DNA of 63,926 bases from an uncultured Granulosicoccaceae bacterium (lineage in GTDB: Bacteria > Pseudomonadota > Gammaproteobacteria > Granulosicoccales > Granulosicoccaceae): positions 1-63,926 of the forward strand of contig CALFCF010000083.1 in the NCBI GenBank assembly GCA_937951345.1, written 5' to 3'. Below, piece after piece: positions 1-63,926 of the stretch; position 1 is the first letter of the stretch, and every line of letters begins with the position of its first letter. The translations under genes and the position numbers were made by a program. Under the pieces are notes generated by a model that saw nothing but the letters and a program-made list of their open reading frames with translations, searched no databases and was not told the DNA's origin.

Positions 1-303
1 CGTGCCTGACGGATCAAACTGCATACCGTGGTACGGGCAAACGATACGTGAGCCGTGCACATGTCCTTCACTCAACGGTGCCCAGCGGTGGGGGCAACGG
101 TCGTACATTGCAACGGTCTCTCCGTCTTGCGTTCGATAGAGAACAACTGGTGTCTCAAGTAGCCACCGGGAGATGGGTTTTTCTGTTACTTCATCACTGA
201 GCGCTGCAACCCACCACATATTTCGCGGGTAGTTGTCCTGCAACATACCGTTCGGTATGCGCTGACCGGTTTTGGGGTAGTCTGTGTCTGTGTCTGTGTC
301 CAT
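1..303 (-). CDS. Rieske non-heme iron oxygenase, N-terminal part (cut by window edge)
   Basis: Translating the minus strand from the ATG at 303-301 gives 101 residues that run off the window. They contain a complete Rieske [2Fe-2S] site, CPHRWAPL followed by CPYHGMQF, the C-x-H/C-x2-H pattern of ring-hydroxylating oxygenases. The opening NYPRNMWWVAAL resembles the VanA (vanillate O-demethylase) type of single-component-terminal oxygenase; that family is known, the substrate here is not. The ATG overlaps the stop of the upstream PanB-like gene as TAATG, so translation is probably coupled. The first codons alternate Asp and Thr because of a hexanucleotide repeat. The catalytic iron domain lies outside the window. 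Confidence 0.85.
   Translation of the reverse strand, partial: MDTDTDTDYPKTGQRIPNGMLQDNYPRNMWWVAALSDEVTEKPISRWLLETPVVLYRTQDGETVAMYDRCPHRWAPLSEGHVHGSRIVCPYHGMQFDPSGT
281..300. repeat. Hexanucleotide repeat TCTGTG (about 3.3 copies)
   Basis: Three TCTGTG units and a partial fourth lie inside the first codons of the Rieske gene and encode the Asp-Thr run after the initiator Met. A change of copy number would add or remove two residues without shifting the frame. Confidence 0.9.
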
Positions 304-1175
304 TAGGATTCTTCACATGAATCAGATTGCTTTAGCAGTTGTGTCAGCTTTTCTGATTCTTCGGTTTTCATAGAGTAGCTGTGTTCTACGTCTGGAAACG
401 TACCGTTACGTACATCTTCTGCATAGGCGCTGAACGCGTTGGTCGCAATTTCCGCGATGTTGCTATAGCGTTTGGCAAATTTTGGTTTAAACGTATCGAA
501 TGCACCGAGTAGATCGTAGCCATTTAACAATTGGCACGTTCCGGCTGAGCCGGCACCAATCGAAAAGGTGAAAATCCCGACGGCTTCATCAACCGCCTTG
601 CCCACCTCATACGGCATGGCTTCCATCTCAAGTCCGATTGCACCCGCCTCTTCGATTGCGCAGGCATTGTCGATGATTTTAATCGCGTCTTCGGCTGTGC
701 GCCCCTGCATTTTGAACCCACCGAGAGAGTGAATGCGATGTGGTAATAAGCCCACATGGCTCATAACCGGAACGCCTGCATCGGCAACTGCTTTGATAGT
801 ACTGAACATTTCGCGACCTCCTTGCAGTTTAACCGCTTCCGCACCGCCTTCTTTTATCAATCGAAGTGCGTTCAACACGGCGATTTCCGGTGTGGCATAT
901 GACCCGTATGGCATCGAAACCAGACAAAATGTATTAGGGGCGCCACGACGTACCGCACGACAATGATCAATCATCTGATCAACTGTCATCGCCAGCGTAT
1001 TTTCGTGTCCGTGGAGTGTCATACCCAAACTGTCTCCGACACCAACAATATCAACACCGGCACGTTCTGCCCAGGCAGCGGTCAATGCTTCGCCGATTGC
1101 TACCATAACAAGGCGTTCGCCTGCTGCCTTCTTCAGTCTGAGATCGGGTATGGTTATTTTTTTCCGGTCACTCAT
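303..1175 (-). CDS. PanB-like ketopantoate hydroxymethyltransferase family protein
   Basis: 290 residues matching the PanB TIM-barrel family along its length: VGDSLGM near residue 45, AVRRGAP, YATPE, the lid motif GGFKMQGR and a C-terminal IGAG. Canonical PanB condenses methylene-tetrahydrofolate with 2-oxoisovalerate to make ketopantoate. Aligned by eye to E. coli PanB, metal ligand D45 (here D48), K112 (K116) and E181 (E185) are kept. The second metal ligand D84 is Ser87, and E114 is Gln118. It heads a unit with a Rieske oxygenase and lies divergent to a MarR regulator, with no panC beside it. I infer a catabolic paralogue rather than the housekeeping enzyme. Confidence 0.8.
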   Translation of the reverse strand: MSDRKKITIPDLRLKKAAGERLVMVAIGEALTAAWAERAGVDIVGVGDSLGMTLHGHENTLAMTVDQMIDHCRAVRRGAPNTFCLVSMPYGSYATPEIAVLNALRLIKEGGAEAVKLQGGREMFSTIKAVADAGVPVMSHVGLLPHRIHSLGGFKMQGRTAEDAIKIIDNACAIEEAGAIGLEMEAMPYEVGKAVDEAVGIFTFSIGAGSAGTCQLLNGYDLLGAFDTFKPKFAKRYSNIAEIATNAFSAYAEDVRNGTFPDVEHSYSMKTEESEKLTQLLKQSDSCEES

Positions 1176-1259
1176 GTGCGCCTTGTGACAGTGATGAGTC
1201 GTCTAAAAAACGTCCGATCGTTTATGACGTATCGCTTAGCTGACTACGCGTGTTGAAAA

Positions 1260-1289
1260 TGTTCCATTTGGAACAATACCCCGGTATTG
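1260..1289. promoter_or_regulatory. Two adjacent palindromes, likely MarR operators
   Basis: TGTTCCATTTGGAACA (1260-1275) has perfect 7-bp arms around TT. It overlaps by two bases CAATACCCCGGTATTG (1274-1289), with perfect 7-bp arms around CC. They lie between the divergent starts of the PanB-like gene (1175) and the MarR gene (1365). The arm length and central position fit dimeric winged-helix regulators such as MarR. Which palindrome, if either, is bound by the neighbouring regulator is inference. Confidence 0.6.
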
Positions 1290-1364
1290 TAATGGTTTCG
1301 TATCGCGATTGCCATAATCGGGATTGGATCTCACGCAAACGTGAACAAAGGCTGAACACTTTCA

Positions 1365-1841
1365 ATGGCTGTAAAAACACACCCTGATGCGGGGATCTTT
1401 CTGGATGAGGTGGAATTCAGGGATGCTGCGCTACTGTCGTTCGTAACAAGCGCAATCATCGTTCCGGCTTATGACGAAATTCATGCATGTCATGGAATTA
1501 TCCGTGCCGAGTACCTGTTGCTCCTGTGTTTATCCCATTTTGATGTCTTGACCGCACAGGATGTGTCGGAGCTGACAGGTCGTCCTCGAAATTCCATCTC
1601 CCGGGCAGTCAGTCGCATGGTAGGAAAGGGGTATATAGAGAAAAGACCGGATTCGTATGACAAGCGTCAGTCAATACTTAAGATAACCGCAAAAGGATTC
1701 AAGGTGCATAAGGCGGTAGCTGCTCAAATGACACACTCACAGGAAGCTGTATTGGGTGGATTAACCGAGAAGGAACGCAGTACGCTCGTGCAAATACTCC
1801 GAAAAGCTGCGCTGGCTAAAGTGGAAGATACTTGTGGCTAG
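1365..1841 (+). CDS. MarR-family transcriptional regulator
   Basis: 158 residues with the MarR winged-helix layout. The recognition-helix region reads TAQDVSELTGRPRNSISRAV (about residues 65-84). The wing follows, KGYIEKRPDSYDKRQSILKI, with the Asp-x-Arg signature of the family, then a C-terminal dimerisation helix. Such proteins usually repress a divergent operon and release it on binding a small phenolic or acyl ligand. It faces away from the PanB-like/Rieske unit, so control of that unit and of itself is the simplest reading. The stop codon lies within the left arm of a terminator hairpin. Confidence 0.9.
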   Translation: MAVKTHPDAGIFLDEVEFRDAALLSFVTSAIIVPAYDEIHACHGIIRAEYLLLLCLSHFDVLTAQDVSELTGRPRNSISRAVSRMVGKGYIEKRPDSYDKRQSILKITAKGFKVHKAVAAQMTHSQEAVLGGLTEKERSTLVQILRKAALAKVEDTCG

Positions 1842-1882
1842 CCTGCTCTATTCATGAAGGGTTCGTGAATAGAGCAGGCTAG
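1838..1882. terminator. Strong bidirectional hairpin terminator
   Basis: A perfect 17-bp inverted repeat (CTAGCCTGCTCTATTCA and its complement) spans 1838-1854 and 1866-1882, with extra pairing inside the loop. It lies between the convergent ends of the MarR gene and pilE, whose stop is only 8 bp further on. There is no long U tract, but the stem is unusually stable and should insulate both transcripts. Confidence 0.75.
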
Positions 1883-1889
1883 AGCGCTA

Positions 1890-2321
1890 CTATTTCCAGC
1901 AGACGTCTGCCTGGTTGCCAGTTGCAGTTTTATTGCCCTGATGATCGAGGGTCAGTGATTGGCAATCTTCATCTGATACCTGGCTCCTGCCCGGTGTCGC
2001 TACGGCAGTAAGAGTAAACGTATTCTGTGTTCGTGTTTCTTCAAGCTGATAGTAACCCTCTCGCGATTCAGTCGCCAGAAGGCAATCAGCATCGTATGAG
2101 CCGATAAAAGTCAGGCATCGTTCGAGAATCATCGCATTATTGTTGAGAAGTGTCTGGGCATCGAGTCTGCGTTTTTCGGTCAGATAATGTCCGTAAGCGG
2201 GTACCGCCAATGCTGCGAGAATGCCGATAACAGCCACAACTATCATCAGCTCAATAAGCGAGAAGCCACGGATACGTGCACGATGCGACGATCTTATGTT
2301 TGTAGGCAATTTGAAGTTCAT
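1890..2321 (-). CDS. pilE: Type IV minor pilin, PilE-like
   Basis: 143 residues from the ATG at 2321, chosen because it follows a clear AAAGG Shine-Dalgarno; an upstream in-frame ATG (2342) has none. A basic leader ends in RG, then the class III prepilin segment FSLIELMIVVAVIGILAALA with Glu at +5 for PilD processing. The C-terminal half has cysteines spaced like the disulfide-bonded D-loop of PilE/FimU-type minor pilins (DCQSL...DVCWK). It is the last gene of the fimT-pilV-pilW-pilX-pilE unit, which primes pilus assembly and forms the tip complex. A major pilin role is less likely given this setting. Confidence 0.85.
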   Translation of the reverse strand: MNFKLPTNIRSSHRARIRGFSLIELMIVVAVIGILAALAVPAYGHYLTEKRRLDAQTLLNNNAMILERCLTFIGSYDADCLLATESREGYYQLEETRTQNTFTLTAVATPGRSQVSDEDCQSLTLDHQGNKTATGNQADVCWK

Positions 2322-2366
2322 GTTACCTTTCGCCTCTGGCAATTCATACAGATCCTTAACCGGTAG

Positions 2367-2957
2367 CTAACGGGTCAGAGCTAATGTGCTTTCGGCTGCC
2401 GCTTGTATATCGTCGTTGCTACCCTTACCGTAGGCTTCAATGCTATACAACACAACTTCGCGACTACCGTTGCTCAGACGACCATAATCACCACTGCCTG
2501 TACCAAGATTGACGATACCGGTACCACCGTCCGAGATGTAATTACCAATCTGCTCTGAAGCAAACACAGGTGGAGAGGACACCCCGAGTATCAGCCCCGT
2601 GTCCACAAGCCTTTCTCCATCGGACACGGTGTCTTTCCACCATCTATCCGGTCGTGACCCTTGTGAGAAAAGTCCTTCGCTTGCGGAAGTGTCTGAAAAC
2701 ACGCGATCGATAGACAATTTCTTTACGTAGTTTTCCCCAACGGCAAGTGCAGAATCGATGGATTGGAAGACGCGATCCCGCTGAATAGATGCAGAAGAGA
2801 CTTTTTGCGTGCTTTCTGACATATTGATCATTGAATTCGCCATTACCAGAACAATCGTAAGAAGAACCAATACAGAAATCAGTGTGTAACCTTGCTGAGA
2901 TTTTCTGCCGTTTGTTGACTTAGCTTTTCTTGGTTGGCTTAAGTTGCTTTTGTTCAT
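2367..2957 (-). CDS. pilX: Minor pilin / pilus assembly protein PilX-like
   Basis: 196 residues from the ATG at 2957, one base beyond the pilW stop codon and preceded by an AGGAA ribosome site; a longer reading into pilW is possible but unlikely. The leader ends QQG, followed by a hydrophobic helix YTLISVLVLLTIVLVMA. Position +5 is Ser instead of Glu, as is common for PilX/GspK-type subunits that sit at the fibre tip. The rest is low in similarity but rich in Ser and Gly. Position between pilW and pilE matches the Pseudomonas-type cluster. Confidence 0.75.
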   Translation of the reverse strand: MNKSNLSQPRKAKSTNGRKSQQGYTLISVLVLLTIVLVMANSMINMSESTQKVSSASIQRDRVFQSIDSALAVGENYVKKLSIDRVFSDTSASEGLFSQGSRPDRWWKDTVSDGERLVDTGLILGVSSPPVFASEQIGNYISDGGTGIVNLGTGSGDYGRLSNGSREVVLYSIEAYGKGSNDDIQAAAESTLALTR

Positions 2958-2958
2958 G

Positions 2959-3744
2959 CTAATTCCTGATAGCTGATGCCACGACCACTTCCTTGTAAAT
3001 GCGAAAATCGTCAGATGTACGATCTTCACCGTTGAAGGAATAATTCTGGTTGAAGTTCAATGCGCCATCTTCACTTGATAACAGCAGTCGGATACGTAAC
3101 AAACGCGTATTGGAAAAATCCTCATCAGTTGCCTCTGTTGCAAGAATAATTTCATCAATCGAACTGTCGTTATTACGATCTATGCCAATTTCGACAAGCA
3201 TTTCGTCAATACCCGTAGATGAAGTGCTACCAGATACTGATTGCGTGTCGTCTGCTACCGTACAGCCCAGTTGTCGATCAATGAGAAAAAAGCGTGTTTC
3301 TACTATTTCGTCCTGTGAAACTGTGTCTCCCATACAGGAAAATATCGTTCCATCGGCTTCGCCATCTATTGTGCTTGCACCGCTATGTCTGAACGTAATG
3401 GATGCACCATCTGCTTTAATCACTTGTCCAGCTTCCCAGTCGCCGGCGACTGCTGGGAATACCACGTTCTGATGCTGCACTGGCAAGTGACGTGTACTGA
3501 TCAGAGAATCGTCAATACTTCTGTAAGCAATCTGCGAGAGTTGATGCTGAAATAGCTGCGTCAGCAATGTAGCCTCTTCCTGTAACTTTCTAATGTTTGA
3601 CACTCTGTGTCTGGAATCCGCTGACGTGCTTACGATAGTTGTTGATCCAAGTAATACAATACTTGCAATTACCAGCACGATCAGCATTTCAAGCAGAGTA
3701 AATCCGCTGTGCCTGTGGTTAGAATTTGGCTTGCCAATAATCAC
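2959..3744 (-). CDS. pilW: Type IV pilus minor pilin PilW
   Basis: 261 residues. The prepilin leader ends HSG and is followed by FTLLEMLIVLVIASIVLLGS with Glu at +5. The large C-terminal domain, about 230 residues, is the length expected for PilW, the biggest of the minor pilins. It contains a segment (EIGIDRNNDSSIDEII) typical of PilW proteins. The stop sits one base from the pilX start, so the two are likely coupled. Together with FimT, PilV, PilX and PilE it is expected to form the initiation complex that docks PilY1. Confidence 0.85.
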   Translation of the reverse strand: MIIGKPNSNHRHSGFTLLEMLIVLVIASIVLLGSTTIVSTSADSRHRVSNIRKLQEEATLLTQLFQHQLSQIAYRSIDDSLISTRHLPVQHQNVVFPAVAGDWEAGQVIKADGASITFRHSGASTIDGEADGTIFSCMGDTVSQDEIVETRFFLIDRQLGCTVADDTQSVSGSTSSTGIDEMLVEIGIDRNNDSSIDEIILATEATDEDFSNTRLLRIRLLLSSEDGALNFNQNYSFNGEDRTSDDFRIYKEVVVASAIRN

Positions 3745-3794
3745 GGTATTCTTACCTTGTCAGAAAATCTTTAAGTAAGTTTCATATACAACGA

Positions 3795-4259
3795 TCAGAG
3801 CGATGCTCTAACGTTGTAGGTTATGGTATCTTCACCTGGTATGACTTTTTCTCTCCATCGAAGAGAAACCGTGCAACCCTGGTCGTCGCAGTCGATTCTT
3901 CCTGTGCCAGCGGGAAGTTGGGTTCGTACTCTCGATCGCCACTCGGTGACCAAATTCTGTGCTATCGCATTGCCTGCATCGGCAGTTGTGTCTTCATCGA
4001 AGTCGATATTGTAAACACCCTCGCCAGCACTCGTGCTGTCGGCTTTGAGTATTTCCAGCATTTCGTGAGCAATATTGTTGACGTTACCATGCACCTCGGC
4101 TGTTCTAATGGACGTAAGCGATAGAATATTTATATTGCCGATGGCTAAAGCACCGAAGGCAAATATAACGACAGCGAACAGCACTTCAACCAACCCAACA
4201 CCTGTCTGTGTGTGAAAATCTGGTTTTCTATACGCGAAAGTATGTGTATTTCTATTCAT
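3795..4259 (-). CDS. pilV: Type IV pilus modification/minor pilin PilV
   Basis: 154 residues with a 20-residue basic leader ending TG, then VGLVEVLFAVVIFAFGALAI with Glu at +5. Conserved PilV features follow, such as the helix continuing through RTAEVHGNVNNIAHEMLEIL and a Cys pair (DCDDQGC) near the C-terminus. It is a PilD-processed inner-membrane subunit of the minor-pilin priming complex. It precedes pilW by 50 bp in the same direction. Confidence 0.85.
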   Translation of the reverse strand: MNRNTHTFAYRKPDFHTQTGVGLVEVLFAVVIFAFGALAIGNINILSLTSIRTAEVHGNVNNIAHEMLEILKADSTSAGEGVYNIDFDEDTTADAGNAIAQNLVTEWRSRVRTQLPAGTGRIDCDDQGCTVSLRWREKVIPGEDTITYNVRASL

Positions 4260-4347
4260 CGCAATATGTAACGTTGTCTACGGTACTGGGTTTTCATCCC
4301 CGTATATCCTTCTAAATTACTACTTCGAATATGGATGCTTTTACTGT

Positions 4348-4851
4348 TTAGCGCGAAACTATTCGTCCAATTCGATTTAAATCAAGTCTTTGCTCGAAGT
4401 TTCCTTTCGCTGCAGTAATCGCAGCTGATTGCATCGTGAATCCTCTGTAGTTGAAGTCCACACTGTTCAGTGCAGCTCCGTCTTCGGTGGCAAGTGACAG
4501 ATTTACCTTTGCCGAGTTGATTTCTTCCCGTTTAATAAATGCATCCTGATTATCGAATACACCATCGTTATTTTTGTCATGATAAACAATCCATCCTTCG
4601 CCAAATCCTGAATTGCAGTCGTCGCCGTTATCACTTCCGCATACTCTTACCCAACCACCCCGTTTTATTGCTTCTATCCTGGCCAGTACCAGTGACGAGT
4701 GCAGATCAGATGAAGCGGCTCGTGAATTTGTGTCATCCGTAAAGCTCCTGTATGACACTGAGGCTATGGTAATAATTAGAAGAAAAATAGCGACTGCTAT
4801 CAGTATCTCCAACAAAGTAAATCCCTTTTGGGTTTCAATGCGACTATTCAT
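4348..4851 (-). CDS. fimT: GspH/FimT-family minor pilin
   Basis: 167 residues from the ATG at 4851; a GTG at 4890 would add 13. The short leader MNSRIETQKG is followed by FTLLEILIAVAIFLLIITIA, with Glu at +5. The C-terminal domain carries family motifs: LHSSLVLARIEAIKRGG, the Cys pair VCGSDNGDDC, and GWIVYHDKNNDGVFD. These are typical of FimT/FimU (GspH family) pseudopilins at the base of the tip complex. It is the first gene of the minor-pilin operon. Its promoter should lie in the 340-bp region shared with pilY1. Confidence 0.85.
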   Translation of the reverse strand: MNSRIETQKGFTLLEILIAVAIFLLIITIASVSYRSFTDDTNSRAASSDLHSSLVLARIEAIKRGGWVRVCGSDNGDDCNSGFGEGWIVYHDKNNDGVFDNQDAFIKREEINSAKVNLSLATEDGAALNSVDFNYRGFTMQSAAITAAKGNFEQRLDLNRIGRIVSR

Positions 4852-5232
4852 ATGGATGCGCTTGCACTGTTGTCTATTTGGCTTTTCCACAACGTTAGTA
4901 GCGGCCGCTGATTGAAAAAAAACACCCTTTACACTGCAACGGGCAAGCAGTGCGAAATATCACAGTATGTGATTTGTTCTAGATTCAAAGTCATGGATCG
5001 GTCTGTGAAATATATCTGTGTTTTTGGTGGTGATATGTACGGGAGTTTCTTATGCCGTATAGATCGTTTCAGTTCTGTTTGTTTTTGGCCGCTAGTTAAT
5101 GCACGAAAGTCTAGGTGTGACCATCCTGAACTCACACTGAGTTGTGTTGTAGCGAGAGATAGAAGCGTTTTGTGCTTCTCTTCTGCGTCACGACAAACTA
5201 CTACGGCATTTAGCTCTTGAGGGAAGTACTCA
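4852..5232. promoter_or_regulatory. Divergent promoter region between fimT and pilY1
   Basis: About 380 bp with no convincing gene. It must carry promoters for both the minor-pilin operon and pilY1. A small palindrome TCACAGTATGTGA (4959-4971) is visible; its half-sites resemble CRP/Vfr but the 3-bp spacing is wrong, so I assign no factor. I could not pick convincing -35/-10 pairs by eye. Confidence 0.4.
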
Positions 5233-8200
5233 ATGTTATTTAATACATTGGATAACAAAAAATTGGTTGATTCAGTTCGACGGTTATCGCCCGGCAAGAA
5301 GCTGGCTATTTGTACCACTTTACTGCTGTTGTTCGCGAAGTCGACAGCCGTACAAGGCAGGGAGATGAATCTGCCTGATCTACCGCTGATTGTTGACGGT
5401 ACAAAAACGTCATTGTTGCAGTTGGTCATGCAACGTGACAATAAGCTTTTTTTTGAAGCCTATCCGACTTATGTGGACCTAAACGATGATGACGTATTGG
5501 ATACAACGTTCAAACCGCACGAGATAGACTATTTCGGGTACTTTGACTCAAACCTGTGTTATCAGACTTTTAATGATCATCTGGAACCGGTAAGTCACAC
5601 TGACGATAAAAAATGTGGCAACAGTTGGAGTGGTGATTTTCTTAACTACATGACCATGACGCGCATGGATGTATTGCTCGCCGCCCTTTATGGCGGAAAA
5701 CGAGTTGTGGATACCCAGTCTGAAACCCGTTTACGACGCGCTTTTGTGCCCTGGGAAAATCACACATGGGGAATGGAATATGAGTCTGAAGCCAAGAGTG
5801 GTTTCAGAATTTCTGATTACACACCAATCCCGGAACCTCTGACGGGTATGGTTCATCATTTCGCGACCAATAATATCCAAAGAAACGATGTGCCTTTTTT
5901 GCGTGTCAGGCGCAATGTCACTGGACGAATCTGGGAGTGGGTGGATAAAGAACGTACACAGGGTGATGGAGAGGCAGATGACAATGTGATTCTGGATGTG
6001 ACTGTGTGTAAAGAAGGATTTCTTGAGGAGTTTTGTAAGCTGTACCCTGATGGATCTTACAAACCAACCGGGCTGTTGCATGAGTTTGGCGAAAATAACT
6101 CAATGTATTTCAGTTTGTTGACCGGTTCGTTCGAGAACAATCTTCAAGGCGGTGTGCTTCGTCAAAGTATGGGGTCGTTTGGTGAAAAGGAGGTGGACCC
6201 GATTACCGGCATTTTTACGCGAAATCCAGGTATTGTGACAACACTTGACGGCCTTCAGATACCGAACGACTATTACCTGGAATCTGTAATGACCGACTGC
6301 CCCTGGATACCGAACCGTCCGTTTGCTAACGGTGAGTGTAAAGCCTGGGGTAATCCAATAGCTGAAATGATGTTTGAAGGTATGCGCTATTTCACCGGTG
6401 TAAAACAACCTTCTCCGGAATTCGTCACCAGCGGTGGCGTTGATGGAGACCTTGGACTGGAACCAGCTACCTGGGATGACCCGTACTCGCCAGATCAGCC
6501 TTATGGTCAATGTTCAGGCGCCTTTCAGTTAGTCATTAGTGATCCAAGCCCATCGTTCGACGGGGATCAACTTCCCGGGAGCGAGTTCTCGAGTTATACG
6601 GGCCCCGGCTTGGGTGACATGCATGTTGGCGATCTGGCAGATGTAATTTCAAACAATGAAAATACACTTCCCGGATTGAAATTTATTGGTGAGACCACGG
6701 CGAATGCTGACCGTGCTCCATCGCCGAAGTTGGTAGAGAGTTTCCGCACCATACGTGGTCAGGCACCAGAGGCACCACACCGTGAAGGTAGCTATTACGC
6801 ACCAAGTGTTGCTTACTACGGAAATTCAAATGATCTCCGACCGGATGTACAAGGGGAGCAAACAGTCGGTAACTATACCCTGGCTTTAGGTTCACCGTTA
6901 CCGGCCATCGATGTAGATACAAGCGGCGGCACTATCAGTTTTGTACCCTTTGCCCGGACAATTGAAGGGTGCCAAGGCACAGACGGATACCGTCCAACTA
7001 ATGCCATTGTTGGATTTAACGTCGAGTCCATCCAGGACAATTCTGCAAGCTTCCGAGTTTCGTTCGAAGATATGGAACAAGGCGCAGACAATGATATGGA
7101 TGCGATCTCCCGCTACTCCTATGAAGTCGTTGGTGATCAGGTTGTCATGACCGTCGACAGCATTGGAGCAACTGGTTGCTATATTCAGCACATGGGGTAT
7201 TCAGTGTCTGGTTCGACGCAGGATGGTGTTTATTTGGTTGTTCGGGATACTGACACCGAACCCGCTGATGATGTTGATTATGAGTTGGATGTTCCTCCGG
7301 GGCAGTTACCCGGTGGTGTCTGGAACGATGGTCAGGCTTTACCGTTGACGAGCACATTGACGTTCACTGCCGCAGCTGAACCTGCTGCTGAAGTGTTGGA
7401 ATCGCCTCTGTGGTACGCCGCCAAATGGGGTGGATTCTCTGATAACAACGAGGACGGTATCCCACAGCAAAGCGAATGGGATGCAGACCGGGACGGCACA
7501 CCGGACAACTTCTTTGAAGTGACAAACCCGGCAGAAATGCTTGTCACAATGCGCCAGGTTTTCCAGCAAATCAGTGAGAGCGCTGCTGCCGCTACTGCAG
7601 TGGTTTCAAGTAGCGGATCACTGCGCACAGGTAATAAAATTTATCGTTCCAACTTTTTAAGTGGTGCATGGACGGGTGACGTGTTATCACAAAGCATCGA
7701 CGATATGGGTAATATATCTGAAATCCCGGATTGGAGTGCTAAGGAAGCATTGCGTGAACAGGTAGCACGTGGTAGCAGAGAAATCATAACGTACAACCCG
7801 GACAGTAAAACCGGTGTGCCGTTTGAATGGCCGGCGAATTCAGCCAGACCAACCGATGCTGAACTCAGTGCAAGGCAAGTACGGGCACTGTCAATCAACC
7901 CGGTTAATGGCCGAGCGGATAGATTAGGAGCTGATCGTGTTGCATACCTACGCGGTGAGCACAGGGAACATTTCCGTGCTCGTGATGATGTTCTCGGTGA
8001 CATCGTGCATTCAAATCCAATTCTGGTTGGAGCGCCTTCTAATCTGTACCCGGATAACTGGGGCGCGGGTGCTGCTGAAAACGCGAAGCCATATACGGAA
8101 TATGCACGCAGACACCGTAACCGTCAGCGCGTTGTGTACGCTGGCGCTAACGACGGTATGCTGCACGCATTTGATGCCGGTCAATGGAATGGCACTGAGT

Positions 8201-9594
8201 ACACGAATGGTACCGGGCAGGAATTGTTCGCTTATATACCTTCACCGGTGTACCCAAACCTGTCGGAACTGACCGGTATTACGTACACACACAGGTATTT
8301 TGTTGATGCAACGCCACGTGCTTCCGATGTGTTTATCAATGGTGACTGGCGAACAGTACTAATTGGTGGACTGCGCGGTGGCGGCCAGGGAATTTATGCA
8401 TTGGATATCACCGAACCTGGTGCAATCAGTGAAAGAACGGCTGATGATCACGTGCTTTGGGAATTTACCGATGCCGATGACCGGGATTTAGGTTTTACCT
8501 ACGGTACTCCGGTAATTGCACGGCTCTCAAATGGAAAATGGGCAGCAATCTTCTCTGGCGGGTACAACAGTATTTCTGCCGGTGAAGGACGCAGACGAGG
8601 GCGTGGTTTGTCTTCCGTTTTTGTAGTGGATATTGAGTCTGGTGCGTTGATAAGCAAGTTGTTGCCTGATACTCAGCGATGTCGCGTTGATCAGGCATCG
8701 ATGAGTAACGGTGCTACCGAACCCACAGCCATTGATTTGGATGGTGACAACAGCATCGACCGAATATATGCCGGGGATCTCAATGGTTGTGTCTACGCGT
8801 TTAATGTTGCTAACACCAATCCGAACCGATGGCCGGCTGGTGAGCTGAAGCACGAAGCCGTTGATGACGCGGGTAACAGAGCACCCATAGCTGCACAGAT
8901 TGTGGTGGGCTCTCATCCGACGGGCGAAGGCGTTATTCTTTATTTTGGTTCAGGTAAATATCTGGAGCCATCTGACCAGCGACCGGGTAGAGCAACCCGC
9001 CGTTTTTATGCTGTGTGGGATCGCGGGTTTGGCACGAACACCGCAGCTCGTACCGCAATCGCAGCAGGCAATATGCTTGAACAGCGTATTACATCGGAAA
9101 CACTGCATGAAATTGATACTGACCAGGATGGCACCACAGATGACTTTGTCGCTGTCAGAGAAACATCTGAAGAAGTCATTGACTGGAGTCGCCATGAAGG
9201 TTGGTACCTGAATCTTGAGTACAGAGGCTTTTTCGGTGAGCAGGTTATTTCGTCTCCGCTATTGCGTGACGGCAAGGTGTTCCTGGCTACGCATATACCT
9301 ACAGGCAATGAGTGCACGCCTAATCAGGATGGTTGGTTAATGGTCCTGGATGCACGCAGTGGTGCGATGCTGCCCACGACTCAGGTTGATCTTGACGGTA
9401 ACGGCGAATTCGATGATGGCCGATTTTCCGGTGTCAGTGGCCTGGCTAATCCGCACGCAAGCCCGACAATCATTGCATCTGGTTTAACCGATATATTGTT
9501 ATCGCAGACGACGACAAACCCTGAAACGGTATCGCAAACCATTCAAAGTGGTTTTATGGATGGTCGTCTGACATGGCGCGAGCTTGAGCCATAG
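5233..9594 (+). CDS. pilY1: Type IV pilus tip adhesin/assembly factor PilY1
   Basis: 1453 residues. A basic N-terminus and hydrophobic stretch (AICTTLLLLFA) form a signal peptide ending near residue 42. PilY1 hallmarks include DYFGYFDSNLCY (about 95-107), SGDFLNYMTMTRMDVL, NPAEMLVTMRQVFQQI, and a C-terminal beta-propeller starting at RVVYAGANDGMLHAFDAG. Within it is the EF-hand-like calcium loop DLDGDNSID (about residue 1168), equivalent to the loop that controls retraction in Pseudomonas. No N-terminal von Willebrand A domain is apparent, so the mechanosensing module of P. aeruginosa PilY1 seems absent. It is transcribed divergently from the minor pilins it should cap. Confidence 0.93.
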   Translation: MLFNTLDNKKLVDSVRRLSPGKKLAICTTLLLLFAKSTAVQGREMNLPDLPLIVDGTKTSLLQLVMQRDNKLFFEAYPTYVDLNDDDVLDTTFKPHEIDYFGYFDSNLCYQTFNDHLEPVSHTDDKKCGNSWSGDFLNYMTMTRMDVLLAALYGGKRVVDTQSETRLRRAFVPWENHTWGMEYESEAKSGFRISDYTPIPEPLTGMVHHFATNNIQRNDVPFLRVRRNVTGRIWEWVDKERTQGDGEADDNVILDVTVCKEGFLEEFCKLYPDGSYKPTGLLHEFGENNSMYFSLLTGSFENNLQGGVLRQSMGSFGEKEVDPITGIFTRNPGIVTTLDGLQIPNDYYLESVMTDCPWIPNRPFANGECKAWGNPIAEMMFEGMRYFTGVKQPSPEFVTSGGVDGDLGLEPATWDDPYSPDQPYGQCSGAFQLVISDPSPSFDGDQLPGSEFSSYTGPGLGDMHVGDLADVISNNENTLPGLKFIGETTANADRAPSPKLVESFRTIRGQAPEAPHREGSYYAPSVAYYGNSNDLRPDVQGEQTVGNYTLALGSPLPAIDVDTSGGTISFVPFARTIEGCQGTDGYRPTNAIVGFNVESIQDNSASFRVSFEDMEQGADNDMDAISRYSYEVVGDQVVMTVDSIGATGCYIQHMGYSVSGSTQDGVYLVVRDTDTEPADDVDYELDVPPGQLPGGVWNDGQALPLTSTLTFTAAAEPAAEVLESPLWYAAKWGGFSDNNEDGIPQQSEWDADRDGTPDNFFEVTNPAEMLVTMRQVFQQISESAAAATAVVSSSGSLRTGNKIYRSNFLSGAWTGDVLSQSIDDMGNISEIPDWSAKEALREQVARGSREIITYNPDSKTGVPFEWPANSARPTDAELSARQVRALSINPVNGRADRLGADRVAYLRGEHREHFRARDDVLGDIVHSNPILVGAPSNLYPDNWGAGAAENAKPYTEYARRHRNRQRVVYAGANDGMLHAFDAGQWNGTEYTNGTGQELFAYIPSPVYPNLSELTGITYTHRYFVDATPRASDVFINGDWRTVLIGGLRGGGQGIYALDITEPGAISERTADDHVLWEFTDADDRDLGFTYGTPVIARLSNGKWAAIFSGGYNSISAGEGRRRGRGLSSVFVVDIESGALISKLLPDTQRCRVDQASMSNGATEPTAIDLDGDNSIDRIYAGDLNGCVYAFNVANTNPNRWPAGELKHEAVDDAGNRAPIAAQIVVGSHPTGEGVILYFGSGKYLEPSDQRPGRATRRFYAVWDRGFGTNTAARTAIAAGNMLEQRITSETLHEIDTDQDGTTDDFVAVRETSEEVIDWSRHEGWYLNLEYRGFFGEQVISSPLLRDGKVFLATHIPTGNECTPNQDGWLMVLDARSGAMLPTTQVDLDGNGEFDDGRFSGVSGLANPHASPTIIASGLTDILLSQTTTNPETVSQTIQSGFMDGRLTWRELEP

Positions 9595-9926
9595 CGTTAA
9601 CGATAACGGTAACCATAACGGGTAAACTGCGGGATAAAACAACGTAGCGTTATTGCATTTGCGTTATTGCATTTGAGTTATCGCATTTGCGCTGTCGCAT
9701 TTGCGTAATTGCGTTTGCATAACGCTATAGTTGTTCAATCAATATACAATCAATCAATGCACATTCGTGCAATGTAATTCAACGACTCTACACCCCGCTC
9801 GCCAGAACCTTTGATGCAGTGCGCAGCCGATTTAAACACATAACTAAAATACGCTCTTAGAGCCCGCTAGTCGGCGCGTGCTTTACTAACGCGTTTTTTC
9901 AGTGCGTTGCTCGCGTGTTTTGTGAC
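9595..9926. other. Repeat-bearing gap between pilY1 and the sulfatase
   Basis: A 332-bp stretch between convergent genes with no credible ORF. It opens with several close variants of a TAACGGTAACCATAACG motif and carries a five-copy 14-bp repeat (listed separately). The remainder is AT-richer and shows no clear terminator. Confidence 0.5.
9647..9716. repeat. Five tandem 14-bp repeats (GCGTTATTGCATTT)
   Basis: Head-to-tail copies start at 9647, 9661, 9675, 9689 and 9703. The first two are identical and the other three differ at two to four bases. The array is noncoding and lies just after pilY1. It looks like a minisatellite; copy number may vary between strains. Confidence 0.9.
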
Positions 9927-11357
9927 TTACGGCACCGGCGTATGATCATAGTTTTCTGTAGCCAGAATCGCTTGTTTTCCACCCAGTTCATCAATGCGAC
10001 GTGCCTGATCTGCGAAGGCCTGTTGATTTATTTTTGCCGGGTTACATAGATTTTCCAGTTCTTTGTTTAGTTCGCCCAGTACTGACGAGTAGTCCGGAAT
10101 GTGTGCCAGATCCTGTGTTTCATCGGGATCTTTATCAAGGTTGAAAAGCTGCGGGTTATATCCCGGGTAGACAACGAGTTTCCAGGATCCTTTGCGCAGC
10201 ATGAACATGCCTGTTTTTGCACCGTAGTCATGGTATTCAGAGAGCACAGATCTACCCGTTGTTGTGCCCTTTGCTGAATCGATAAGAGAAACGCCATTTA
10301 CCGGTACATCAATTTCGTCAGACGATTGCACACCACCAAGCTCCAGCACAGTCGGGTATAAGTCAATCAAAGACACAGGTGAGCTGCATACGTTTTGTTC
10401 AATACCCGGGCCTGCAATTATTAACGGTACGGCTGCTGACTCTTCATACATAACCATCTTGGTCCAGAATCCACGATCACCGAGACATTCTCCATGATCA
10501 CTGGTGAAAACAATGGTGGTGTTGCGATCGAGTCCTGTGCTTGTCAAGGTATTCAGGATGCCCCCAACCATATCGTCTACAAACGAACATAGGCCATAGT
10601 AAGAAGCGACAGCGATCCGTCGTGTATCGTCATTAAACGGCGCATCGTAGTTACACGCTTCTTTCAATCCCTGCAATACCGGATGATCAGCGTCATTGTT
10701 TGGCTCTGTATTGCGTGGAAGTGGTAGCTCATCGGGGTTATACAGATTGTAGAACTCCGGGGGACACGTTAACGGGTAGTGAGGCCTCAAGAAAGAGACA
10801 AATAAGCCCCAGGGTGAGGTATTGTCCGGTTCATCACTACGCTCAGTAAGCCATTGCTTTGTTGCTTTACACACTTGCAGATCAAATTGACTGTACGGGT
10901 CATCCCCCGGGCCGATGTTCGCAGCGAACCCGCTGGCATCAAAAAGATCCATTTCATCGCGCAACAGGCCATGAATCCAGCCTTTGCCGTCCTTGACATG
11001 AAACGGCTGAATTTCTTCACTGAAGCCGTTGTCATCTTCAGTGCTGCGAAAATGCAATTTCCCGACTGAAGCTATTCTACGACCTGCAGATTTGAACCGA
11101 TGATGCCAGCTCTCTGGTGTGCCGCAATACGGTATCGCGTTGCTCCAGTTACCGGTTTCATGTACATACCGACCTGTCGCTATCGCAGCGCGTGCCGGTA
11201 CACAGATGGGTGAGGGCGTGTAGGCCGCATCATAGCGAATGCCACGTGCTGCCAATGCATCCAGATGCGGTGTTTGAATCAAATCATTGCCATAGCAACC
11301 GAGGCAATCGCGACGTAATTCATCGGTCATGATTACAATGACATTAGACGGTTTCAT
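9927..11357 (-). CDS. Formylglycine-type sulfatase (alkaline phosphatase superfamily)
   Basis: 476 residues. The N-terminal metal site VIVIMTDELRRD, the activation motif CVPAR (Cys52 to be oxidised to formylglycine) and VFTSDHGE near residue 285 define an S1-type sulfatase that hydrolyses organic sulfate esters. There is no signal peptide, so it is predicted cytosolic and probably acts on imported small sulfated compounds, unlike secreted polysaccharide sulfatases. The C-terminus (GSWKLVVYPGYNPQLFNLD) matches the usual substrate-pocket strand. No transporter, second sulfatase or maturase lies beside it, so the substrate cannot be inferred. Confidence 0.9.
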   Translation of the reverse strand: MKPSNVIVIMTDELRRDCLGCYGNDLIQTPHLDALAARGIRYDAAYTPSPICVPARAAIATGRYVHETGNWSNAIPYCGTPESWHHRFKSAGRRIASVGKLHFRSTEDDNGFSEEIQPFHVKDGKGWIHGLLRDEMDLFDASGFAANIGPGDDPYSQFDLQVCKATKQWLTERSDEPDNTSPWGLFVSFLRPHYPLTCPPEFYNLYNPDELPLPRNTEPNNDADHPVLQGLKEACNYDAPFNDDTRRIAVASYYGLCSFVDDMVGGILNTLTSTGLDRNTTIVFTSDHGECLGDRGFWTKMVMYEESAAVPLIIAGPGIEQNVCSSPVSLIDLYPTVLELGGVQSSDEIDVPVNGVSLIDSAKGTTTGRSVLSEYHDYGAKTGMFMLRKGSWKLVVYPGYNPQLFNLDKDPDETQDLAHIPDYSSVLGELNKELENLCNPAKINQQAFADQARRIDELGGKQAILATENYDHTPVP

Positions 11358-11410
11358 GTGGGTTTATGCTGCTTTTATTGTGAAATAGGCGTTTTGTTAA
11401 CACCGGATAG

Positions 11411-11437
11411 GTCAGCTATTTTTTGGCTCTAGCTGAC
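11411..11437. terminator. Hairpin downstream of the histidine kinase gene
   Basis: GTCAGCTA (11411-11418) and TAGCTGAC (11430-11437) form an 8-bp stem with an 11-nt loop, about 115 bp after the kinase stop and 54 bp before the sulfatase start in the direction of transcription. It has no downstream U tract, so it may be a weak terminator or simply an inverted repeat. Confidence 0.35.
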
Positions 11438-11551
11438 TGAGCTGCTGAGTAACAGGATGCGAGATGTGTTCTAATCACCCTGCTGGCTGTTTAATTCCGT
11501 ATGCCATAAAAGCATCGACCGCAACTCTGTCCATCGTATCGACGATGATTG

Positions 11552-12934
11552 TTAGTCAACAGCATCGAGTGATCGACACGGCCAGGTTATAATAAAACGT
11601 GTGCCGTCAGTGTCATTACTTTCGATACGCACTACAGCATCATGCCTGTCACAAATACTCTTCACGATCGACAGACCCAGACCGAATCCACCTGTTGAGC
11701 GACTTCGGCTGGGTTCGACGCGATAAAACGGTTCGAACAAGCGTTCATGATGCGTCACACCAATACCCGGACCATCATCCTGCACAAACAGGACTGCCAT
11801 CTCAGGAGTGCTTTTATTCTCAAACACGCCCAATACAACCTGGCTACGCGCGTACCGCAAGGCGTTGCTGACCAAATTCTCCAGCACGCGAGTTAATAGC
11901 CGTTGATCAGCGACAACGATAATATCCTCTACCGGGTAATCGACCCGGAACTCAACCGGCGTATTCTTCGTGTGTGCGTCACCACCGCTTGCAGATGGTG
12001 CCAGATTTCGTTGTGCTAGCTGGCGAAAAACATCCATCAAGGAGACGTCTGCAAGGGATATATCGGCTGACGAAGATTGCAGTCTTGAATATTGTAACGT
12101 CTCTCTGACCAGCGCATCGAGCTCATGGGCGGCTTCGTTAGATTGCTCTAATAGCAGGCGACGCTCGTCTGCTTTCGCATCCATAGCCATTTCGTTGGCA
12201 AATTGTAGTCTAGCCAAAGGATTTCGAAACTCATGAGCAACACTTGCCAGTAAATCCCTATGTCGCTCTGCCTCCTCTCGCCGAACCGACGACACCGACG
12301 TTTGATTGTCGGCTGCAACCTGCAATGCCTGAACGGCACCGGTTACAGGGTCGGTTGATTCGTCGGCCAATAGTCGACTTTGTCGCGTGACAACACCGAG
12401 CTCGTTCAACCTGGATTTGACGAAAAGATAGGTTACAAAAAGGCTGCATAGTAATGCTAATGCCTGGAGAGAAAGCGACACCAGTCGCGACGTATAGAAT
12501 AGTTGAGCGTTATCTGTATAGTCATCGATAATAAAAGTAATACCATCAGCACGGGTATACTCGGCGCTGTCCGGGCTCAGCGAATCGACAGACCAGCCGG
12601 TTTCGTATCCGGTATTTATTGCGTCGGGATTGGTAGTCGGCTCAGCACTACTCGTGCTTTCGGGTTGATTGTCCTGATCGTATTGATCAAGATCGGTAGC
12701 GAGCATGACGTCCACACCGACATATTCACCCAAATCAATCAGGTCTTGTTCTGAAGGCTCCGATGGCAGGGTGTCGAGTTCCTGCGCAATGTATTCAAGA
12801 ATCTCGGTATCGGCATAGAGCGGTAGATCAGAATAGTTTTCGAAGAAGTATTCATCCAGCAAAACAGACAGCAGCCAGACCATCGCGGTCAATACGATGC
12901 CGAACAAAGCAATGAGGTAGAAACCACGTTTCAT
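11552..12934 (-). CDS. Sensor histidine kinase (HAMP-less or short-linker type)
   Basis: 460 residues from the ATG at 12934; the response-regulator stop and this start overlap as TGATG, implying coupled translation. There are two membrane helices (about 5-26 and 150-172) around a roughly 120-residue periplasmic domain that is very acidic. The HisKA H-box is ASVAHEFRNPLARL, with His near residue 234. The ATPase domain shows the N box (ENLVSNALRYA), DDGPGI and GGFGLGLSIV. The layout resembles RstB/CpxA kinases. No target operon is adjacent, so the signal is unknown; the acidic sensor could suit cations or low pH, which is only a guess. Confidence 0.9.
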   Translation of the reverse strand: MKRGFYLIALFGIVLTAMVWLLSVLLDEYFFENYSDLPLYADTEILEYIAQELDTLPSEPSEQDLIDLGEYVGVDVMLATDLDQYDQDNQPESTSSAEPTTNPDAINTGYETGWSVDSLSPDSAEYTRADGITFIIDDYTDNAQLFYTSRLVSLSLQALALLCSLFVTYLFVKSRLNELGVVTRQSRLLADESTDPVTGAVQALQVAADNQTSVSSVRREEAERHRDLLASVAHEFRNPLARLQFANEMAMDAKADERRLLLEQSNEAAHELDALVRETLQYSRLQSSSADISLADVSLMDVFRQLAQRNLAPSASGGDAHTKNTPVEFRVDYPVEDIIVVADQRLLTRVLENLVSNALRYARSQVVLGVFENKSTPEMAVLFVQDDGPGIGVTHHERLFEPFYRVEPSRSRSTGGFGLGLSIVKSICDRHDAVVRIESNDTDGTRFIITWPCRSLDAVD

Positions 12935-13638
12935 CAACCTGTCCCCATTTGATAGCCTCTACCACGAACCGTTTTAATGTAGTGTGGTTGAGCAGTGTCA
13001 TCGCCAAGCTTTTTGCGTAGACGTGATACCAAAAGATCAACACGACGATCACTCGGTTCAAGATCAAGTCGATACATATTTTGATGAAGTGTTTCGCGAG
13101 ACAAGGGCTTGCCTGAATGAGACGCCAACAACCACAAAAAATCAAATTCAGTGGTTGTCAAAGGTACCACCTGGTCAGCCAGCCTGACTTCACGGTTAGC
13201 CTGATCTATTTCCAGATGACCGAGCACGATTAACGGCGAGTCAACAGCGGTTGTAGTTTCTGTGCTTTCACCATGCCGGCGCAGCAAGGTTCTGATGCGG
13301 GCTAGCAATAATCGTGGGCTGACTGGCTTGGTCAGATAATCATCTGCGCCAATCTCCAGGCCGGCAATTTCATCGGCCTGGTCGTCCAAGGCCGTCAGCA
13401 TCAAAATCAAGCCGTTGTAGTCGCTCCTGACTTCACGGCAAACTCCCAGACCATCAACACCCGGTAACATCAAATCAAGTATTACCAGTGTCGGTTGTTC
13501 CTGAAGAATCCGCTCGATGGCGTCAGAGCCGCTATGACAACTGCTGATGTCAAAATCATGTTGGGACAAATATTCAGTGATCAGACGACACAGATCAGGG
13601 TCATCATCAACTACCAGAATACGAGGTGAATGTTCCAC
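12934..13638 (-). CDS. OmpR-family response regulator
   Basis: 234 residues, GTG start. The receiver domain has the acidic pocket DDD (11-13), phosphoacceptor Asp55 in LVILDLMLPG, the Thr of LMLTALDD and the Lys of DYLTKPVSP. The winged-helix output domain ends with DLLVSRLRKKLGDD and IKTVRGRGYQ, diagnostic for OmpR/PhoB regulators. It precedes and overlaps its partner kinase. Overall it is closest in style to RstA. Targets cannot be deduced. Confidence 0.93.
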   Translation of the reverse strand: MEHSPRILVVDDDPDLCRLITEYLSQHDFDISSCHSGSDAIERILQEQPTLVILDLMLPGVDGLGVCREVRSDYNGLILMLTALDDQADEIAGLEIGADDYLTKPVSPRLLLARIRTLLRRHGESTETTTAVDSPLIVLGHLEIDQANREVRLADQVVPLTTTEFDFLWLLASHSGKPLSRETLHQNMYRLDLEPSDRRVDLLVSRLRKKLGDDTAQPHYIKTVRGRGYQMGTG

Positions 13639-13684
13639 TATAAGAGCTCTATATTGGGTGGTGAAGAGTCGCTAATGATCGTCG

Positions 13685-14095
13685 CTAGTGACCGGTACCT
13701 GTCGAGCAACCCACTGTAGCTTTAACGTCACTGCAAGCATTCTGTATCACCAGTGGATTCTCAAGGAGGATACGTTTTATATCCGGTGGCAAGTCGACAG
13801 CCAGGTTTAGCATGGCTGGTCGCCTGCGACACCGATCAGGGTTTATACGGTATATGCCAAGCAAAGTGTTTTCGGATTCCTGCCGGAGACGGACCTGAAA
13901 GTCACTTATGTCTGTACATCCGGTTGTAACTACATCCCATGATAATTGCTGACCTTGCAGTTGTATACCGTGCAGGGTTTCAAGCTGCACCCCGGGTGTT
14001 GTGCTGTCATTCTGTGCAGAAACTACCGGTGTCAAAAACACCGGTAGTGCAAGCACAATTGCATACACGCTCAGGCAGTAGCACTTGTTACGCAT
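13685..14095 (-). CDS. Small secreted protein of unknown function
   Basis: 136 residues from the ATG at 14095, which overlaps the protease stop by 8 bp. An Sec signal peptide is clear: a basic start (MRNKC), a hydrophobic core (VYAIVLALPVFL) and cleavage after VVSA. The mature part has Cys residues in TTGCTDISDF, PDRCRRR and NACSDVKATVGC, which would allow two disulfides, and no recognised domain. Coupling to the upstream trypsin-like protease suggests a partner role such as chaperone, inhibitor or substrate, but nothing in the sequence shows which. Confidence 0.65.
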   Translation of the reverse strand: MRNKCYCLSVYAIVLALPVFLTPVVSAQNDSTTPGVQLETLHGIQLQGQQLSWDVVTTGCTDISDFQVRLRQESENTLLGIYRINPDRCRRRPAMLNLAVDLPPDIKRILLENPLVIQNACSDVKATVGCSTGTGH

Positions 14096-16088
14096 GATCG
14101 ACTCCGTCACAACGGTGACCACGTATGTAACCAGACCCACGCTGTGCAATCAGACCAAGCAGCAATACCAGAATGCTGGCATGCAGACTTCCACCGCCAC
14201 CGGATAATGGTGATTGTGAATCGGCATTGTCTGCAACAGGTGTTAGCGATGTATTAGCAGCAGTGGCGCCTGTTGTATTACCTTGCTCAGCCCTATCGCC
14301 ACTGATCAAACGAAACCCATCAAGGTTAACGCTGTTCTGCGATGATACTGAATCAGCACGTGCTGTCAGGTCAGCCGCCGGTTCAAAACGCCAATCAACT
14401 CTGGCATCTGTCGGAAGCTCAAGTGAAGCCGTTTGCCACTCATCCGTTGCAGCGAGATAGTAAAGATCCTCGCCGTTAATGGAAATGACGCTGTTTGTAT
14501 TTTTAAGTTGATAGCTAAATTCGAGAATATCACCACCACGGTTATCAAATTCAGCAGACAAAAACCTCGGTGCGTCTTCATCAAAGGCTGCTGACAGCGA
14601 CGAATCTCCGGCTAGTGCATCCGATCCATAGGTATCCCAGCGGTAGGGATCATCCGTATAGTAGTCCGTGTCATAGTCCAGTGCGTCAGCAAAATCTGCG
14701 GGTTCCAACAGTTCAGCCTGCAGTACTACTTCAGCCTCACCAGTACTGATACCATCAAATGTATCCAGCGTTAATCGACCATCAAGTGAACCGTCGTTTG
14801 AATTCCAGATAACTTCCATATCGCAGAAGTCATCAGGTTGTAAGGGTGCTCCGAGACACTTATCTGCATCAATAAAAGCAGGAATATCGGCATTTATAAC
14901 AGGTGATGACAACATAACCTCTATGTCACTGTTGTTGAAAACTTCTACCAGAATAGAAACCTCATTGTCGCCAGTCTCATAAGCAAATTGATCAAGTTGA
15001 GTCAGCTCCAGTGATGTGGCTGCGCCCGTCAACTGTGAGTTGATGGGTAAATCTTGGCCACTATTTACTGCCTGCTGGTCTGCCAGGGTGTCGGTGCTGA
15101 ACGTATCTGCATTGGCAGGTACGGTAATCGGTGGCACGACACTTGATGCCTGTTCATTAAATTGGGTATCTGTCACCTGCATGAGTGTCGATTCACTGTT
15201 TGACTCTGCAGCAGTGTTATTGCTACTGGTTTGAGCAAGCACCGAGCTACCAACATGCTGGCTGATAAATGCAGAAAACTCACTCACACGCGTATAAACA
15301 CCCGGGTGAGAGGCAGACCCGCACCGCTCACCAAAACTCACAATGCCAACCTGGTATGCAGCCTTGGGCGTGCGGGCAACCAGTGGTCCACCACTGTCAC
15401 CGGAGCAGGAATCACGACTACCGTCCGGAACACCTGCGCAAAGATGCACGGATGACAGACCGTCGTATACCTGACTGCAACTATCGAAATTGGAAATTGA
15501 CAGATCAACCGCGTGCAATTGCACAGGAAAATCATTACCACCATCAGTCCGATCACCCCAACCGGCGACGGCCACTGGCTGCCCTTCATTGAACAACGCC
15601 ATATCGTTACGTGTGGCCAGTGTAATGCGAGGTGCGTTAGTGGGACGCTCAAGCTCGAGCAACGCGATATCGTTACTGACGGCATCGGCATCATAGGCAG
15701 GATGGTTGATCACGCGGCGTACAGCAATACGTTGACCTTCATTGACACGCTCAAGATTTTCAACACCCGTCACTACATCCAGTGTGCTGGCATCAAATCC
15801 TTCCAGACAGTGAGCCGCTGTCATTACCCATCGTGCATCAATCACCGAGGCACCGCAGAATGCATCAGTGGCATCCATACCGCGCTCCACCAGAGCGGAT
15901 ATGTAGGGGAATTGTTCAATTTGTGCCTCCACGCCACCAATAATTCTTAAATTGACTGCACTGGCTTGTGGCACCACCAATGCAGCGCCAATAGCCAAAA
16001 CTCCTGTGCGCATCATAGTGCCCGCAAAGGCGCGACCATGATTAGATAAGCGAGGTAGGGCAATGCGGTTTTGTAGGGTTTTTTTCAC
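14088..16088 (-). CDS. Secreted trypsin-like serine protease with GlyGly-CTERM-like tail
   Basis: 666 residues from the GTG at 16088, chosen because AAGGAG precedes it; an upstream in-frame TTG lacks one. A signal peptide ends at QASA. The peptidase S1 domain begins at RIIGG and has the triad TAAHC (His93), NDIALL (Asp140) and GDSGGP (Ser232), with Asp226 at the S1 position for Arg/Lys specificity. About 350 residues of acidic beta-rich sequence follow. The end reads SGGGGSLHASILVLLLGLIA then basic residues, resembling GlyGly-CTERM signals cut by rhombosortase, as in Vibrio VesB. It is probably exported by type II secretion and surface-attached. The polar tail after the membrane segment is longer than usual. 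Confidence 0.88.
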   Translation of the reverse strand: MKKTLQNRIALPRLSNHGRAFAGTMMRTGVLAIGAALVVPQASAVNLRIIGGVEAQIEQFPYISALVERGMDATDAFCGASVIDARWVMTAAHCLEGFDASTLDVVTGVENLERVNEGQRIAVRRVINHPAYDADAVSNDIALLELERPTNAPRITLATRNDMALFNEGQPVAVAGWGDRTDGGNDFPVQLHAVDLSISNFDSCSQVYDGLSSVHLCAGVPDGSRDSCSGDSGGPLVARTPKAAYQVGIVSFGERCGSASHPGVYTRVSEFSAFISQHVGSSVLAQTSSNNTAAESNSESTLMQVTDTQFNEQASSVVPPITVPANADTFSTDTLADQQAVNSGQDLPINSQLTGAATSLELTQLDQFAYETGDNEVSILVEVFNNSDIEVMLSSPVINADIPAFIDADKCLGAPLQPDDFCDMEVIWNSNDGSLDGRLTLDTFDGISTGEAEVVLQAELLEPADFADALDYDTDYYTDDPYRWDTYGSDALAGDSSLSAAFDEDAPRFLSAEFDNRGGDILEFSYQLKNTNSVISINGEDLYYLAATDEWQTASLELPTDARVDWRFEPAADLTARADSVSSQNSVNLDGFRLISGDRAEQGNTTGATAANTSLTPVADNADSQSPLSGGGGSLHASILVLLLGLIAQRGSGYIRGHRCDGVDHA

Positions 16089-16482
16089 GAGATAATCTCC
16101 TTGTTTTAGGTTCAAGAGAATTATCGAACGCGAGTCGGGTCAATAGCAGTGCGGTTTTACGGGGCTTTTGTATCGAAATGTACATATGACATGGCGCTAA
16201 GTTTTATCCCGAGCAAATAAAGAAACAACGATTAACACGCATTTTCATCGTGTGTTTAAACCCTGAGTTAAATATCGGTAAGTATGCTTCACGTTGATTC
16301 AGCTGCTCTGCTAGTATCCCGCCAAGTTGAATTTGACTAACAAGCTGCAGGTATACTCAGTATGTTTAGGTGTTGTTACTCGCCAACGTTTTTCAACAAC
16401 CAGCTAATATAGTCGCCTACCAAAATCAGATTTAAAATTTGGCGTCACCCTGTTGTACTCACACTGGACTATGGAGGTCGCT
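16089..16482. promoter_or_regulatory. Divergent intergenic region, protease / FG-GAP lipoprotein
   Basis: About 390 bp, AT-richer than its flanks, with no ORF I would support. It separates two divergent genes for exported proteins and so must hold two promoters. AAGGAG next to 16088 (protease) and GGAGG at 16473-16477 (lipoprotein) are clear ribosome sites; I could not assign promoters by eye. Confidence 0.4.
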
Positions 16483-18261
16483 GTGATTAATCAGGCTTTT
16501 CCCTGCACCCGAATACAACACAACTTGCAACCGGGTAATTTTTGCGGCTGTGTATGTCATTCGTTCCTACTGAATTCACGGCTTCTGCTAACTGTAATGT
16601 TGTTGTTAATTGCCGCTTGCAGTGACAGTGGCAGTTCAAGCTCCGGAGCAATTAACAATGACATGATCAATACAGGCGATACCGGCGGCCAACCGGACAC
16701 TTCGCCGGATAACATGTTCGCGTCTGAGTCGACTGATGATCAGGATGACAGTCAAGCGATGATGACAGAGACTGAACCGTCCGCTCCCGATTCAAACGCT
16801 GATGCCAGTGAAATGAGTGCCAATAACTCAGGCGGCAATACCGACAACAGTGCCTGCGAAATCTGTCAGCAGGCTACAACCGGTTTTGTGACTTATGGCT
16901 GGCCTGAAATCAATGTGGACACCTCGCCTGCAGCATTCAGTATCGGAATTTTTGAAACCGCTCCGCTTCCGGCAATCCTGCCGGACTACACCGGTGACGG
17001 GCTGGCTGAAATTTTTGCGGACTCAGCCAACATTGTTCCCGGTCGCACGGATTTATCCACTCTGGACGGCCAGCAGGCGTTCAGTCCTGATGCACGGTTA
17101 ATTCCGCTGACAGTTCTGGACTTTACCGCCGATGGAATCCCGGACAGGGTTTCGCGCAATCTGCCTCGCTCTGACACTGATGGAACACCGTTTTCCGGAT
17201 TTGAAATGCGTTTTACTCCGGGTAATACCAACGAAACCTACATCGAGCCGGACGGCAGTAATGGTGTCCGTATTCTGGGTATCGAACCGGGACATATCGG
17301 CACCAGAACTGCCATAGGAGATATCAACGGCGACGGATTCGAAGATCTGGCTATTAACCCCGCTGGGGTGGTTTCCGCGTCCGGGCGCGCGGTTCACATC
17401 CTGTTTGGCAGAAGTAACTTCCCGCAGGGTGAGTACCAGATTTCACAACTGATTCCTGATTTTGCACAACGAATTTTTCTGCCAGATGACCTGCGTGTTT
17501 TCAGTGTGCGAGGGCTTGGCGATGTAAATGGGGACGGGTTTAACGACTTTGTCATCAACACAAACAGCCAACCGGGTAGCGGCACGCAACGCAGTAACGC
17601 GTATATTATTTACGGCGATCCATCCGGTGTGCTTGGTGGTCCCGAGATCATGGATGTGGAGAGCGCAACCCAGACGGGTGCAGCGAGCACCCTGACAGAC
17701 ATACAACTTACAAACTCTGTGGGTGATATTGACGCAGATGGCGTAAACGATTTTGTTACATCCTTTAACTCAACCAGACCGTTGCAGTTGCTGCGTATGC
17801 ATGACATACCTCCCGGTAGCTCGCTGAACATTGATGATCTTGCTGATTGGATCACCCGCATAAATTCACCGATAGCGTTGCAAGCACGATCTGCCGGTGA
17901 TATTGATGCGGATGGATTTGACGATATGATTTTGAGCGAACAAGCAGGTGCAATCGTTTACGGTGGAGCACTCGCGGGTGTCGCTGAAATAGACGTAGCC
18001 AACCTACCTACCAGCCACGTACGTCTTATTAGCAGCAACACACCTATGGTTACAGGGACTGTAACTGGCTCCAACAGCGTTTTCGTCGGCTACAGCCTTG
18101 ATCAACCGGTGGGTGGTGGCGATATAAACGGGGATGGTTTCGACGATTTGGTGATCAAAGCACCGCGCTACCGGCGGGATGATGTCGGTGAACCAGATCC
18201 CGGAATGAATCCAACTCAACTGGGTGCAGATATAATTGTGCTGATCGGTAGTCCGCGATAA
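16483..18261 (+). CDS. FG-GAP repeat lipoprotein
   Basis: 592 residues from the GTG at 16483, five bases after a GGAGG ribosome site; a farther in-frame start exists at 16453. A long n-region leads to a lipobox LLLIAAC, so the protein should be lipidated at Cys. A Ser/Asp/Asn-rich linker of about 90 residues follows. The body holds repeated FG-GAP/integrin-alpha units with calcium loops: GDINGDGFEDL, GDVNGDGFNDF, GDIDADGVNDF, GDIDADGFDDM and GDINGDGFDDL. These fold as a beta-propeller used in extracellular binding. Surface location is inferred; the ligand is unknown. Confidence 0.8.
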   Translation: MINQAFPCTRIQHNLQPGNFCGCVCHSFLLNSRLLLTVMLLLIAACSDSGSSSSGAINNDMINTGDTGGQPDTSPDNMFASESTDDQDDSQAMMTETEPSAPDSNADASEMSANNSGGNTDNSACEICQQATTGFVTYGWPEINVDTSPAAFSIGIFETAPLPAILPDYTGDGLAEIFADSANIVPGRTDLSTLDGQQAFSPDARLIPLTVLDFTADGIPDRVSRNLPRSDTDGTPFSGFEMRFTPGNTNETYIEPDGSNGVRILGIEPGHIGTRTAIGDINGDGFEDLAINPAGVVSASGRAVHILFGRSNFPQGEYQISQLIPDFAQRIFLPDDLRVFSVRGLGDVNGDGFNDFVINTNSQPGSGTQRSNAYIIYGDPSGVLGGPEIMDVESATQTGAASTLTDIQLTNSVGDIDADGVNDFVTSFNSTRPLQLLRMHDIPPGSSLNIDDLADWITRINSPIALQARSAGDIDADGFDDMILSEQAGAIVYGGALAGVAEIDVANLPTSHVRLISSNTPMVTGTVTGSNSVFVGYSLDQPVGGGDINGDGFDDLVIKAPRYRRDDVGEPDPGMNPTQLGADIIVLIGSPR

Positions 18262-18498
18262 GTTTAGCTGATCACAGCTGGCCGGATCACGAGTTCCGGC
18301 TAATTGGAAATCAGTAAGACAACCAAAAGTAAATCAACCTGACGGACTATCCGTTCTGACGTCGTTCACTGATTATATTGAATGAGATTAATAATCGTTC
18401 GAAACTACAGCAAACACCTTAACCCGAAGAACATAGGCATTTTGCAGGCAGTCTGAATAAACGATTACAGACACATTCAAGGTGTTCCCTGGTAGTCG

Positions 18499-18550
18499 CC
18501 CATAAAAAAAGGCCCATAAAGGGCCTTTGAATATGATGGAGGCGGGGGGA
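18499..18550. repeat. Direct repeat of the ssrA 3' end and terminator (distal attachment site)
   Basis: 52 bp that match 22181-22232 at 50 positions (differences at 18516 and 18536). The block includes a copy of the ssrA terminator hairpin and the last 17 bp of ssrA, with the terminal CCA changed to TCA. The ssrA body is missing, so this is a displaced 3' fragment, the classic mark of site-specific integration into tmRNA. Confidence 0.85.
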
Positions 18551-18607
18551 TATTAACAGATGCGTAAGTGTTCATTTTTAATGCTAAATGTATGTTCGAT
18601 TAACTGA

Positions 18608-18958
18608 AATGGTATCGTTCCGGCGCAAAGTCGATTTGAACGTGGCAGCATACTGTCAATAGCCGGTTTGCGTGGTAACACAGAGGTGAGTGAGCAGGCA
18701 GGGCGCGTCAGTTTGCACGGCTATCGACCTTTTACAGCGGAACGGGTCGAAGCACTCGAATATCCGTTTTTTGTAAGCAGTTCGGTAGAAGCCAGTCAGG
18801 TTATTCAAGAGGATGAGCAAAACAACGTTGATGATCTGCAATTTGGTGGCAGTGTATTCGCAGCTGCTGATACACCGGTTGGGCCGCTGTTTCTCGGTTT
18901 AGGATGGGTGCAAGGAGAAGCTGTATCAGCGTTGTTGTCGTTGGGGCTGACGTTTTAG
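18608..18958 (+). pseudogene. Remnant of a patatin-like phospholipase (C-terminal barrel only)
   Basis: An open frame preceded by an in-frame stop at 18605 and lacking a good start. It encodes 116 residues that look like the end of the Omp85-type beta-barrel of PlpD/NTE-family proteins: AGLRGNTEVSEQ and HGYRPF resemble the conserved 'GYR' loop, and GPLFLGLGWVQGEAVSALL ends in LGLTF, a typical outer-membrane C-terminus. The patatin lipase domain and POTRA are missing. Its place just inside the left repeat of the ssrA island suggests it was cut during rearrangement of the island. Confidence 0.65.
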
Positions 18959-19279
18959 CGCTCATTTCCCTTCAGTGTATCTTTCGTGGATCATCCGCAA
19001 ATCAGACGCACAACGTTCTGTATTCTTGAGCTTCTGCACTGCCTGGACACCTCGAACGTACCGGTATCATTTTCTGAATTTAAACACACTCTTTTGAACT
19101 GATCTGCTGTGCAGTAAATGAGTGTTGTGAAGTCAATTACAGAATTGGACTGCGTGAGGCGTATGTACAGTTAAATCTGGAAATCTGCAAACTAGTGCCA
19201 GGTTGAATGTGATGTAGACAACCCGTCTTTAGCGCGCAGTGGTTGTATTATCGTGTCTGAATTCCATGGAATGTACACG
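18959..19279. other. Gap upstream of the Kelch gene
   Basis: About 320 bp without a supported ORF. It should hold the Kelch-gene promoter; a TATTAT hexamer at 19246-19251 is a possible -10, without a matching -35. Confidence 0.3.
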
Positions 19280-21577
19280 ATGAAAATAATAATAAAAACG
19301 ATAGGAATCCACCCGGTTTTAATTGTTGTTCTTTGTTTGTTTAGTAATCTGACTTTCGCGCAAAGTTGGGACGAGCTTGATCAACTTAATCGTTCTCGTT
19401 TTGAGGCATCCACAGTCCAGTTCAACGATGATTTGTACGTGTTTAATGGTTTCGGTCCGGGAATCAGAATCGAACCTACTGTTGAAAAGTTCAATGCCGG
19501 CACCAAACGATGGTCGGTTATCAGTGGGACCTCTGTTCAAAAAGGCAATGCAGTTACTCACAACGGAATTGTTAGAGTTGGCAATGAAGCCTGGTTGATC
19601 GGCGGACGTAAAGGTTCTCATCCGGGAAAGGTTTCCAATCAGGTTTGGAAATTTAATTTATCGAATGCGCAATGGACGCCTGGACCTGCGTTGCCAGTAC
19701 CCGTGGCTGCCGGTGGGGCTGCATTGGTTAATAACCGCATTCACTGGATAGGCGGCCTTGACCCGCAAGCCAAATGCGATGTTGGGCATCACTATGTCTA
19801 CGACCTGAGTCTACCTACGGCTGGTTGGCAGAACATCACCAACGTCGCCAGAATGCCACAGCCACGTAACCACTTTTCTACGGTAGTTCATAACGGTTTA
19901 ATCTATACAATCGGTGGACAATTTGGCCATGACAATTGTCCGGGCAAGAACACACAAGATACTAATCTGGTTCATGTGTTTAACCCGAAGAATAATACCT
20001 GGACACAAAAAGCAAGCTTGCCTACCAAGCAGTCTCATGCGGAACCGTCTTCGTTTGTTTATGGTGGTGCAATTTACGTTGCAGGTGGTGAGACCAAGGG
20101 TAACAAGATATTTCGCTATAACCCGAGAAACAATGCCTGGAAAATAGTCGCTGATCTGCCAGAGACCGTAGTCGCACCGGTAGCCAGAGTGATAGATGAT
20201 CGATTGATTGTAGCTGCGGGAGGTGCACCCAATGTTCACTCACCCTCGAATCGTACTCGCTCTATTGCCGTAGCGCCGTTGTTGTTGCCGGATGCGGCTG
20301 TAGCGAGTAACGGGAACAGTGGCAATAACTCAAACAATAACAGCTCAAATACACCTGCACCGGAGACTCAAGCCGAACCCGAGGTAATTCCACCACAACC
20401 TGAACCTGTGGTAGCTCCTCCGCAACCCGAGCCTGTTGCAACTTCATTTACTCTTGCGCCGGGTGAAGCTGTAATAAGTCTCGAAGCTGAATACTTTGAT
20501 ACGAATACAAGTACTCCTATTCACAGTTGGGTCACCACAAATAGAGCGGGTGCCAGCAATGACGCTGCGGTAGTTACCACGCCAGACATTGGTGATTTAG
20601 CAGTAACTGCGACCGGTTCAGCGGAACTTTCATATTTTGCGTTGTTTGACCGCCCGGGTACCTGGTATCTATGGGTTCGGGGTTGGGGTGACACCAATGC
20701 CGCTGGCGAAGGAAGAAGCGATAGCTTGCACGCTGGACTTAACGGCCAGGTTCAGCAGTCGGCTGATGAAATAGATCAGTTTCCGGTAGGTTGGCACTGG
20801 TCCAACAGTACGCGCGACACCAGAAGAGCGACTATCGCTATACCAGCTGCCGGTTTGCACGTTGTGAATCTTTGGATGCGTGAAGATGGATTGGCTGTTG
20901 ATAAAATCATACTGACTACAGATGCAGTCTATGTTCCGACGGGTTCCGGACCAACACACGATAACGGTGGTTCTCCGGGAGGCGGCGGAGCCTCCAGCGA
21001 TACAACGTCTGACGATACACCTTCAGGCGACACAGCCTTAGAGGATACGCTCTCAGAGGATACGCTCTCAGAGGACACGGTTTCAGAGGACACGGTCTCA
21101 GAAGATACGGTCTCAGAGGACACGGTCTCAGAGGAAATTGTCATCTTAGAAGTAAGCCCGAGCGATTCAGACGATAACCAGGCACCGCAGCCCATTCAGG
21201 TTGCCGATACAGACGGCGCTGTCAACACGGAGGATTCGGATGCTGAAGGCAATAGATTGCCTGAAATAGCTGGTGATGGGGAGACTGACATTCCGAATCT
21301 GCTTAATACAAATATGGACGGGATCCTGAGTGCTCAGGAAACAAATGTTTCGGTCGTGGCTGATGCGGTAACCGCAGATGTAGTGGGAACCGACTTGGGC
21401 GGATCGGGTTTTGGTTGTTCTGTGTTCAATGGTAGTGTTAGTGCTAGTGAAAAAACGGTTGATCCTTTATTTCTGGGAATGCTTTTGTTGAGTAGTTTTT
21501 GGTTGAGTATCAAGCGCGCCCGGCGTGCCAAACTTTGCATTTCAATGGGTGTCGATACAAAACGGGTCGGTATATAG
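19280..21577 (+). CDS. Kelch-repeat and carbohydrate-binding surface protein with C-terminal anchor
   Basis: 765 residues. A signal peptide (ends NLTFAQ) is followed by a Kelch beta-propeller, residues about 30-330, with repeats such as EAWLIGGRKG, NRIHWIGGLD, GLIYTIGGQFG and AIYVAGGETKG. A Pro-rich linker precedes a CBM-like domain: ISLEAEYFD, TWYLWVRGWG, VVNLWMREDGLAVDKIIL. Next come seven 5-residue (S/L)EDT(V/L)-type repeats, then a tail GFGCSVFNG, DPLFLGMLLLSSFW and basic residues, which looks like a C-terminal sorting or anchoring signal. I expect a cell-surface glycan-binding protein. It lies inside the ssrA-bounded island. A start at 19271 is also possible. Confidence 0.75.
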   Translation: MKIIIKTIGIHPVLIVVLCLFSNLTFAQSWDELDQLNRSRFEASTVQFNDDLYVFNGFGPGIRIEPTVEKFNAGTKRWSVISGTSVQKGNAVTHNGIVRVGNEAWLIGGRKGSHPGKVSNQVWKFNLSNAQWTPGPALPVPVAAGGAALVNNRIHWIGGLDPQAKCDVGHHYVYDLSLPTAGWQNITNVARMPQPRNHFSTVVHNGLIYTIGGQFGHDNCPGKNTQDTNLVHVFNPKNNTWTQKASLPTKQSHAEPSSFVYGGAIYVAGGETKGNKIFRYNPRNNAWKIVADLPETVVAPVARVIDDRLIVAAGGAPNVHSPSNRTRSIAVAPLLLPDAAVASNGNSGNNSNNNSSNTPAPETQAEPEVIPPQPEPVVAPPQPEPVATSFTLAPGEAVISLEAEYFDTNTSTPIHSWVTTNRAGASNDAAVVTTPDIGDLAVTATGSAELSYFALFDRPGTWYLWVRGWGDTNAAGEGRSDSLHAGLNGQVQQSADEIDQFPVGWHWSNSTRDTRRATIAIPAAGLHVVNLWMREDGLAVDKIILTTDAVYVPTGSGPTHDNGGSPGGGGASSDTTSDDTPSGDTALEDTLSEDTLSEDTVSEDTVSEDTVSEDTVSEEIVILEVSPSDSDDNQAPQPIQVADTDGAVNTEDSDAEGNRLPEIAGDGETDIPNLLNTNMDGILSAQETNVSVVADAVTADVVGTDLGGSGFGCSVFNGSVSASEKTVDPLFLGMLLLSSFWLSIKRARRAKLCISMGVDTKRVGI
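21029..21133 (+). repeat. Seven tandem 15-bp coding repeats (SEDTV units)
   Basis: Seven in-frame 15-bp units, consensus GACACGGTCTCAGAG, encode an acidic Ser-Glu-Asp-Thr-Val stalk before the C-terminal anchor of the Kelch protein. The middle copies differ by one or two mostly silent bases, pointing to recent expansion. Length changes would not break the frame. Confidence 0.92.
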
Positions 21578-22180
21578 TGTTCTTTGTAACCCTTCTGTTA
21601 TAACCTGGTGTAGCTGCGTCTACTTTTGTAGTTCGCTGCTGCAGTCTTCATACTGAGCATTTTCAAGGTCGCCGTTGTGACCAAGAACCTTTCATCACTA
21701 AAAAATACTCGCAGCCAGAAGATCCTGAGTATAGAGCTGATAACGGGGCAAACGGCAGCTCTGTGTCAATTGATTCAACATAGCTTTCAATCTCTGCCGC
21801 CAGTGATTGTCCATAGCGAGTTACTTCTGATGCATCGTCAACTTTGCGCACGTTCCGGTTACTGTTGTCTGTAAAAAAGGATGGATCTTTCATTTTTTTA
21901 AAGTTTGTATGATTAATAGTGTTGCTTAAAGTAAGTCATTTGTCATTGATTCAGTTAAATTCGTAATAGAGTTATTCCGATTTTTTAAGTGCGATATATC
22001 GTGTCCACCACAAATGACGGCAAGAGTTTTCGTTCTGGGCATAGTCGCAATAACTCGCATAGCGCAATAACTGCAACACAAGGACGCCCGTAAACTGACG
22101 AATGAGAAATTTCTAACAACTGTTTAATAGAATGCGTCAATAAATCATTTCACTAGCATTCAAGGAATACCTAACACCCA
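21578..22180. other. Mostly noncoding island end, AT-rich
   Basis: About 600 bp between the Kelch gene and the right ssrA repeat. It contains one doubtful small ORF on the minus strand (21663-21893) and otherwise no coding signal. The AT-rich, gene-poor character differs from the core genome to the right and fits a decayed island end. Confidence 0.45.
21663..21893 (-). CDS. Doubtful small ORF, 76 residues, unknown
   Basis: Starts MKDPSFF after an A-rich stretch without a good ribosome site. The segment EVTRYGQSLAAEIESYVESI could be an amphipathic helix. I recognise no family. It lies in the gene-poor end of the ssrA-linked island and may be a fragment of a lost gene or a chance ORF. Confidence 0.25.
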   Translation of the reverse strand: MKDPSFFTDNSNRNVRKVDDASEVTRYGQSLAAEIESYVESIDTELPFAPLSALYSGSSGCEYFLVMKGSWSQRRP

Positions 22181-22232
22181 CCCATAAAAAAAGGCCCGTA
22201 AAGGGCCTTTGAATATGGTGGAGGCGGGGGGA
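22181..22232. repeat. Direct repeat at the ssrA 3' end (proximal attachment site)
   Basis: Partner of the block at 18499-18550 (50 of 52 positions identical). Here it includes the intact CCA end of ssrA and continues into the complete gene, so this end of the island preserves a functional tmRNA. Confidence 0.85.
22186..22210 (-). terminator. ssrA intrinsic terminator
   Basis: Read on the minus strand, AAAGGCCC, a TTTAC loop and GGGCCTTT form an 8-bp stem followed by further T residues (seven in the tract including the stem end). It starts six bases after the tmRNA 3' end. A near-identical copy lies within the repeat at 18499-18550. Confidence 0.85.
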
Positions 22233-22587
22233 ATCGAACCCCCGTCCGAAAGCACTCTGCCATTGGTACTACATGCTTAGTTTCGTCATTGGCTTTAGCG
22301 TTACGGCACCCGACGAACAGGGTACTGGTCAGCGATCCCACTTTTGTTTAACCGCCTGATGCTAGGGAAGCTCCGGCAGCGATCCTGTGGCAGTTGCCCC
22401 GGGGATGAAACACAGGCATGACGCCCCCGGGTAACACTGTCTAAAAAGACGTAATAGGTCTAATTATGCAGCGAGTGCGTAGTTGTCGTCGTTGGCAACT
22501 ATAAATTATCAGCTGGTTTAACGAGGTAATCTGATCCTCGGCATGCACCTCAGGGTTCGCCACTCCCGTCGAAGCCATGTCGCCCCC
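22216..22587 (-). ncRNA. ssrA: Transfer-messenger RNA (tmRNA)
   Basis: 372 nt on the minus strand. The 5' end GGGGGCGACATGGCTTCGAC pairs with the 3' end CGCCTCC-ACCA to make the tRNA-like acceptor stem. The T arm GGGGGTTCGATTCCCCC is clear. The tag reading frame (22496 down to 22464) encodes ANDDNYALAA then TAA, close to the E. coli tag. tmRNA with SmpB rescues stalled ribosomes and tags the nascent chain for proteolysis. The 3' end is the target of the flanking island. Confidence 0.97.
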
Positions 22588-23129
22588 GGAAACTGGTGTA
22601 CCTGGATATAAAGGTAGTCTTTTTTTCAACCGGTATTGAACAAATCAGATGCAGCTTTCGCTGCAATCTGCTGCCGGTTGTGCGCTACCTCAGTTAAGTA
22701 TGGCGACTGGTCAGGGTATTTACAACACCCTGTACGCGACGGAGCTGCTGACTGGTCCACTTAAATGACGGCATCGGCGGCGAATTTCACTGAATTGTAA
22801 GGCCGGGCGCGGGTGAACGAACGATAGTGCCTGGGGCAGGGCGAGCAGTTTTCCCTCTAAGTCTGTGTCCTTCAGGTGCTCTCAACCTGCGATTGCAGGG
22901 CGTGAGGTGTCTTTGCCTGCGACCTATATACATGCGGGACGTAACCAACGTGAATAGATTTACCGAATGGGTATAAGTGCTTCACCAAGCCAAGTATAAT
23001 TAACGGCAATCTATGTGCGGGCGCACTACCTGCCGGAATGCTTGTTGGCTGGCCGACCGGTTTACGGGTGTCGAACGTTACATATCGAACGTTACAACTG
23101 TTTCCCTGATAACCCTAGATTATTCTCTG
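22588..23129. promoter_or_regulatory. ssrA promoter side and purL leader region
   Basis: A 540-bp gap between divergent ssrA and purL. A hairpin lies at 22646-22670 (CAGAT-GCAGC paired with GCTGC-A-ATCTG). TATAAT at 22995-23000 is a good -10 for purL, though no clear -35 stands 17 bp upstream. If used, the purL leader is about 120 nt and includes the 14-bp repeat at 23071-23098. Confidence 0.45.
23071..23098 (+). repeat. Two tandem copies of TCGAACGTTACA in the purL leader
   Basis: TCGAACGTTACA occurs at 23071-23082 and 23085-23096, a 14-bp period. Each copy contains the palindrome AACGTT. It lies 32 bp before the chosen purL start, downstream of the candidate promoter, where a repressor or leader-RNA element could act. 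It does not match the PurR consensus well. Confidence 0.6.
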
Positions 23130-26100
23130 ATGCTGATATTTTCCGGTGGTCCGGCGCTCTCTGATTTCAGGTTGCAGCGAATCCGGCAGGCACTCGAGCG
23201 CATCACTCCCCAAATTACGAAGTTAACGGCAGTTGACCGCTATTTTCTGGTCGCAGATGGTGCGCTGGATAAGGATGCGACCACCCGCTTGTGCGACATT
23301 CTGTCGGCCAGTGAGTTGCCATCGAATAGTACGTCACGCACAGACCACCAACTACAGCGCCTGGTCATACCCAGAATCGGCACACTCTCGCCGTGGGCGT
23401 CCAAGTCTCTCGACATCCTGCACAACTGTGGCTTCGAGTCTGTACGGTCGGTTGAACGCGGCACATTATGGTGTATCGATTTGCCGGGCACCCCGTCAGC
23501 GGATGTTGTCGCCGAAATTGATGCTCTGTTACACGACCGTATGACACAGTCGGTCGTCGATAACGCTGATGCAACAGCGTTAAGTGCTCAGTTGTTCAGT
23601 GAAGCCTCACCTGCGCCACTGGTGCATATCGATCTGTTAAAAGATGGCACACAGGCATTGGCCGCAGCCAATGAATCGTTGGGTCTGGCGTTGTCAGATG
23701 ACGAAATCGATTATCTGGCAGAGAGCTTCACAGCGTTGAAGCGCAATCCGACCGATGCAGAACTGATGATGTTCGCACAGGCGAATTCGGAGCATTGCCG
23801 GCACAAGATATTTAATGCCAGCTGGACTATCAACGGTGAGCAGCAAGAGCAATCGCTGTTTGCGATGATCCGGAACACACACGAAAAACATCCCGGTGGT
23901 GTACTTTCTGCCTACAGCGATAACGCCGCAGTCATTACCGGTTACCAGAGTGCACGTTTTATCTGCCAGCCGGATGGTGAGTACCGGCCGCTTGATGAGC
24001 CATCGCATATCCAGATCAAGGTTGAAACCCACAACCACCCGACCGCGATTGCACCGTTCCCCGGTGCAGCAACCGGCTCTGGTGGTGAAATTCGTGATGA
24101 AGGGGCGACCGGTAACGGTGCTAAACCGAAAGCCGGTCTGTGTGGTTTTTCAGTTTCGAACCTGGAGATCCCTGAATTAACGCAACCCTGGGAGACGGCT
24201 TTTGGTAAGCCGGAGCGCCTGGCCAGTGCGCTGGACATCATGTTGGACGGGCCGATCGGTGCGGCCTCTTTTAACAATGAATTTGGCCGGCCCAATCTCA
24301 CCGGCTATTTCCGTACCTACGCGCAGCAGACAGGCGAGGATGCGAATTCTATTCGCGGTTATCACAAACCCATCATGCTGGCCGGTGGTTTAGGGGCCAT
24401 TCGTGGTTGCAATATCGCTAAAAAACCTGCCACTTCAGGTGCCGCACTGATCGTGTTGGGTGGTCCTGCCATGCTGATTGGTCTTGGTGGAGGTGCAGCA
24501 TCATCGCTCGCCAGTGGCGATAGTGATGAGTCGCTCGACTTTGCATCAGTGCAACGGGGCAACGCTGAAATGCAGCGCCGCTGTCAGGAAGTGATTGACC
24601 GCTGTGTGGCAATGGGAGACAGCAGTCCGATTCTGTCGATGCATGATGTCGGTGCTGGCGGGTTATCCAATGCGCTGCCGGAACTTGTCAACGATGCCGG
24701 GTTGGGTGGTGATTTCCAGTTGCGCGATGTGCCTAATGCTGATCGTGGTATGTCACCCATGCAAATCTGGTGTAACGAAGCGCAGGAACGATATGTTCTT
24801 ATTATCGACAATGACCGCCTTGAAGAGTTTTTGTCTCTGTGTCGTCGGGAACGCTGTGAAGTGGCTGTTGTTGGACAAACCACCGAAGACAAACAACTCC
24901 TGGTACGCGACAGTGAATTTGACAATAACGCGGTTGATATGCCACTTGATACGTTGCTGGGTAAGCCACCACGTATGCAACGCAATGCAACGCGTCACTC
25001 GGCGGCTGCCAACGCATTTAATACCAGCGGTATCGAATTGAATGATGCGATCGAGCGTGTATTGCAGGTACCGTCGGTTGCGTGCAAAAACTTCCTGATA
25101 ACCATTGGCGACCGCTCGATTACCGGACAGGTGGTGCGTGACCAGATGGTCGGACCCTGGCAAGTGCCGGTTGCTGATGTTGCGGTTACTGCCAGTGACT
25201 ACACAGGCCGTACCGGTGAAGCAATGGCAATGGGGGAGCGTACACCCGTAGCCGTGGTTAACGCGCCGGCTTCCGGCAGGCTTGCGATTGGTGAGGCACT
25301 TACCAATATCGCTGCCGCGCAGATTGGCGATATCGGCAATGTCAGTTTGTCAGCGAATTGGATGGCGGCGGCTGATAACCCGGGCGATGACGCAGACCTT
25401 TACGACACTGTACAGGCGGTCGGTATGGATCTGGCGCCAGCTTTGGGGATTGCAATTCCTGTTGGCAAAGATTCGCTATCGATGCAGACGCAATGGCAGC
25501 AGGATGGCAAGACGCGCAAAGTTACGGCGCCATTGTCATTGATTATTTCTGCTTTTGCGCCGGTTAAAGACATCTACCAGACACTAACCCCGCAATTGCG
25601 TACTGATCTTGGTGACAGCGAAATACTGTTGGTTGATCTCGGCTTTGGTAAGAACCGCCTGGCCGGCTCCGCACTGGCTCAAGCTTATAACGCTGTGGGT
25701 GATGAATCTCCGGATGTTGATGATCCGGAAAACCTAAAAAATCTTTTTCAGGCTGTGCAGCAATTGTCTGCGCAGAACATGCTGCTCGCGTACCACGATC
25801 GTTCGGATGGAGGGTTACTCGCGGCGCTTGCGGAAATGAGCTTTGCCGGTAATGTCGGTTTGGATGTCAGTCTGAATAGTCTCGGTCCTGATCCTGTAGC
25901 GGCTCTGTTCAATGAAGAGTTGGGTGTGTTGTTGCAAATTCGCACACGCCAGTATGCAGAGGTGATGCATGTGCTCGAATCGCTCGGTCTCGGAGATGGT
26001 GTTCATACAATTGCGGGTCTGAACGACACGCTTCAGTTTAGTGTTCAGCACCAGAGTGATTTACTGTGTCAAAAACCTGTACACGAATTAAAAGGTTTGT

Positions 26101-27041
26101 GGTGGAAAACCTCATGGCAAATGCAGCGCCTGCGCGACAATCCGGATTGTGCTGATCAGGAATATGAGGATGCTATTAACCCGGAGAACCCCGGCTTACG
26201 CTCACAGTTGACGTTCGATCCGCATCTGAATGTTGCTGAAAAAGTTATTCGTAGGGCGCTGAAATCATCGCCTGTCGGAAAACCACGAGTCGCGATACTG
26301 CGTGAGCAAGGTGTTAATGGTCAGCAGGAGATGGCTGCAGCTTTTGATGCAGCAGGTTTCCAGGCTGTTGATGTGCACATGAGTGATCTGATCAGTGGTG
26401 AGCAAACGCTCGGCTCATTCGCCGGAATAGCGGCATGTGGTGGATTCTCTTACGGCGACGTGATGGGTGGCGGTGGAGGGTGGGCAAATTCAATTCGCTA
26501 CAACACGCGTGCTTTTGATGAATTTTCAGCCTTTTTTGAACGCCCGGATGCGTTCGGTTTGGGAGTTTGCAATGGCTGTCAGATGATGTCGCGCTTACGT
26601 GACATTATCCCGGGAGCACAGCACTGGCCATCGTTCGAGCGTAATCTTTCGGAGCAATTTGAAGCGCGTTTTGTAACGGTCGAAGTATTCAAGTCCGAAT
26701 CGGTATTTCTGAAAGCGATGCACGGATCACGCATACCGGTTGCTTTGGCACACGGCGAAGGTCGGGCGGTTTTTGAAGACGATGAGCGGGTTGCTGATGC
26801 TAACGTTGTGCTCGCCTATGTCGACAACGCTGGAAATCTTGCGGAGCGTTATCCGGCGAACCCGAATGGTTCACCCTATGGTGTCACTGGTGTCTGTTCC
26901 GATGACGGACGTTTTACGATTATGATGCCGCACCCGGAACGCGTGTTCCGTTCGGTGACTAATTCCTGGGCGCCGGAACAATGGGGAGAACGCGGCCCCT
27001 GGCTGCGAATGTTCGAGAATGCGCGAGTAGCGGTTGGTTAG
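23130..27041 (+). CDS. purL: Phosphoribosylformylglycinamidine synthase
   Basis: 1303 residues from the ATG at 23130, where similarity to PurL begins ([13 protein letters not shown]); the open frame extends 39 codons upstream without family similarity. This is the long, fused PurL of gammaproteobacteria: an N-terminal domain, two AIRS-like synthase halves ([64 protein letters not shown]) and a C-terminal glutaminase with the nucleophile in [10 protein letters not shown] and MPHPERVFR. It makes FGAM from FGAR, glutamine and ATP in purine synthesis. Length is close to the E. coli enzyme. Confidence 0.96.
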
Positions 27042-27080
27042 CTCGCTGTGGTGCTTATGCTTTGGATAGCGCGGTTTTGT

Positions 27081-29177
27081 TTATGGAATAACCTTATCCG
27101 GCTCGATATCCTGAAGCGTTGAACGCACAACTTCTTCAATTTGTTGAACGCTGGCGGAGTCATCGGTAACGACATCGTTGAGCCATGACAATGTCGCATT
27201 GATTCGGTGAAGTGCCCCGGAGTCCTGATTTTTTATTAGATACTCCTGCAGTTTGCGGTTGGCTTTACGCACCATGTTTTCGGTTTCACTGTCCTGTTTC
27301 GCCTTACCGCTGAATATGCTTAGTAGCGTTGCCGGATTCTTATCGCCATAGTTTGTAATCAAACCGTACTCGAGGTTCCACTTTCTGAGCTTGTCTGCCA
27401 GTACACGGCCATGTTCGAGTAACTCATTGACTGAAATTTCCGGATTATAAGGTGAGTCAATCTGCAACAGGCTATGCAGGCCGCGCCCAGCGACTTGCAG
27501 TTGATCGAGATTAGCAACAAATATACTGCGGAAGTTTTTCCAGTCGCCAAGGATCTGCGCGGCTATATCTTCACTTCCCAGGTAGGTACTGATTTTCTGT
27601 CCGTATTCGATGACGCCTTCCAGAACATCCCAGTCAGTTTTGAGTCCGCGATAGGCCGGGCCGAAGGCGAGTCTGTATTCTGAATTATTAACAAACAGCT
27701 CGCGAAAGCGCAGCACTTTGACCAATTTGTTTAGCTGCCTGCGGTGTATATCGGTCAGGTTTGCCGGTTTATCTATACTGAGTTCCATAAAACGTCGACG
27801 CGCATGAAAGTAATCCGAGTCGACAACTTCGATCGCATTGTTTTCAACGCCACCGAGTTCGTCCAGCAACTGCAGCAGTTGGTGTTTGGGTGGGATGCGG
27901 TCAAGATGAAAGTGTTCTTTCAGATGAGCAAGTTCTTCTTCGATCAGCCGTGACTGGTACTTGGCGCGTTTGAACAGAAACGGTGTGCCCCGGTAGGCGA
28001 GATCCGCATGCATCAGTGATTCAATTTGCAACGGGGCTTTGTCGAGCAGTTCAACCAGCCCGGAGACTTTAAGCATCGGTAACGCGTCAATGCTGTCCTG
28101 CTTTAAACACTTGGTTACGAGGTCAGAAGTTTGAAGTGGCTCAACACTCTCTATCCACTCCTGGATCATTTCGGGTAATTCGTGCAGGTCCTGGAATTTG
28201 ACTTTGCCAAGACCATGTTGATCCAAAATTTCTGAAAATTTCCGTACGAGATTAATGTCTGGTGTCTGCGGCAGGTCCTGTGCACCTTCATCGCTTATCA
28301 GTTCACGCTCATTACTTTGTTTCAGCAGACGCAACGTAGAGCGCAGGCTTGTCATGTCCTGACCAGTGATTAGTTGACTGGCAAGTTCTGCGTCAAATTC
28401 CGCAGGTAGCCTGCGCAAGGCCAGATCGTCTGAATTTTCACTGGTTGCGATACCGGCAGGCGAGCGCGCAACACCCAGTGCGACGGAACGGTGAAGAGTC
28501 AGTTTCGACTCTGATTCAATAGTCGTTTCGATCAGGTTGAGAAATTCATTCAGTGTATGCGTTGCTTTTGGTACGGGCAATGTTACGTCACATTGCTGAC
28601 GTAGCCGACTGGTTAGCTGGAAGTTGAATTCTGGAAGTTCGCATTCGGTCTTGATTGAATGAATGTATCCGGATTCTGACTGCGAACTCTCTTCGGTCAG
28701 CAGCTGCATCGGGTAGAACAGAACCGGAGAACGCACGGGTTGATCTTCATTATCGTCGGGTGTCCATTCGATCATGCCCACAGCGAGATAGAGTTGTTGC
28801 TCACCACGTTTTCGCACCAGCGCCTGCTGCATGGCAATCTGTTTGCAGTGCTCGCTAAGGCTTTGTGCGGTATGGCGCGTTAACAGGTGATGTTGCGTCG
28901 TATCGGACTTAAGGGAGCGTATGGATTGCAGTGATGTGACATTGTCAGAATTTTCCACTGACGCGTCATCACTGGCCTCTTCTCTGTTCTTATTCAGCCC
29001 GGGCGTCAGTCGCAATACCCCATCCATAGATTCCAACGCATCACTGAGCTGAGCTGGTGAGTGATCGAAGAGTTCTATATCACTGGTGAGCAGGCCCCAG
29101 TCGAGATTACGCTGCAAGCGTTTTGTTGTACGGTCAGCCTGGCGTCTGGCGAACTGATTGTTGTCGTCCTGATTCAT
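27081..29177 (-). CDS. Orphan DUF4011-like protein without helicase domains
   Basis: 698 residues, soluble, no signal or membrane segment. Residues 126-160 (LYLAVGMIEW followed by RSPVLFYPMQLL) resemble the DUF4011 core of very large bacterial SF1 helicase proteins, whose matching segment reads like 'LYLALGxLEW...R(A/S)PLLLIPVEL'. Residues about 501-530 (LAFGPAYRGLKTDWDVLEGV) resemble another segment of those proteins. No Walker A, DEAD-like motif or nuclease motif is present. It stands alone, convergent with purL. I infer a helicase-derived accessory protein; a role in nucleic-acid metabolism or defence is possible but not shown. Confidence 0.6.
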   Translation of the reverse strand: MNQDDNNQFARRQADRTTKRLQRNLDWGLLTSDIELFDHSPAQLSDALESMDGVLRLTPGLNKNREEASDDASVENSDNVTSLQSIRSLKSDTTQHHLLTRHTAQSLSEHCKQIAMQQALVRKRGEQQLYLAVGMIEWTPDDNEDQPVRSPVLFYPMQLLTEESSQSESGYIHSIKTECELPEFNFQLTSRLRQQCDVTLPVPKATHTLNEFLNLIETTIESESKLTLHRSVALGVARSPAGIATSENSDDLALRRLPAEFDAELASQLITGQDMTSLRSTLRLLKQSNERELISDEGAQDLPQTPDINLVRKFSEILDQHGLGKVKFQDLHELPEMIQEWIESVEPLQTSDLVTKCLKQDSIDALPMLKVSGLVELLDKAPLQIESLMHADLAYRGTPFLFKRAKYQSRLIEEELAHLKEHFHLDRIPPKHQLLQLLDELGGVENNAIEVVDSDYFHARRRFMELSIDKPANLTDIHRRQLNKLVKVLRFRELFVNNSEYRLAFGPAYRGLKTDWDVLEGVIEYGQKISTYLGSEDIAAQILGDWKNFRSIFVANLDQLQVAGRGLHSLLQIDSPYNPEISVNELLEHGRVLADKLRKWNLEYGLITNYGDKNPATLLSIFSGKAKQDSETENMVRKANRKLQEYLIKNQDSGALHRINATLSWLNDVVTDDSASVQQIEEVVRSTLQDIEPDKVIP

Positions 29178-29837
29178 TACTTTGTTCGTCGTAACCAGCT
29201 GTTTATACGAACCAGCGTTTAAAAGATAAGGTCATTCTGAATTCAGGATTTGCGCCATGAACCGTCCAGTATTGATCACATCGAACGGCTTTGTGAATCG
29301 CATCGCCTCTGTGTCCGGCACCGGCTTTGGAATCGACTATCCGGTTGCATGAATTTAGATGAAACATCTGTATCTGACAGGAAGTATAGTGAAAGTCCTG
29401 AACGAATAGCATCTCATATCGGCTGATGATGAGTGCAATATTATGCGTTTTTTGCATTGCTGCAAGATTTGTAGCATCGAAATAGCGGTTTTCTGAACTT
29501 TGTCGTTATTACGCCAGTCAGATAACTGTTGTTTGGCTTCAAGGTGCCGGAGCAAGAGACACTAAGTTTGCCTGGTGCACTTGTGTTCACCGATTGAGAA
29601 CAATTGGTGCTCGCCGGTGAATAATGGTGCTAACAGTCTGTTGGTTGGCGGCTAATTTTATGGCGGAATCAGCCGATTGGACTAAATATAGGTGGCAATT
29701 CGAATTCGCATTACGGTGCACGGTGCACGGTGCACGATTCACACCCGGTTAAAAACCTGTGGTTACCCGACGACGAGCTCTGATTCATCGACCAGACAAA
29801 ATTCCTTAAATCACGTTTTATTGAGAGAGCGCATAAC
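29178..29837. other. Long intergenic region upstream of msrP
   Basis: 660 bp between divergent genes. Small ORFs here lack ribosome sites and family similarity, so I reject them. A triple CGGTGCA repeat lies at 29714-29734. The region must carry promoters for the DUF4011-like gene and for msrP. Confidence 0.4.
29714..29734. repeat. Three tandem CGGTGCA units
   Basis: Three perfect 7-bp copies, each creating the palindrome GTGCAC, about 104 bp upstream of the msrP start. They may be a short microsatellite or a cluster of operator half-sites. Confidence 0.75.
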
Positions 29838-30830
29838 ATGAACAGCAGGTTTAATCCTGAAAAAAAGTCTGGTGCGATACCCAGCAGCGAGATCACTGAT
29901 CGAAAAGTGTTTGAGCAACGCCGCACGCTGATCAAAGCGTCTGTTGCCGGTGCTGCAGGAAGTCTGTTTGGTTATTCACTCGGCACAGGTAGTGCGCTGG
30001 CAAACGAGGTAGCCGATGAGGACACCATACGAGCGGCCTTCAGAACAACAGAAGAGCTGACATCGCAGAAAACTGCTACCAGCTACAACAATTTCTACGA
30101 GCTCGGCACAGACAAAGGTGATCCGGCACGATACGCGAATCGACTGATTACAGAGCCGTGGTCGGTTAAGGTGGATGGCGAGTGTAACAAGCCCGGCACC
30201 TATACCCTTGAGGATATTCTAAAACCGCACGACATCGAAGAACGTATTTACCGGCTTCGTTGTGTCGAGGCGTGGTCTATGGTCATTCCCTGGAATGGTT
30301 TTCAGCTGGGTGATTTGCTCAAGCGTTTTGAACCGACAGGGAATGCAAAGTATGTTGCATTTGAAACCATACTTGATCCTGATCGACTGCCCGGCCAGCG
30401 CCGACCGGTGCTGCAGTGGCCTTATCGCGAAGGTTTGCGCCTGGACGAAGCGATGCATCCACTCACTATATTGGCAACAGGTATGTATGGTGAGGATATC
30501 CCCAATCAGAACGGCGCACCGTTGCGACTCGTCGTACCCTGGAAGTACGGGTTTAAAAGTATTAAGTCGATTGTAAGAATCAGTTTCACTGAGAAGGAAC
30601 CACCCACCAGCTGGAACATGAGCGCACCCCATGAGTACGGCTTCTACTCAAACGTTAACCCGAAAGTCAGTCATCCACGATGGAGTCAGTCGAGAGAGCG
30701 ACGACTTGCTGGTGAAACAAAAGGCATCAGTGCGCTGTTTTCACCCAAGGTTGAAACGCACTTCCTGAACGGTTATGCCGATCAGGTCGGTTCGCTCTAC
30801 GCCGATATGGACTTGAAGAAGTTCTTTTGA
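29838..30830 (+). CDS. msrP: Periplasmic protein-methionine-sulfoxide reductase, catalytic subunit
   Basis: 330 residues. A twin-arginine signal is visible (QRRTLIKASVAGAAGSLFGY), so the molybdopterin enzyme is folded before Tat export. Family features of MsrP/YedY: the NNFYELGTDKGDP motif, Cys142 in YRLRCVEAWS as the molybdenum ligand, PLRLVVPWKYGFKSIKSIV and the C-terminal NPKVSHPRWSQ. It repairs oxidised methionines in periplasmic proteins, using electrons from MsrQ, whose gene follows 71 bp later. Confidence 0.95.
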   Translation: MNSRFNPEKKSGAIPSSEITDRKVFEQRRTLIKASVAGAAGSLFGYSLGTGSALANEVADEDTIRAAFRTTEELTSQKTATSYNNFYELGTDKGDPARYANRLITEPWSVKVDGECNKPGTYTLEDILKPHDIEERIYRLRCVEAWSMVIPWNGFQLGDLLKRFEPTGNAKYVAFETILDPDRLPGQRRPVLQWPYREGLRLDEAMHPLTILATGMYGEDIPNQNGAPLRLVVPWKYGFKSIKSIVRISFTEKEPPTSWNMSAPHEYGFYSNVNPKVSHPRWSQSRERRLAGETKGISALFSPKVETHFLNGYADQVGSLYADMDLKKFF

Positions 30831-30901
30831 TCTCGAAAGCCAATTGAACCCAGCGCGGGTCCTGCCGGAACCGGCGCTGGCTGCCGCCGAGGGGACTCGT
30901 C

Positions 30902-31585
30902 GTGACGAACAAAATAGCAGCAACCGGAGTTACTGCCGGTTCTGACAAACCATTTCCTGCATCCGCGGTTGATAACAAAGGCTCGCGTAAGATATCCGTG
31001 TCGCGCTTGGCATGGATCAAAATTGCAGTCTTTTTTGCCGCCTGTATTCCGTTGGCGTTATTAGTGGTTTCAGTACTGACCGGCAGTATCGGTCCAAACC
31101 CGGTAGAAGGTATTGAACAGGCCACTGGCGAATGGGCGCTGCGATTCCTGTTGCTATCGCTATGTGCCACGCCGCTTACGTTACACCTGCGTTGGGCATG
31201 GGCAGCGCGCGTTCGACGCATGATCGGACTTTTCGCGTTTTTCTACGCTAGTTTGCACGTACTGACTTACCTGTGGCTTGATCACTTCTGGGTGTGGCTG
31301 GATATCGTCCTGGAGATCGTCGAAAAACCGTTTATCACCGCAGGATTTCTCGCCTTTGTGGTTCTCGTTCCACTGGCAGTGACATCAAACCGGTTTGCAG
31401 TTAGGCGCCTTGGCAAGCGCTGGAAGGCTCTGCACAAGTGGGTCTACTTTGCAGCTGTTTTTGCGGTGTTGCATTTTGTCTGGCTTGCCAAAGGAGATCG
31501 ACTCGAACCCGTTGTGTATCTGGCCATTCTGCTGATCCTGCTTATTTTGCGTTTGCCTGCTGTGTTGCGAAGCAACGAAGGTTGA
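30902..31585 (+). CDS. msrQ: Heme-binding membrane subunit of the MsrPQ system
   Basis: 227 residues, GTG start after GAGGGG. Six hydrophobic segments and conserved histidines in ASLHVLTY, KALHKWVY and VLHFVW match the heme ligands of MsrQ in the ferric-reductase-like superfamily. GPNPVEGIEQATGEWAL and LGKRWKALHKWVYF align with E. coli MsrQ. A 30-residue N-terminal cytosolic extension is extra. It passes electrons from cytosolic flavin donors to MsrP. A reductase gene follows 33 bp later. Confidence 0.93.
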   Translation: MTNKIAATGVTAGSDKPFPASAVDNKGSRKISVSRLAWIKIAVFFAACIPLALLVVSVLTGSIGPNPVEGIEQATGEWALRFLLLSLCATPLTLHLRWAWAARVRRMIGLFAFFYASLHVLTYLWLDHFWVWLDIVLEIVEKPFITAGFLAFVVLVPLAVTSNRFAVRRLGKRWKALHKWVYFAAVFAVLHFVWLAKGDRLEPVVYLAILLILLILRLPAVLRSNEG

Positions 31586-31618
31586 TGTGTAACGTAACTT
31601 AATCGGTATTTTTGTCCA

Positions 31619-32770
31619 GTGGCCGTGCGTGCAGAATTCCATGAACTTCTCCTGACTCGTGTGCGGCTACTCACTGAAGATTCTGTGGGGTTGACGTTTC
31701 TGGTGCCCGCTGAGCTTACTCAGCAATACCAATTCCTGCCTGGACAGTATTTGACATTACAAGCACGGATCGACGGACAGCGATTGCTGCGCCCCTATTC
31801 AATAGCGTCCGGGCTAGACCAACCGTCACGACTTGAAGTGGGTATCCGGTGTGTCGAAGGTGGCCGCTTCTCAACCTACGCGAACCGGCTGTCCGCAGGT
31901 ATTATGCTTAAGGTAATGACACCGCAGGGTTTGTTTACAGCCAGCCCTGCAACCACCCCGGGGGTGTCGCGCCGGATGCTGATCGTAGCTGCGGGATCGG
32001 GTATTACACCTTGTCTATCGATTATCAAATCTCTATTGGCCAGTGATCCCAATGCATCGTTTACGTTGATACTCGGGAATCGCACAGCAAAGCATGTGAT
32101 GTTCGCTGACGATATCAATGCGCTGCAACACCGCTACCCGGAGCGCCTGGCTGTAATCAATGTTTTGAGTCGTGAGAGTACCGGTTCACCACTGTTGGAA
32201 GGGCATATTGACAGCCAACGTCTGAGCGGTTTTGTTGATGCAGGCTTGTTACCAGCAGACGGTTGGCATGCTGCTTACTGCTGTGGGCCGCCTGCGATGC
32301 AGGATGAGGTTGTGCCGTGGTTGTCAGCGATTGGTTTGGCGCAAGAAAACATTCATCGGGAATTGTTTGTGACACCCGATCAGCAACCGGGTGAGGCAGT
32401 GGCTGGTTTGCACTCAACTTCCGTTGCTGCTACAAACAGTGACACAAAATCCGACAATGAGGAGGTGCCGCTTACCATTCACATCGATGGTGTTGCGCGC
32501 AGGATTTCAGTGCGTGGAAAGTCAGAGACGTTGCTTGCTGCGGCTACAAGGCAGGGCATTGACCTGCCTTATTCCTGTGCCGGGGGGCTGTGTAGCACGT
32601 GCCGGTGCAAGCTACTTGCCGGTGAAGTGTCAATGGATGCTAACTATTCATTGGCTAGCTGGGAAGTGGAAAACGGGTACATACTGGCCTGCCAGTCGCG
32701 TGCGTCTGACAACAGTAACGACAGTGACAACGATAAAAACCGTATAGAAATTGATTTTGATGCGACCTGA
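31619..32770 (+). CDS. PaaE-like FAD/NAD(P)H reductase with C-terminal plant-type [2Fe-2S] domain
   Basis: 383 residues. The FAD-binding motif RPYSIAS (about 59-65), the NAD(P)-binding GSGITPCLSII (about 125) and CCGPPAM (about 221) define a ferredoxin-NADP reductase fold. The C-terminal 90 residues carry CAGGLCSTCRC and a distal Cys in ILACQS, the CX4CX2CXnC cluster of plant-type ferredoxins. The order FNR then ferredoxin matches PaaE/hybrid-cluster-protein reductases. It is 33 bp after msrQ on the same strand, with no oxygenase nearby, so it may be an electron donor to MsrQ. The GTG start lacks a strong ribosome site. Confidence 0.82.
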   Translation: MAVRAEFHELLLTRVRLLTEDSVGLTFLVPAELTQQYQFLPGQYLTLQARIDGQRLLRPYSIASGLDQPSRLEVGIRCVEGGRFSTYANRLSAGIMLKVMTPQGLFTASPATTPGVSRRMLIVAAGSGITPCLSIIKSLLASDPNASFTLILGNRTAKHVMFADDINALQHRYPERLAVINVLSRESTGSPLLEGHIDSQRLSGFVDAGLLPADGWHAAYCCGPPAMQDEVVPWLSAIGLAQENIHRELFVTPDQQPGEAVAGLHSTSVAATNSDTKSDNEEVPLTIHIDGVARRISVRGKSETLLAAATRQGIDLPYSCAGGLCSTCRCKLLAGEVSMDANYSLASWEVENGYILACQSRASDNSNDSDNDKNRIEIDFDAT

Positions 32771-32872
32771 TTTGGGTACTGACTGACAGGGCGACTATGC
32801 ACCCCGGCAGACAGGATTCGGCTTTTCGCTCCGTCTGGTGGCCAGTACGAAGGTGTGGATCAACCCGACTGA

Positions 32873-33850
32873 TTAAATCAGGTCAGCGACGGTATTTTTC
32901 TCATCCAGTAATTCTTTTTCACTGGCTTTCATTTTCTCGCGCATCGCATCGGTGGGTTTCAAGTCACTGATTATCGTGTAGTCACCGTTGCTACAGGTAA
33001 CGGGTACCGAATAAATCAACCCTTCTTCAATACCGTAGCTACCGTCACTGGGAACAGCCATGCTTACCCAGTCGCCCGCATCCGTTCCTTTTTCCCAGGA
33101 TGCCATATGGTCGATGACCGCATTCGCTGCAGACGCTGCGCTTGAGCTGCCGCGCGCATCGATTACTGCTGCACCGCGTTTTGCCACAGTCGGTATGAAG
33201 TCATTCATCGCCCACGATTCATCTACCAGGGATGGGGCGTCTTTGCCATCAACAGTTGCAAAAGTAATGTCCGGTACCTGAGTAGTTGAATGATTGCCCC
33301 AAATGATCATCTTTTTAATTTGATCAATACGGCTGCCGGTTTTGTGCGCAAGCTGTGTCAGTGCTCTATTGTGATCGAGGCGTGTTAGTGCGGTGATATT
33401 TCTCGGATTGATTGCCGGTGCATTGGCTTTCAGGATATAGGCATTGGTATTGGCCGGATTTCCAACAACACAGACTTTTACATCGCTGCTGCCCACTTCG
33501 TTTAATGTCTTGCCTAATATGCTGAATATTTTGCCGTTGTCGGCAATTAGATCACTACGTTCCATACCCGGTCCACGCGGCTTTGCACCGACAAACAGCG
33601 CGGCGTCAACGCCTTCGAGGGCAACCTTTGCATCATCGGTACAAACGACTGAGTCAAGCAACGGAAACGCGCAGTCGTCGAGCTCCATCTTGACGGCTTC
33701 GAGAACACCCAGCGCGGGTGTGATTTCAAGCAGCTGTAATCTGACAGGTTGATTCGGCCCGTAGATCTCACCGGCTGCTATGCGATACAGCATGGAGTAA
33801 CAGATTTGTCCGGCTGCGCCGGTAACAGCAATTCGTTTCGGTTGAGTCAT
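32873..33850 (-). CDS. mdh: Malate dehydrogenase (NAD-dependent, cytosolic-type)
   Basis: 325 residues, the usual length for this bacterial class, with [18 protein letters not shown] (Arg substrate loop), [20 protein letters not shown] and the catalytic His in [11 protein letters not shown]. It interconverts malate and oxaloacetate in the citric acid cycle. In the N-terminal nucleotide fold the third Gly of the GxxGxxG pattern is Cys17 (GAAGQIC). The same position is often Gly or Ala in relatives, so activity is probably kept. It is convergent with the reductase gene. Confidence 0.95.
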
Positions 33851-34343
33851 GGCTGAGAACTAGTCGTTTTAATGTCTGTGTAAGTGGAAGGGATTCTTAA
33901 CGGATTTTGTGCAGGATTCGTGCAGGTCTCGTGAAGTTGTTGTATCCCGGGCGTGAATTGTCCGGTCCGGAAGCATTGAATTTCGCTGGGAGTTCACAGT
34001 GTCCGGCAGTTAGCGTTACCTTTACGATTCCACAAATGTCGTAATATTCACAATCGACTGATACAGGACTTATACAACAGCGCTTCGTGTTTCCGGGAAA
34101 CGCTCGTCTATCGCCTGAACGGGGCGAATTCTAGCACAGCAGGGCGGACGTTTTATATGTGCGCAGTTCTCGGAATGACGGCAGTGACCGGTGGCGTTGG
34201 ACGGGCATAAGCGAGCTGCTAGCAGGGGCGAATACAGCCGCAGCGGTCGGTTTTTTGGCCGCGGGCCTGTGCTATTCTTGGATGCCGCCTGTACGTTTGC
34301 AGGTCGCGCCTTTTTTTGACACTAATTACCATGGAGTCCCGCC
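33851..34343. promoter_or_regulatory. Divergent region between mdh and nrdR
   Basis: About 490 bp without a supported ORF. Near the right end, TGCTATTCT (34270-34278) looks like an extended -10 box for nrdR, and GGAG eight bases before the GTG at 34344 is its ribosome site. I see no riboswitch motif ahead of the nrdR-ribD unit. Confidence 0.4.
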
Positions 34344-34841
34344 GTGCGCTGCCCTTTCTGTGGCGCCGTTGATTCAAAGGTTATCGATTCACGTTTAAGC
34401 GCCGACAGTGATCAGGTTCGTCGTCGCCGTGGATGCCTGGAATGTGACGAGCGTTTCACCACCTACGAATCAGCTGAAGTCAATCTACCCCGCGTTGTTA
34501 AAAGCCAGGGCAACAGGGAACCGTTTTCCGAACAGAAGTTGATGGCAGGTTTACAAAAGGCGTTGGAGAAGCGTCCTGTTAGTGTGGAGTTACTCGATGC
34601 AGCCGTCTCACGTATAAAGCACCGCTGCGTGCAGCTGGGCGAACGCGAAATCAAAGCTCGCCAGGTGGGTGAATGGGTAATGGATGAATTACGTAACCTG
34701 GATGAGGTGGCCTACATCCGTTTCGCATCGGTCTACCGCAGCTTTGAGGATGTTGCTCAGTTCAGGGAAGTGATAGACCGTCTTGAGCAGGAACCCTCCA
34801 CTGAAGACATCAAAAACCAAATGTCCCTGCTCGATGACTGA
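34344..34841 (+). CDS. nrdR: Transcriptional repressor NrdR
   Basis: 165 residues, GTG start after GGAG. A zinc ribbon is formed by MRCPFCG and [13 protein letters not shown], followed by the ATP-cone domain ([20 protein letters not shown] ... [15 protein letters not shown]). NrdR senses ATP/dATP and represses ribonucleotide reductase genes. It overlaps ribD by 8 bp, as in many gammaproteobacteria. Confidence 0.97.
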
Positions 34842-35982
34842 ATCCTGGAGCGCGCGTGATCATGAGCTGATGGCAGAGGCCTTGCGCCTTGGCGCCGCTG
34901 CACGTTTTACAGCGCCGCCAAATCCCGCGGTAGGTTGTGTTATCGCCTCTTCAGAACGCATATTGGGTCGTGGTGCTACTCGCGCGGCAGGTGGTGCGCA
35001 CGCTGAAATCGTCGCATTGGATGCGGCTGCTGAGCAGCAGCACATGGTTCGTGGGTCAACAGTTTACGTGACGCTTGAACCGTGTGCTCATGTCGGGCGC
35101 ACTCCACCTTGTGTCGATGCGTTGATCAGCGCTGGCGTAAAGCGTGTTGTCGTTGCAACCCTTGACCCGGATGATCGAGTCAGTGGTCGAGGTTGTCAGT
35201 TGTTACGCGACGCAGGTGTCAAGGTTGAGACCGGTCTGCTGGAGAATGTTGCGAAAAACCGGCACCGGTATTTCATGCACCGGTGTCGCCGCAAGCGCCC
35301 ATGGGTGCGCTTGAAGATTGCTTCCAGCCTCGATGGGCGAACTGCTCTCGCCAATGGTGAGTCAGTCTGGATAACCGGCCCCGATGCGCGGCGTGATGTG
35401 CAGTTCCTGCGTGCCGAGTCGGATTGCGTCATGACCGGAAGCGGTACCGTGCTGGCTGACAATCCGTCACTTGATGTCAGGCTAACCAATGACGATCTCG
35501 ATCTGCCTGCCGGTGAGGTAGTCAGGCAGCCGATTCGTGCGGTGTTGGACTCGCAGTGTCGCACCCCGGTCGATGCCGGGTTGTTTCAGTGTGGTGGTAT
35601 GGTTTACTTGTTTTCTTGTAAAAATAATAATAATTACAATGCTTTATCTGATAAAGTTAAAATGATTTCTGTTAAGTCGGATAGTAACGGAAAACCTGAT
35701 CTGGGTCTCGTTCTCGATGAGCTGGGTGCATTGCCGGTAAACCTTGTCCATGTTGAAGCCGGTCCGGTGTTGTGTGGCGCGATGCTTGAAGCCGGACTGG
35801 TGGATGAAATTGTGGTCTACCTCGCGTCGCATGTGATGGGAAATGAGGCCAGGCCGCAGTTTATGTTGCCGGGTATCACTACCATGGATGCTAGGTTGCC
35901 CTTGCTGCTTGATGATGTTCGTCAGGTTGGAGAGGACCTGCGCCTGACATATCGCCCGAACCACGCGTCTGACGTTGAGTGA
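34834..35982 (+). CDS. ribD: Bifunctional riboflavin deaminase/reductase
   Basis: 382 residues from the ATG at 34834 inside the end of nrdR. The deaminase domain has HAEIVAL and [12 protein letters not shown] (zinc ligands); the reductase domain begins at [15 protein letters not shown] and includes [20 protein letters not shown] and VHVEAGPVL. It carries out the second and third steps of riboflavin synthesis. A 60-bp AT-rich patch within the reductase domain (about 35611-35676) encodes an Asn-rich loop. The rest of the rib pathway is not in the window. Confidence 0.95.
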
Positions 35983-36073
35983 CGCGATGCCGGGCACAAA
36001 CAATCGCGACGACCGGGATTCCGTTTGGTTGACCTCCCGTATCGTATAACTGATCAATATTTTAAACACCCGT

Positions 36074-36643
36074 ATGTCCACTATTGTTGTTGCCAGAAAA
36101 GGCAAACAAGCCTGCATTGCAGCCGACTCGTTAACCACGTTCGGAGATATCCGTCTGTCGAATCAACTCGATTGTCATCACAACAAGATTCAAACATTCG
36201 GGCAGACTCACATGGGGATCGTCGGAAGCGCTGCCCATACGCTGGTGGCCGAAAGGGCGTTTCGGGACAAATCACTGGACATCGACTTTTCTACACGTGA
36301 TTCAACCTTCGACACGTTGGTCCGCCTGCACCCGGTATTAAAAGAAAAGTTTTTTCTAAACCCTAAAGATTCGGAAGAAGATCCGTACGAAACCAGTCAG
36401 ATCGATAGTGTGTTTATTAATTCCAACGGTATTTTCGCGATGTTCGCTCTGCGTGAAGTCTACGAGTACACGCGCTTTTGGGCGGTAGGCTCGGGTGCGG
36501 CATTTGCCCTGGGCGCGATGCATGCGGTCTACAGCAAGGCACGCAATGCCCGCGAGGTTGCCAAGGCCGGAGCGGCTGCCGGTGCTGAATTCGACACATC
36601 GTCTGCTGAGCCGTTGAGTTTCCGGACCGTCACACTCAAGTAA
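36074..36643 (+). CDS. HslV-like Ntn hydrolase with predicted N-terminal serine
   Basis: 189 residues starting MSTIVVARKG. The N-terminus parallels HslV/proteasome beta subunits (MTTIV...), with IAADSLTTFGD placing Asp17 as in HslV, NSNGIFAMF like the central strand, and WAVGSGAAFALGAMHAVY like the HslV 'IGSGG..A.AAA' helix. After Met removal the first residue would be Ser, not Thr. The Lys equivalent to Lys33 appears at HNKIQ after a four-residue insertion. No hslU is adjacent. It belongs to a widespread but uncharacterised proteasome-like group; a self-compartmentalising peptidase is inferred. Confidence 0.7.
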   Translation: MSTIVVARKGKQACIAADSLTTFGDIRLSNQLDCHHNKIQTFGQTHMGIVGSAAHTLVAERAFRDKSLDIDFSTRDSTFDTLVRLHPVLKEKFFLNPKDSEEDPYETSQIDSVFINSNGIFAMFALREVYEYTRFWAVGSGAAFALGAMHAVYSKARNAREVAKAGAAAGAEFDTSSAEPLSFRTVTLK

Positions 36644-36980
36644 ATCAACTTTTTTCATCTAGCACAGTCACCGACCACCTGTTCGGTTCGCTGTGTAGCG
36701 TTTTCGGAAAAGCCATCTGAAAGCCCCTCTCTGGTCGGCGCCCGGTAAATCGCATCCGGACAGTTACCAGGACAAGATGGCTGCATCTATCGCAGCGCTG
36801 ATAGCTTATACTTACAGGTTGTCTGTAAATCTCCGTTCAACGGATTGTCGCGAAGCCATTGATGCACGGCTGCGTGACCTTTCCGCAGTCTACCGCGGCC
36901 GGCCATAACCGGACGCATGCGGCAGCTTCGGGACCGTAGCGGAGGACTTAATTCTAATTTTTTACTGGAGCCCGCCTGAA
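36644..36980. promoter_or_regulatory. Intergenic region upstream of ndk
   Basis: 337 bp with no ORF I support. TATACT at 36807-36812 is a possible -10 without a clear -35. ACTGGAG lies 7 bp before the ndk start as its ribosome site. Confidence 0.35.
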
Positions 36981-37412
36981 ATGGCTATTGAACAAACTAT
37001 CTCGATTATTAAACCCGATGCTGTTGCCAAAAATGTCATTGGCGAAATTTACGACTGCTTTGAAAAAGCCGGGTTATCAATCGTTGCAGCCAGGATGATG
37101 CATTTGAGCGAACAGCAAGCTGGCGAATTCTACGCTGTTCACAAGGAGCGTCCTTTTTATAAGGATCTGGTGAAATTCATGACATCGGGACCGGTAATGG
37201 TGCAGGTATTGGAAGGTGAAAACGCTATTGCCAAGAACCGTGAAGTCATGGGAGCGACCAATCCGGCAGAGGCTGCTGAAGGGACTATCCGTGCGCGCTT
37301 CGCAAGTTCGATTGACGAAAACGCGGTGCATGGTTCCGATGCCGCAGACACAGCCAGTACCGAGATTGCTTTCTTTTTCGGTGACGGTGGCGTGTGCCCC
37401 CGCACCCGATAA
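36981..37412 (+). CDS. ndk: Nucleoside diphosphate kinase
   Basis: 143 residues, the normal length. [27 protein letters not shown] and the phosphohistidine in NAVHGSD (His117) are canonical. It equalises nucleoside triphosphate pools using ATP. It precedes rlmN, a common gammaproteobacterial order. The C-terminus ends [13 protein letters not shown], slightly unlike the usual FF...EICPR but acceptable. Confidence 0.97.
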
Positions 37413-37450
37413 GTCAGACGCGCGTGTAACGCGATTCGACGAGTAAGCCC

Positions 37451-38671
37451 GTGCCGCAGAGTGATACAAGCAGTACCCATATACTGAAGCCTATGTCTGC
37501 TGTGGTCGAGGGTAAGGCAGGGTGGTCTAAATCGGGTAAGACCAACCTGTTTTCGTTGAATCGACAAGCGCTTGAACAGTATGTTGTCAGCCTCGGTGAA
37601 AAGCCGTATCGGGCGCGGCAGTTGCTGCAGTGGATCTACCACAAAGGTGCCATAGATTTCGAGGCGATGTCGGATTTATCCCGCAGTACCCGGCAGACGC
37701 TTTCCGAGCATGCGGCGATAGAACTACCTGCTGTTGAATTTGACAGCACGGCCAGTGACGGCACGCGTAAGTGGTTATTTGGTCTGGGTGACGGCAACAG
37801 CATTGAAACCGTGTACATTCCGGAAGGTAATCGTGGCACGTTGTGCGTGTCGTCGCAGGTCGGTTGTGCGCTCGATTGCTCATTCTGCGCGACCGCGCGA
37901 CAAGGCTTTAATCGCAATCTGACGACCGGCGAAATCATCGCGCAGGTATGGCTGGCTCGCCATCTACTGCTTAAACACAGATTGTCCGAAGGTGTGGATT
38001 CTAAAAGCTCGCCCATCACCAATGTGGTCATGATGGGCATGGGGGAGCCGCTTTTAAACCTGACTTGTCTGATTCCCGCGCTCGATTTGATGATGGATGA
38101 TCTATCCTTTGGGTTAAGCAAACGAAAAGTAACGGTCAGTACGTCCGGCGTGGTGCCTGCAATCGACAAAATGACAGCTGCTGTGGATTGTTCGCTGGCG
38201 GTGTCTCTGCATGCGCCAACCGATACATTGCGCAACGAACTGGTGCCATTGAACCGCAAGTATCCTTTGCGGGAGTTGATGGCAGCTTGCCGACGTTATG
38301 TTGACGGAGACCGAAAAAAGCATGTGTTCTTTGAGTACGTGATGTTGGCCGGCGTTAATGATCAGCCGAAGCACGCGCGACAATTGGTTTCGCTGCTTGA
38401 CGGTTTTCCGGCCAAAGTTAACCTGATTCCGTTTAACCCGTTTCCGGGGGCAGGTTACGAACGCTCGGGAAAAGCTGCGATTGCGCGGTTTCACCAGATG
38501 CTGACGGCGGGTGGTTTGCTGACGCTGACGCGTGCGACACGCGGAGATGATATTGATGCTGCCTGTGGCCAACTGGCAGGTGATATCGACGACCGTAGCC
38601 GGCGGCAGAACAAATTTTCTGCGCCGCGCTTCGGTGAGTCAGGATTTGATAAGTCCGAGGCTTCAACATGA
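37451..38671 (+). CDS. rlmN: Dual-specificity RNA methyltransferase RlmN
   Basis: 406 residues from the GTG at 37451; an ATG at 37493 would give 392, nearer the E. coli length, and neither has a decisive ribosome site. The radical-SAM cluster is CALDCSFC (Cys139, 143, 146), and the methyl-accepting Cys lies in [24 protein letters not shown] and [13 protein letters not shown] are family signatures. It methylates C2 of A2503 in 23S rRNA and A37 of some tRNAs. Its stop overlaps the pilF start as ATGA. Confidence 0.96.
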
Positions 38672-39477
38672 GAAAGCCCCTGATCAAAAATAAAATTATG
38701 CGGACAGTGGTACGAGGCCGGAGAAGCTCCAGGGTTGGCATTGTGCTGACAGCAGCTTTGTTTGTAGGTGCCTGTCAAACGACGACGCCTGATGTCGGTG
38801 GTGGTGCGGATAGTGCCGAGGCATCACAATTTAATGCGGAGCTGGGTGCGCGATACCTGCAACGCGGTGAACTGGACCAAGCGCGTTTGAAACTGGAAAA
38901 AGCGTTGGAACAGGACAGTGGAAACTCACTGGCGCATATCAGTTACGCGCGGTTGCAACAGCAAATCGATGAGCCGGAACTCGCTAAAAGTCATTTCCAA
39001 CGAGCGCTGGAATTGCAGCCCGATGATGCAGAGCACCTGAATAGCTATGGTGTGTTCCTGTGCCAGAACGGGGAAGTCGATGAGGCCGTCGAGAACTTCA
39101 GTGCTGCCGCTGAAAATCCGTTTTACCGCACCCCCTGGTTCGCACTTGATAACGCAGGCCTCTGTCTGCTTGACGACGGACGTCTGGAGCAGGCCGAAAC
39201 TTTCCTGCGCGACGCCATACGAAAGAACCCGCGCTTCCCGAATGCGTTGCTGCACATGGCCGATCTTACTTATCAGCGCAACCAGTTGCGTATCGCTGAT
39301 GCGTATTTAAATCGATTTGAGGTTTACGGAAAGGTAACGCCTGCCAGTTTGTTGCTGGCAATGAATATCAAACGTGCCAGTGGCGATGTTGATTCGGCAC
39401 GGGGATTTGCAAACCGCCTGCTCAATGAATTTCCTAAATCGCGCGAAGCCGGACAGTATCTGTCACAACCGTTGTAA
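38668..39477 (+). CDS. pilF: Type IV pilus biogenesis lipoprotein PilF (TPR)
   Basis: 269 residues. A basic N-terminus and lipobox LFVGAC predict an outer-membrane lipoprotein. The mature part is a run of TPR units ([60 protein letters not shown]). PilF is the pilotin that helps the secretin PilQ assemble in the outer membrane. Its place between rlmN and hisS is conserved, although rodZ and ispG, which usually follow, are absent. It links to the minor pilins at 1.9-9.6 kb. Confidence 0.92.
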
Positions 39478-39507
39478 TCGTTGGCTGCGATACTATCGAG
39501 CGATTGA

Positions 39508-39594
39508 ATGACTATGCGCTGCAGACATATTGTGCCATCGAGCGATGCGGACGCTATCGGTCTCGAAGAGATCGCGCTGCGTATTAACTCGTGA
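39508..39594 (+). CDS. Possible 28-residue leader ORF before hisS
   Basis: ATG at 39508 opens 28 codons (MTMRCRHIVPSSDADAIGLE ...) ending in TGA at 39592-39594, which overlaps the first possible hisS GTG (39591). Such an overlap allows translational coupling. It has one His codon, so it is not a His-rich attenuator peptide. It may be chance. Confidence 0.25.
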   Translation: MTMRCRHIVPSSDADAIGLEEIALRINS

Positions 39595-39602
39595 GCGGAC
39601 TC

Positions 39603-40889
39603 GTGAGCGATAAGATCAAGAGTCTTCGAGGAATGCATGATCTGCTGCCGGCAGATTCCGCTATCTGGCAGCGTGTAGAACGTGTGATACAGGATGTCAT
39701 GCGTGTATACGGCTATGCCGAAATACGCACGCCACTGGTTGAAAACACGGCATTGTTCAAGCGCGGTATCGGTGAAGCCACCGATATTGTCGAGAAGGAG
39801 ATGTATACGTTCGAGAGTCGCTCGGGCGAGAGCCTCACGCTGCGCCCGGAAAATACCGCCGGCTGTGTCCGGGCAGCGTTGCAACATGGCCTGACAACAG
39901 ATGGGGGAGTCAACCGTATCTGGTATAACGGACCGATGTTTCGATATGAGCGGCCGCAGAAAGGACGAACGCGGCAGTTCCACCAGGTGGGTGCAGAAGT
40001 ATACGGCGCGGCAGGAGCTGCTGTGGAAGCGGAGCTTATACTGATGAGCGCGCGCATCTGGCGCGAACTGGGGGTTGCTGATGCGGTTAACCTCGAGATC
40101 AACTCACTGGGTACAGCACAGGAACGCGCATCCTATCGCAGCACGCTGGTTGATTATTTCAGGGCAAATGAATCGTCACTCGATACTGATAGTCTGCGCC
40201 GCCTTGAAACCAATCCTTTACGAATTCTGGATAGTAAAAACCCTGAGATGCAGGCGCTTAACGATGCAGCGCCGCAGTTATCTGAATCACTGGGTGAAGA
40301 TTCGAGACAACATGCTCAGCAACTGCAGGATCTTCTTGACGCTTGTGGCCTGACATATTCAATCAATCCGCGGTTGGTGCGAGGATTGGATTACTACTCG
40401 CTGTCTGTCTGGGAGTGGACGACCTCAGCGCTCGGTGCACAGGGTGCTGTTTGCGGTGGTGGTCGTTATGACGGTCTGATTGATATGCTGGGTGGTAAAT
40501 CCTGTCCCGCCGTTGGCTGGGCATTGGGTATGGAACGTCTGATTGCGTTAATTGAAGCGGTGGCCGATGCCCCTGCCGCCTCAACGCCACATGCGTTTGT
40601 CGTTGTTGCACCCGAGCTTCCACCGGCAACCGGGCAGCAGTTGGCAGAATCTTTACGTAGCGAAATTCAAGGATTACGTCTGGTCAGTAATGTCATACCT
40701 GGCAGTATGAAGGCACAATTCAAGCGAGCCGACAGAAGTGGTGCATCGCTGGCGTTGGTTGTCGGCGCAGAGGAACAATCATCCGGAAAGATAACGGTCA
40801 AGTCATTGAGAGAAAGAGCAGAGCAACAGCAACTTGATCGCGGGCAATTGATGGATATGCTTAAAAATTTATTAGACGGTGATGCCTAA
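39603..40889 (+). CDS. hisS: Histidyl-tRNA synthetase
   Basis: 428 residues from the GTG at 39603, giving MSDKIKSLRGMHDLLP, aligned with E. coli HisS; a second GTG exactly 12 bp upstream (39591) lies in a direct duplication. Class II motifs: RTPLVENTALFKRGIGE, motif 2 FRYERPQKGRTRQFHQVGAE, the histidine-binding LVRGLDYYS, and motif 3 AVGWALGMERL. It charges tRNA-His. The gene is followed by yfgM and bamB as in E. coli. Confidence 0.96.
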   Translation: MSDKIKSLRGMHDLLPADSAIWQRVERVIQDVMRVYGYAEIRTPLVENTALFKRGIGEATDIVEKEMYTFESRSGESLTLRPENTAGCVRAALQHGLTTDGGVNRIWYNGPMFRYERPQKGRTRQFHQVGAEVYGAAGAAVEAELILMSARIWRELGVADAVNLEINSLGTAQERASYRSTLVDYFRANESSLDTDSLRRLETNPLRILDSKNPEMQALNDAAPQLSESLGEDSRQHAQQLQDLLDACGLTYSINPRLVRGLDYYSLSVWEWTTSALGAQGAVCGGGRYDGLIDMLGGKSCPAVGWALGMERLIALIEAVADAPAASTPHAFVVVAPELPPATGQQLAESLRSEIQGLRLVSNVIPGSMKAQFKRADRSGASLALVVGAEEQSSGKITVKSLRERAEQQQLDRGQLMDMLKNLLDGDA

Positions 40890-40970
40890 GAGCAGCCGAC
40901 GAAACGAATATTGTGCAATCTATCCTGCGCAATAAATCTGTGCCAATAAGCGTTTGCGAGGAAACACACG

Positions 40971-41603
40971 TTGGATTACGAAACTGAAGAACAACAGGTC
41001 GAAGCACTCAAAGCATGGTGGGCCGAAAACGGTCGCTCGGTGATGCTGGGTGTGGGAATTGGTGTTGCGGCTATCGGTGGATGGCAGTTTTGGGGTAAGC
41101 ACAAAGAGTCCCAGGCACGCGAAGCATCCGACGGTTACGAGCAAACGATTCAATCGTTGGCAGATGGAGGTAACGCTGCAGATGTCGCCGCCAAAGTGAA
41201 GAAGGATCACAAGAACAGTCTATACGCCACTTACGCGGCGTTAGCAGCTGCACGCAGTTATGTTGAACAAAACGATCTGGACAGTGCTGAAAAGGAGTTG
41301 TCCTGGGCTGTGTCGAACTCACCGATAAAAGAAATGGCATTAACGGCGCGTATCCGGTTGGCTCGTGTGCAGGCGGCACTTGGCAAGCACGACGAGGCAT
41401 TTAAATCCCTGCCAAAGAAAGCACCCGAGTCTTTCACCGCTTTGGTCGAAGAAGTGCGTGGCGATTTGTATGTAGCGACGGGTGAAAATGCCAAAGCACG
41501 GGATGCCTATCAGGCTGCATTGGAGAGTGATCAGGTCGGTGGTGATCGCAATGGGATTACCATGAAACTCAATGAGCTCGCTAGCGCTGCAGACGCCAGT
41601 TAG
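40971..41603 (+). CDS. yfgM: YfgM-family periplasmic chaperone / ancillary SecYEG translocon subunit
   Basis: 210 residues, TTG start preceded by AGGA. YETEEQQVEALKAWWAENG is the family's cytosolic start; one membrane helix follows (MLGVGIGVAAIGGWQFW), then a TPR-like periplasmic domain. YfgM associates with SecYEG and PpiD. It lies between hisS and bamB as in E. coli. Confidence 0.92.
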   Translation: MDYETEEQQVEALKAWWAENGRSVMLGVGIGVAAIGGWQFWGKHKESQAREASDGYEQTIQSLADGGNAADVAAKVKKDHKNSLYATYAALAAARSYVEQNDLDSAEKELSWAVSNSPIKEMALTARIRLARVQAALGKHDEAFKSLPKKAPESFTALVEEVRGDLYVATGENAKARDAYQAALESDQVGGDRNGITMKLNELASAADAS

Positions 41604-41664
41604 CGAAAGCGTTGACAGTAATTAATGTGTGAAATTGAACAGCAGAGATAATAGGCCTAAACCC

Positions 41665-42906
41665 ATGCAGACTGATTTGTCCTTGCCTTCAATTGTTCGA
41701 CGCGTGCTATTGCTTGTGTTTGTTGCGACGCTTGTTGCATGTGCTGATCCACCACCGCTTGTGCCACCCACAGCTCTGACGTCCATTGATCAGCAATTGC
41801 GACCAAAAAGTCTGTGGCGAAAATCTATCGGGGACACTGATAAGCGCCGTTCTAGTCAGTTCCTTCCTTTTGTCGATAATAGCGGTGTTTACGCGGCTTC
41901 GGTCGACGGAAATGTTGCTGGTTTTGATTCTGTCAAAGGTACCGTGTTGTGGCGCCGAAACGTTGGATCAACCCTGGGTAGCGGGGTAGGTGGTGATACA
42001 GACCACGTCTACGTTGCCAGTAACGACGGAGTGGTGCATGCACTGGATAAGTCCACGGGCGAGAGTGTCTGGACTTACGCAATGCCTTCTGCAGTACTGG
42101 TGCGACCGGTCGCCGCTACTGCGACAGAGCAGGCAGACGGTATTGTTGTGGTTCGTGCATCCAATGCGAACATCCGCGGCCTTGACAGCAAAACCGGTGA
42201 AGAGCTGTGGTCAACCAACTTTGATGTGCCGGCGTTGACGGTACATGGCTACGGTGAACCCGTGGTTCTCGATTCCGGTGTGCTAATTGGATTGGATGAC
42301 GGCAAACTGGCCGCTTTGTCCAGAACCAACGGTTCTTTGCTGTGGCAGAGTGTGTTGAGTTTACCCAGTGGCCGTTCGGAAATTGAGCGATTGGTTGATG
42401 TGGACGCCAACATTCTTATTGACGAACAGTTTATCTACGCCGTGACGTATCAGGGGCAACTTGCCCGTATTGAGCCGCAACGCGGTCAGTTAATCTGGTC
42501 GGTACCAATGTCATCGGTTTCCGGCATGGCACAGGATGACGAGTTACTCTATTTAACCGCACAGAACAGTGAGGTTGTTGCTGTTTCCAAAGCGGATGGT
42601 AGCGAGCGCTGGCGGGTAAAGAGTTTACGTGGTCGTTCGTTGACACGTCCTGCGCTGGTCAATGACGGGTTACTAGCGGTGGCTGACTTCGATGGATTTG
42701 TACATGTACTGAACGCCGCAGATGGCGCTATTATAGGACGCTCGCAGCCTTTGAGTTCGTCTCCGAGCAGTCCATCGCTGGTGGTGTTTGATGTGGCAGC
42801 AGAGTCGCAGGCCGATTCACAGGATAACGATACACAAGCCCCCCAAAGGCAGGTGTTTCTTCAGGGGGTTAAATCCGAGCTGGTATCTTTAAGCGTCACT
42901 CGTTAG
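41665..42906 (+). CDS. bamB: Outer membrane protein assembly lipoprotein BamB
   Basis: 413 residues from the ATG at 41665; a GTG at 41629 would add 12. The signal peptide ends in lipobox TLVAC. The mature protein is an eight-bladed PQQ-type propeller: AASVDGNVAGFDSVKGTVLW, VYVASNDGVVHALDKSTGES, VLIGLDDGKLAALSRTNGSL, VVAVSKADGSERW. BamB supports BamA in inserting outer-membrane proteins. Its usual follower der is 4.3 kb away because two minus-strand genes intervene. Confidence 0.94.
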   Translation: MQTDLSLPSIVRRVLLLVFVATLVACADPPPLVPPTALTSIDQQLRPKSLWRKSIGDTDKRRSSQFLPFVDNSGVYAASVDGNVAGFDSVKGTVLWRRNVGSTLGSGVGGDTDHVYVASNDGVVHALDKSTGESVWTYAMPSAVLVRPVAATATEQADGIVVVRASNANIRGLDSKTGEELWSTNFDVPALTVHGYGEPVVLDSGVLIGLDDGKLAALSRTNGSLLWQSVLSLPSGRSEIERLVDVDANILIDEQFIYAVTYQGQLARIEPQRGQLIWSVPMSSVSGMAQDDELLYLTAQNSEVVAVSKADGSERWRVKSLRGRSLTRPALVNDGLLAVADFDGFVHVLNAADGAIIGRSQPLSSSPSSPSLVVFDVAAESQADSQDNDTQAPQRQVFLQGVKSELVSLSVTR

Positions 42907-42925
42907 TGACACGTCGACCGGTCGG

Positions 42926-43021
42926 ATGCGTTGGCGCTACGTTGAGGTAGAAACGACGCTAGAAACGACGCTAGAAAATACGCCAAAAAATACGTCAGAA
43001 AAAGTGACACCACGATGGTAA
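42926..43021 (+). CDS. Possible 31-residue repeat micro-ORF after bamB
   Basis: ATG at 42926 opens 31 codons: MRWRYVEV then ETTL-ETTL-ENTP-KNTS-EKVTP and a TAA. The coding strand is a degenerate 12-bp tandem repeat. There is no convincing ribosome site. It may be noncoding repeat DNA that happens to be open. Confidence 0.2.
   Translation: MRWRYVEVETTLETTLENTPKNTSEKVTPRW
42950..43009. repeat. Five degenerate tandem 12-bp units (GAAACGACGCTA)
   Basis: Units start at 42950, 42962, 42974, 42986 and 42998; the first two are identical and later ones drift. The array sits between the convergent ends of bamB and the GGDEF/EAL gene. Confidence 0.8.
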
Positions 43022-43030
43022 TGCGGGTGT

Positions 43031-45454
43031 TTATCCTGCCCGCTTCAGACCACCGTTCTGATTCTCGATACTGAGGAGTTCTTCAGTAAGTTCCTCGGCT
43101 GACTGCAGTTGTCCAACATAGTATCCCTGAACCGCTGTACATCCCATTTCCCGCAATATCTCGATCTGTTCAGTGGTCTCTACATTTTCTGCAACGGTAT
43201 CAATGCGCAGACTGGTCGCGCTTGAGATTATTGCCGCAACGATGTCTCTGGCTGACTGATCCTCTGTTAGACGGGTTGTAAACTCACCGTCGATCTTCAG
43301 AGCGTCTATGGGGAGTTGTTTGATTCGCGGTAGCGATGATGTACCCATGCCGTAGTCGTCGATTATAAAATGTACGCCTCGCTCTGCCAGCACGTTAAGC
43401 ACGTTGGCTGCCTCTAACGGATCCTCGGAAATGGAGTCCTCGGTAATTTCAAAGGAAATTTTACTGGCACTCAATCCGTAACGTGACGACAGTCTGTCGA
43501 GTGTTTCGGGAAGCGTTGGCAGAAAGAGATTCCTTTTGGTTATATTGACCGCTATTGTGACGTCATTGATACCCTGTTCACGCCATTGGTGCAGTTGTTT
43601 GTAGGCCTTCTCCAGAACCTGTTCACCAAGCTTTGCGATCTGGCCTGACTTTTCGGCAATCGGTATGAACTGGTGCGGTGGTACGTTACCCAGCTTGACA
43701 TCGTGCCAGCGCGAAAAGGCTTCAACCCGTTTAACACTGCCGTCTTCAAGTTGCATTTGCTGCTGGTAAATAAGGCTTAACTCATCACGATCAATCGCTC
43801 TGCGCAATTTTGTTTCCAGCGTACGCAGCTGTAGTGCTTCGACTTTCATGTCTGCACCGTAAAGCTTGTAGTTGTTGCGCCCGGAGTCTTTTGCGCGATA
43901 GCAGGCGATATCGGCATGCTTGATCAACGACTCGATATCGCTTGCATGATCGGGGAAAATTGCAACACCAATACTGGCGCTGAAATCTATTTTAACGCCG
44001 TCAATTTCCAGTACTTCCCTGAGCTCATTGATTATCCTGTCAGCAGTCGCGACTACTTCGTCTTCGGATTTTACGTGATCGAGTATGGCTGCGAACTCAT
44101 CACCACCAATACGCGCTGCAAGATCAAACTCACGCAAATTCGATTTTATACGGCTGGCAGTACTGATCAGAAGCTTGTCACCGACATCGTGACCGAGCGT
44201 GTCGTTAACCTGTTTGAACTTGTCCAGGTCGAATTGCATTAGCGCAACTTTATGCCCGTGGCGTCTGGCAGCGGCAAGCGCTTCGTTCAGTCGCATGACA
44301 TAGTAACTGCGGTTTGCTATTCCGGTCAGGTAGTCGTAGTTTGCCTGCAGGTGCAGTTTTTCCTGAGTAGCCTTTAAATCAGAAATGTTTGTAAACGTAA
44401 TGACCCTGCCACCATCACCCGTTAGTTTATTTGTAACGCGCAAAGACAGGCCTTCTTCGGTCAGTAACTCCATGACCTGCGCATGCGCTGCAATGTGTTC
44501 GCTTGATACTGCTGTTGTGGGAGCCTCTGTAGAGTCTTCCGGCTGATTGTCGACGACAGAGGAATCAAGCGGTTGATCGGATGATCTGAGCGCAAGTTTT
44601 TGCGCTTCGTCGTTTTGCTCTGACACCGACAGGTTATTTGCATTGATGCAATTAGCCAACGCCATACTGTATGGGAAACTCTCCAGCTGTTTGCCTAGTG
44701 CAGGCGACAGTCGCGGCAGTGTCTCGTTGACCACCAGTACTTTGCCGTTGGCGTCTGTCAGCACAAAGCCCTCGTTGATGTTGTTAATCGAATCGGAGGT
44801 TAACTTCCGTTCGTGCCATAGTCTGGCCTGCGATCGGCGGTTTTTCGCATGTAGCAGCCATGCCCATATCATCATGACGCACATGGTGCCGATCAGAAGT
44901 ATAACCACACCGGCAAAGTTGCTGATTTGTCCGGATTGCTGCGCCAGAAGCCTCATCGTTCCCGCGTTGGCTTCGCTGGCTGAGCGCCGCAAATGCAATT
45001 TGGTCAAATAGATTTGTTGACTGGTGGCTCGCAAAACTATCGGGTCGGAAGGCGAGAGGCTGGCGAATCCATCGGTCAGCCAGGATTCCACATCATTCAT
45101 CAATGGCACCATACGAGCCAGTGCCTGGCTGTACGGGCCATCAGTTAAAAAAGTGTGTGATTTCTGACGTGCTTCCACCAGTTCGCGTGCTACTGTTACT
45201 GACGTACGGATACTCGAGAGTCGTTCACGCGTTAATCGTGCCTCGCTTGTGCGTATACTTCGTTCGAGTGATGCAAGCGTCGTGACGAGCTCTGAAATTC
45301 TGTGATGGTTAGCCTGCGACTCCTGCGCTAACTCCGTCTCGAATCGTTTGCTATAACCGTGTACAGTCAGGGCAAACAAAGCGGCCAGCGTTGTGACTGC
45401 GCAAATCAATATCCACTCGTGTGGTTGCAGTCCTAATATGCGGAGGAATTTCAT
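43031..45454 (-). CDS. Membrane GGDEF/EAL c-di-GMP signalling protein
   Basis: 807 residues. Two membrane helices (about 12-32 and 181-201) bracket a periplasmic helical sensor. A PAS-like segment follows (about 220-365, with a long polar insert), then a GGDEF domain with an intact ARIGGDEFAAI motif (450-454) and an EAL domain. The EAL signature reads VEAFSRW, so Leu is Phe, but metal and catalytic residues look present: NIT, FEITED, IDDYGMG, LKIDGEF and AENVET. It could make or degrade c-di-GMP. The start overlaps the upstream TAXI-type binding protein gene by 4 bp, suggesting a ligand-sensing pair. Confidence 0.9.
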   Translation of the reverse strand: MKFLRILGLQPHEWILICAVTTLAALFALTVHGYSKRFETELAQESQANHHRISELVTTLASLERSIRTSEARLTRERLSSIRTSVTVARELVEARQKSHTFLTDGPYSQALARMVPLMNDVESWLTDGFASLSPSDPIVLRATSQQIYLTKLHLRRSASEANAGTMRLLAQQSGQISNFAGVVILLIGTMCVMMIWAWLLHAKNRRSQARLWHERKLTSDSINNINEGFVLTDANGKVLVVNETLPRLSPALGKQLESFPYSMALANCINANNLSVSEQNDEAQKLALRSSDQPLDSSVVDNQPEDSTEAPTTAVSSEHIAAHAQVMELLTEEGLSLRVTNKLTGDGGRVITFTNISDLKATQEKLHLQANYDYLTGIANRSYYVMRLNEALAAARRHGHKVALMQFDLDKFKQVNDTLGHDVGDKLLISTASRIKSNLREFDLAARIGGDEFAAILDHVKSEDEVVATADRIINELREVLEIDGVKIDFSASIGVAIFPDHASDIESLIKHADIACYRAKDSGRNNYKLYGADMKVEALQLRTLETKLRRAIDRDELSLIYQQQMQLEDGSVKRVEAFSRWHDVKLGNVPPHQFIPIAEKSGQIAKLGEQVLEKAYKQLHQWREQGINDVTIAVNITKRNLFLPTLPETLDRLSSRYGLSASKISFEITEDSISEDPLEAANVLNVLAERGVHFIIDDYGMGTSSLPRIKQLPIDALKIDGEFTTRLTEDQSARDIVAAIISSATSLRIDTVAENVETTEQIEILREMGCTAVQGYYVGQLQSAEELTEELLSIENQNGGLKRAG

Positions 45455-46803
45455 TCAACCCCCGCCGTTTTATTTTTAACGCCGCGTCCTCGCGCGCGTA
45501 AACTGTTCTCGCCCGGCAGTGCAGCGGCAGGTGTCCCTGGAACTGGCTGTGCTGCAGGCAAACCGTAGAACTCACTGTCCGAGAAGATATCCAGAAAAAT
45601 CTGAGAACTGGGATGCAGCGGTATCGGTGATATCTCTGTTGATATCAGATGTGGTTCTTGTGGTGATGACCAGGTGCTGGCGCGCGTATTGGTTGATCCA
45701 TCCGAGCTCAAATCATTTGAAGAATTGCTTGCAATGGCTGGCCCGGCACTTAACTGGTTGATGATCAGATCGATTGTTTCCGTCGATACATCGGCGCGCG
45801 TCAGTAAAAACGACGTCAGGCTGAACGTGGTGATAGTTTGCCCATCGCCATAGAAGTCTGCGGAGTTGCGTAACTGATAATGAGTGAGATTGTTGCGAAG
45901 CTGTTCGTTCGTCTCAGCAAGGTCAATCATGGTCTGCAATTTCTGCTCAGGTAAACCAATCAGTCTGAATCTGTGGTTTTCCAGTTGGCTCGTGATCAGC
46001 CGGCTAGGTGCCTGATCGAAAAACACAACAGCATCAACGGCACCTGATTCAAGTTTTGTCAGTGCATGAGACTCCGGTGCGTAAACCGCCTCGTAGGAAT
46101 CAGCGTTGAACCCGGCTGAATTCAACAAGCTGGAAAGTTGTGTCATGGTGGCTGCGTCTTTGCCACTGATGTTGATGCGTTTGCCTTTGAGATCGTTAAG
46201 CGTCGAGCCATTAAATTCTTCGCGAACCACAATATGAAGCAGTATCGGCTTATGAGTCGATACCAGCCGCAATTCTTTATGACCGCTTATCGGGTTTTCA
46301 CCAGAGTAGCTGTACATGCGATCTGCCAGGTCTGCCCGCACAATAGCGAGCTCCGCCCGACCTTCGATTAAATCTTCAAGACTTGCATTCGGCCCTGAGG
46401 TAGAAATGGCAAGCGCTCGAGGTGCTGACTCAGCGCTATGTAAGGGCAGATTACGCCAGTTGAATGTTGATGCCAGTGTCTCCGCCGAAGCACGCAAGCT
46501 ACTGTCGAAACCTGCTGAAACAATACGGATTAACGAGGATTCGCCTGCGTTTAGATCGAATTCACCGCCATCGTAGCTGCTCGACGGATCATCCTCGGCG
46601 GACAGGATCCCGGGCAGTAGTGCAGACGTAAGCAAAAGACTTGCAAACAGACACAGCCAAGCGCTCAATCGGTGCGCACCGGATAACCGGAACCGTTTGC
46701 GAAGCTGTTTTCTGCCCGAACACGGGCGGGCAAGACACATGGCAAGTGCCTCGCTTTCAGGAATCGTGTGTCCTGATTCTGTGTTCTTATGTAAGTCGGA
46801 CAT
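45451..46803 (-). CDS. TAXI-family periplasmic binding protein
   Basis: 450 residues from the ATG at 46803; a GTG at 46812 and an ATG at 46740 are alternatives. A long basic n-region and hydrophobic segment (WLCLFASLLLTSALL) end near ILSAED. The TAXI solute-binding fold is indicated by SGPNASLEDLIEGRAELAIV, a hinge VVREEFNGSTLNDLKGKRIN and GAVDAVVFFDQAPS. TAXI proteins normally feed TRAP transporters, but no TRAP membrane genes are here. Instead it overlaps a GGDEF/EAL protein. About 80 extra C-terminal residues are Ser/Pro-rich and may contact the sensor. Confidence 0.82.
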   Translation of the reverse strand: MSDLHKNTESGHTIPESEALAMCLARPCSGRKQLRKRFRLSGAHRLSAWLCLFASLLLTSALLPGILSAEDDPSSSYDGGEFDLNAGESSLIRIVSAGFDSSLRASAETLASTFNWRNLPLHSAESAPRALAISTSGPNASLEDLIEGRAELAIVRADLADRMYSYSGENPISGHKELRLVSTHKPILLHIVVREEFNGSTLNDLKGKRINISGKDAATMTQLSSLLNSAGFNADSYEAVYAPESHALTKLESGAVDAVVFFDQAPSRLITSQLENHRFRLIGLPEQKLQTMIDLAETNEQLRNNLTHYQLRNSADFYGDGQTITTFSLTSFLLTRADVSTETIDLIINQLSAGPAIASNSSNDLSSDGSTNTRASTWSSPQEPHLISTEISPIPLHPSSQIFLDIFSDSEFYGLPAAQPVPGTPAAALPGENSLRARGRGVKNKTAGVE

Positions 46804-47209
46804 TATCGTCACTTACGCAAAAAAGTGCTTGTATCGCGATAAATAGTATTGATCACAAATAGTTAGCGGCCAGTCCTGACAGCAGTTGACCTGATATTTC
46901 GCGTTGATCAGGCCCTGCTACGACATATCCTTTCGCAATTTGCTAACGATAGATGGACGATTTTTGTAAGTACCTGAATTTTTTCGACCTATCAGCGCAG
47001 ACCTTGACTGTTCATCGATCTAATAGCGGTCAGTTTGCTGTAATATTGTGCAAATTTGTTTCTATCAACGGTTTGGTTTCATAGAGGTTAAAATCCCGCA
47101 ACGCGGATTCACGGGTAGCGCACCGACGCAGTAGCCAGTCGACAGACTCTCTCATACACTGATTTTTTACCGTTTCGGCCATCGAGCCGCTTCTGCAGGA
47201 ACTTACTAC
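46804..47209. promoter_or_regulatory. Divergent region between the TAXI gene and der
   Basis: About 400 bp with no supported ORF, holding the promoters of the TAXI-GGDEF/EAL pair and of der. TTGACT at 47004-47009 is the best -35-like hexamer for der but has no matching -10 at normal spacing. AGGA (about 47196) fits the TTG start of der. Confidence 0.35.
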
Positions 47210-48793
47210 TTGCATAATTTTGTGAACAAGGTGCCAGTCATCGCTCTGGTAGGGCGACCGAATGTCGGCAAATCAACGCTTTTTAATCGCCTGACTCGTT
47301 CTCGGGATGCGTTGGTTGCTGATATTCCGGGGTTGACCCGTGACCGGCAGTACGGCGCCGGGCAGCTTGGCGACTTTCCGTACACAGTAATCGATACCGG
47401 TGGTCTGGCTGATCAATGGGCCGATACCCGGTTTGAGCGTGACGCACCGGGTAAGACCCGGGTGAATGCGTCTCAAACTGACGACCTGGACGGCGAGCTT
47501 TTCGCGCAGACTTTGCTGGCAATCCAGGAGGCTGATGCTGTTCTGCTGCTGGTCGATGGGCGTAGTGGCCTTACGGCCGCGGACGAGCAGATTGCCACGC
47601 AACTGCGGCGCATTGATGTAAACATCGTTCTGGTGGTGAATAAAATCGATGGGGTTGGCGAAGAGCAGGCTAAAGCCGAATTTTTCAGTATGGGTCTCGA
47701 TGAGCCTTACGCGATTTCAGCGTCGCACGGGCGAGGTGTGCAACTGCTGTTGGACGGTGTGCGCAAGTCGCTGGTAACTATCGGTGCTGTGCCGGTTGAA
47801 CCAACAGATGCAGACGCCCCCGTCAGTGACGAAATGACAGCCGTAGACGATGCCGGGTCAACCCATGCATCGGATGAGTGGGTGCCCGACAATACTGATC
47901 GGGATTCTACACCCATGCCCATTGCGATCGCATTTATCGGACGCCCCAATGCCGGTAAATCGACGTTGACTAATTGTCTTTGTGGCGAAAGCAGAGTTAT
48001 AGCCAACGATACACCGGGTACAACAAGAGACGCCATATCGATACCGTTTTCGCGTGCCGGCCGGTCTTACACACTTATCGATACCGCCGGTGTTCGTAAA
48101 CGCGGCAAGGTCACGGATATCGTTGAAAAGTTCAGTGTCGTGAAAACACTCGCGGCAATTGAGTGCGCGCATGTCTGTGTCTATTTGATAGACGCAACTC
48201 AGGGTGTTAGTGAACAGGATCTGCAGCTATTGGGTTACACCATCGACCGGGGTCGGGCATTGGTTGTTGCCGTGAACAAATGGGATGCCCTTGATCGGGA
48301 TCAGCGCGAGCAGGTTAAGGATGATCTGACACGGCGAGTCACGTTTCTTAATTTCACGCGCATCCATTTTATCAGTGCGTTGAAAGGGACAGGGATTGGC
48401 GGGATGTTACGCTCGATTGATCGGGCTTACAGAAGCGCCCATATCAATTTGAGTACACCGGAGTTAACGCGATTACTGGCTCTGGCGATTGAGCGGCATC
48501 AGCCGCCGATGGTTAATGGCAGGCGTATAAAACTCCGCTATGCCCATCAGGGGGGCATTCACCCGCCGGTTGTGGTGATACACGGAAATCAGACGGACAA
48601 GCTGCCGCGTGACTACCAGCGCTATCTGGTTAACTTTTTTCAAAAGGAAATCGGTTTGTTCGGTACACCATTGCAATTGCGCATGCGCCAATCGGACAAC
48701 CCGTATAAGAATAAGGGCAAAAAAACCGGGCGCAGCAGCAAAACTACAAAAGAAAAAGCGACAAAGAAAGAGCGAAAATCGCGACGACAGTAG
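47210..48793 (+). CDS. der: Ribosome assembly GTPase Der (EngA)
   Basis: 527 residues from the TTG at 47210, which has AGGA at good spacing; a GTG at 47222 also fits the family start. Two GTPase domains (GRPNVGKST and GRPNAGKST, NKID and NKWD) and a C-terminal KH-like domain define Der, needed for 50S maturation. It is about 40 residues longer than usual. Extra residues lie after the first DTGG motif (about 68-98, WADTRFERDAPGKTRVNASQ) and in an acidic linker between the G domains. The C-terminus is Lys-rich, as is common. Confidence 0.95.
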   Translation: MHNFVNKVPVIALVGRPNVGKSTLFNRLTRSRDALVADIPGLTRDRQYGAGQLGDFPYTVIDTGGLADQWADTRFERDAPGKTRVNASQTDDLDGELFAQTLLAIQEADAVLLLVDGRSGLTAADEQIATQLRRIDVNIVLVVNKIDGVGEEQAKAEFFSMGLDEPYAISASHGRGVQLLLDGVRKSLVTIGAVPVEPTDADAPVSDEMTAVDDAGSTHASDEWVPDNTDRDSTPMPIAIAFIGRPNAGKSTLTNCLCGESRVIANDTPGTTRDAISIPFSRAGRSYTLIDTAGVRKRGKVTDIVEKFSVVKTLAAIECAHVCVYLIDATQGVSEQDLQLLGYTIDRGRALVVAVNKWDALDRDQREQVKDDLTRRVTFLNFTRIHFISALKGTGIGGMLRSIDRAYRSAHINLSTPELTRLLALAIERHQPPMVNGRRIKLRYAHQGGIHPPVVVIHGNQTDKLPRDYQRYLVNFFQKEIGLFGTPLQLRMRQSDNPYKNKGKKTGRSSKTTKEKATKKERKSRRQ

Positions 48794-48849
48794 CGTTGCC
48801 CGTCGAAATTATCCGGTATTGAACTCTAGCATTCGATCCATAAATGCGG

Positions 48850-49752
48850 TTATTCGATGACGAGCAATTGCGGATCTATCCAGGTGCCATTGAGAGCGAC
48901 ACCCCAATGCAGGTGCGGACCGGTAACACGCCCTGTTGCCCCCACCAGCCCCACCGTTTGCCCGGCGATCACATATTCACCGGGGCGCACCAGAATTTTG
49001 CTCAGATGCGAATAAAGCCCAACCAGGCCCAGTCCATGGTCGATGAAAACGGTTTTGCCATTGAAGTGATAATCACCGACCTCGCTGATAATGCCGGCAT
49101 GGCTGGCGAATACCGGCACACCAGTGGGCACAGCTATATCCAGTCCGAGATGGCGGCTGCGCCGCTTGTTATTGAACAGCCGTTGCAGGCCGAAGATACT
49201 GCTGATGCGACCGTCTACCGGCAACTGAAAGTTTGCCGCATTGAAGTCATCGCGCCAGGCATTGCGGGCTTCAAGCATTTGCCTGCGATCGATCTGTAGA
49301 CGTGTGGCCAGAGATGCCGGGGGCGTCACCAGGTCCTCATTTGCGATCTGGAGTTTTTGTAACGGATAGTCGTGCGCCGTCACGTTGAAACTGATCTGAC
49401 GTTGCTCACCATCTGTGTCAAACACTGACAGCCAATGAACACCCTCAGCGATATCGAGAGGTACGCCTACGATAGCAAACCAGCGGTCGCGGCTTGCCAG
49501 TACGGCGATGTTTTTCTGCTGCCAGAGGACAGTCGGAGTTTGTGTTGATGATGCGTCGGCCGCGTTCAGGTCTATTACAGCGATGCCGCCCGGAACCGGT
49601 TGTTGGTGTAAACTGAACCCGTTGTCGAATTGTATTTTGGTGCCTCTTTCTATGTCGGCGAGAGAGAGACTGGAGAAGCTGAAGTGACACCAAAGAGTCA
49701 GCCAGGCCACAACGACGTAGCGCACAGATTGTGGATATCTTTTTGTGAGCAT
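48850..49752 (-). CDS. M23-family peptidoglycan metallopeptidase
   Basis: 300 residues from the ATG at 49752; the open frame continues upstream over the smc promoter side but has no signal peptide there. A signal peptide (VVVAWLTLWCHFSFSSLSLA) is followed by an Ig-like N-terminal domain and a LytM/M23 domain: RHLGLDIAVPTGVPVFA (His and Asp zinc ligands), GLYSHL and GPHLHWGV (His-x-His). It should cut or regulate cutting of peptide cross-links in the periplasm. The gene is inserted between der and smc on the opposite strand. Confidence 0.9.
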   Translation of the reverse strand: MLTKRYPQSVRYVVVAWLTLWCHFSFSSLSLADIERGTKIQFDNGFSLHQQPVPGGIAVIDLNAADASSTQTPTVLWQQKNIAVLASRDRWFAIVGVPLDIAEGVHWLSVFDTDGEQRQISFNVTAHDYPLQKLQIANEDLVTPPASLATRLQIDRRQMLEARNAWRDDFNAANFQLPVDGRISSIFGLQRLFNNKRRSRHLGLDIAVPTGVPVFASHAGIISEVGDYHFNGKTVFIDHGLGLVGLYSHLSKILVRPGEYVIAGQTVGLVGATGRVTGPHLHWGVALNGTWIDPQLLVIE

Positions 49753-49903
49753 CTGAGGAGTCTCCCGGATAGTGCATCGCTTGGCAGTATTTGATGAACG
49801 CTGTGCTACTGTTATTACATGATCTATGGAATTGTCCGGAGTGGACTGCGTTGTTCCGTAAAACCAAGTACAATGTGGCATCTCTACTGCCCTTTATCAG
49901 CCA

Positions 49904-52900
49904 ATGCGCCTGAGCAGCATAAAGTTATCAGGTTTCAAATCATTTGTTGATCCCACCAGCATCAGCCTGCCCGGTGATCTGATTGGTATCGTCGGTCCTA
50001 ACGGATGCGGTAAATCAAACACGATTGATGCCGTCCGCTGGGTCATGGGAGAAACCTCGGCCAAGCAGCTCCGTGGTGATTCCATGGACGATGTCATTTT
50101 TACCGGCTCTGCATCTCGTAAACCTGTCGGAACAGCATACGTCGAGCTGGTATTTGATAACAGTGATGCGTCGCTGGGTGGCGAGTATGCGCGTTATGCC
50201 GAAGTCGCGGTCCGCCGCGAGGTCTCGCGCGACGGCCAGTCGCGTTACTTCCTGAATAACACCCGCTGCCGCCGACGCGATATCCGTGACATTTTTCTCG
50301 GTACCGGGCTTGGTCCGCGCAGCTATTCCATTATTGAACAAGGCATGATCTCGCGGCTTATTGATGCAAAGCCCGAAGAAATGCGCGTTTATCTGGAAGA
50401 AGCCGCCGGTATTTCGAAATATAAAGAACGGCGTCGTGAGACAGAAACCCGCATCCGTCACACACGCGATAATCTGGATCGGCTGGATGATCTGCGCGAA
50501 GAAGTAGATAAACAGCTGGCGCACCTGAAGCGCCAGGCGAGTACCGCTGAAAAATACCGAGTTCTCAAAGACGACGAACATAAGGTACGCGGCGAGTTGC
50601 TCGGTTTACGTTTAGTCGAATTCAATTCGCGACTCGGCAGTGCTGATGAGTCGATTCGCCAGAAAGAGATAAAGCTCGAAGAACAGGTCGCGGAGCTGCG
50701 TCAATGCGAAGCGTCCATAGAAACTGAGCGACAAAATCAGAGTGAAGCAAGTGACGGTTTTAATACTGCACAAGGTAACTATTACAAGCTGGGGTCTGAA
50801 GTCTCCAAAATCGAGCAACAGATTCGTTTTACCCGCGAGAGTCGTGAACAGCAATCGACCGAACTTGAACAGCTTGAACGCTCATTGCAGGAAGCACGTG
50901 ATCACATTGAAGCCGATCGGAAGCGAATAAAAGATATCGATGAGTCGATGGCCAGTGATCAGCCTACTTACGACAAACTTCAGGCTGACCAGAAGATATC
51001 GGCTGACATGCTGGTGCAGGCCAAATCCAAGCTTGCTGAATGGCAAACCCGTGCTGATGAACATGCTCGGCGCGAGTCGGGTTTTGCGCAAACGGCTCAG
51101 GTTGAACTCTCGCGCATGGATCAGCTGGAGCGTGGTATTGCCCAGACAAGCAAACGATCTGATCGCTTGCAAACAGAACTTAATGCCATTGCGATCGACG
51201 AAGTCAACAACACGATCGAACAGACCATTGCTGACGAAACAGCGATTGCCGCCGAAGAGGCACGGCTGGTTAAAAATCTCGAATCGGGCGTTGCTGATCT
51301 TCAGTCGCTGCGTGAAAAACACAAACAGTTGCTTGATGCACTCGATGGCAAGCGTGCTACAGCTCAGACGGCCATCGGTAAACTGGCGTCTCTTGAGGCA
51401 CTACAGCAGGCAGCCCTGGGTGATAGCACGGCTGCCAGCGGTCAATGGCTGGATAAGTATCAGCTGGTGGAGCGACCGCGTCTTGCAGAGACATTAAAAG
51501 CTGAGCCCGGTTGGGAGAATGCGGTTGAACTGGTTCTTGGCGACTACCTCGAGGCAGTTTGTGTTGACGATATGTCGACGCTGGAGAAAGCCTTGTCCGG
51601 TTACGGTCAAGAGTCAGGCAGGCTGACGATGTTCGAATATTCCGGCCAGAGCAACAACACCGGGGCTGCCGGCACACTGGCAGCAAAAGTCACTGCCGAT
51701 GACACTGTTCTGCAGATGTTGTCGAACGTGCAGGTGGCAGGTTCACTGGCTGACGCGTTGTCTTCACGCTCTGCTCTGGGGGACGGGCAATCGCTCATTA
51801 CGCAGGATGGATGGTGGGTGGGTGCCAGCTGGATACGCACCGGTATCACCGATTCGCAGGGTAGTGTGCTGCAGCGCGAAACCGAAATCGCATCGTTGCG
51901 TGAGCAGTTGGAAACTGACGAGCAGGCAGTTGCCACACTGCAAAATGATCTCAGCGAAATTAACACGAAGCTCGGTGATCACGAGAGTCGTCGTGAGACG
52001 TTGCAGACCAGCCTCAATCAGGTGTTACATCGCCTGTCCGACACCAAGAGTCTATTGGTGTCCAGCCAAAAGCAGCTGGAGCAGTATCACAGTCGTCAAT
52101 CACGGTTGCGTGAAGAACTTGCAGAAATAGAGCAAATCAAAGGCAACGATGAGCAACAGGTGAAAGAGGCGCGTGATCGGCGGGCTGAGGCGCTTGAAGC
52201 GATGGAGTCGTTGACGGGTCAGTCGGACGAATTGAAGGCAGAGCAGCAGGAACTTCAGGCGGAACTGGCGCGTGCAGAGCAACTCGTTTCGCAGGAGCGC
52301 GATGCCGGTCAGGAGATCGCTATACGAATGGAATCGATGCGTACCGCACGCGAAACAACCGATCAGAATTTGACCCGTATGCAAGCACAGATAGAACAAT
52401 TCACTGTGCGTCAGGAGCAGCTTTCACTGGCGCTGTCCAGTGACGAGGAAGATCCACTGATTGCACTGGAAGCATCGCTTGATGGTGTGTTGAGTGCGCA
52501 TCATGCATCAGAATCAACACTCGCGGCTGCCCGCGAGGCGCTTGAGAAATCAGAACAACGTTTGCGATCCCATGAACAGGCAAGGTTGCAGGCTGAATCG
52601 CGTGTGCAAAGTGCTCGCGAAGCGATTCAGGAGGAACGCATGGAGACGCAGGAGGTTCGCGTGCGCGTGAAAACCGTTCGTGAGCAGATGGTGGAAGCGG
52701 ACTACAATGAAAAAGATGTACTTGAGTCGTTACCTGAAGAGGCTACCGCAGAGGAGTGGGCCAGAACGCTCGAAGACCTGGAACGCAAGATTCAACGTCT
52801 GGGCCCGATAAATCTGGCTGCTATCGAAGAACACACGGAACAGCTTGAGCGCAAGGAGTACCTTGATAAACAACACGTCGATGTCACTGATGCGCTGACG

Positions 52901-53413
52901 ACGCTTGAAAGCGCGATAGCGAAAATAGATAAAGAAACCCGGGCGCGGTTTAAGGAAACCTTTGACAAGGTCAATGCAAAAGTTTCGGAAATATTTCCGC
53001 GCCTGTTCGGGGGTGGTAAAGCGCATCTGGAGCTGACGGGTGATGACCTGTTGAATACCGGTGTAACCGTACTTGCGCAGCCGCCTGGCAAGAAGATTAC
53101 CAGCAATCAACTGTTGTCCGGTGGCGAGAAAGCTTTAACCGCAGTAGCATTGGTATTCGCGTTTTTTGAATTGAACCCGTCACCATTTTGTATGCTTGAC
53201 GAGGTCGATGCGCCACTTGATGATGCGAACGTGGGACGGTTTTGTGCGATGGTCAAAGAAATGTCCGAACGCGTACAGTTCATCTTTATCACGCACAATA
53301 AACTGACTATGGAACTCGCTCAGCAATTGATGGGTGTCACGATGAATGAGCCGGGTGTATCTCGATTGGTGGCGGTGGACATTGACGAAGCGGCGGAATT
53401 GGCTGGCGCTTGA
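49904..53413 (+). CDS. smc: Chromosome partition protein Smc
   Basis: 1169 residues, standard length. Walker A GPNGCGKSN (about 32-40), long coiled coils, a central hinge (about 500-660), then the ABC signature LLSGGEKAL and Walker B FCMLDEVDAPLDD near the C-terminus. It compacts and segregates the chromosome with ScpA and ScpB, which are not in this window. It is followed by zipA and ligA as in many gammaproteobacteria without MukBEF. Confidence 0.97.
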   Translation: MRLSSIKLSGFKSFVDPTSISLPGDLIGIVGPNGCGKSNTIDAVRWVMGETSAKQLRGDSMDDVIFTGSASRKPVGTAYVELVFDNSDASLGGEYARYAEVAVRREVSRDGQSRYFLNNTRCRRRDIRDIFLGTGLGPRSYSIIEQGMISRLIDAKPEEMRVYLEEAAGISKYKERRRETETRIRHTRDNLDRLDDLREEVDKQLAHLKRQASTAEKYRVLKDDEHKVRGELLGLRLVEFNSRLGSADESIRQKEIKLEEQVAELRQCEASIETERQNQSEASDGFNTAQGNYYKLGSEVSKIEQQIRFTRESREQQSTELEQLERSLQEARDHIEADRKRIKDIDESMASDQPTYDKLQADQKISADMLVQAKSKLAEWQTRADEHARRESGFAQTAQVELSRMDQLERGIAQTSKRSDRLQTELNAIAIDEVNNTIEQTIADETAIAAEEARLVKNLESGVADLQSLREKHKQLLDALDGKRATAQTAIGKLASLEALQQAALGDSTAASGQWLDKYQLVERPRLAETLKAEPGWENAVELVLGDYLEAVCVDDMSTLEKALSGYGQESGRLTMFEYSGQSNNTGAAGTLAAKVTADDTVLQMLSNVQVAGSLADALSSRSALGDGQSLITQDGWWVGASWIRTGITDSQGSVLQRETEIASLREQLETDEQAVATLQNDLSEINTKLGDHESRRETLQTSLNQVLHRLSDTKSLLVSSQKQLEQYHSRQSRLREELAEIEQIKGNDEQQVKEARDRRAEALEAMESLTGQSDELKAEQQELQAELARAEQLVSQERDAGQEIAIRMESMRTARETTDQNLTRMQAQIEQFTVRQEQLSLALSSDEEDPLIALEASLDGVLSAHHASESTLAAAREALEKSEQRLRSHEQARLQAESRVQSAREAIQEERMETQEVRVRVKTVREQMVEADYNEKDVLESLPEEATAEEWARTLEDLERKIQRLGPINLAAIEEHTEQLERKEYLDKQHVDVTDALTTLESAIAKIDKETRARFKETFDKVNAKVSEIFPRLFGGGKAHLELTGDDLLNTGVTVLAQPPGKKITSNQLLSGGEKALTAVALVFAFFELNPSPFCMLDEVDAPLDDANVGRFCAMVKEMSERVQFIFITHNKLTMELAQQLMGVTMNEPGVSRLVAVDIDEAAELAGA

Positions 53414-53730
53414 TCCGGCTGTTAACTTTCGATAATCATTTACTGGAAACCATCTCAAAATTGATCGGGGACGCCGAGTCCTGCACGCTGATCCTGCGTT
53501 GTGTTCCGTTCTGCGCTGCTCATTTACCGCGTGTAAACTGCTCTGCTCGAGCGCACAATCTCAATTTTGAGATGGCTTCTATAATAACCAATTGCAAACG
53601 GACACCTTGTTGTTGGTTAATTTTCCTAGCTTATTCGATCAGTCAAGCATCGAAATTCTGACTGATTTTTAGCTCTACCGATTGGTGGTAAACTTATCAC
53701 TGCCAATTTTTTGCCGAGATATGTCGACGT
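53414..53730. promoter_or_regulatory. smc-zipA intergenic region with inverted repeats
   Basis: 317 bp without a credible gene. CCATCTCAAAATTGA (53450-53464) recurs inverted as TCAATTTTGAGATGG (53561-53575), a perfect 15-bp pair 96 bp apart. The right copy forms its own palindrome ATCTCAATTTTGAGAT (53558-53573). TATAAT lies at 53580-53585. The layout suggests a regulated zipA-ligA promoter with two operators that could loop. Confidence 0.5.
53638..53670 (+). terminator. Possible terminator in the smc-zipA gap
   Basis: ATCAGTCA (53638-53645) pairs with TGACTGAT (53659-53666) and a run of T follows to 53670. The stem is AT-rich and the loop 13 nt, so efficiency is uncertain. It lies 60 bp before zipA. 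Confidence 0.5.
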
Positions 53731-57044
<3,314 letters not shown>

Positions 57045-57070
57045 TTAAAAGTTGATAAACGAAAGTGACT

Positions 57071-57889
57071 ATGAATAATCCGCGCGTAGCCATTAACGGT
57101 GCTGCTGGTCGAATGGGCAGGCAATTGCTGCTGGCGCTGGCAGAGCACCCATCCTGTGAACTGGGAGCTGCCGCTGAGTATGCAGGGCATGCGAGTGTCG
57201 GTCATCAGGTAGCATTGCTGGAACCGGCTTATGCTGATCGATCAGATGCCCGGGATGTCATTGATGCGCTTCCTCCGGTTGTTGATCAATTCGATGTCTG
57301 TGTCGACTTTACCCGTCCGGATGTGACGCTTGCGATGATGAGCGCACTTGCGGGTACGGATAAATCTTTTGTTGTTGGCACGACCGGATTTGATGCAAAT
57401 GGTGTCGCGCAACTTGAGCAGGTAGCGAAAGAACATGCGGTTGTATTTGCACCCAATTTTAGCGTGGGTGTTACATTGACTCTGGGTCTGCTTGAGGCTG
57501 CGGCCGCAAGCCTTGGCGATGACTATGACGTCGAGATTATCGAGGCGCATCACCGTAACAAGGTGGATGCGCCTTCAGGGACTGCGTTACGGATGGGGCA
57601 GTCAGTTGCCAAAGCTCTGAATCGGGATCTTGACGCCTGTGCCGTATACGGGAGGCAGGGAATTACCGGCGTTCGTGACCACAAAACCATTGGTTTTGAA
57701 ACTGTTCGTGCGGGTGACATAATTGGTGATCACACGGTCTTGTTTGCCGGTCAGGGCGAACGCATTGAAATAACGCATCGCGCGACGGATCGTATGACGT
57801 TTGCACGCGGCGCGATACGGGCTGCACATTGGGTCAGTTCACAACCGCCAGGCTTGTATGACATGACGCATGTGATTGGTCTGGGGTAG
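57071..57889 (+). CDS. dapB: 4-hydroxy-tetrahydrodipicolinate reductase
   Basis: 272 residues from the ATG at 57071 (a GTG lies two codons upstream). NAD(P) motif VAINGAAGRMGRQL, FVVGTTGF, APNFSVGVTLTL, and the catalytic EAHHRNKVDAPSGTA are canonical. It acts in lysine and diaminopimelate synthesis. Its placement just before the fab cluster, where plsX-fabH often stand, is unusual. Confidence 0.96.
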   Translation: MNNPRVAINGAAGRMGRQLLLALAEHPSCELGAAAEYAGHASVGHQVALLEPAYADRSDARDVIDALPPVVDQFDVCVDFTRPDVTLAMMSALAGTDKSFVVGTTGFDANGVAQLEQVAKEHAVVFAPNFSVGVTLTLGLLEAAAASLGDDYDVEIIEAHHRNKVDAPSGTALRMGQSVAKALNRDLDACAVYGRQGITGVRDHKTIGFETVRAGDIIGDHTVLFAGQGERIEITHRATDRMTFARGAIRAAHWVSSQPPGLYDMTHVIGLG

Positions 57890-57997
57890 AGGATTTAGGA
57901 CAGTCAAGCGTGGCTTTACGTCAATGCTTCCTTTTAAAGTCTGTCTGGCGCGCCGAATAAACAATCCAATAGCTAATTTTCTAAAGACACAGTAACA

Positions 57998-58993
57998 ATG
58001 ACCAGAGCGTTTGCTTTTCTTTTCCCCGGTCAGGGGTCTCAGTCGGTTGGGATGCTGTCCGAACTGGCCGCAGAGCACCCTGTTGTACGGGATACATTCA
58101 GTGAAAGTTCCGACGCATTGGGATTTGATCTTTGGGCGCTGGCACAGGATGGCCCGGCTGATAAACAGAAGGATACGCGCAACACGCAACAACTGATGCT
58201 GGCAAGTGGCGTTGCCTGCGCTCGCGTCTGGCAGGCACAAGACGGGCCGGCGCCTGTAGCTATGGCTGGGCACAGTGTTGGAGAATTTGCGGCAATGGTT
58301 GCCAGTGATGCGCTATCTTTTGTCGATGCGGTGAATCTGGTCAAACAGAGAGCTGAGTTGATGGCTGATGCCGTTGCTGACGGGGTGGGCGGCATGGCCG
58401 CAGTCCTTGGGCTTGATGATGATAAGGTCGTCGCAGTGTGTGCAGAAGCTGTACAGCAGATGACCGCATCGGGCGATGCTACCGGGCCGGTTGTAGAAGC
58501 CGTCAACTTCAATGCACCCGGACAGGTCGTTATTTCCGGCCACTTGAGCGCGATCGAGGTCGCGTCCGGATTGGCCAAGGCAGCTGGCGCGCGTAAGGTT
58601 ATGCCGGTACCTGTCAGTGTGCCTAACCACAGTGCGCTGATGCGTCCGGCTGGTGAAAAACTCATGCCTGCTATTGATGCACTTGATTGGCATCTACCCG
58701 CAGTGCCGGTTGTGCAAAACGTAGCGGCTACCCTACCGGCAGATGTCGGGGAAATGCTCGAATCTCTAAAGGTTCATGTATTCAGCCCGGTACGCTGGAC
58801 GCAATCCATGGCAACTCTGGTCGAACAAAAAGGAGTCGAGTTGTTCATTGAACTTGGTCCGGGAAAGGTGTTGACCGGTATGGGTAAACGCATTGATAAA
58901 ACACGTCCGGTTTATCCCGTTTTCGATTCCGGTACGCTCGCCAGTGCACTCGCAGATGCGCGTGTGTCAGATACCGCGCAACAAGATGCCTGA
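57998..58993 (+). CDS. fabD: Malonyl-CoA:ACP transacylase
   Basis: 331 residues. FLFPGQGSQSVGM at the N-terminus, nucleophile Ser in GHSVGEFAAMV and catalytic His in SVPNHSALM are conserved, with ELGPGKVLTGMGKR near the end. It loads malonyl groups onto ACP for fatty acid synthesis. It starts a fabD-fabG-acpP-fabF run; fabH and plsX are not directly upstream. Confidence 0.97.
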   Translation: MTRAFAFLFPGQGSQSVGMLSELAAEHPVVRDTFSESSDALGFDLWALAQDGPADKQKDTRNTQQLMLASGVACARVWQAQDGPAPVAMAGHSVGEFAAMVASDALSFVDAVNLVKQRAELMADAVADGVGGMAAVLGLDDDKVVAVCAEAVQQMTASGDATGPVVEAVNFNAPGQVVISGHLSAIEVASGLAKAAGARKVMPVPVSVPNHSALMRPAGEKLMPAIDALDWHLPAVPVVQNVAATLPADVGEMLESLKVHVFSPVRWTQSMATLVEQKGVELFIELGPGKVLTGMGKRIDKTRPVYPVFDSGTLASALADARVSDTAQQDA

Positions 58994-59030
58994 TTCGTTT
59001 TGTTTAATTTCCTGAATTTAAAATCCCGCT

Positions 59031-59774
59031 ATGTTGCTTGAAAATCGTATTGCTCTAGTCACAGGGGCCAGTCGCGGAATTGGCAAAGCTGTTGCCGATC
59101 GGCTGGGTACTGAAGGAGCTTGTGTTATCGGCACGGCCACATCAGAGGCGGGTGCTGAGGCAATCTCGAAACGCTTTGCTGATGCCGGGCTAAAGGGTTG
59201 CGGCATGCAACTCGACGTGACTGTGCCTGAGCAGATTTCCAGTGTCATCGAAATCATATCGGATAAGTACGGTGCCGTTGAAATTCTGGTAAATAATGCG
59301 GGTATCACGCGTGACAACCTGTTCATGCGATTAAAAGATGATGAATGGAACGACATTATTGATACCAATCTGACTGCTGTATTTCGGGTTTGCAAAGCCT
59401 GCATCCGCCCGATGGTTAAAGCGCGCTATGGGCGCATCATTAATATTGGTTCCGTTGTGGGTTCAACCGGTAATCCCGGTCAAACCAACTATGCTGCGGC
59501 TAAGGCGGGTCTGACCGGATTTACCAAGTCGCTGGCGCGTGAACTCGGTTCACGTGGTGTCACGGCAAACACGATTGCACCCGGATTTATTGAATCCGAT
59601 ATGACTGATGAACTCTCAGATGATCAGAAAGAGGCGTTGCTGGGTTCAATTGCGCTGGGGAAAATGGGGCAGGCTACTGATGTTGCTCATGCGAGTGTAT
59701 TCCTGGCCTCTGAAATGGGCGACTACATCACCGGCCAGACATTGCACGTCAACGGTGGCATGTTCATGCCTTGA
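59031..59774 (+). CDS. fabG: 3-oxoacyl-ACP reductase
   Basis: 247 residues of the short-chain dehydrogenase family: cofactor motif TGASRGIGKAV, NNAGITRDNLFMRL, catalytic Ser in NIGSVVGSTGNPGQ and YAAAKAG (Tyr-Lys). It makes the first reduction of each elongation cycle with NADPH. Tight spacing (37 bp) after fabD supports one operon. Confidence 0.97.
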   Translation: MLLENRIALVTGASRGIGKAVADRLGTEGACVIGTATSEAGAEAISKRFADAGLKGCGMQLDVTVPEQISSVIEIISDKYGAVEILVNNAGITRDNLFMRLKDDEWNDIIDTNLTAVFRVCKACIRPMVKARYGRIINIGSVVGSTGNPGQTNYAAAKAGLTGFTKSLARELGSRGVTANTIAPGFIESDMTDELSDDQKEALLGSIALGKMGQATDVAHASVFLASEMGDYITGQTLHVNGGMFMP

Positions 59775-59936
59775 TGTAACAGCGTGGTAATCCCTATAAC
59801 GCGTTAATTGGTACAATAATGGTACTTTTAGCTCTCTGGTGTATGGCACCGGAGGTGTGTCTTTATTACAATAGCGCGTCGCTAAGTCAGCGATGCACTA
59901 TCAAGTCAAAATCTCACTACAGGGGTCATAGCGAAC

Positions 59937-60176
59937 ATGAGCAGTATTGACGATCGCGTCAAAAAAATTGTTGTAGAACAACTGGGTGTCAAAGAAGATG
60001 AAGTCACCGGAACTGCATCATTTGTGGATGATTTAGGGGCTGACTCTCTGGACACAGTGGAGCTCGTCATGGCTCTTGAAGAAGAATTCGATTGCGAAAT
60101 TCCTGACGAAGAAGCAGAAAAAATCACCACCGTGCAGCAGGCCGTTGATTACGTAAACGCAAATCTGCCAGCATAA
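59937..60176 (+). CDS. acpP: Acyl carrier protein
   Basis: 79 residues, acidic, with the phosphopantetheine site Ser37 in [19 protein letters not shown]. It carries acyl chains during fatty acid synthesis. A 160-bp gap before it and 600 bp after suggest its own promoter and a terminator or attenuator, as expected for a highly expressed protein. Confidence 0.98.
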
Positions 60177-60784
60177 TTTTGTTCTTCAGTAGAAACCACT
60201 CGGCTTTTGCGAGGCGCCAGTAAATTTGCGTACTCGCAGTAGGCGCTTGTGTATACACAACCCTGATTGCTCGATAACCGGGCAATCAGGCGTTACGCGA
60301 ACGCATGCCGGGACATCCTATTAAGTTCTGACGTGTTCGCACGTGTTCTGACACATCCCGGCGTGCTTCGTTTTTTGATGGATTGATGCATGTGTGCATC
60401 GGGTTTCTGGTGAGCCTAACCGATTCAGCAGCGCGCCTTACTCAGTCGCTTGATAAAATCTCACCTTGAACTGGTACGGGTTGGTGAAGTGACACGCTCA
60501 CCCTGCCTGTGGAGAATCAATCCATATAGTGTGTTTCGGTTCGAAATTAGTTGTGACCACATTCAGTTGAACATTTTGCGCAATGATTTGATCGGATTGG
60601 ATAGTGGTACGCCATACAAGTCGTTACTCGTACATGGCGCGGAGCGAAAAAATGCGCTTAGGCGGCACAGCCAGATGAGACTGGCAAGAACTGCTGCGGA
60701 ACTGTCGCAGAAATTACGGGTTTCCTTAACCGATTTCATCAAACAGCTTAATTACCAGGATGAGGGCAACAGGAGAATGTTTCA
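60177..60784. other. Palindrome-rich gap between acpP and fabF
   Basis: 608 bp where many gammaproteobacteria have about 100. It holds TTGTGTATACACAA (60247-60260, a perfect 14-bp palindrome), a 9-bp stem at 60262-60290 (CCTGATTGC/GCAATCAGG), GCCGGGA ... TCCCGGC pairing about 50 bp apart (near 60308-60362), and GATGCATGTGTGCATC (60385-60400). A possible ORF occupies the right half. The stems could act as attenuator or RNA-stability elements for abundant acpP mRNA. Confidence 0.5.
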
Positions 60785-60788
60785 GTGA
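60450..60788 (+). CDS. Unrecognised ORF upstream of fabF, 112 residues
   Basis: A TTG-initiated open frame that ends TGA overlapping the fabF GTG (GTGA), so coupling would be possible. The C-terminal part ([20 protein letters not shown]) could be helical. There is no good ribosome site and I recognise no family. It may be a lineage-specific small protein or an untranslated leader. Confidence 0.3.
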
Positions 60789-62023
60789 CTAAAAGGCGCG
60801 TTGTGGTTACAGGATTAGGGCTGGTAACACCGGTCGGTAATACTGTGGCTTCAGCCTGGGAAAATATCGTTAACGGTGTTTCGGGCGTCCGTACAATTTC
60901 CGCTTTCGATGCATCTTCGTTCGCAACACAATTCAGTGCATCTGTCCGCGACTTCAAGATAGAAGACTATTTTGAAAAGAAAGAAGCGCGACGTATGGAT
61001 ACATTCGTACACTTCGGTGTTGCAGCTGGTATTCAGGCAATGGACGATGCGGGTTTTGAGGTTACAGAAGCCAATGCAGGGCGCGTGGGTGCGGCTATAG
61101 GTTCGGGTATTGGCGGGTTACCGAATATCGAAAGACAACACAGTGCGTTATTGAACGGCGGTGCACGCAAAGTTTCTCCCCTGTTTGTCGCATCGACGAT
61201 TACGAATATGATCGCCGGTAATCTGTCGATTCGTTACGGTATCAAAGGTCCGAACTACTGCATTGTCACTGCCTGTGCTGCAGGTACGCACAACATCGGT
61301 GATGCTGCACGGATGATTCGCTACGGTGAGGTTGATGCCATGTTGTGTGGTGGTGCTGAAATGGCAACATCGCCACTTGGTCTTGCAGGTTTTGGTGCAG
61401 CACGTGCCTTGTCCACGCGAAACGACGAACCGGAAAAAGCCAGTCGACCCTGGGATAAGAATCGTGATGGATTTGTACTCGGTGATGGTGCCGGCGTCCT
61501 CCTGCTTGAAGACTATGAGAGCGCAACCAAGCGCGGTGCTGATATCTATTGCGAGCTGGTTGGCAGCGGAATGAGTAGCGATGCTTATCACATCACATTG
61601 CCGTCTCCCAATGGTGAGGGTGCGCAGCTGTGTATGCAAAACGCCTTACGGGACGCCGGGCTCGAACCTGGAGATGTTGACTATGTTAATGCGCATGGGA
61701 CATCAACCGCAGCCGGTGATTTGGCAGAGAACGTCGCAGTGAAAACACTGTTTGGTGATCACGTCAAAAAACTACTGGTGAGTTCAACCAAGTCGATGAC
61801 TGGTCATTTGCTCGGCGCAGCCGGTGGCGTTGAAGCTGTGTTCTCTGTTCTTGCACTGCGAGACAACATCGCACCGCCAACGATAAATCTCGATGAACCT
61901 GACGAAGGTTGTGATCTTGACTACGTGGCTCATGAATCACGGCAGCACAAGATTGAAGTCGCGCTGTCTAACTCGTTTGGCTTTGGTGGTACAAACGGCA
62001 GTCTGATTTTCCGCGCTATCTGA
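60785..62023 (+). CDS. fabF: 3-oxoacyl-ACP synthase II
   Basis: 412 residues, GTG start after AGGAG. The Cys-His-His triad is visible: Cys in [14 protein letters not shown], His in [11 protein letters not shown] and His in [13 protein letters not shown]. It condenses malonyl-ACP with growing acyl-ACP and controls temperature-dependent fatty acid composition. It is followed 10 bp later by mltG; pabC, often between them, is absent. Confidence 0.97.
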
Positions 62024-62033
62024 GTAGTGTAGC

Positions 62034-63068
62034 GTGAAGAAACTGGTCGGCTTTTTCGCGTTGTTGTTGATAGTTGCCGGGATCGCAGCAGTTTACGCAT
62101 GGTACGACTACCGCAACACTCTGTCGGCTGAAATAGGGCTTGCGCAGGGAGGCGTCTCAGGCAGTGGCGAAGCTACTTTTGTCGTAGAGCGTGGCTGGAG
62201 CGCGAAGCGCACTGCAAATGAACTGGCAGCGCGTGGATTCATAAACAAGCCCCATTGGTTCTACCTGCATGCCCGCATGCAACCGCAGTTGACGGGCCAA
62301 GAGCGCAACATTAAATCGGGCGAATATGTCATCAGTGATTCTTTGACAGTCGAATCGCTGTTTGAATTGTTAGTCAATGGTCAATCGCTGCAGTACAGCC
62401 ACGCAATTATTGAAGGTACAACCTTCAAGCAGTTGCTCAAATCGCTTGCTGATGTGGACTCATTACGGCAAACAGCTGACACTGCATCAGGTGATTCGGT
62501 GATGCAGGCACTGGGTCAACCGGGGGTACACCCTGAAGGCCTTTTCTTTGCTGATACCTATAACTTCCCGCGAGATACCAGCGATCTCGATTTTTTACGC
62601 CGTTCACATGAGCTGCTCACTGAGGTGCTCGACGAGGAATGGCGTAATCGTGCAGAAAATCTTCCCTACGAAAGCCCTTACGAAGCACTGATAATGGCTT
62701 CTATCATAGAAAAAGAATCAGCGGTCGCAGAAGAGAGGCCGTTGATCGCGGGTGTCTTTGTTTCACGTTTGCGAAAGGGTATGCGTTTGCAAACCGATCC
62801 GACGGTGATTTACGGCATTGGCGACAGTTACGATGGCAATATCCGACGGCGAGATCTGCGCACAGATACGCCCTATAACACCTATACCCGCGCCGGGTTG
62901 CCACCAACACCGATTGCGATGGTAGGGCGTGAAGCCATTAATGCTGCACTGAATCCGGATGACACAGATAAATTGTTCTTTGTATCAAAAGGCGATGGTA
63001 CCCATCACTTCTCTAAAACGGTAGAAGAGCACAATGCCGCGGTACGAAAATATCAATTAAAACGTTGA
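62034..63068 (+). CDS. mltG: Endolytic murein transglycosylase MltG
   Basis: 344 residues, GTG start. One N-terminal membrane helix (LVGFFALLLIVAGIAAVYAW), a LysM-like region, and the YceG catalytic domain with the key Glu in MASIIEKESAVAEER and GMRLQTDPTVIYGIG. It cuts nascent glycan strands and so sets their length. The mltG-tmk order is conserved. Confidence 0.96.
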   Translation: MKKLVGFFALLLIVAGIAAVYAWYDYRNTLSAEIGLAQGGVSGSGEATFVVERGWSAKRTANELAARGFINKPHWFYLHARMQPQLTGQERNIKSGEYVISDSLTVESLFELLVNGQSLQYSHAIIEGTTFKQLLKSLADVDSLRQTADTASGDSVMQALGQPGVHPEGLFFADTYNFPRDTSDLDFLRRSHELLTEVLDEEWRNRAENLPYESPYEALIMASIIEKESAVAEERPLIAGVFVSRLRKGMRLQTDPTVIYGIGDSYDGNIRRRDLRTDTPYNTYTRAGLPPTPIAMVGREAINAALNPDDTDKLFFVSKGDGTHHFSKTVEEHNAAVRKYQLKR

Positions 63069-63132
63069 TAATAATTAGCCTGGCTTTGCCGGAACGTTGT
63101 GTCTGTCTAAGAAAATAACTGAGCAATGAGTA

Positions 63133-63765
63133 ATGAGCGGCTTGTTTGTTTCAATCGAAGGGGTCGAGGGGGCTGGTAAATCGACTAACCACCGGTTTAT
63201 CTGCGATTATTTACGTGCAGCCGAACATATTGTAGTGGCGACGCGTGAACCCGGTGGTACGGCCGAGGCTGAGAAAATCCGTTCGGTATTACTCGATAGT
63301 CAGAATACACTGGATGCTGCAAGCGAAGCATTATTGATGTTTGCTGCGCGACAAGAGCACCTGAAACATGTGATCAGACCAGCGCTAGCTGCGGGTCAAA
63401 CAGTCGTGACAGATCGCTTTGTCGATGCCAGCTACGCCTACCAGGGCAAGGGTCGAGGCCTGGGGTTTGATTTTATATCTACGCTTGATGCTCTGGTGGT
63501 TGGGCCCACCGTACCGGATGTGACGCTCTATCTGGATTTGGATATAGATGAAGGACGCCGTCGCGTTGCCTCCCGCGGCGTGGCACCGGATCGCATAGAG
63601 CAGGAAGATCGCGACTTTTTTAATCTGGTACGTGAAGGCTATCTCGAGCGGGCACAGACTCAGCCGAATCGTTTTCGCGTCATTGATGCCGGCAAAACGC
63701 TTGCCGAAGTGCAGACATCCCTTACCATCGTGTTGCAGGATGTGCTGCAGGCGAATCCCAAGTAA
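63133..63765 (+). CDS. tmk: Thymidylate kinase
   Basis: 210 residues. P-loop EGVEGAGKST, the DR(F/Y) motif in VVTDRFVDASYAYQG, and a lid region (RGVAPDRIEQED) are typical. It phosphorylates dTMP to dTDP. The usual followers (holB, pilZ, tatD) would lie beyond the window. Confidence 0.96.
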   Translation: MSGLFVSIEGVEGAGKSTNHRFICDYLRAAEHIVVATREPGGTAEAEKIRSVLLDSQNTLDAASEALLMFAARQEHLKHVIRPALAAGQTVVTDRFVDASYAYQGKGRGLGFDFISTLDALVVGPTVPDVTLYLDLDIDEGRRRVASRGVAPDRIEQEDRDFFNLVREGYLERAQTQPNRFRVIDAGKTLAEVQTSLTIVLQDVLQANPK

Positions 63766-63806
63766 CTGATATCCACAAACCTGCTCTATTGACGAAGGCG
63801 AAAACA

Positions 63807-63926
63807 ATGACAATGAAAACTAAGCAATTTCCAGTTAGAAAAGCAGTTTTGGCACCGCTGTGGATGTTCGCACACTGTTTTCTATTCACCCCCAGTGCCC
63901 GTCTGCCGTCGCAGCTCACTCGATTG
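63807..63926 (+). CDS. N-terminus of a possible exported protein (cut by window edge)
   Basis: From ATG 63807 forty codons stay open to the window end. A basic start (MTMKTKQFPVRK) and a hydrophobic stretch (AVLAPLWMFAHCFLF) resemble a signal peptide. GAAGGCGA upstream could serve as ribosome site. Without the rest I cannot name it. Confidence 0.35.
   Translation, partial: MTMKTKQFPVRKAVLAPLWMFAHCFLFTPSARLPSQLTRL

Follow-up and report, generated by a model that had tools for sequence, protein, structure and literature searches.

Tandem islands at ssrA are common in Dehalococcoides, and 15 of the ssrA islands described there lack integration modules and have been read as elements that may be cis-mobilizable (McMurdie et al. 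2011, PMC3146451). The concept of the cis-mobilizable element (CIME) is defined in PMC5704250. The Islander rule locates the endpoints of an island by an intact target gene on one side and a displaced 3′ fragment on the other (PMC4383910). Here we compare with these systems a stretch of ~3.7 kb next to the tmRNA gene in a marine-type bacterium, an uncultured member of the Granulosicoccaceae, within a window (the whole stretch of DNA that was analysed) of 63,926 nucleotides. Read from left to right, this stretch contains the end of a broken gene, then a complete gene and gene-poor DNA. We regard it as a decayed, CIME-like ssrA island that has lost its integrase and retains a surface-protein gene as cargo, a reading to which we assign a probability of about 0.8.

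Paired ssrA tails beside the tmRNA gene

The segment is bounded by two direct repeats, at 18499-18550 and 22181-22232, which a repeat search showed to be identical at 50 of 52 bases (96%) with a spacing of 3682 bp, just as an earlier sequence-only reading of this DNA had described them. Paired tails of this sort are the trace that mobile islands usually leave. Location of the tmRNA by ARAGORN and Rfam (RF00023, 201.5 bits over the full model) identified the right, ssrA-proximal repeat (22181-22232, minus strand) as the last 17 bp of ssrA followed by 35 bp of downstream terminator. The sole tmRNA gene, complete and encoding the tag ANDDNYALAA, lies on the minus strand at 22216-22587 and adjoins the right repeat only, as that reading had also proposed. 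This gene would be the integration target, and the right repeat the att-like end that restores it. The left, distal repeat (18499-18550, minus strand), likewise att-like, would be a displaced ssrA 3′ end with the same terminator; it has CCATCA at the position of CCACCA in the ssrA tail. A terminator scan placed the intrinsic ssrA terminator stem-loop at 22190-22210 and its second copy at 18508-18528, both on the minus strand, and the duplication at 96% includes the terminator itself, beyond the ssrA tail.

Allowing up to 3 mismatches, a scan of the window detected the 17-mer of the ssrA tail at these two sites only (chance mean 0.12), with no third copy. Elsewhere in the 4.5-Mb genome the tail was found, at up to 2 mismatches, at a single 2-mismatch site on contig C10. 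The 26-mer across the tail/terminator junction occurs twice in the whole genome, and the 52-bp repeat is unique to its two sites in the window. A left repeat that was a conserved stand-alone element unrelated to ssrA, which had been named as an observation that would overturn the island reading, was not seen, there being no such copies elsewhere. For two copies agreeing at 50/52 bases within the window, the rough expectation is ~1e-18. The source is a MAG contig; since the longest exact run common to both repeats is 19 bp, misassembly at an exact repeat is unlikely. Similarity between the flanks of the repeats collapses beyond 52 bp, and on this ground we reject a local tandem duplication. A weak possible extension of the conserved block by ~27 bp (CATTCAAGG, at 18474 and 22157) was spotted post hoc, with a shuffle p of ~0.002-0.03 depending on length and of ~0.002 in a 60-bp comparison.

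Contents of the segment

The broken gene end (18608-18958, plus strand) is a pseudogene: of a gene for a patatin-type phospholipase barrel it retains a 3′ fragment of ~116 codons, the upstream part being missing. It shares 76% DNA identity over 350 bp with a gene on contig C36 of the same genome (G000:C36), and 82% amino acid identity with the C-terminus of the full-length protein encoded there (Patatin, PF01734), so the truncated phospholipase barrel predicted from the letters alone was correctly recognised. The complete gene adjoins proS on C36, and the same arrangement is found in G001. Differences between the fragment and the complete gene are mostly silent (dN ~0.1, dS 1.0-2.3), which suggests that the fragment derives from a long-working gene that was cut later. 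Judged by its dS >1, the scrap is no recent copy of the chromosomal gene.

The intact gene (19280-21577, plus strand, in an open reading frame spanning 19253-21577) encodes an exported protein with an N-terminal hydrophobic signal-like segment, Kelch repeats, a GH115_C-type domain, SEDT repeats, a C-terminal hydrophobic stretch and a basic tail. Pfam matches to Kelch (1e-28 to 4e-30) and GH115_C (5.7e-12) upheld the earlier assignment as a Kelch/CBM protein, and these domain matches would be consistent with glycan binding. The match to JDVT-CTERM is weak and sub-threshold. The C-terminal region (window 21203-21545) is 33-49% like the C-terminus of a 1729-aa protein of G000:C72, and also like proteins of G002 and G001; this region is possibly a surface-sorting signal. 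In a tree, the window protein clusters (99/95 support) with sequences from a different genus of the family, apart from the same-genus copies (G001). Horizontal acquisition of the Kelch/GH115_C gene is thereby suggested, and forms part of the explanation that we prefer.

Gene-poor DNA totals ~0.9 kb of the segment, between the patatin fragment and the Kelch gene (18959-19252) and adjoining ssrA (21578-22180). A search of 48 family genomes found no match to either stretch. The second lies at the position of the integrase in intact ssrA islands of relatives, and contains no integrase trace. Open reading frames, Pfam and tblastn revealed no integration or transfer genes between the repeats: no open reading frame gave an integrase match in Pfam, and tblastn with the ssrA-linked or island integrases of three relatives found no remnant, in agreement with the earlier statement that no integrase is visible. 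The combination of an integrase with a relaxase or conjugation genes, which characterises ICEs and IMEs, is absent from the segment. No phage or plasmid DNA matches were found, and viral contigs scanned for the tail-plus-terminator sequence gave no match. The shift in base composition is slight (47.0% vs 50.6% GC), and we count it against the island reading.

The ssrA locus in Granulosicoccaceae

The 3′ side of ssrA is demonstrably an integration hotspot in the family, on the evidence of ssrA-linked integrases, a 92.5-kb ICE-like island with an empty site, and the conservation of purL. The latter, the fixed flank on the ssrA 5′ side (23013-27041 in the window, plus strand), is common to 21 of 25 genomes. 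Coding segments on the 3′ side, by contrast, are in common with at most 3 of 19 other genomes, and this holds for every genome; with all genomes variable there, no conserved order is left for an insertion to interrupt. The bases and terminator that follow the CCA of ssrA differ in nearly every relative, same-genus G002 included, and a family-wide search for the window terminator beside ssrA recovered only the two window copies and one 3-mismatch terminator in G042. Many ssrA-bearing contigs break off shortly past the 3′ end, which fits a variable site. In G023 and G061, tyrosine integrases with Arm-DNA-bind domains begin 122 bp and 151 bp after ssrA, respectively. An integrase on contig C55 of the window's own genome, 40% identical to the ssrA-linked integrase of G061, adjoins a tRNA-Arg and so gives no evidence of an ssrA-specific enzyme. 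In G004 and G013, a second copy of the tail probably reflects overlapping contigs and was left out, since ssrA itself stands upstream of the copy.

Insertions at this site are also seen in relatives. In G062 (L124/L125; G062:C10:166179-259115), a single contig has two exact ssrA tails separated by 92.5 kb. The region between them encodes a T4SS coupling protein at its ssrA end and, immediately before the distal tail copy, a tyrosine integrase; we consider this region a putative ICE at ssrA. DNA past its distal tail matches the DNA that follows ssrA in G022 (91% over 65 bp, then 76-78% over ~4 kb), identifying G022 as the empty site of the G062 island. In G050 (L123; G050:C211, 6756-8335), an insertion of 1.58 kb without an integrase holds one gene, for an OmpA-domain protein, and the stop codon of this gene directly adjoins a duplicated ssrA tail of ~80 bp. 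The window structure therefore belongs to a pattern present elsewhere in the family. A distal ssrA-tail copy of 17-19 bp was also found in G054 (L128/L129), where the DNA after ssrA and that after the distal copy, on another contig, are 75-94% similar, suggesting stacked related elements or a strain mixture.

The left neighbour of the distal repeat, an FG-GAP repeat protein gene (16453-18261, plus strand), is possibly part of an older element, and no ortholog was found in the relatives searched. Further components of the left flank, a trypsin/two-component cluster, are present in G016 on another contig than ssrA. No relative has the left flank of the window adjoining ssrA, and the empty site sought among relatives for the exact window insertion, in which the sequence left of 18499 was predicted to join ssrA directly, was not found. 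With this qualification, and those of the terminator common to both ends and of a glycan-binding role drawn from domain matches, the original proposal of a relic ssrA island with surface-protein cargo and no integrase is the best fit, and the hotspot in the family favours it. The opposite outcome, relatives sharing the gene content between the repeats without empty-site variants, was not encountered either, as no relative has that content.

Elsewhere in the window, at 1836-1882, a near-perfect palindrome of 45 bp (DNA fold z -8.0) is flanked by a MarR-type gene and a ComP/DUS-receptor-like pilin gene. Other contigs of the genome hold several dispersed copies (88-100%), and shorter matches occur in G001 and G003. 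The palindrome resembles elements of the REP or MITE type.

Origin of the segment and its place among known islands

We infer that the segment arose by the action of an integrase. A mobile island would have entered the ssrA 3′ end through site-specific recombination within the final ~17 bp, supplying a replacement ssrA tail and terminator, the present right repeat, that kept the tmRNA functional. The displaced original tail would have moved to the far end of the island as the left repeat. Later deletions would have removed the integrase and most other island genes, leaving an integrase-less remnant of 3.6 kb with the intact Kelch/GH115_C gene and the broken phospholipase gene. The segment is probably no longer self-mobile; if its repeats are still recognised, an incoming element with an ssrA-specific integrase could mobilise it, either by excision in trans or by taking it along in cis.

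Both ends of the segment carry the same terminator, unlike those of the G062 and G050 insertions, where the terminators differ, so a single simple insertion is not the sole reading, and the left repeat may mark where the segment meets an older element instead of the original chromosomal boundary. In this variant of the island explanation, which we hold to be possible but rather doubtful, two related elements would have inserted successively at ssrA. The left repeat would then join a younger remnant (18551-22180) to an older one left of 18499 (e.g., the FG-GAP gene), the true far boundary being eroded or further left. Such accretion would account for duplication of the terminator along with the ssrA tail at 96%, and for similarity that may run ~27 bp further (local p ~0.002, 60-bp comparison). 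The orphan status of the FG-GAP gene among the relatives searched and the similar DNA at the two tails of G054 are consistent with it, and tandem ssrA islands have a precedent in Dehalococcoides (PMC3146451). However, a third ssrA tail (up to 3 mismatches) is absent from the window, the ~27-bp extension is weak and was noted post hoc, and an element already carrying the terminator in its attP would give an identical picture.

Two further explanations dispense with an insertion by integrase. The absence of an integrase from the segment, and the presence there of a scrap resembling another chromosomal gene, could point to a copy-number or rearrangement scar, in which illegitimate or homologous recombination or a local duplication doubled the ssrA tail. 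We judge this very improbable: local tandem duplication should extend similarity to both sides of the repeat, which instead collapses after 52 bp; the break lies inside the final 17 bp of ssrA, and the tail copy of G054 is similarly 17-19 bp long; the patatin scrap differs from its chromosomal counterpart by a dS >1 and is not recent; and the family hotspot favours integrase action. Least credible of all is that ssrA ancestrally had the Kelch gene as its 3′ neighbour, the left repeat being incidental. This idea draws on G041, of another genus (L135; G041:C174, 6009-10298), where a gene for a 1287-aa Kelch/triple GH115_C-like protein lies 50 bp past ssrA and is also convergent with it. But the G041 gene and the window gene belong to different clades, G041 has a closer homolog of the window gene on another contig, a Kelch gene beside ssrA was seen in none of the other relatives examined, and the chance expectation of an incidental repeat is negligible. 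On the Kelch tree we reject this explanation.

On the preferred reading, that of a relic island, the segment is an ordinary kind of mobile DNA in an understudied family. ssrA is documented here, with a clear filled/empty pair, as an integration hotspot in the largely uncultured Granulosicoccaceae, and the findings suggest that a surface-protein gene was delivered at this site. A more speculative idea, which we think improbable, is that ssrA serves as a docking site for tiny integrase-less cassettes with one envelope or surface gene each (Kelch here, OmpA-domain in G050), with resident or passing elements supplying the ssrA-specific integrases that would shuffle them in trans. If this were true, docking cassettes would constitute a site-specific system of surface-protein variation. 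The importance of the locus would rise only if such short integrase-less segments turned out to be exchanged as units.

Like a CIME, the segment has attL- and attR-like ends (the 50/52 repeat with the ssrA 3′ end) and no integration or transfer genes. A CIME is moved only by another element and descends from an ICE or IME; no ICE or IME backbone genes are left in the segment, an ICE-like element does occur at ssrA in G062, and the segment is best termed CIME-like. In Islander terms, it has the intact tmRNA gene and the displaced 3′ fragment, in direct orientation, of a tRNA/tmRNA island, but not the internal tyrosine integrase; we therefore call it a CIME-looking relic and not a proven CIME. 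Within the family, G062 and G050 share with the window the same target gene and the same tail duplication, and the G050 insertion is likewise short, devoid of an integrase and limited to one envelope-protein gene. In contrast to the window, G062 retains its integrase and conjugation genes, and G050 repeats ~80 bp of ssrA. As in the ssrA islands of Dehalococcoides, many of which lack an integration module, stack in tandem and bear adaptive cargo, the segment lies downstream of ssrA, with the gene itself as one boundary and a short direct repeat of the ssrA 3′ end as the other. The Dehalococcoides islands use a serine recombinase (DsiB), whereas a tyrosine integrase is likely for the window, judging from its relatives; their cargo is reductive dehalogenases as against one surface protein, and their repeat is 20 bp as against 52 bp, terminator included. 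On the preferred reading, the segment would thus be of a well-known kind, with the integrase-less ssrA islands of Dehalococcoides as its parallel.
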